In this document: positions 1-21,546 of the stretch, piece after piece | Layout of the letters: each line of letters opens with the position of its first letter | Numbering within the stretch: position 1 is the first letter of the stretch | Virus record (IMG/VR): IMGVR_UViG_3300033144_002868 | Location: 1-21,546 of that record | Source: a virus | Reading direction: 5' to 3' (one strand) | DNA length: 21,546 nucleotides | Translations under genes and position numbers: made by a program | Notes under the pieces: model-generated | Database searches by the model: none | Told to the model about the DNA's origin: nothing | Seen by the model: only the letters and a program-made list of their open reading frames with translations

Positions 1-114
1 AGTTATATTAGATAAGCTCGAGAACAAGTATACAGAACTAATATCTGTACATGATTACATGTTAACATTAACCGGTTACACAAATCTATTTATTGGACTC
101 ACAGTAAACAATGA
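1..114. repeat. Terminal direct repeat (left copy), circular-contig overlap
   Basis: The first 114 bases are identical to 21433-21546. The repeat lies inside one open reading frame that stays in frame across the junction. The simplest reading is assembly overlap of a circular or circularly permuted molecule of about 21,432 bp. A genuine short terminal repeat inside a tail gene is less likely but not excluded by sequence alone. Confidence 0.95.
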
Positions 115-2191
115 AAACTATTATGATGAATCAGATAATCCTATAACGTGCAGACAGGTATTAGATTCAATCTTTCAAGGGTTGGGATTAGTTATGGAAT
201 TCAGCGCTGATAAGATTATAGTATTCGACCCAGTACAATTAAGACAACCTGATATCGCCAAAACATATTCGTTATATACAGGATATAGTTTTACTGAAAC
301 TAATACAAGTCTAGGGGGTTTTAAGACAATAGATACAGATATTCCATGGTTCAAGACAGGACAGTCTTTAGATATGGCAAAATCATTCAATCAGATAGAT
401 GTTAAATATGATCCTTATACTTTTACATCTAGCGGATATGATATGGACGCTGATGAAAATATGACAGGATTCCCAACATGGACGACAGGAGCAACCTTTG
501 ATTATACAAATGATGTTATATTGAACGGGTGGTATCTAAATAATGAAGGTTCATATTTCTCAGCAATAAGACAAGTTACAGATAACGATAACGCACCAGA
601 TATTACAGGGCCACCTACATACTATTTAAAGCAAGAGATATCATTACCATCGGGGCAAAGAGATTATTCAAAATATGTAGAATACACATTCCCAAATACT
701 GTTATCAAGCAAGATGATAATCTGTATTTAGAATTATCATATGATATATTTGTTAATACAAAAAATGAAAATAATATTTTAACACCTGCTGAAGCTGGAC
801 AGGTAATATCTAGAGGGTATTTTGCTGGATATGAATTACGTATTGGAAATCACTCTTATGTTGGTAAGAAAAGTCCTGAATGGTCTTCAGCTCCTTCAAT
901 AGAATCATCTTTTGTAAGACAGTCGGATGCAGACTGGCGTACTGCAAAAAGAACAGGTGATAGAGTGTGGGAATGGCGTTGGTTAGGGGTTACCACTTAT
1001 AAGCCTACGTATTACGTTACCGAGGATGACTCAAGAATAAATGATACATGGACAACAGTAGTAAGAACAATGGATCTTTCAGAGGAGGCTTGTGCTAATA
1101 TCAGTTTATTGAATGGACCTATAACATTAAAATTATATAAGGAAATATCTGAGCCTACAATATGGGATGGTGACGGCCAACTTCTGGATGCAGAAGCAGT
1201 AATATTAAATATATTAATAACAAATGTCGGAATCAGAATGTTAAATAGAAATAAGTCAGTTATCTCAAATTCTGGAATGTTAACACAAGGACGATTACCA
1301 TCAGCTGAAGATTATATTAAACACTCAGAATTAAAGATAGAATTAAATAATGGAACAGGTAGTCATGGCTCATCAAAAGGTGCATTTAGTTCAGATACAA
1401 TGATTCCACAAGGAACAAATATCGTTGGACTTTATCGTACTGGTGAAACAGAATATCATACAACACAATGGCATGTATGTCAACAATTATTGAGTCAATA
1501 TCAAAAACCTCGAAAGAAATTAAATGTTAGTTTAGATGTTAGTGATGACTTATTGGGGATTAGATATAAATTATTGAATGATGATTATCTCTCTGGCCTT
1601 AATTTTTATGTATTGAATGGATCATATAATGATAAGGATGAATCAGTAGATGCTACACTTTTAGAAGTAGCAAATCAATATGAGGATTTACCTGATATTA
1701 CCCCAGTACCTACACCTACACCTCCTGATCCTACACCTACACCTCCTGCTGCAGGAGCAGTAGGATTCACCCCGGATGGAGATTTAACAGTAGGAAATAT
1801 AGGAACAAGTACTGTTAACATTACTTTAACAATATATGCTAAGGGTTGTCAGAATTGGATACTATGTGGACCCATCGATCCTGCTTATGTGACTCTAACA
1901 TATGATATTGATGCTGCAATTCATGGGTCCTTCGCCTTTCAAGATGATATTGAGGAGGAGGATGCACCTCAGAAATGCACAGAGGATGAAAATGTATATA
2001 TATGGTCAGGTGTTACATCTGGCTCAACAGCAAATATCGGGACTGCTGAAATAATAGCTAATGAGAATTTTTGTGGATCCTCTGAAGGGTTAGCAGACAT
2101 AACAATAACAGATATCTATGTTACATCAGGCACACCAGGCGGTATAACAATAGATACTGATAATGACGTATGGAGTATAGAATCAACATAG
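1..2191 (+). CDS. Tail-tip/hub protein, C-terminal part (continues from 20975)
   Basis: This is the 3' part of a gene that begins at 20975 and crosses the circular junction. The frame is open from base 2, so the ATG at 59 is internal (residue 173 of 882). Position directly after the tape measure and before the adhesins is that of the distal tail or tail-associated hub protein of siphoviruses. The middle is a long, aromatic, beta-rich region with no enzyme motif I recognise. At about residues 718-736 there is a Pro-Thr linker (VPTPTPPDPTPTPP). It leads to a C-terminal domain of about 145 residues that looks Ig-like: alternating hydrophobic strands and four cysteines in GCQNWILCG, QKC and NFCG contexts. 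I infer that the N-terminal part builds the tail tip and the C-terminal domain is displayed outward, perhaps for binding. Exact function is not established; 2193 follows after one base. Confidence 0.8.
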   Translation, partial: VILDKLENKYTELISVHDYMLTLTGYTNLFIGLTVNNENYYDESDNPITCRQVLDSIFQGLGLVMEFSADKIIVFDPVQLRQPDIAKTYSLYTGYSFTETNTSLGGFKTIDTDIPWFKTGQSLDMAKSFNQIDVKYDPYTFTSSGYDMDADENMTGFPTWTTGATFDYTNDVILNGWYLNNEGSYFSAIRQVTDNDNAPDITGPPTYYLKQEISLPSGQRDYSKYVEYTFPNTVIKQDDNLYLELSYDIFVNTKNENNILTPAEAGQVISRGYFAGYELRIGNHSYVGKKSPEWSSAPSIESSFVRQSDADWRTAKRTGDRVWEWRWLGVTTYKPTYYVTEDDSRINDTWTTVVRTMDLSEEACANISLLNGPITLKLYKEISEPTIWDGDGQLLDAEAVILNILITNVGIRMLNRNKSVISNSGMLTQGRLPSAEDYIKHSELKIELNNGTGSHGSSKGAFSSDTMIPQGTNIVGLYRTGETEYHTTQWHVCQQLLSQYQKPRKKLNVSLDVSDDLLGIRYKLLNDDYLSGLNFYVLNGSYNDKDESVDATLLEVANQYEDLPDITPVPTPTPPDPTPTPPAAGAVGFTPDGDLTVGNIGTSTVNITLTIYAKGCQNWILCGPIDPAYVTLTYDIDAAIHGSFAFQDDIEEEDAPQKCTEDENVYIWSGVTSGSTANIGTAEIIANENFCGSSEGLADITITDIYVTSGTPGGITIDTDNDVWSIEST

Positions 2192-2192
2192 T

Positions 2193-3047
2193 ATGGCAAT
2201 AACAATTTTAGAACAAGAATTAATCCCAACAAGACGAGATGGACAGACAAGTTCAGTCACAATTGGTGGTAGTAGTAGTAATAGTAGCCGATCAGTATTA
2301 AATGTTATATATAGTGGTGGCACGTCTGGAACATCTGGCTCTTCAGGAACATCTGGCTCAAGTGGAACTTCTGGTACGTCAGGAACACAAGGTGATGCAG
2401 GATCCGATGGTACAAGTGGAACATCAGGTACATCTGGTACAAGTTATGGTGTTACAGATACGGATTTCTATTATGAGGCTGATGTTTTATATACTCCGGA
2501 AGAAGTGATTGGTGGAAATTTATCGGTGGAAGGTTCAGTAACAATAGATATTGATTTAGATGTAACTGGAGATGTAGATGTAACTGGAGAATATCTATTA
2601 AGCGGTTATACATTACAAGCAGAGTTTTTACCTGATTCAGGGACAATTCTAGAAGGTGATATAGACGGAGGATCGTTCTCAGATACGTTGGTAAAGAATG
2701 GAACATCGTGGGTAATAGGTGAAACATCTGGTGGAGACCCTCTCACCGTAGATTTCGGATTCTCAGGATTAACACATACCCCATATCAACTAGTTTTTTA
2801 TGGAAGATATCAAGGGGCAGTTAATCACGAGGTATTGGTAGAGATATTAAATAACGACACAACGTATGAACCAATAGGTGTGTTAGTAGATAATGATCAC
2901 CAGGCCTGGCATACATTCAACATACCAGAGGGACATATCTATGTGGAAAATGACACAGTACATATAAAAATTATACACACATCATCAGGTATATCATCAC
3001 ACTTTTTGTCAATAGATTTTATTAAGTTATGCGGGAGGAATATATAA
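2193..3047 (+). CDS. Collagen-like tail fibre/adhesin with C-terminal beta domain
   Basis: A 284-aa protein in three parts. Residues 1-41 are a short N-terminal attachment region rich in Ser. Residues 42-84 are Gly-X-Y triplets in which X and Y are mostly Ser and Thr (GTSGSSG type, with GTQ, GDA and GSD interruptions), so this is a collagen-like stalk without proline. Residues 85-135 form a beta-rich linker containing DFYY, also found in the protein at 4023. The remaining about 150 residues alternate hydrophobic strands and may form a jelly-roll or carbohydrate-binding head. Phage collagen-like stalks usually trimerise, so I infer a trimeric fibre carrying a receptor-binding tip. It starts one base after the hub stop and ends one base before the next ATG, so it is translationally clustered with both neighbours. 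The C-terminal fold is a guess. Confidence 0.72.
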   Translation: MAITILEQELIPTRRDGQTSSVTIGGSSSNSSRSVLNVIYSGGTSGTSGSSGTSGSSGTSGTSGTQGDAGSDGTSGTSGTSGTSYGVTDTDFYYEADVLYTPEEVIGGNLSVEGSVTIDIDLDVTGDVDVTGEYLLSGYTLQAEFLPDSGTILEGDIDGGSFSDTLVKNGTSWVIGETSGGDPLTVDFGFSGLTHTPYQLVFYGRYQGAVNHEVLVEILNNDTTYEPIGVLVDNDHQAWHTFNIPEGHIYVENDTVHIKIIHTSSGISSHFLSIDFIKLCGRNI

Positions 3048-3048
3048 G

Positions 3049-3996
3049 ATGGGATTATCACAACAAGTAGGGGGTTATGTTTATCTGGAAGACACTACAC
3101 AAAAGGTTCAATACAATAGGGACACGCTGGTATTACTCGAACCGTTCCCAAAAATTGATATATGTATGGTAGGTGCTGGAGGACCAGGTGGTGATGGATC
3201 AACGCTTGGAGATTGTGCAGGAGGAGGCGGCGGAGGCGGTCAGGTTATCATCTCAGGTAATACATATATAGGCCCTGGTTCTTATGACGTGGTAGTTGGA
3301 AACGGAAGCCACCAGATATTTTTCGATCAGCCCCCATATAACGGATTAATAGGGAACTCATCAAGCATTGGTACTCTTATTGCATATGGTGGTGGTGAAG
3401 GAGGATTCGCTGGTTCAGGTGTATCAGATCAAATGGCAGGAAAACCTGGTGGAAATGGTGGTGGAGCAACATATGATTTTATGGGATTTACAATAATTCC
3501 AATACCTGGTGGATCACCCGATTATGGATATAATGGAAATCACGGAGGGTCAGTATCAGCCCCATTTGGTGGAGATGCGTGGGATGGTTCAGGAGCAAAT
3601 GGTGCAGGAGCGGGAGCTGGTGATGGAGCAACAACAGGAAAAGTATGTCCTTATAGTGGTATTGAATTTGGTATAGGAGGACTAGGTAACACAGTTGGTC
3701 AAGAAGATGGTACCAATGGAGTTATAAACACAGGCCAAGGAGGCCAAGGTGGTGGGTACGATAATGGAGTAGCATATAATGGTGGAACTGGTGGATCAGG
3801 AATAGTTGGGTTCAGATATATTCTTTCCGAAACTAGAGATTATGTAATATCAGGAGGAACAATTACTCATGATAACCCTTACGTAATACACACGTTTACC
3901 TCAAATGGAACCATAACTGTTACGCCCAGAAACCCCGTTGTTTCAGCAACACCATATCCAACATCGACACCTACACCAACACCTAGTATGCCTTAA
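3049..3996 (+). CDS. Glycine-rich tail adhesin
   Basis: A 315-aa protein. After about 50 ordinary residues it becomes extremely glycine-rich (runs such as CAGGGGGGG and GGQGG) through about residue 255. It then ends in a conserved closing segment (GGTITHDNPYVIHTFTSNG) and a Pro-Thr tail (PTSTPTPTP). Glycine-rich phage adhesins, for example T-even gp38, fold as packed polyglycine helices with variable receptor-binding loops, and a similar role is inferred here. The same architecture and closing motif recur in the protein at 6414, so the two are probably paralogues or independently recruited members of one family. The Pro-Thr tail resembles the linker in the upstream hub. ATG is placed one base after the previous stop; no Shine-Dalgarno sequence is present. 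Confidence 0.72.
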   Translation: MGLSQQVGGYVYLEDTTQKVQYNRDTLVLLEPFPKIDICMVGAGGPGGDGSTLGDCAGGGGGGGQVIISGNTYIGPGSYDVVVGNGSHQIFFDQPPYNGLIGNSSSIGTLIAYGGGEGGFAGSGVSDQMAGKPGGNGGGATYDFMGFTIIPIPGGSPDYGYNGNHGGSVSAPFGGDAWDGSGANGAGAGAGDGATTGKVCPYSGIEFGIGGLGNTVGQEDGTNGVINTGQGGQGGGYDNGVAYNGGTGGSGIVGFRYILSETRDYVISGGTITHDNPYVIHTFTSNGTITVTPRNPVVSATPYPTSTPTPTPSMP

Positions 3997-4022
3997 TAAT
4001 AATAACAAGATATTTATAAGAT

Positions 4023-5426
4023 ATGAGTACAGAAACAATTGTAACAACAGGAATAAGCGGAACCATCACTCAATATAGTGGGGAAATCGTTAATGGAGCA
4101 CCAGGCTCAAGTGGAACATCAGGGTCTTCAGGAGATTCAGGTTCATCAGGAGATTCAGGTACATCAGGTACATCAGGCTCAAGTGGATCTTCAGGATCTT
4201 CAGGATTATCTGGTGATCTATATGAAACAACATCAAATTCATTTTTAACAATAAGTGGTGGAACACAAAGCTTAACAGTTGATACTAGTCTATCATATAC
4301 TCCTGGTCAATCTATGGTAATAGCTATTGATGGTGACAATTACATGGAAGGTTCGGTAACATCATATGACAATGGTACTGGGGCAATGGTATCAAATATC
4401 ACAGAAATCGTTGGGTCGGGCTCAGGTACAGATTGGACTGTCAACGTTGGTGGCTCAAAAGGCGCCGATGGTACATCCGGTACATCTGGAAGTTCGGGCA
4501 CATCTGGAACCTCCGGTACATCTGGAACATCTGGTTCATCTGGTTCAAGTGGTTCTTCAGGCTCAAGTGGAATATCTGGTACATCTGGTACATCTGGTTC
4601 AAGTGGTTCTTCAGGTGATTCAGGTACAAGTGGAACATCTGGTACAGATGGATCATCTGGTTCAAGTGGCTCGTCTGGCTCATCTGGATCAAGTGGATCA
4701 TCTGGTACTTCTGGTTCAAGTGGAACATCTGGTTCAAGTGGAACATCAGGATCTTCAGGAACTAGTGGTTATTCAGGAACAACATACGGAGATTTCTATT
4801 ACTCAGGAGGAACACTCTTTGGTACAAAATTTAATATATCAGAAACACTTATAGTAAGTGGTGAAACAATAACATCAGGTACATCCGGTACATCTGGAAC
4901 GGCAGGGTCTTCAGGTTCTTCAGGTTCAAGTGGATCTTCAGGATCTTCAGGAGATTCAGGTGATGTATTTTCAACAACCTCAACCTCATTTTTAACAATT
5001 AGTGGAGGAACTCAAAGTTTAACTGTTGATACTGGATTGGCATATAGCGCAGGGCAGTCATTAGTAATCGGATATGATGGTGGTAACTTTATGGAAGGTA
5101 CTGTTACCTCATATGACTCAGGAACAGGAGCTTTAGTTGGTAATATTCTTGCAGAAACAGGTTCAGGTTCATATACAGCTTGGGATGTAAACTTAGGTGG
5201 TGCTCAAGGTGCTGATGGCTCTTCAGGTACAAGTGGCTCTTCAGGTACAAGTGGATCTTCTGGCTCAAGTGGAACATCTGGAATAAATGCAGATTTTGTT
5301 ACAAATACAACAGATACATATACAGGAACAACGAAATGTGAAAATGCGGTCACACTATCTCAATCAGAATATACGGCCTTAGGAACAGGAGCAACAGCAT
5401 CAACGCTATATATAATAATAGGATAA
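4023..5426 (+). CDS. Long collagen-like fibre protein with duplicated beta domain
   Basis: A 467-aa protein built from four Gly-Ser-Thr triplet stalks (about residues 26-65, 148-254, 286-314 and 397-421) alternating with globular domains. Two of these, residues 66-146 and 315-395, are clear duplicates: both contain SFLTISGGTQSLTVDT, a PGQS or AGQS motif, MEG and VTSYD, and both re-enter a stalk through GADG. The short domain at 255-285 shares DFYY with the protein at 2193. The C-terminus (about 422-467) has VTLSQSEYTALG and ends in hydrophobic TLYIIIG, a pattern common at the ends of phage fibre proteins. I infer a long trimeric side or tip fibre. The repetitive DNA would be prone to unequal recombination, giving length variants. 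Reading frames in other frames over this repeat are artefacts of its composition. Confidence 0.75.
   Translation: MSTETIVTTGISGTITQYSGEIVNGAPGSSGTSGSSGDSGSSGDSGTSGTSGSSGSSGSSGLSGDLYETTSNSFLTISGGTQSLTVDTSLSYTPGQSMVIAIDGDNYMEGSVTSYDNGTGAMVSNITEIVGSGSGTDWTVNVGGSKGADGTSGTSGSSGTSGTSGTSGTSGSSGSSGSSGSSGISGTSGTSGSSGSSGDSGTSGTSGTDGSSGSSGSSGSSGSSGSSGTSGSSGTSGSSGTSGSSGTSGYSGTTYGDFYYSGGTLFGTKFNISETLIVSGETITSGTSGTSGTAGSSGSSGSSGSSGSSGDSGDVFSTTSTSFLTISGGTQSLTVDTGLAYSAGQSLVIGYDGGNFMEGTVTSYDSGTGALVGNILAETGSGSYTAWDVNLGGAQGADGSSGTSGSSGTSGSSGSSGTSGINADFVTNTTDTYTGTTKCENAVTLSQSEYTALGTGATASTLYIIIG
4098..4787 (+). repeat. Low-complexity Gly-Ser-Thr coding repeat
   Basis: The DNA encoding the first two collagen-like stalks is a nine-base-periodic repeat of glycine-serine-threonine codons, interrupted by one globular domain at about 4218-4460. 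Synonymous codons vary between copies (tca/tct/agt for Ser, gga/ggt/ggc for Gly), so the repeat is stronger at protein than DNA level. This suggests selection on the protein rather than very recent slippage. Confidence 0.8.
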
Positions 5427-5427
5427 T

Positions 5428-6198
5428 ATGTCAACATCAAAATACGGAACATCGAATATTGATAACTTAATGTATGAGACATCACAAGTTGATCTCCTTA
5501 TATTCTCAGGACAGACAATATGGTCGCATGTGAATCCCCTATGGGTAGATTTAACATCGTATTGGAGATTTGATGAAAATTCAGGTACTAATGCCGAAGA
5601 CTCAAAAGGTTCATATGATGGAACAGCCACAGAAGAAGGTATTATGACAGGTACAACTGGAATAAATAATAGTTGTGCTAATTTCATTGTAGAAAACTTA
5701 AAAGGTATTGATACAGGAGATAACCTCTTAACCATATTAGGTGGTCAACCTACTGGTTGGACATTAAGTTTCTGGGCATATTATATTCCTGGGTTAACCG
5801 ATAGTGGTGGTTTAGTATCGGATTACGGATCATCAAATGGAATGATGTTTAACCAAGTCTCAGATACAGGACTTAGATTATTATTTTATAGTCCTGTTTA
5901 TGGGAACTTAGCTTATACTTTAACAGACTTTTTCTCAACAGAAGGATGGTATCATATTGTATACACTCTAGATGGTAGCGCCTATGCAACTATGTATAGA
6001 AATGGTGACTCTATCGATGACCAACAGTCAAATCCATTACAAGCAGGAAATGCAAACTTCCTAATAGGCCGTAGAACTGATGTTGGAGATGGATATTATT
6101 ATAGGGGCCTAATTGATGAGATGGCATTATGGACGAGAGCATTATCAACTGACGATGTTAGTACCTTATATAACGGAGGAGCTGGTACTTTTTATTAA
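5428..6198 (+). CDS. LamG/concanavalin-like lectin tail protein
   Basis: A 256-aa protein. Residues from about 38 onward match the LamG-like jelly-roll fold: LTSYWRFDENSGTNAEDS at the start, WTLSFWAYY in the centre, WYHIVYTLDG next, and the family closing motif LIDEMALWTRALS followed by LYNGG near the C-terminus. These domains bind glycans or other surface ligands, and are frequent in phage tail proteins. The roughly 35-residue N-terminus is probably the attachment segment. It starts one base after the stop of the long collagen-like fibre gene, so the two are probably made together and may assemble on one structure. No catalytic residues of a glycosidase are visible; I favour binding over cleavage. 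Confidence 0.8.
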   Translation: MSTSKYGTSNIDNLMYETSQVDLLIFSGQTIWSHVNPLWVDLTSYWRFDENSGTNAEDSKGSYDGTATEEGIMTGTTGINNSCANFIVENLKGIDTGDNLLTILGGQPTGWTLSFWAYYIPGLTDSGGLVSDYGSSNGMMFNQVSDTGLRLLFYSPVYGNLAYTLTDFFSTEGWYHIVYTLDGSAYATMYRNGDSIDDQQSNPLQAGNANFLIGRRTDVGDGYYYRGLIDEMALWTRALSTDDVSTLYNGGAGTFY

Positions 6199-6210
6199 TG
6201 ATGATTTTAC

Positions 6211-6220
6211 GTATATTTAT
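6211..6220 (+). promoter_or_regulatory. GTATATTTAT motif, candidate -7 element
   Basis: One of three intergenic copies of an identical 10-mer. It contains TATATTTA, one mismatch from the Bacteroidota -7 consensus TAnnTTTG, and lies 14 bp upstream of the small ORF at 6234. No good -33 TTTG is present at the expected distance (only a T run), so this is the weakest of the three. Confidence 0.4.
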
Positions 6221-6233
6221 ATAAAAATACATT

Positions 6234-6404
6234 ATGGTAACATCTCAAAGGAAAATTGATCAGATATATTATAAATTATGTGATTATATCCACATTAAGA
6301 CAGAAGAAGAACATAAGATAGAAGCAGTGAGAATATATTTAAATACTGGTGAAAATATAATGGAATTCACAGTTAAGGAAGCTAAAGAACAATTAAATAA
6401 ATAA
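6234..6404 (+). CDS. Small hypothetical protein (56 aa)
   Basis: A short reading frame fills the gap between the lectin gene and the second glycine-rich adhesin. The product is hydrophilic and helix-prone, beginning MVTSQRKIDQIYYKL and ending VKEAKEQLNK. It contains an amphipathic stretch with KTEEEHKIEAVR, no cysteines and no membrane segment. I do not recognise it. Reasons to accept it: it starts 14 bp after a promoter-like motif, ends 9 bp before the next ATG, and fills an otherwise empty 215-bp gap in a tightly packed operon. By position it could be a fibre assembly chaperone or a regulator of the adhesin cassette, but that is only inference from location. Confidence 0.55.
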   Translation: MVTSQRKIDQIYYKLCDYIHIKTEEEHKIEAVRIYLNTGENIMEFTVKEAKEQLNK

Positions 6405-6413
6405 TACTGAAAG

Positions 6414-7310
6414 ATGCCATATAACGGAACATATACAGACCAAAATAAGAAACTGACATTCGACCCATCAGGTGATTTAATGTTTAAAGGACCATCAGAT
6501 CTTGTTTTCGAGTTTTTATTGGTAGCAGGCGGTGGCGGCGGTGGATCTGGTAAGACTGGTGATCCTTGGTATGAAGGTGGTGGTGGTGGCGCTGGTGGAT
6601 ATATAATTGATACTGACCATACAAGTGGAACAACACAATTTGATGTTATCATTGGTGATGGTGGTTATGGTGGAACTGGTTCTACACAGACAGATGCAAC
6701 AAATGGTAATAATACAATCTTTAGTGGAATAACAGCATCATACACCGCAATAGGCGGTGGAGCAGGTGGTGATTTTAATGATGGTGGATATTCAGTTGGT
6801 GACGGTGGCTCTGGTGGCGGTGGAACTAATGATATGGCTGGTGGTACTGGCTCACAAGGAAAAGATGGTGGAACAGGTATAGAGCAAGCTTCAGTGTATA
6901 ATGGCGCTGGTGGCGGCGGTGCATTATTTTCAGGAGAAACTCAATCATCCGCAACATGGGGTGGAGATGGTGGAGATGGCACAACTTGGTATGGTATTGA
7001 GGTTGCTGGCGGCGGCGGTGGCGGAGCTCATCAAAATGCAGCAGGTGGCGCAGACGAGCACGGCTTTGGTGGTCTTGGTGGCGGCGGTAGAGGTGGATAC
7101 TCTGATGTGGGATTTAGAGCTGGAACAAGTGGTACTGTAAACACTGGTGGCGGTGGTGGCGGTGGTTATCTTACTACTAAAGGTGGCGACGGTGGTAGTG
7201 GAATAGTTATAATAAGATACATAGGTGCTCCATCCGCAACTGGTGGAACTATATCAGAGGCGGGCGGTTATACTTATCACACATTTACATCATCAGGGGT
7301 ATTTGCCTAA
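6414..7310 (+). CDS. Glycine-rich tail adhesin (second copy type)
   Basis: A 298-aa protein. An N-terminal segment (MPYNGTYTDQNKKLTF) leads into FLLVAGGGGGGSG and then about 200 residues dominated by glycine, with small polar loops between runs. It closes with SGIVIIRYIGAPSA and GGYTYHTFTSSGVFA, the same closing type as the protein at 3049 (YVIHTFTSNG). The LLVAGGGGGGG opening plus HTFTSSG ending is a recurrent architecture in phage and bacterial glycine-rich surface proteins. I infer a polyglycine-helix adhesin whose loops determine receptor specificity. It follows the lectin gene and small ORF in the cassette. The glycine-codon repetition gives false reading frames on both strands, which were ignored. 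Confidence 0.72.
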   Translation: MPYNGTYTDQNKKLTFDPSGDLMFKGPSDLVFEFLLVAGGGGGGSGKTGDPWYEGGGGGAGGYIIDTDHTSGTTQFDVIIGDGGYGGTGSTQTDATNGNNTIFSGITASYTAIGGGAGGDFNDGGYSVGDGGSGGGGTNDMAGGTGSQGKDGGTGIEQASVYNGAGGGGALFSGETQSSATWGGDGGDGTTWYGIEVAGGGGGGAHQNAAGGADEHGFGGLGGGGRGGYSDVGFRAGTSGTVNTGGGGGGGYLTTKGGDGGSGIVIIRYIGAPSATGGTISEAGGYTYHTFTSSGVFA

Positions 7311-7331
7311 TAAAAGAAAAAAATTATAGAT

Positions 7332-7634
7332 ATGAATAAGATAACAATATATGAAGGGAACTCAGTAGACATTGAGGTGACTATTAATCTTCAGGACCTT
7401 ACAGGTTATGATGGAACATTCTATGTAAAGAAGTATAAGGCTGACGCTACCAACATCATAGAGATGAGCGGTGTTACAACAGGCTCAACCGTTACCTTCC
7501 GATTAGAAGAGGAAGATACAGAGCTCACGCCTAGTAGATACCTATATGAGGTACGCATAGTTAACATCGTTGATACATACACAGTATCAGCAGGAGAGTT
7601 CATAGTACTGGATTCACTGGCTATACCAGAATGA
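7332..7634 (+). CDS. Small beta-rich baseplate/fibre-associated protein
   Basis: A 100-aa protein, MNKITIYEGNSVDIEVTINL and onward, with regular beta strands (GTFYVKKYKAD, VTFRLEEEDTEL, YLYEVRIV, YTVSAGEFIVLDS). The pattern resembles the small Ig-like or BppU N-terminal-like domains that attach to baseplates and fibres of siphoviruses. There are no cysteines and no signal peptide. It follows the glycine-rich adhesin after 21 bp, and its stop overlaps the ATG of the next gene (ATGA), indicating translational coupling. Role in joining adhesins to the tail tip is inferred from fold type and location; a precise family assignment needs profile comparison. Confidence 0.6.
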   Translation: MNKITIYEGNSVDIEVTINLQDLTGYDGTFYVKKYKADATNIIEMSGVTTGSTVTFRLEEEDTELTPSRYLYEVRIVNIVDTYTVSAGEFIVLDSLAIPE

Positions 7635-7852
7635 TATATGTAGGGTCAATAATAGTCTTTAATCTAGACACACTCTGGCAGGTACATTTCGTTGATGTTT
7701 ATGGCCACGGCGTATCAAAACATAACATACATAAGAGTACATATGACACCATGGAGGAGTTAATTAAAGGTGAGTATAAGTTAGGTGATAAGTATATCAT
7801 TAAGCCTGAGTACGCCGTTGAATATTACTATCAAGTATGGTATAATGAATAA
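7631..7852 (+). CDS. Hypothetical protein (73 aa)
   Basis: An unrecognised 73-aa protein beginning MIYVGSIIVFNLDTLWQVHF and ending YAVEYYYQVWYNE. It is rich in aromatic and His/Tyr residues, has alternating strand-like hydrophobics and shows no membrane helix or cysteine motif. Its ATG overlaps the preceding stop by four bases and its own stop overlaps the next ATG, so three genes (7332, 7631, 7845) form one translationally coupled unit at the end of the late operon. A structural accessory or lysis-related role is possible from position only. Confidence 0.6.
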   Translation: MIYVGSIIVFNLDTLWQVHFVDVYGHGVSKHNIHKSTYDTMEELIKGEYKLGDKYIIKPEYAVEYYYQVWYNE

Positions 7853-8039
7853 AATATTATACAAAACATATAAGAGAGCTGAGGAATTCAGTTCAAAGAA
7901 GGTCATGGCGTATGTGTTCTCGTTGGTAGTCATATACCTGGTCATATTCACAGACAAAGAATACTATGAACTCCTGATCTTCATCACCGCGTTGATGGGG
8001 TTAAGAGCATATCAACAACAGAAGAAACCTAAAGAGTGA
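7845..8039 (+). CDS. Putative holin (two transmembrane helices)
   Basis: A 64-aa protein with a basic N-terminus (MNKILYKTYKRAEEF), two hydrophobic helices (about residues 20-35, VMAYVFSLVVIYLVIF, and 40-56, YYELLIFITALMGLRAY) joined by a short charged turn, and a basic hydrophilic tail (QQQKKPKE). Size, two helices with a tight turn, and a charged C-terminus fit a class II holin, which permeabilises the inner membrane at the end of infection. I chose the ATG at 7845, which overlaps the stop of the upstream gene. The in-frame ATG at 7785 would add 20 residues buried in that gene. It is the last gene of the late operon, a usual place for lysis genes, yet no endolysin is adjacent. It could be another small membrane protein. 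Confidence 0.6.
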   Translation: MNKILYKTYKRAEEFSSKKVMAYVFSLVVIYLVIFTDKEYYELLIFITALMGLRAYQQQKKPKE

Positions 8040-8055
8040 GGACCCCGCGCTCGGT

Positions 8056-8096
8056 GTCCAAAGTACGGAATCAAACTCGTCCAAAGTACGGAATCA
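8056..8096. repeat. 18-bp direct repeat pair
   Basis: The 18-mer GTCCAAAGTACGGAATCA occurs at 8056-8073 and again at 8079-8096, a 23-bp period of just over two helical turns. Iterated sites of this kind next to non-coding DNA are typical of binding sites for an initiator or small terminase, but only two copies are present and the binding protein is unknown. Confidence 0.75.
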
Positions 8097-8106
8097 TAAT
8101 TCATAT

Positions 8107-8308
8107 ACCATCGACCCCCGCCTTTTAGCAAAAAGGACCCGATCCAGGACTGTGATTACCTCCCCTAGCGGGTCGGTCTCAATAGTCCTTATAATAAGTC
8201 TCAAGTCGTTATTGATTAAGGGTCCCAGACCGACCGCCAGGTCGGCAATAAATAAGGGCATGGGGGGCGCGAAAATAAATAGGGGGTAGCGCTGTAACCA
8301 TCGACCCC
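8107..8308. repeat. 12-bp direct repeat pair flanking the fold core
   Basis: ACCATCGACCCC occurs at 8107-8118 and 8297-8308. After each copy, about 10 to 20 bases downstream, an A run is followed by a GG(G)-CCC element. The two copies bracket the main helices of tract A, suggesting a duplicated module or matching ends of one folded domain. Confidence 0.65.
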
Positions 8309-8394
8309 AATAGAAAAACGGGTCCCTTACACCAAAGGCAACCCGTTTATCAAACTGTGAATAATATAATATGTATATATAAATATAAACAATA

Positions 8395-8426
8395 TTTTGG
8401 ACTTATCAAAATCTTTTGTATATTTA
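8395..8426 (+). promoter_or_regulatory. Bacteroidota-type promoter for the + strand HNH module
   Basis: TTTTG at 8395-8399, a 19-bp spacer, then TATATTTA at 8419-8426 within GTATATTTAT. This matches the known Bacteroidota -33/-7 layout (TTTG, about 19 bp, TAnnTTTG) with one mismatch. The ATG at 8431 is only four bases past the -7 element, so the transcript would be leaderless or nearly so. Confidence 0.6.
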
Positions 8427-8430
8427 TAGT

Positions 8431-8823
8431 ATGGTTAGAATAAAGATATGTCCTAAATGTAAGTTACCTAAAGACTTTGACGAGGACTATTATCATTTTC
8501 CCAATGGTAAGAGTAAAGGATCTTGTAGGCAGTGTCAGATAGCCTGGCAACGTGCCCGGGCTATCAAGGTAAAGGAACAATATAGAGAGAGACCAGATGT
8601 GAGAGTACCTAATGAACCTTATACATACGCGAACGCTGCTCAGAAGGAGTCGGTTGATACTTTCCTCAAAGCTATCGGATGGAAAAAACACGGGTTGATC
8701 TTTTATAAGAAAGGTTTTTGTGACCATACTGGTAAATGGAATAAGATGTTATTGAAGAATGCCATTACATCAAAGAATGGATATAGGATAGGAACTAAGT
8801 ATAAGAAACGTGCCAAGGATTAA
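8431..8823 (+). CDS. Zinc-ribbon protein, HNH-module accessory
   Basis: A 130-aa protein with an N-terminal zinc-ribbon: Cys7 and Cys10 (CPKC) and Cys32 and Cys35 (CRQC) around a short beta insert (DYYHFPNGKSKG). Proteins of this type, with CxxC, about 20 residues and CxxC, are common in phages beside HNH or endonuclease VII-like nucleases and are presumed to bind DNA. The basic C-terminal half has a further isolated Cys and DHTGKWNKMLLKNA. No nuclease active site is visible. I start at ATG 8431. An in-frame TTG at 8416 lies inside the promoter -7 element and is unlikely to be the start. Its stop overlaps the GTG start of the HNH gene by 14 bases, so the two are probably co-translated. Confidence 0.65.
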   Translation: MVRIKICPKCKLPKDFDEDYYHFPNGKSKGSCRQCQIAWQRARAIKVKEQYRERPDVRVPNEPYTYANAAQKESVDTFLKAIGWKKHGLIFYKKGFCDHTGKWNKMLLKNAITSKNGYRIGTKYKKRAKD

Positions 8824-9106
8824 TTTAGGTAAGAAGAATAAACCCCCTCAGAGTCTAAATAAGGACTTCTACCAACACATCTATGCTGATAGAAGGTGGA
8901 AGTCCATTCGAGACTGGAAACGTCGTGACAACCCTCTATGTGAGAAATGTGAAAAGGAAGGAAGGGTTCGTCAAATGGATCACGTCCATCATATAATTAG
9001 TTTCATCACTGGAAGAAATAAAGACGAGATTGAAGAACTAGCGTATGATAAGAATAACGTTATGTCCGTATGTGAGGAATGTCATGCTGAGTTACATGCT
9101 AAATAG
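8810..9106 (+). CDS. HNH endonuclease (packaging-associated type)
   Basis: A 98-aa HNH nuclease. Cys44 and Cys47 (CEKC) and Cys88 and Cys91 (CEEC) form a structural zinc site. The catalytic beta-beta-alpha-metal segment begins with MDHVHHI (residues 56-62), has Asn at 82-83 and ends at His92/His96. This compact form, with W-x-x-IR-x-W-KRRDNPLC before the zinc site, is the kind found beside terminases of HK97-type phages, where it cooperates with the terminase in cutting DNA at cos. Here it is separated from the terminase by the - strand module and RNA tract B. It uses a GTG start; the only later ATGs would remove the zinc site. Its stop overlaps the end of the convergent - strand HNH gene. 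Confidence 0.8.
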   Translation: MPRINLGKKNKPPQSLNKDFYQHIYADRRWKSIRDWKRRDNPLCEKCEKEGRVRQMDHVHHIISFITGRNKDEIEELAYDKNNVMSVCEECHAELHAK

Positions 9107-9596
9107 ATGCCCACGTGTTTTTACTTAATATTCCGGAAACGGCTGGCTGTGAAATACCATACAAGTCACCAATTTCCGTTTGGTTATATTTCCCTTTAAG
9201 GTCCCTAATCTCTAACACCTCTTTATTTGTTAGGGTAGACATACCATTATTCTCACCACTAGTAGGTAACCTCAATCCTATCTTATACGCATGAAGTAGA
9301 TTCTCACTATGAGTGACCCACTCTATATTATCAAGAACGTTGTTTTCCTTTATTCCATCCAAGTGATTAATACAACGTAAATTATTTAGGTTCGGAATAA
9401 AAGATATTCCCATCAATCGATGAACCAAAAACGTATCTTGTTTCCCATTTTCAGATAGATTGACAATACGATATCCATCTCTATTTTTACGAGTTTTAAG
9501 TATTATATTCCTCTTTAACGATTTAACTCTTCCATGATCCGAGATCTCATAATGACCCTCGTATCCTTTAACTGGTTTCCATCTTTCATTTTTCAT
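9099..9596 (-). CDS. NUMOD4-HNH endonuclease with C-terminal helix-turn-helix
   Basis: A 165-aa protein with three parts. Residues 5-50 match NUMOD4 (RWKPVKGYEGHYEISDHGRVKS). Residues about 55-95 are an HNH nuclease (VHRLMGISFIP, INHLDGIKENNVLDNIEWVT, with His59, His78 and Asn86 as candidates). Residues about 121-162 are a DNA-recognition helix-turn-helix (LTNKEVLEIRDLKG, EIGDLYGISQPAVSGIL). This is the domain order of free-standing homing-type HNH nucleases of phages. It lies on the opposite strand to every structural gene and is the last gene of a three-gene - strand unit. Its ATG sits within the end of the 49-aa gene, and its stop overlaps the convergent HNH gene. Likely a selfish nuclease; a regulatory role is not excluded. 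Confidence 0.85.
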   Translation of the reverse strand: MKNERWKPVKGYEGHYEISDHGRVKSLKRNIILKTRKNRDGYRIVNLSENGKQDTFLVHRLMGISFIPNLNNLRCINHLDGIKENNVLDNIEWVTHSENLLHAYKIGLRLPTSGENNGMSTLTNKEVLEIRDLKGKYNQTEIGDLYGISQPAVSGILSKNTWASI

Positions 9597-9735
9597 TCAA
9601 CAATTTTTTAAGTATTCTTATTTCCATTTGAAGTTCTAAGATCCTCTTTTGAAGTACTCTAACTTCATTCGTCGCTTGAACTTCTGATGTTTTTTGTCTA
9701 TACTCACGATAAACTTCAACCGCTCTCTTTACCAT
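9586..9735 (-). CDS. Small coiled-coil protein (49 aa)
   Basis: Reading the - strand from ATG at 9735 gives 49 residues: a basic start (MVKRAVEVYREYRQK), then a leucine/isoleucine heptad pattern (VRVLQKRILELQMEIRILKKLL). It is almost certainly a helical coiled coil that dimerises. It overlaps the upstream 86-aa gene by 20 bases and the downstream nuclease ATG by 11 bases, so all three appear translationally coupled. I do not recognise a family. The basic N-terminus plus a zipper-like C-terminus would suit a small DNA- or partner-binding protein, for example one modulating the nuclease or a regulator of the divergent promoters. That is inference from shape and context. Confidence 0.6.
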   Translation of the reverse strand: MVKRAVEVYREYRQKTSEVQATNEVRVLQKRILELQMEIRILKKLLNEK

Positions 9736-9976
9736 ATTCTACCTTTTTAATTGGTTTGGGAATTGATAGTTCAATGGTAAAGTCTTCAAGTGTGTCTGCG
9801 TTAACAAACAACACCCCGCGGCCGTCCATTAGTGGTAACATGTCGTGTACGTCTAGGGACCCTTCATGATCCGCCATGATGTCCATCTGGACTTGTGTAG
9901 GGGTTGTGCTAAACGTGTATACTTTAACAATAGTCACGTTTTCTGACCCGCTCGTGTACGTAGTGTAATTTTTCAT
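9716..9976 (-). CDS. Hypothetical protein (86 aa), first gene of the minus-strand unit
   Basis: An 86-aa acidic protein, MKNYTTYTSGSENVTIVKVY and onward, with beta-rich N-terminal half and a middle rich in Asp and Met (VQMDIMADHEGSLDVHDMLPLMDG). I do not recognise it: no cysteine motif, helix-turn-helix or membrane segment is visible. It is the promoter-proximal gene of the - strand unit. A perfect -7 element (TATATTTG, 9984-9991 on the - strand) ends seven bases before its ATG. Codon use resembles the rest of the genome. A regulator of the divergent region is possible by position only. Confidence 0.6.
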   Translation of the reverse strand: MKNYTTYTSGSENVTIVKVYTFSTTPTQVQMDIMADHEGSLDVHDMLPLMDGRGVLFVNADTLEDFTIELSIPKPIKKVEYGKESG

Positions 9977-9983
9977 ATGTTTT

Positions 9984-9991
9984 CAAATATA
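9984..9991 (-). promoter_or_regulatory. Minus-strand promoter -7 element TATATTTG
   Basis: On the - strand this reads TATATTTG, an exact match to the Bacteroidota -7 consensus TAnnTTTG. A TTTTG lies 24 bp upstream, slightly farther than the usual 19-21 bp. The ATG of the 86-aa gene follows after seven bases, so the transcript would have almost no leader. Confidence 0.5.
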
Positions 9992-10023
9992 ACAATAAAT
10001 ATCGAGACCGCCTATCAAAAGAT

Positions 10024-10039
10024 TATGTTTTACAACATA
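10024..10039. promoter_or_regulatory. Operator-like inverted repeat between divergent promoters
   Basis: TATGTT-ttac-AACATA is a perfect six-base inverted repeat with a four-base centre, placed in A+T-rich DNA between the - strand promoter (9984-9991) and the + strand promoter (10102-10109). The size and symmetry suit a dimeric regulator binding site. No regulator is identified, and chance occurrence in A+T-rich DNA is possible. Confidence 0.35.
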
Positions 10040-10100
10040 TAACGATAAAAATATTACACAAAATAAAGTTACTGTTATTTCGTCTTTTGCTATATCTTAT

Positions 10101-10110
10101 GTATATTTAT
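10101..10110 (+). promoter_or_regulatory. GTATATTTAT motif, candidate promoter of RNA tract B
   Basis: Identical 10-mer to 6211-6220 and 8418-8427. It contains TATATTTA as a -7-like element, with TTTCG ending 19 bp upstream as an imperfect -33. The first strong RNA helix begins seven bases downstream at 10117, which is where a transcript initiated here would start. Confidence 0.5.
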
Positions 10111-10111
10111 C

Positions 10112-10576
10112 AATGTGAGTAATCGAGGATCCCGGATATAGGGCGTTTGCGGGGTTACTCAAAAGAACACCTTACCGCGGGGAAGTAGTACGACAGGGTA
10201 CGCCACAGAACACAACGAGTCACGGGGCGAAGTACAGGCGGATAAGCGTCAATTGAGGGCCAAGGGTATCCATCTTATCTGGTTTACCTATTTACGAAAG
10301 TAAGTGTTCTCCCTGTAATCTGCAAAAGAATACAGGAAGAACTCTCTATTAACTCAAGTAAGTCTTTAATATAGTAAGGACCGTTATTAAGTCCCGTTCC
10401 CGACAGGGAAAACGGGACACTTAAATGGACCAATTGGTGACTCGACCCTTCCGAAAGGGAAAGGAGTCGAAGTCAACAATAATTAACAGTATACTTATAT
10501 AAAGGGAATGTTTGGGGTTTTATTTTTATTTAAGCCCATTTTTTACTAGTTTTTCCTCAAACTTCCCTTTTTTTTT
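10112..10576 (+). ncRNA. Candidate large structured RNA B / leader of the packaging operon
   Basis: About 465 bases without a gene and richer in G+C than the flanks. Helices visible: 10117-10122 with 10155-10160; 10164-10174 with 10301-10310 (ten pairs, one bulged C) enclosing a domain; inside it 10198-10204 with 10226-10235, and 10239-10246 with 10274-10281 (eight pairs, one G-U); 10312-10317 with 10331-10336; 10391-10398 with 10411-10418 around CCC-gaca-GGG; palindrome ACCAATTGGT at 10429-10438; 10439-10443 with 10464-10468 around CCCTT/AAGGG; and a terminator-like stem at 10501-10570. A promoter-like site precedes it and a gene ATG follows two bases after its T run. It does not show the signatures of tmRNA, RNase P RNA or a group I intron. 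It could act as a trans RNA, a packaging RNA, or a cis antitermination leader. Confidence 0.6.
10501..10576 (+). terminator. Terminator-like stem and T run before the packaging operon
   Basis: AAAGGGAA (10501-10508), a bulged T and GTTTG (10510-10514) pair with CAAAC (10558-10562) and TTCCCTTT (10563-10570), thirteen pairs in all. Nine T (10568-10576) follow directly. The loop is long (about 43 bases) but contains a GGGG/CCC helix. ATG of the next gene is at 10579, so read-through must occur for the operon to be expressed from the upstream promoter. Confidence 0.5.
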
Positions 10577-10578
10577 AA

Positions 10579-10869
10579 ATGAGCAATCCGATTAATATAG
10601 GCGACATTGGTATTACCAAAGAATATCTATCCTTTAATGAAATCATTAAAAATAGGATCAAACAGAGTATTTTAGATAATGCCTTCTCAAATATATTCAC
10701 TGAAACGTCAATACATCGGAAAAAGGTAATATTGAACAAGATATTGGATAATTCAATCAAACATTTAGAAGATTCAGAGGAATATGAACAATGCTCTATT
10801 CTTAAAGAAATTAAGGATTATTTAATACAGTATACTCCTCAAAACGTTAATAAACAGAAAAATAAGTAA
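10579..10869 (+). CDS. Hypothetical helical protein (96 aa), first gene of packaging operon
   Basis: A 96-aa, lysine-rich and largely helical protein (FNEIIKNRIKQSILDNAFSNIF, KKVILNKILDNSIKHLEDSEEYEQ, ILKEIKDYLIQYT). I do not recognise it. In HK97-type phages the small terminase subunit is encoded shortly before the large one. This gene is the first of three small genes ahead of the large terminase, so it or its neighbour is a candidate for that role. No clear helix-turn-helix is visible, which weakens the idea. ATG follows the T run of the terminator-like stem by two bases. The next gene starts three bases after its stop. Confidence 0.6.
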   Translation: MSNPINIGDIGITKEYLSFNEIIKNRIKQSILDNAFSNIFTETSIHRKKVILNKILDNSIKHLEDSEEYEQCSILKEIKDYLIQYTPQNVNKQKNK

Positions 10870-10872
10870 TAA

Positions 10873-11061
10873 ATGGAAAACAAGAAATCGTTAGAAGTTC
10901 AAACAATAACAGATTTAGAGTCGCTTAAAGCTGATTTGGAAAGAGCGAGGTATTTATTAAATAATCCCCAAAGTCCAATTATAGAAGTACAGATTACTTT
11001 GGGAACTGCAATCAATAAAATTGACATCTTAATTCAATCCAATGATAAAACCCTTAATTGA
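10873..11061 (+). CDS. Hypothetical coiled-coil protein (62 aa)
   Basis: A 62-aa hydrophilic helical protein (ITDLESLKADLERARYLLNN, then a PQSPIIEVQ turn and LGTAINKIDILIQSND). Two helices with heptad-like spacing suggest a helical hairpin that oligomerises. Not recognised. It starts three bases after the 96-aa gene's stop and overlaps the next gene by 20 bases. Together with the 96-aa product it could be part of a small terminase or head-assembly factor, on position only. Confidence 0.55.
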   Translation: MENKKSLEVQTITDLESLKADLERARYLLNNPQSPIIEVQITLGTAINKIDILIQSNDKTLN

Positions 11062-11281
11062 TCGAGTAATTTCGACTGACAGCATTCCAGTAATAGGTGG
11101 TTCCGCAGGAGCCGTCGCTGGATCTCTCCCAACACACGACATGGTAATAACAACAGTTATCCTCGCAATAATAGGAGCGTTAGTCGGATATCTCGTCAAG
11201 ATAGGTTTAGATAGAATCGTAAAGTATCGAAAAGACAAGAAAAACAAAGGCCCGAACGTGGAATTCAGGTCTTTTCAGTAG
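11042..11281 (+). CDS. Small membrane protein (79 aa), holin-like
   Basis: A 79-aa protein with one strong membrane helix at about 34-54 (MVITTVILAIIGALVGYLVKI), a weaker Gly/Ala-rich hydrophobic segment at about 15-29 (IPVIGGSAGAVAGSL), and a strongly basic tail (KYRKDKKNKG). One or two helices and a basic C-terminus are holin-like, so this is the second lysis candidate beside the protein at 7845. Its position just before the large terminase is unusual for a holin. It overlaps the 62-aa gene by 20 bases. Its TAG stop (11279-11281) falls inside the open frame of the large terminase, which continues upstream to 11223, so the two frames overlap with no normal start between them. Confidence 0.55.
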   Translation: MIKPLIDRVISTDSIPVIGGSAGAVAGSLPTHDMVITTVILAIIGALVGYLVKIGLDRIVKYRKDKKNKGPNVEFRSFQ

Positions 11282-11450
11282 ACCACTCTCAACTTATATC
11301 AGGAAGGTTAAACAAGGTAAGATTCCCGCTGGAATTCACTTACTCAACGCTATTAGTAGATATGAGCGTGATAAAAAGAGAAAAGACCTGGTATTTAACA
11401 AAAAAAAGGTTCAAAAGGTCGTAGATTACATTAAGACCATCAAACACTTC

Positions 11451-12911
11451 ATGGGAAGTCATGCAGGAAATAATTTCGTGTTGGAACCCTGGGAACTGTT
11501 CATTATCGCTAATATGTACGGTTTTTATTGGAAAAAGTCAGGATTACGAAGATTTCAGAACGTATATCTTGAAGTAGCGAGAAAAAACGGAAAAACAGCT
11601 CTTATTTGTGCTTTAGTACTTTATCACCTAGATGGCGACGATGAGATGGGTGCAGAGTGTTTATTGACCGCAAATAGCTTAGATCAAGCCAAAATAGCGT
11701 TCCAAATGGTAAATGGCTTCGTTCATGGTCTGGATCCCAACGAGGACAGATATAGGACAAGATTTAAGGATATCCATGTTGAAGAGACCAATTCATTCAT
11801 TAAAGTACTATCAGCGGATTCCTCGCGCCTGGACGGGTATAACTGTTCGTGTGGGATAATCGATGAATACCATTCCGCTCAAGATTCGAAGGTAAGAGAT
11901 GTCATCAGATCATCTCAGGGGATGAGAGTAAATCCTATGTTGATTACAATAACAACCGCTGGGTTCGACAAAAGTTTACCATGTTGGGACTTGAGAACAG
12001 TAGCAACGGAAATTATAAAAGGAACAAAGGTAGATGATTCGTTCTTTTCAGTGATATTCAGTTTGGACGAAGAGGATGAGTGGACAGACGAGAAGGTATG
12101 GAGGAAGTCAAATCCCAACATGGACATTACTGTTAATCGTAGTTTCATCGCCCGGGAAGTCTTACAAGCGAAGAACAGTCCTAGTGATGAAGTGGGAGTA
12201 AAGACAAAGAACCTCAACATCTGGTGTGACTCGGCACAAACGTGGATACCCGACGATTACGTTATAGCGGCTCAGAAGGATATACCATGGTCGTTTTTTG
12301 AGAACAATCCCGAACCTATATTTGCTGGAGTTGACCTGGCTCAAAATGTAGATTTAACAGCGACATCATATTTATATGTAAGTGGTAATACGTATTACTT
12401 TAAGAACGAGTATTACATCCCTCAAGACAGTTTAAAGAAACGGGTACATATTGACAAGGTGTTATATCGGGAATGGATCTATGGGAAGTATCTCAAATCA
12501 ACATCAGGGAACGTTACAGACTATGATCGGATAACAGATGACATGTTAAGGGTCAATACACTTTCAGAGATTTATAGCGTATATTACGATAAGTATAACA
12601 GTAGTCAATGGGCGGTTCAGATGACCGACGAAGGTTTTAATGTAATACCATATGGACAGAATATTGGGAACTTTAATAACGTTACAAAGGAGTTCGAAAG
12701 GTTAATTTTATCCGGGCGTATATTTATGGATAACAATCCTGTTACCCGATATTGTATAAGGAACGTTATACTAAAGCAGGACTTTAATGGAAATGTTAAG
12801 CCGATGAAGGATTCTGAAAAGAAGAAGATAGATGGTGTTATCGCCATGTTACAAGCTCTCGGCGCATACATGGACTATACCGCTGAATCAAAGGGCACTC
12901 AAATTTTTTAA
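11451..12911 (+). CDS. terL: Terminase large subunit (coding region extends upstream of this ATG)
   Basis: ATPase-nuclease that drives DNA into the prohead and cuts the concatemer. Seen from ATG 11451: Walker A-like ARKNGKT (residues 43-49), Walker B GIIDEYH (135-141), coupling motif ITITTAG (165-171), and RNase H-like nuclease start IFAGVDLAQNVDL with Asp295 and Asp301. It matches the Terminase_1/HK97-type family. The true N-terminus lies upstream: in the same frame from 11283 the sequence STYIRKVKQGKIPAGIHLL and SRYERDKKRKDLVF is typical of the family's first 50 residues. Yet the frame, open back to the stop at 11220-11222, has no ATG, GTG or TTG before 11451. A non-canonical start, a +1 shift from the overlapping upstream gene, or an assembly indel must explain this. 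The next gene begins two bases after its stop. Confidence 0.93.
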   Translation: MGSHAGNNFVLEPWELFIIANMYGFYWKKSGLRRFQNVYLEVARKNGKTALICALVLYHLDGDDEMGAECLLTANSLDQAKIAFQMVNGFVHGLDPNEDRYRTRFKDIHVEETNSFIKVLSADSSRLDGYNCSCGIIDEYHSAQDSKVRDVIRSSQGMRVNPMLITITTAGFDKSLPCWDLRTVATEIIKGTKVDDSFFSVIFSLDEEDEWTDEKVWRKSNPNMDITVNRSFIAREVLQAKNSPSDEVGVKTKNLNIWCDSAQTWIPDDYVIAAQKDIPWSFFENNPEPIFAGVDLAQNVDLTATSYLYVSGNTYYFKNEYYIPQDSLKKRVHIDKVLYREWIYGKYLKSTSGNVTDYDRITDDMLRVNTLSEIYSVYYDKYNSSQWAVQMTDEGFNVIPYGQNIGNFNNVTKEFERLILSGRIFMDNNPVTRYCIRNVILKQDFNGNVKPMKDSEKKKIDGVIAMLQALGAYMDYTAESKGTQIF

Positions 12912-12913
12912 TT

Positions 12914-13168
12914 ATGGCGAAAAAAAGAACAAGAACAATCACAAGAACATCAAAGAAGAAACCACTCGCCACTCCCGTGGCTAGAACTAAACCCGAATTA
13001 GAAATAGACGAGGTTTATTATGAAATCGAAGTCGATATCGACGATGAGAAGAAAACAAAGGTAGTAGTAGATGGGGCAATCAGTCCTAGACGTAGAAGGA
13101 ATTTAAGAAAGAAACGAGCTGCAATAGCCGCTAAACAAAGAGAGAAATTCTTTAACCATGGCAGATAA
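12914..13168 (+). CDS. Highly charged small protein (84 aa)
   Basis: An 84-aa protein with a very basic start (MAKKRTRTITRTSKKK), an acidic middle (ELEIDEVYYEIEVDIDDEKK) and a basic end (SPRRRRNLRKKRAAIAAKQR). It has no cysteine and no membrane segment. The alternating charge suggests nucleic-acid binding by the termini, disordered flanks and a small beta core. It sits between large terminase (two bases upstream) and portal (11-base overlap), so it is translated with the packaging motor components. A role at the portal, in DNA handling, or as a decoration protein is possible; no family is recognised. Confidence 0.65.
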   Translation: MAKKRTRTITRTSKKKPLATPVARTKPELEIDEVYYEIEVDIDDEKKTKVVVDGAISPRRRRNLRKKRAAIAAKQREKFFNHGR

Positions 13169-14432
13169 TATATTTAAAAGAATATTAAGAAAGACTATGG
13201 GTATTGAGGAGAGAGGTTTATCTATTCTCCCAACTACCGCAGTAGGGCTTCCATATGGAAGTTATAATTCTACACCTATAACAGCAACGGCAGCTATGCA
13301 GCTTTCTGCTGTATACCGGGCAGTTGATGTTGTGTCAGATGCCGTGGCTTCACAGTCATGGGATATCTCGGAATGGGATTCGATGAAAGGATTCGTAACA
13401 AAACCCTTCCATCCTCAAAATAAGATGTTGAACTTATCACCTAATATAGGTATGAGTAAGTTTAGTTTTATGAAGACCATTGTATCAAAGATGTTACTAG
13501 AAGGTAATGCGTTTGTAAAAATACACAGGGATTTACGTGGAGATCCGGAACGACTAGAACTCATCAATGAATCAGTGAAGATGTACATAATGAAAGATGG
13601 GAATGTTTATTATGAAACAGGAACTGGAGAGGATCTTGATAAGATCGGTGGTGAGGATATGTTACATATCTTGAACTTTACATACAACGGATATATTGGT
13701 GTCTCGACACTAACACATGCGGCAACATCAATGGGACTATCTTTATCAGCTGAGTTAACGGCTCAAGGATATTACAGTTCAGGTATGAACGCTGGTGGAA
13801 TTCTGAGTGTGGAGGGTAAACTCACACCGGACAAGGCGGAAGCAATTAAGGCATCATGGGCAGCAGCCTTTGATACTACAACAGGTTCACCTGGTGGAAT
13901 CGCAGTTATGGAGAAAGGGTTAGAGTTCAAACAACTCACCATTAACCCTCAAGATTCACAATTGTTACAAACAAGAGAATTCAATGTGACAGAGATAGCG
14001 AGATTCTTTGGAGTCTCACCTTCCAAACTATTTGATTCAGCAAACCAGACTTATAGTAATGTTGAAGCCTTTCAGTTAGGATTCTTGACGGATACAATAA
14101 GTCCGCTGGATTCAAAAATCGAGAACGAGTTTAACAGGAAACTCTTCAGACCATCAGTTAGAGAAACTACCAAATTGGAACTACGTGTTGAGGAACTCCT
14201 TAGAGCAAATATGGATACTCGCGCTAATTATATGTCAAAGATGTTCCAGTCAGGAGGATTCACAGTTAATGAGATTAGAGCTGTATTAGGTATGTCAGGT
14301 TATGTAGATGAGAACGCAGACAGTCCGCTTGTGCAGGTGAACATGTCTCCAATATCTAAATTGGGACAGAAGGCGCCAGTGCCCGCACCCATACCTAAGC
14401 CGGTAATAAAAGAAGAAGAAATAAAAGAATAA
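13158..14432 (+). CDS. Portal protein (HK97-type)
   Basis: A 424-aa protein matching the phage portal family of HK97-like phages. It forms the dodecameric ring at one capsid vertex through which DNA enters and to which the terminase and connector dock. Supporting stretches: AMQLSAVYRAVDVVSDAVAS near residues 37-56, LLEGNAFVKIHRD in the wing region, the YYSSGMNAGGIL and GGIAVMEKGLEFKQLTINPQDSQ stem region, and ARFFGVSPSKLFD followed by the C-terminal crown. The C-terminus is a Pro-Glu-Lys tail. Start ATG overlaps the end of the 84-aa gene; the protease starts one base after its stop. Length is normal for the family. Confidence 0.95.
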   Translation: MADNIFKRILRKTMGIEERGLSILPTTAVGLPYGSYNSTPITATAAMQLSAVYRAVDVVSDAVASQSWDISEWDSMKGFVTKPFHPQNKMLNLSPNIGMSKFSFMKTIVSKMLLEGNAFVKIHRDLRGDPERLELINESVKMYIMKDGNVYYETGTGEDLDKIGGEDMLHILNFTYNGYIGVSTLTHAATSMGLSLSAELTAQGYYSSGMNAGGILSVEGKLTPDKAEAIKASWAAAFDTTTGSPGGIAVMEKGLEFKQLTINPQDSQLLQTREFNVTEIARFFGVSPSKLFDSANQTYSNVEAFQLGFLTDTISPLDSKIENEFNRKLFRPSVRETTKLELRVEELLRANMDTRANYMSKMFQSGGFTVNEIRAVLGMSGYVDENADSPLVQVNMSPISKLGQKAPVPAPIPKPVIKEEEIKE

Positions 14433-14433
14433 G

Positions 14434-15114
14434 ATGGAAAAGGAAATCAGATCGGTTGGGTCCGATAAAGCGGAAGTAAGACTGGCGAAACCAGTTGAAG
14501 GAACTGAGAGTCGTGAGGTCTCAGGATATGGTATAGTATTCAATAGTCTCTCTAAAGACTTAGGAGGATTTAGGGAAGTTATATTACCATCAGCCATGGA
14601 CGGAGTAGTTGAGAGATCAGACATACTAGCTCTCATGAATCACAATCCAGGCCGTGGACTATTAGCAAGATCCGATAAGGGTCAGGGCTCAATGAAAATT
14701 GATGTTGATGAAGTAGGAGTTAGATATAGTTTCGAAGCTCCAACATTCGATTTAGGAAACGAACTTATTGAAGGAATAGAAAGAGGAGATATCAAGTCGT
14801 CCTCATTTGCATTCACCGTTGATAAGGACGGTCAGAAGATAGAGAAGAATAAGGACGGTAGTTATCTAAGAACGATAACACAGTTCAAATTACTATATGA
14901 TATGAGCCCCGTATATGCGGAGGCTTATTCAGATACAAGCTTATTTGTAAGAAGTCTTGAAGGACAGGACATCCCTGAAGTGAAGCCGGTGATAGAGGAA
15001 CCTATTGTCGAAGTGATCATCGAAGAGGAAGTCAGAGAATACAAGATGGACGATGAAGAACGTTTACTGTATCAAAAAAATAAAATGTTTAAAATTAAAA
15101 ATAATAAGACATGA
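14434..15114 (+). CDS. Prohead protease (HK97/U35 family)
   Basis: A 226-aa serine protease that cleaves the scaffold-like N-terminal region of the capsid protein during maturation. Typical features are REVSGYGIVFNSLS (residues 28-40), the catalytic-His segment ALMNHNPGR (His70) and the catalytic-Ser segment GDIKSSSFAF (Ser122-124), followed by LYDMSPVYAEAYSDTS. The C-terminal about 55 residues are acidic then basic and not part of the protease core; they may help incorporation into the prohead. The gene lies between portal and capsid, the canonical order. Its stop overlaps the capsid ATG by four bases. Confidence 0.93.
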   Translation: MEKEIRSVGSDKAEVRLAKPVEGTESREVSGYGIVFNSLSKDLGGFREVILPSAMDGVVERSDILALMNHNPGRGLLARSDKGQGSMKIDVDEVGVRYSFEAPTFDLGNELIEGIERGDIKSSSFAFTVDKDGQKIEKNKDGSYLRTITQFKLLYDMSPVYAEAYSDTSLFVRSLEGQDIPEVKPVIEEPIVEVIIEEEVREYKMDDEERLLYQKNKMFKIKNNKT

Positions 15115-16382
15115 CAAAATTAGAAATTCAGGACAAAAAAACTGTCCTTTTAGATCAGAATGAAGCATTATTCGCTACCGCTGGAACAGAGAAGCGTAGT
15201 CTAACTGATGAAGAAAAAAGTACACTAGCTACAAACTTAGCTCAGTTGGAAGACTTGGAACTTCAAGAAAGAACATTAGGGTTCAAGAACTTTGATGGTA
15301 AGATTGTACCGAAAGTGGAGAAGAGAAAAGAATCTCCTAAATTCAGTTTAATCAAAGCAATAAACGCAAAACTTGAAAACAAACCTTTCGACGAGGAAAC
15401 TCGCGACATGTTCCTTTTAGGAAAGAAAGAATGTAGAAAAGCTGGCGTTGAAATCACTGGTGATATTATCCTTCCTCAAGAAATGAGAGCTGACATCCTA
15501 GCGGGTACATCAACTCAGGGTGAAGAAGTTGTTGCAGAAATGAAACAAAGTATCCTTCCTCCACTAGTTGATAAGTTGATCTTCTCTCAAGCGGGAGCAA
15601 CATATCTTACTGGTTTAGTAGGTGACGTTAGTATTCCAAATTATGCTGGAACATCAGTAGCATGGAAATCAGAAGTTGACACAGCAACTGACGGAGCTGG
15701 AGCTTTTGCAGAAGTAAATTTTGCGCCAAAACGCCTCACAGCATTTATTGACGTGTCATTGCAATTCTTACAACAGGATGGCGCTGGTGCCGAAGCTATG
15801 TTGTTAGATAATATCCAAACAGCAGTGGCCCGGAAGTTAGAGGAAACAATACTGGGTTATGAAGCACTTAGTGCAACAAAACCTGAAGGTATCTTTTGGG
15901 CATTAACATCAGGTGTTACCGACACAGCAGCAATCGTACCGACTCATGTAAATATGATCGCTATGGAATCAGCAGTAGTAGCGGCAAACGTTGAAGGTTC
16001 AATGGCATACATCACGAATTCTGTTGGTCGCGGAATTTTAAAGGGTATTGATAAATCAACATCAAGTGGTGAGTTCTTAGCAGAAAATGGAATGATGAAC
16101 GGGTATCCTTTATTGGTTACTAACGCAGTTGTTTTCATGGGCGGAGATGCACCTATCGGTGGTCACGGTTTAGTATTTGGAAACTGGAAAGATTTAGTTA
16201 TTGCCTCTTGGGGTGGAACACAAATCACCGTGGATCCTTATACCTTGGCAGCAACAGGACAGGTTAGAATAGTTGTAAACGGTTTCTACGATGCTAAAGG
16301 TATTCGTGGAGCAACAGGTTCAGGCGGAAGTCTTAACTCATACGCTTACAGTTTCGATCCTCAGTCGATTAAAGCATCGTAG
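15111..16382 (+). CDS. Major capsid protein (HK97 fold)
   Basis: A 423-aa protein of the HK97 capsid family. Residues 1 to about 110 form the helical delta/scaffold region (DQNEALFATAGTEKRSLTDEEK and onward) expected to be removed by the adjacent protease. The mature part begins about residue 115-120 (GDIILPQEMRADILAG) and contains typical E-loop and A-domain stretches: VGDVSIPNYAGTSVAWKSE, RLTAFIDVSLQFLQQ, ARKLEETILGYEA and FGNWKDLVIASWGG. The start overlaps the protease stop by four bases and lacks a Shine-Dalgarno sequence. A strong hairpin lies 20 bases after the stop. Length is normal for a self-scaffolding HK97-type capsid protein. Confidence 0.95.
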   Translation: MTKLEIQDKKTVLLDQNEALFATAGTEKRSLTDEEKSTLATNLAQLEDLELQERTLGFKNFDGKIVPKVEKRKESPKFSLIKAINAKLENKPFDEETRDMFLLGKKECRKAGVEITGDIILPQEMRADILAGTSTQGEEVVAEMKQSILPPLVDKLIFSQAGATYLTGLVGDVSIPNYAGTSVAWKSEVDTATDGAGAFAEVNFAPKRLTAFIDVSLQFLQQDGAGAEAMLLDNIQTAVARKLEETILGYEALSATKPEGIFWALTSGVTDTAAIVPTHVNMIAMESAVVAANVEGSMAYITNSVGRGILKGIDKSTSSGEFLAENGMMNGYPLLVTNAVVFMGGDAPIGGHGLVFGNWKDLVIASWGGTQITVDPYTLAATGQVRIVVNGFYDAKGIRGATGSGGSLNSYAYSFDPQSIKAS

Positions 16383-16402
16383 GTTATACTACGATTCAGT
16401 AC

Positions 16403-16441
16403 AATGGTTCAGGAGGTTTTTTACAACACCTCCTGGCCATT
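16403..16441 (+). terminator. Hairpin after the major capsid gene
   Basis: AATGG-tt-CAGGAGG pairs with CCTCCTG-g-CCATT around a 12-base loop, twelve base pairs in total. No T run follows, so it is a weak terminator, attenuator or 3'-end stabiliser rather than a standard intrinsic terminator. It lies between the capsid gene and the connector gene at 16468, and may set the drop in transcript level after the capsid. Confidence 0.65.
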
Positions 16442-16467
16442 ATATTATAAGATAAAAAAGAATAATT

Positions 16468-16839
16468 ATGAGTACATTTTTAACCGTAGAAGAAGTTAAA
16501 GATCATCTCCGAATAGACTTCTATGACGATGATGATTACATACAAGCTTTAATAGACATGACCGAGATGGCCGTGGAGCAAGAGATAGGTCAATCATTAT
16601 CAGGTTTGACATGGGTACTGTTAACAGGATCAACCCTTACAGGTTATTCAGTTACAACAGGTATTCAAGCAGCAAATGATTCTGGTACTTTTCCTTTGAG
16701 ACTGAAGCAAGGTATGTTATTACTCGTTGGACATTTTTATCAGAATAGAGAACCTGCAATAATTGGAGTAGCGATAAACAAGATCCCTTGGGGGTTCGAG
16801 TGGCTCGTTGCACCATATCGAAACTGGACTATTAAGTAA
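16468..16839 (+). CDS. Head-tail connector (gp6-like)
   Basis: A 123-aa protein beginning FLTVEEVKDHLRIDFYDDDDYIQALIDMTEMAVEQEIG, the signature of the gp6-like connector family (QLR-type, helical). It forms a ring beneath the portal that seals packaged DNA and receives the tail. The second half (LPLRLKQGMLLLVGHFYQNREPA) is the usual long helix and loop, here ending in WLVAPYRNW. The start is the first ATG after the capsid hairpin. Its stop shares a base with the next start (TAATG). Order portal-protease-capsid-connector supports the assignment. Confidence 0.85.
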   Translation: MSTFLTVEEVKDHLRIDFYDDDDYIQALIDMTEMAVEQEIGQSLSGLTWVLLTGSTLTGYSVTTGIQAANDSGTFPLRLKQGMLLLVGHFYQNREPAIIGVAINKIPWGFEWLVAPYRNWTIK

Positions 16840-17165
16840 TGTCAACGGGAAACAAATATCATAGGATAGAGTTTTATCCATTGACCACTACCAGAGATGA
16901 GTACGGCGCGTCAGTAGATTCGTATAACACATCTTCAATATCAACGAGGGGTGAAATCAAATACTCAGGTGGTAATAAGATATTACTCAATGATGAAATC
17001 TTCTATTCCAAATCAATGGAATTGACGATTCGTTATAGGAGTGAGATCGTAGATACCATGAGAGTTCAAATAGATGGAACCACAGATAGGTACGAGATAC
17101 TTTATATCGAAGAGATGGGAAGGAAAGTGGAGTTGAGGTTATCGTTAGATAAGATAAACTTATAA
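16839..17165 (+). CDS. Head-tail joining protein (SPP1 gp16/stopper-like)
   Basis: A 108-aa beta-rich protein (YHRIEFYPLTTTRDEYGASVD, STRGEIKYSGGNKILLNDEIF, LTIRYRSEIVDTMRVQIDG, YEILYIEEMGRKVELRLSLDKI). This is the pattern of the phage head-tail joining family, the adaptor or stopper ring below the connector. The family hallmark R-Y-R-x-x-I-x-x-x-M-R-V followed by Y-x-I-L is visible. Its ATG overlaps the previous stop by one base, and its last codon overlaps the following ATG, so it is translationally coupled on both sides. Confidence 0.82.
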   Translation: MSTGNKYHRIEFYPLTTTRDEYGASVDSYNTSSISTRGEIKYSGGNKILLNDEIFYSKSMELTIRYRSEIVDTMRVQIDGTTDRYEILYIEEMGRKVELRLSLDKINL

Positions 17166-17608
17166 TGTCAGATATATCAGTTATACAATTAGAGGAGTTC
17201 TTTAACAGTCTGTCTGAAATCGATCAACGTAAAATCTTCATTGATGCATTTAGGAGATCCACAAAACCTTTAGTAGCGCGAGCGAAAGCAAACGTACCAA
17301 AGAGGACGGGGAACCTTCTAAGATCAATAGGGACTTTACAAGTACCAAAGGAAATAGAAATATTAGTTGGTGCTATGAAAGGTCGAGGAAAGAAAGGTTG
17401 GCATGGACACCTAGTTGAGAACGGTACTCAGGAACGATTCAGGAAGTCAGAGACGGGCTCGGGAGCGACAGGTAAGATGATAGGGTCACATTTCTTTGAA
17501 AAGGCTTACATCGGAGCTGACAAGGAAATAGAAGATGGAGTTGAGCAGGAATGGTATCTGGCAATTGACCGGGCAATAATTAGGATTAATAAAAAAGGTG
17601 ACAAATGA
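17165..17608 (+). CDS. HK97 gp10-like tail-completion protein
   Basis: A 147-aa protein matching the HK97 gp10 family: the early helix (FIDAFRRSTKPLVARAKANVP), the P-K-R-T-G-N-L-L-R-S-I motif at about residues 44-55, the GHLVENGTQER motif near residues 79-89, and a G-rich segment leading to GSHFFEKAY. Family members help finish the head-tail junction or tail. It lies between the joining protein and the DUF3168-like gene, the standard order. The start ATG overlaps the preceding gene by one base and its end overlaps the next by four. Confidence 0.88.
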   Translation: MSDISVIQLEEFFNSLSEIDQRKIFIDAFRRSTKPLVARAKANVPKRTGNLLRSIGTLQVPKEIEILVGAMKGRGKKGWHGHLVENGTQERFRKSETGSGATGKMIGSHFFEKAYIGADKEIEDGVEQEWYLAIDRAIIRINKKGDK

Positions 17609-17994
17609 TAGGAAAAGCAATTACAGCAATCCTTAGTGGATTTACAGGACTAACAGATTTAATTGGAAACAAGATATATCCATTAGTCATGGCCGTAGAA
17701 ACGGGGTTACCCGCAGTAGTATATGGTATTGATTCAGTTACACCTGTTTATACAAAGACCGGTTGGGTTCAGGATGAAGTTCAGTTTAGAGTTACCAGTT
17801 ACGCAAGAGAGTACGGAGACACTATTGATATAGCTTATCAAGTTAGGGAAGCACTAGAATTAACAGATGGAATATATTCCGGAGTTGATATACAGGATAT
17901 TTATATGACAGGTCAAGATGAGTTTTATCAAATTGATGCTGATGTATTTATAATAAGAATAAACTTTACCGTTAGAGTTAATGATAACGGATAA
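17605..17994 (+). CDS. Tail terminator / DUF3168-like tail-completion protein
   Basis: A 129-aa protein with the DUF3168-type pattern: GKAITAILSGFTGLTDLIGNKIYPLVM, then GLPAVVYGIDSVTPVYTKTGW, an internal VQFRVTSYAREYGDTIDIAYQVREALE helix-strand segment, and IINFTVRV-like closing strands. Relatives include the tail terminator proteins that cap the tail tube and join it to the head. It overlaps the previous gene by four bases and is followed after 26 bases by the major tail protein. Size and order fit; direct sequence identity cannot be measured here. Confidence 0.8.
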   Translation: MIGKAITAILSGFTGLTDLIGNKIYPLVMAVETGLPAVVYGIDSVTPVYTKTGWVQDEVQFRVTSYAREYGDTIDIAYQVREALELTDGIYSGVDIQDIYMTGQDEFYQIDADVFIIRINFTVRVNDNG

Positions 17995-18020
17995 TAATAA
18001 TAACATAAATAATTAAGATT

Positions 18021-18422
18021 ATGGCAGACACAATTATCAATGGCGGAGACGTCTTTATGGATCTCGGAACCGGGAACACCATAGCACATGCAACTAGTCA
18101 CTCATTGTCGATTTCGATGTCGGCTCGTGATACTAGTAATAAGACTAATGGAGTTTATACAGCTCGTGAGAGCGGACGTATGGACGTAACATGTTCATGT
18201 GAAGGTATGGCTTTCTATTCTGGTGACACAGGAGTTAACTACTTGTTAGAGACTATTGTTGATCGTGAACCTGTAGCTTTAAGGATGTATGAAGGAGCCC
18301 ACGAATACTGTACAGGGAACTTTTACATTACATCTGCGGAGATTACAGCTCCCGATCAGGACAACGTTACCTTTAGTGTATCCTTTGAACTAGCTAACAC
18401 TTTTGCATTAGGATCATTCTAG
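18021..18422 (+). CDS. Major tail tube protein (TP901-1-like)
   Basis: A 133-aa, beta-rich protein (MADTIINGGDVFMDLGTG, SLSISMSARDTSNKTNG, GRMDVTCSCEGMAFYSG, YITSAEITAPDQDNVTFSVSFELANTF). It matches small major tail proteins of the TP901-1 type, which stack in hexameric rings to form the tube. The DTSNKTNG turn is characteristic. Tail terminator before and chaperones after it are as expected. A strong hairpin follows 11 bases after the stop, as after the capsid gene. No Shine-Dalgarno; the leader is A+T-rich. Confidence 0.88.
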   Translation: MADTIINGGDVFMDLGTGNTIAHATSHSLSISMSARDTSNKTNGVYTARESGRMDVTCSCEGMAFYSGDTGVNYLLETIVDREPVALRMYEGAHEYCTGNFYITSAEITAPDQDNVTFSVSFELANTFALGSF

Positions 18423-18432
18423 GAATAAACTC

Positions 18433-18469
18433 AATATGGACCTCGGGTATATTATCCGGGGACCATATT
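18433..18469 (+). terminator. Hairpin after the major tail gene
   Basis: AATATGG (18433-18439) pairs with CCATATT (18463-18469), with inner CC-t-CGG/CCG-GGG pairs around a nine-base loop. Only a short T stretch follows. Like the post-capsid hairpin it probably acts as a partial terminator or 3'-end protection for an abundant structural transcript. Confidence 0.68.
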
Positions 18470-18482
18470 TTATATCATACAT

Positions 18483-18818
18483 ATGGAAAAATTAGAGTTA
18501 CTGGAAACTAAATATGTGAAGATCGGACCGATAACGTATCCGATTAGATTATCCTTTAGGGCTTTAATAGAATATGAGCAGCATACAGGTAAGAAGATTC
18601 AGGACATCTCTGGAACGGAAAGCCTCATGAAGCTTTTTTACTACACTGTTAAGGCTGGAGCGAGGGAAACATATATGGAGTTCTTATTATCTTATGAAGA
18701 CTTTCTACAAAGGGTAGATTTCTATCCTCAATCATTTGTGGACTTCACAGAGATTCTCTTTGAGGAGGATGAAGAGGATGAAAAAAAAAACTCGATCCTC
18801 CTTCAGATTTTAACCTAG
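18483..18818 (+). CDS. Tail assembly chaperone, upstream frame (gpG-like)
   Basis: A 111-aa protein (MEKLELLETKYVKIGPITYPIRLSF and onward, with YEQHTGKKIQD). Position between the major tail and tape measure genes, and the frameshift with the next frame, identify it as the gpG-like tail assembly chaperone that coats the tape measure during tail polymerisation. Residues 93-105 are strongly acidic (FEEDEEDEKKN). At codons 100-103 a run of ten A contains A AAA AAC in the zero frame. Without shifting, translation continues through SILLQILT and ends at 18818. Confidence 0.82.
   Translation: MEKLELLETKYVKIGPITYPIRLSFRALIEYEQHTGKKIQDISGTESLMKLFYYTVKAGARETYMEFLLSYEDFLQRVDFYPQSFVDFTEILFEEDEEDEKKNSILLQILT
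18781..18791 (+). promoter_or_regulatory. Programmed -1 frameshift site (A10 C)
   Basis: Ten A (18781-18790) followed by C give the slippery heptamer A AAA AAC in the frame of the gene at 18483. A -1 slip enters the frame of 18839-19123, which has no stop between the slip site and its first ATG (KLDPPSDFNLGTVYGKAM). This yields a 213-aa gpGT-like fusion. Confidence 0.82.
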
Positions 18819-19123
18819 GAACAGTATATGGTAAGGCCATGTCATTGGGGATACAACCAGAATATTTCTTAGATAAGATGAGCCAATCCGAACTACACTT
18901 TATAGTGGAAGGACTGGAGGAACTGGATGTAGAAGACTGGGAGAGGACTAGGACAGTTTGTTTTTATATTGTAATGTCAGACAGGATCAATACAAGATCA
19001 GTAAAGAGTCCTCAAGATCTTTTTCCATTACCATGGGATAAGAAAAAGATTAAGAAGACAATGTCTAAGGAGGATATGAGAAAATTAACAGAACAAATAA
19101 ATTCAATGCAGCATGGCCAATAA
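18788..19123 (+). CDS. Tail assembly chaperone, -1 frameshift extension (gpT-like)
   Basis: This frame, read as the -1 continuation of the gene at 18483, adds KLDPPSDFNLGTVYGKAMSL and then 92 more residues (IQPEYFLDKMSQSELHFIVEG, WERTRTVCFYIVMSDR). It ends LFPLPWDKKKIKKTMSKEDMRKL, a C-terminus commonly seen in chaperone extensions next to tape measure genes. The first internal ATG is 18839, but the open frame back to the A10 run and the long-known G/GT arrangement argue that expression is by frameshift. The frameshift product would be about 213 aa. It overlaps the tape measure start by 11 bases. Confidence 0.8.
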   Translation, partial: KLDPPSDFNLGTVYGKAMSLGIQPEYFLDKMSQSELHFIVEGLEELDVEDWERTRTVCFYIVMSDRINTRSVKSPQDLFPLPWDKKKIKKTMSKEDMRKLTEQINSMQHGQ

Positions 19124-20972
19124 AAAGAATATTAGTGTAGGTGTAGCAATAGATGGCTCGGCTAAGGGTTTTAAATCAGCCAGTGAAGATGCATCAAAAG
19201 CCAGTAAAAAATTAGGAACACAAACTGGTAAGGACACCAAAAAGATGGGCGGATTCTTCGGGAGACTCGGAGGAAAAGTTGAAGGCGCTGGAGCCAAGAT
19301 AGGTGGACTCGTTGGAAATATAGCGAAGTCAATCTCACATGCCATGAAGGTGTTAATGGCTAACCCAATCATTTTAGCAGTCACCCTACTCATAGGGGCA
19401 ATCGCAGGACTGGCTAAAATAATCAAATCAACGGATTCAGGTATGACTCAATGGCAGGTTCGTCTGGAACAAATCAGAGCCGTCATTGATGTACTACGCC
19501 AGAGAATATTAGACCTGGTAAATGTTGCTAAGCTTTTATTCAAAGGAGAATTCGAAGAAGCTGCTATAGCAGCAGCCACTGCCGTTATGGGAGTTGGTGC
19601 GGAAATGAGAGGAGCTGCATCCGCAGCCAAGGAATATATCAACGCCCTTGATGAAATACAAAACGCACAAGATAACTTTATATCTCAAGCGGCTGATATG
19701 AGAAACGAGATTGCCAAATTGGAATTCAGAGTTGAAGACCAAGGTTTAAGTGATAAGGAACGTAGGTTAGCATTAGGATCAGCCATGCAGTTGAAGCAGG
19801 ATCTCGCAGCACAAAATAAAGACTTCGCAGAGAAATTATATAAAGAAGAGCTTAAATATCAAGCGAATAGGAATGGTCTCAATGTAAAAGAATTAGAATC
19901 ATTTATTCACATGACAGATGCTCAACAGGCTGCTGCAAGTGAGGAACTCAAGAGGTGGCGTGACAACAACGAAGAGAAGTCAACGGAAATAGAGAAACTA
20001 TATGCTGGTATGATGGACGCTGACTCGGAGTTCTTTAAATCAGGGAAAGAGAATATTGCAAAACTATCTGCCTTTGATAAGGCGGCTCGTGATAAGAAGG
20101 CGAAAGAAGTGGCCGACGCAGCTATAGCCCAACAGAAATTAGATGACGAGGCTATGGAGACAGCCAAAGAGAAGGCTGACTTAGAAGAACGTCAAGCCGA
20201 CAATCTCAGAGACCTGGAGAATCAAGTAGCTGTATTAAGAAAGACTGGTCTTGAGAAACAGTTGTTAGAATATCAACAAGCGATGGAGGAGGAGTTGAGG
20301 AATAAGGAACTCACCGAAGCAGAGAAACTGGCGATTGAAGAGAAGTACGGCCTGTTAAGAACGAAGGCTCATCTGGATGAAGCGGACAAGAAAGCAAAAA
20401 TAGATCAAGCAGAAATAGATCGTAAGTTAAAAGAAGATGAAGCGGCCGTAACAGCACAACAGGCGAAGTACGATAGTATAGCAGAGTTTGCACAAGCATC
20501 CCTTGATTTTGTATCAGCGTTAATGATGAACGCTAAGAACGCTGAGTTGAAAGCAGCAGGTGATGATGTTAAGAAGAAAGAACAAATTGAAAAGAAATAT
20601 GCAAAGAGACAGAAGGCTATAGCTATAGCACAAGCTGTTATCAATGGAGCGTTAGGTATTGTTAAAGTAATTGGACAAACAGGAATCCTATCACCATTAG
20701 TTATCCCTACCATCATCGCAGCAACCTTATCACAGATAGCAATAATCTCAGCACAGAAGTTTGCAACAGGGGGTATCGTATCTGGTCCAACCTTGGGTAT
20801 GGTAGGAGAATATGCTGGAGCCAAGAATAATCCAGAAGTTATCGCGCCATTAGATAAGTTGAAATCATTGTTAGGAAGAACCGGTGGTGGAGACGTAAAC
20901 TTTAGAATAGAAGGTACGGCATTAGTTGGAGTATTAGAAAATCAAATAAAGAAACAAGACTCATTTAGTTAA
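19113..20972 (+). CDS. Tape measure protein
   Basis: A 619-aa protein that sets tail length and is ejected into the host envelope. Seen: a Gly/Lys/Ala-rich N-terminal segment (to about residue 70), a hydrophobic membrane-type helix at about 80-104 (VLMANPIILAVTLLIGAIAGL), a long charged coiled coil (about 175-485, rich in Glu, Lys, Ala), and a second hydrophobic zone at about 503-552 (AIAIAQAVINGALGIVKVI, IPTIIAATLSQIAIISAQ). It closes with KFATGGIVSGPTLGMVGEYAG, the typical tape-measure C-terminus. No peptidoglycan hydrolase motif is visible. From the usual 0.15 nm per residue, a tail of roughly 90 nm is expected, which is an inference. Followed after two bases by the hub gene. Confidence 0.92.
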   Translation: MANKKNISVGVAIDGSAKGFKSASEDASKASKKLGTQTGKDTKKMGGFFGRLGGKVEGAGAKIGGLVGNIAKSISHAMKVLMANPIILAVTLLIGAIAGLAKIIKSTDSGMTQWQVRLEQIRAVIDVLRQRILDLVNVAKLLFKGEFEEAAIAAATAVMGVGAEMRGAASAAKEYINALDEIQNAQDNFISQAADMRNEIAKLEFRVEDQGLSDKERRLALGSAMQLKQDLAAQNKDFAEKLYKEELKYQANRNGLNVKELESFIHMTDAQQAAASEELKRWRDNNEEKSTEIEKLYAGMMDADSEFFKSGKENIAKLSAFDKAARDKKAKEVADAAIAQQKLDDEAMETAKEKADLEERQADNLRDLENQVAVLRKTGLEKQLLEYQQAMEEELRNKELTEAEKLAIEEKYGLLRTKAHLDEADKKAKIDQAEIDRKLKEDEAAVTAQQAKYDSIAEFAQASLDFVSALMMNAKNAELKAAGDDVKKKEQIEKKYAKRQKAIAIAQAVINGALGIVKVIGQTGILSPLVIPTIIAATLSQIAIISAQKFATGGIVSGPTLGMVGEYAGAKNNPEVIAPLDKLKSLLGRTGGGDVNFRIEGTALVGVLENQIKKQDSFS

Positions 20973-20974
20973 AC

Positions 20975-21546
20975 ATGGCCTACGCATTAAGATTTACAAC
21001 ATCATATAAAAGATTATCAGACTCCGACACCAATATTGAAATATGGCAAAAGGAGTGGACAGGTGGAACAACTGATTTAGTACCAGACAAGACTCCCCTG
21101 ACTATTACTTTTAATGGTCAAGAAGATAATATATATAAGCCGACCAATGGTTCGGGAGCATCGATTAGAGTCTTAGCAGAACCACTATCAATGTTGGATC
21201 TATATACCGATGATCCGCAGGAGTTCGTTGTTAAGATATATAACGACACCACACTCATTTGGCAAGGGTATGTATCAACAGGTATATACTCAGAGGACTA
21301 TTCGGTAGAAGATTTCCTAGCCCCTATTACAATCGACTGTAATGATGGTATGGCGTTGTTGGATAATATCCCATATTCATATGGAGATAGAACAGAGTAT
21401 TCTGGGTTAACATCTATCGCAGGAGTTATCAAAGTTATATTAGATAAGCTCGAGAACAAGTATACAGAACTAATATCTGTACATGATTACATGTTAACAT
21501 TAACCGGTTACACAAATCTATTTATTGGACTCACAGTAAACAATGA
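20975..21546 (+). CDS. Tail-tip/hub protein, N-terminal part (continues at position 1)
   Basis: First part of the 882-aa protein that continues at the start of the window. The start ATG lies two bases after the tape measure stop. The N-terminus (MAYALRFTTSYKRLSDSDTN, IEIWQKEWTGG) resembles distal-tail-type proteins: a beta sandwich followed by VVKIYNDTTLIWQGYVSTGIYSEDY and ITIDCNDGMALLDNIPYS. The W-x-G-Y/W motif followed by a D-G-x-x-x-L-x-x-I motif is one I associate with tail proteins of Bacteroidota phages, from memory and not checked. Bases 21433-21546 repeat 1-114. This protein likely anchors the adhesin cassette that follows it in the genome. Confidence 0.8.
   Translation, partial: MAYALRFTTSYKRLSDSDTNIEIWQKEWTGGTTDLVPDKTPLTITFNGQEDNIYKPTNGSGASIRVLAEPLSMLDLYTDDPQEFVVKIYNDTTLIWQGYVSTGIYSEDYSVEDFLAPITIDCNDGMALLDNIPYSYGDRTEYSGLTSIAGVIKVILDKLENKYTELISVHDYMLTLTGYTNLFIGLTVNN
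21433..21546. repeat. Terminal direct repeat (right copy)
   Basis: Exact copy of 1-114. Joining the two ends restores a single 882-aa tail protein. Everything in 21433-21546 is therefore a duplicate of the window start and should be counted once. Confidence 0.95.

Follow-up and report, generated by a model that had tools for sequence, protein, structure and literature searches.

We sought to determine what occupies the 465 bases that separate a promoter-like site from the packaging genes in a very small phage genome, a region which a preliminary description had read as one structured RNA running from promoter to terminator. The window analyzed here is the whole of virus contig IMGVR_UViG_3300033144_002868 (21,546 bases), and since it carries a 114-base end repeat, the genome is a circle of ~21.4 kb. 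The host group of this small circular virus is Bacteroidota bacteria, and relatives of its terminase (phrog_9 family) in bacterial genomes, at ~47-55% identity, are mostly from Bacteroidales. The nearest virus contigs, L009 and L011, encode major capsid proteins 81-82% identical to that of the window, with a sister-phage terminase at 70% identity. All assignable genes belong to tail, head, packaging or HNH functions, and no replication, integrase, repressor or lysis gene was recognizable among the ORFs scanned across the whole window. The features on which our analysis rests are as follows.

10078-10109, + strand: P1, promoter-like site, with the -7-like element TATATTTA at 10102-10109 and a predicted start at ~10114
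10112-10345, + strand: G+C-rich, purine-rich non-coding 5' tract, with fold at shuffle level except for the hairpin at 10306-10342
10306-10342, + strand: 14-pair hairpin (GUUCU.CCUGUA / UACAGG.AGAAC plus three inner pairs), pairing probability 0.98-0.99 in the full-length ensemble
10378-10431, + strand: hairpin A, core GUCCCGUUCCC / GGG..AACGGGAC, pairing probability up to 0.95
10433-10480, + strand: hairpin B, GACUCGACCCUUCC / GGGAAAGGAGUCGAAGUC, without a T-run behind it
10490-10497, + strand: P2, second promoter-like -7 element, TATACTTA, 6 bases 5' of the leader stem
10501-10570, + strand: conserved hairpin in the packaging-operon leader, made of a 13-pair core (10504-10567) and a long U-rich loop
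10568-10576, + strand: nine-T run, terminator-like, abutting the stem and lying just before the ATG at 10579
10579-10869, + strand: 96-aa ORF at the head of the packaging operon, with weak DUF1477 similarity under the Pfam cut-off, followed in order by small ORFs, terminase, portal, protease and capsid

A G+C-rich non-coding island with a promoter-like edge

The non-coding span at this locus measures ~465-600 nt, and its non-coding nature holds up: there is no ORF of at least 50 aa within 10112-10576, the longest being a minus-strand frame of 49 aa that begins at TTG. A protein hidden in the tract was rejected, as no start-to-stop ORF reaches 50 aa. The higher G+C content noted earlier is likewise real and forms a sharp island, at 48% over 10112-10345 and 46% over 10112-10480, compared with flanks of 23% (9977-10111) and 24% (10481-10578). 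Purines are in excess on the + strand of the tract, which by itself also fits the coding-strand habits of the genome. The tract holds no iteron-like repeat array, just three weak two-copy repeats of 11-21 nt, and in a search for antisense targets in the phage genome the longest complement was 11 nt, the same as for shuffled sequence.

The promoter of Bacteroidota sigma-A has been described as TTTG with a -7 element TAHHTTTG, placed 4-5 nt before the start (PMC6847099). A promoter-like site does stand just 5' of the tract, as had been proposed: TATATTTA at 10102-10109 agrees with TAHHTTTG at 7 of 8 positions (the final base being A, not G), with a -33-like TTTC at 10078-10081 and also a TTTG at 10086-10089. 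Closely similar promoter-like sites occur elsewhere in this phage and in L009; upstream of the ORF at 8416 we found the P1-shared string ATCTTNTGTATATTTAT and the near-identical ATCTTTTGTATATTTAT. P2 agrees with the same -7 consensus at 6 of 8 positions (TATACTTA), and a P2-type element occupies the same position in L009 (3821) and L011 (2360). For both P1 and P2 the start is only a predicted one.

The window holds a second G+C-rich non-coding tract, at 8040-8345 (51% G+C vs. 16% just downstream), for which no Rfam match was found. It is conserved in L009 at 671-935, where the core, including GCCAGG..GG.AATAAATAAG..GGGGGGCGCGAAAATAAA, is 73-82% identical, and as a candidate for a conserved RNA it may surpass 10112-10576. 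Direct repeats flank it in both phages, at 681-718 and 894-931 in L009 (38 bases around ACCATTGGTTACCCTACTTTAGCA) and at 8107-8118 and 8297-8308 in the window (ACCATCGACCCC), with either copy a potential pairing partner of the same G-rich strand. Between this tract and a gene for a small membrane-type protein lies a perfect 18-base direct repeat, GTCCAAAGTACGGAATCA, with a spacing of 23 (8056-8096).

Fold signal and homologue searches

Folded as a whole, the tract is more stable than 100 dinucleotide shuffles (z -4.3), with the minus strand nearly equal (z -3.9). When the whole genome was scanned in windows of 160 bases, this signal proved uneven: 10321-10480 reached z -5.6, the second strongest value on the + strand, with hairpin A inside this most structured window of the tract, whereas the windows at 10081 and 10161 gave only 0.3 and 0.0. 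The 5' 243 nt folded alone did no better than shuffles (z -1.15). The fold signal of the tract is thus due to the hairpins at 10378-10480 together with the end hairpin, and the helices with good support in the ensemble are those at 10306-10342, 10378-10431, 10433-10480 and 10501-10570. Genome-wide, folding is strongest (z -5.8) elsewhere, in a long hairpin at 16401-16445 directly 3' of the major capsid gene (AATGG..CAGGAGGT/ACCTCCTG.CCATT, without a T-run), which is possibly an mRNA processing or stabilizing element.

The preliminary description had counted at least eight helices by eye. We compared perfect helices of 7, 8, 9, 10 and more pairs in 10112-10480 with those in shuffled sequence, and their number proved to be that expected by chance (15 vs. 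12.9 expected at 8 bp or more, 2 vs. 2.0 at 10 bp or more); because the counts equal those in shuffled sequence, helices drawn by eye are no evidence of structure. The ten-pair long-range stem can indeed be drawn, at 10165-10175 with 10300-10309 and one bulge, but its probability in the ensemble is ~0 and at most ~0.05 in the 5' part alone; the stem is outcompeted by a GAAA-tetraloop hairpin (10290-10305) and the 14-pair hairpin. Similarly, the first helix (10117-10124 with 10153-10160) has a probability of 0.002 in the full-length ensemble and of ~0.17 when only the 5' part is folded.

Searches for homologues of 10112-10480 found none in the sources covered. No Rfam family matched among 4227, which include group I and II introns, tmRNA, RNase P, 6S RNA and riboswitches, either at gathering thresholds or at E up to 10, where the lone match was mir-360 (E 2), a chance microRNA hit. 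Blastn against phage records gave only short AT-rich upstream matches (to Lak phages and one Vibrio phage), plasmids gave nothing, and 166 kin loci with 50 whole kin virus records gave chance-level matches only. Across ~790 Bacteroidota genomes we obtained only matches of 18-46 bp at E ~0.002-0.1, in the number expected by chance. Two exact 16-mer scans of IMG/VR returned four hits each, which we regard as chance since none extends into the remaining RNA. Finally, a covariance model of hairpins A and B run against 88 sources matched only itself, and with filters off it found nothing convincing in the corresponding L009 tract. Judged by these comparisons, 10112-10480 is an orphan among the Rfam families, phage records, plasmids, kin loci and Bacteroidota genomes searched.

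These results bear on whether the tract is simply recently acquired or decayed sequence without function, its helices arising by chance in G+C-richer foreign DNA. Helix numbers at chance level, the orphan sequence and a slot whose content varies among relatives all fit such an origin. We nonetheless consider it improbable, given that hairpins A and B rank second among the + strand fold signals of the genome and that a promoter-like site of the phage's own type coincides with the 5' border of the tract.

The end hairpin and the same slot in related phages

The 13-pair stem (GGGAA.GUUUGGGG / CCUCAAACUUCCC) followed by nine T at 10568-10576 is present as first described. Orthologous hairpins occur in L009 at 3836-3912 (13 pairs) and in L011 at 2373-2427 (12 pairs), and all three phages show a TATA(C/T)TTA-like box, 6-7 bases, the hairpin and a T-run, in that order. 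In L011 the gene directly 3' of the hairpin is a homologue of the 10579-10869 ORF (36% identity). The three hairpins have fold z-scores of -3.1, -4.0 and -2.3. Their arms differ in sequence, with both sides altered in 7 of 8 inner pairs across the three sequences, so that the changes are compensatory: 24 of 24 cells pair (100%), against 68% in shuffles, and none of 500 shuffles reaches this value. For this comparison of three sequences the unaltered arms were matched by hand, and a MAFFT alignment, which put the hairpin arms out of register, was left out; versions with slid arms pair at only 27-52%.

At 10501-10576, then, a stem kept by paired changes stands directly before a U-run, the arrangement expected of an attenuator. 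Its loop is ~38-40 nt long (~38 nt outside optional inner pairs), in excess of the 3-8 nt of a short terminator loop, and the hairpin is absent from the list produced by a terminator scan with loops of 3-8 nt. Because typical terminators have far shorter loops, the element may alternatively be a stabilizing or protein-binding 5' stem; an attenuator heading the packaging operon is the simplest reading. Among kin, a promoter box followed by a hairpin was found at 7 of 3048 boxes, equal to the rate at random positions, and we are therefore dealing with one orthologous element rather than a general type of leader. A layout resembling the packaging leader also occurs in L011 at 808-930, before another gene: a promoter-like box is followed by a 12-pair hairpin whose long loop is structured, then by a T-run and an ATG.

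Upstream of this shared element the relatives differ from the window. The end of an HNH gene in L011, at 2335, lies ~38 bases 5' of the hairpin start at 2373, too close for a long RNA to fit between them. The corresponding slot of L009 contains more than 700 bases of AT-rich DNA with no similarity to 10112-10480, of which the stretch at 3330-3830 also beats shuffles (z -4.0). It does so through an 18-pair stem and a second strong hairpin of its own at 3585-3725, non-homologous to the tract of the window.

A packaging RNA, suggested earlier for this tract, thus finds no support: neither of the two closest relatives has the long RNA in this slot, an absence that speaks against an RNA essential for packaging. 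The same comparison bears on a role of the tract as DNA, in which a cos/pac site, a replication origin or sites for the terminase small subunit would lie here and the inverted repeats would be protein sites. Packaging-start sites of cos/pac phages are often found directly upstream of packaging genes, and the tract lies directly 5' of such genes and folds about equally on both strands (z -4.3 and -3.9); the L009 tract has strong inverted repeats too. We hold this role to be rather doubtful, however, since the tract has no iteron-like array and its purine excess lies on one strand, and since the insert is absent from sisters whose packaging has to work with a terminase of 70% identity.

A single trans-acting phage RNA of ~465 nt, with an elaborate fold and belonging to a new ROOL/GOLLD-like class (e.g., a scaffold or cage), would account for the length, the G+C island, the promoter-like start and the terminator-like end. 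Several hairpins with probabilities of at least 0.9 and a 9-pair closing stem (10113-10121 with 10492-10500, probability 0.84) are consistent with it. We regard it as unlikely all the same: the helix count is at chance and the 5' half at shuffle level, no homologue was found and hence no covariation, there are no tRNA genes nearby, and the end hairpin is common to phages that have none of the remainder.

A proposed variable insert upstream of an older leader, compared with known systems

Our preferred reading, to which we assign a probability of about 0.5, is that a lineage-specific non-coding transcription unit occupies a variable slot and is followed by an older attenuator or terminator leader of the packaging operon. 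The tract is really non-coding, but its structure had been over-read and its ending misassigned. What stands of the proposed discrete transcript is a plausible non-coding transcription unit from ~10114 to 10578, which the promoter-like site, the G+C island and the terminator-like end suggest; what falls is its unity, the end hairpin being a separate conserved leader. Because relatives carry that hairpin without this RNA, the span from promoter to terminator is no conserved unit.

In the two-part model, 10490-10578 would be the old shared element, comprising the box, a 12-13-pair hairpin with a long loop, the T-run and the first ATG, and the position of the P2 box would put a predicted start at the foot of the leader stem. 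The hairpin would most likely act as an intrinsic terminator or attenuator, limiting transcription into the packaging genes until read-through. Immediately 5' of it, 10112-10480 would be a lineage-specific non-coding insert in the variable slot, with a promoter-like site of its own. As a transcript of the insert lacks its own terminator, there would be two outcomes: a stop at the shared hairpin, giving ~465 nt, or read-through, in which case the insert RNA would form a long 5' leader of the packaging mRNA. A ~465-nt transcript ending at the shared hairpin is therefore no proof of a dedicated RNA gene. Our analysis shows the anatomy, the conserved and covarying end hairpin, and relatives that lack the insert; we infer transcription, termination and any role of the insert. 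For the insert, we consider a leader or accessory-RNA role tied to the amount of transcription passing the hairpin most likely. Against the two-part model stands the P1 box, in which the consensus G of the -7 element is missing. It is also quite unlikely, in our estimate, that 10112-10480 represents a new class of large structured RNA, whether acting in cis (on read-through at the attenuator) or in trans.

If the hairpin gates the packaging operon, it would offer a simple and testable view of late-gene timing in very small Bacteroidota phages. As the insert illustrates, the slot before the hairpin takes up unrelated non-coding DNA and is a place to seek accessory phage RNAs. The locus also carries a caution, in that a G+C island between a promoter and a terminator can mimic one RNA gene where sister phages reveal two independent parts.

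Among known systems, the earlier likeness to ROOL and GOLLD extends to a non-coding tract within a phage genome. ROOL is often found near tRNA islands in phages and prophages, and many GOLLD members exceed 800 nt (PMC12286853). Here, in contrast, cmscan gave no covariance-model match to ROOL or to the conserved 3' region of GOLLD (at gathering thresholds and at E up to 10), ARAGORN found no tRNA genes in the window, the 5'-half fold is at chance, and the tract, at ~465 nt, falls below those many longer GOLLD members. The packaging RNA (pRNA) of phi29 is located next to packaging genes, and our tract likewise adjoins such genes; it differs in having no sequence or Rfam match, in being accompanied by a phrog_9-family terminase and in having sisters without the RNA. 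Phage morons are accessory units of transcription, each bringing its own promoter and terminator. The insert resembles them in being an additional unit that has a promoter-like site of its own and lies where sister phages differ in content, although it is non-coding and seems to rely on the leader downstream for its terminator.

The attenuators with intrinsic terminators in phage and bacterial operon leaders share with 10490-10578 and its orthologues the succession of box, short leader, stem and U-tract, with a G+C-containing stem directly 5' of the first gene of the operon. The present element differs from them in its unusually long loop and in a T-run that abuts the ATG, and no sensor, leader peptide or antiterminator was identified at 10490-10578. 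For the unlikely reading of 10112-10480 as a new RNA class acting in cis as a leader, the model would be the put RNA of HK022, which acts in cis on RNA polymerase.
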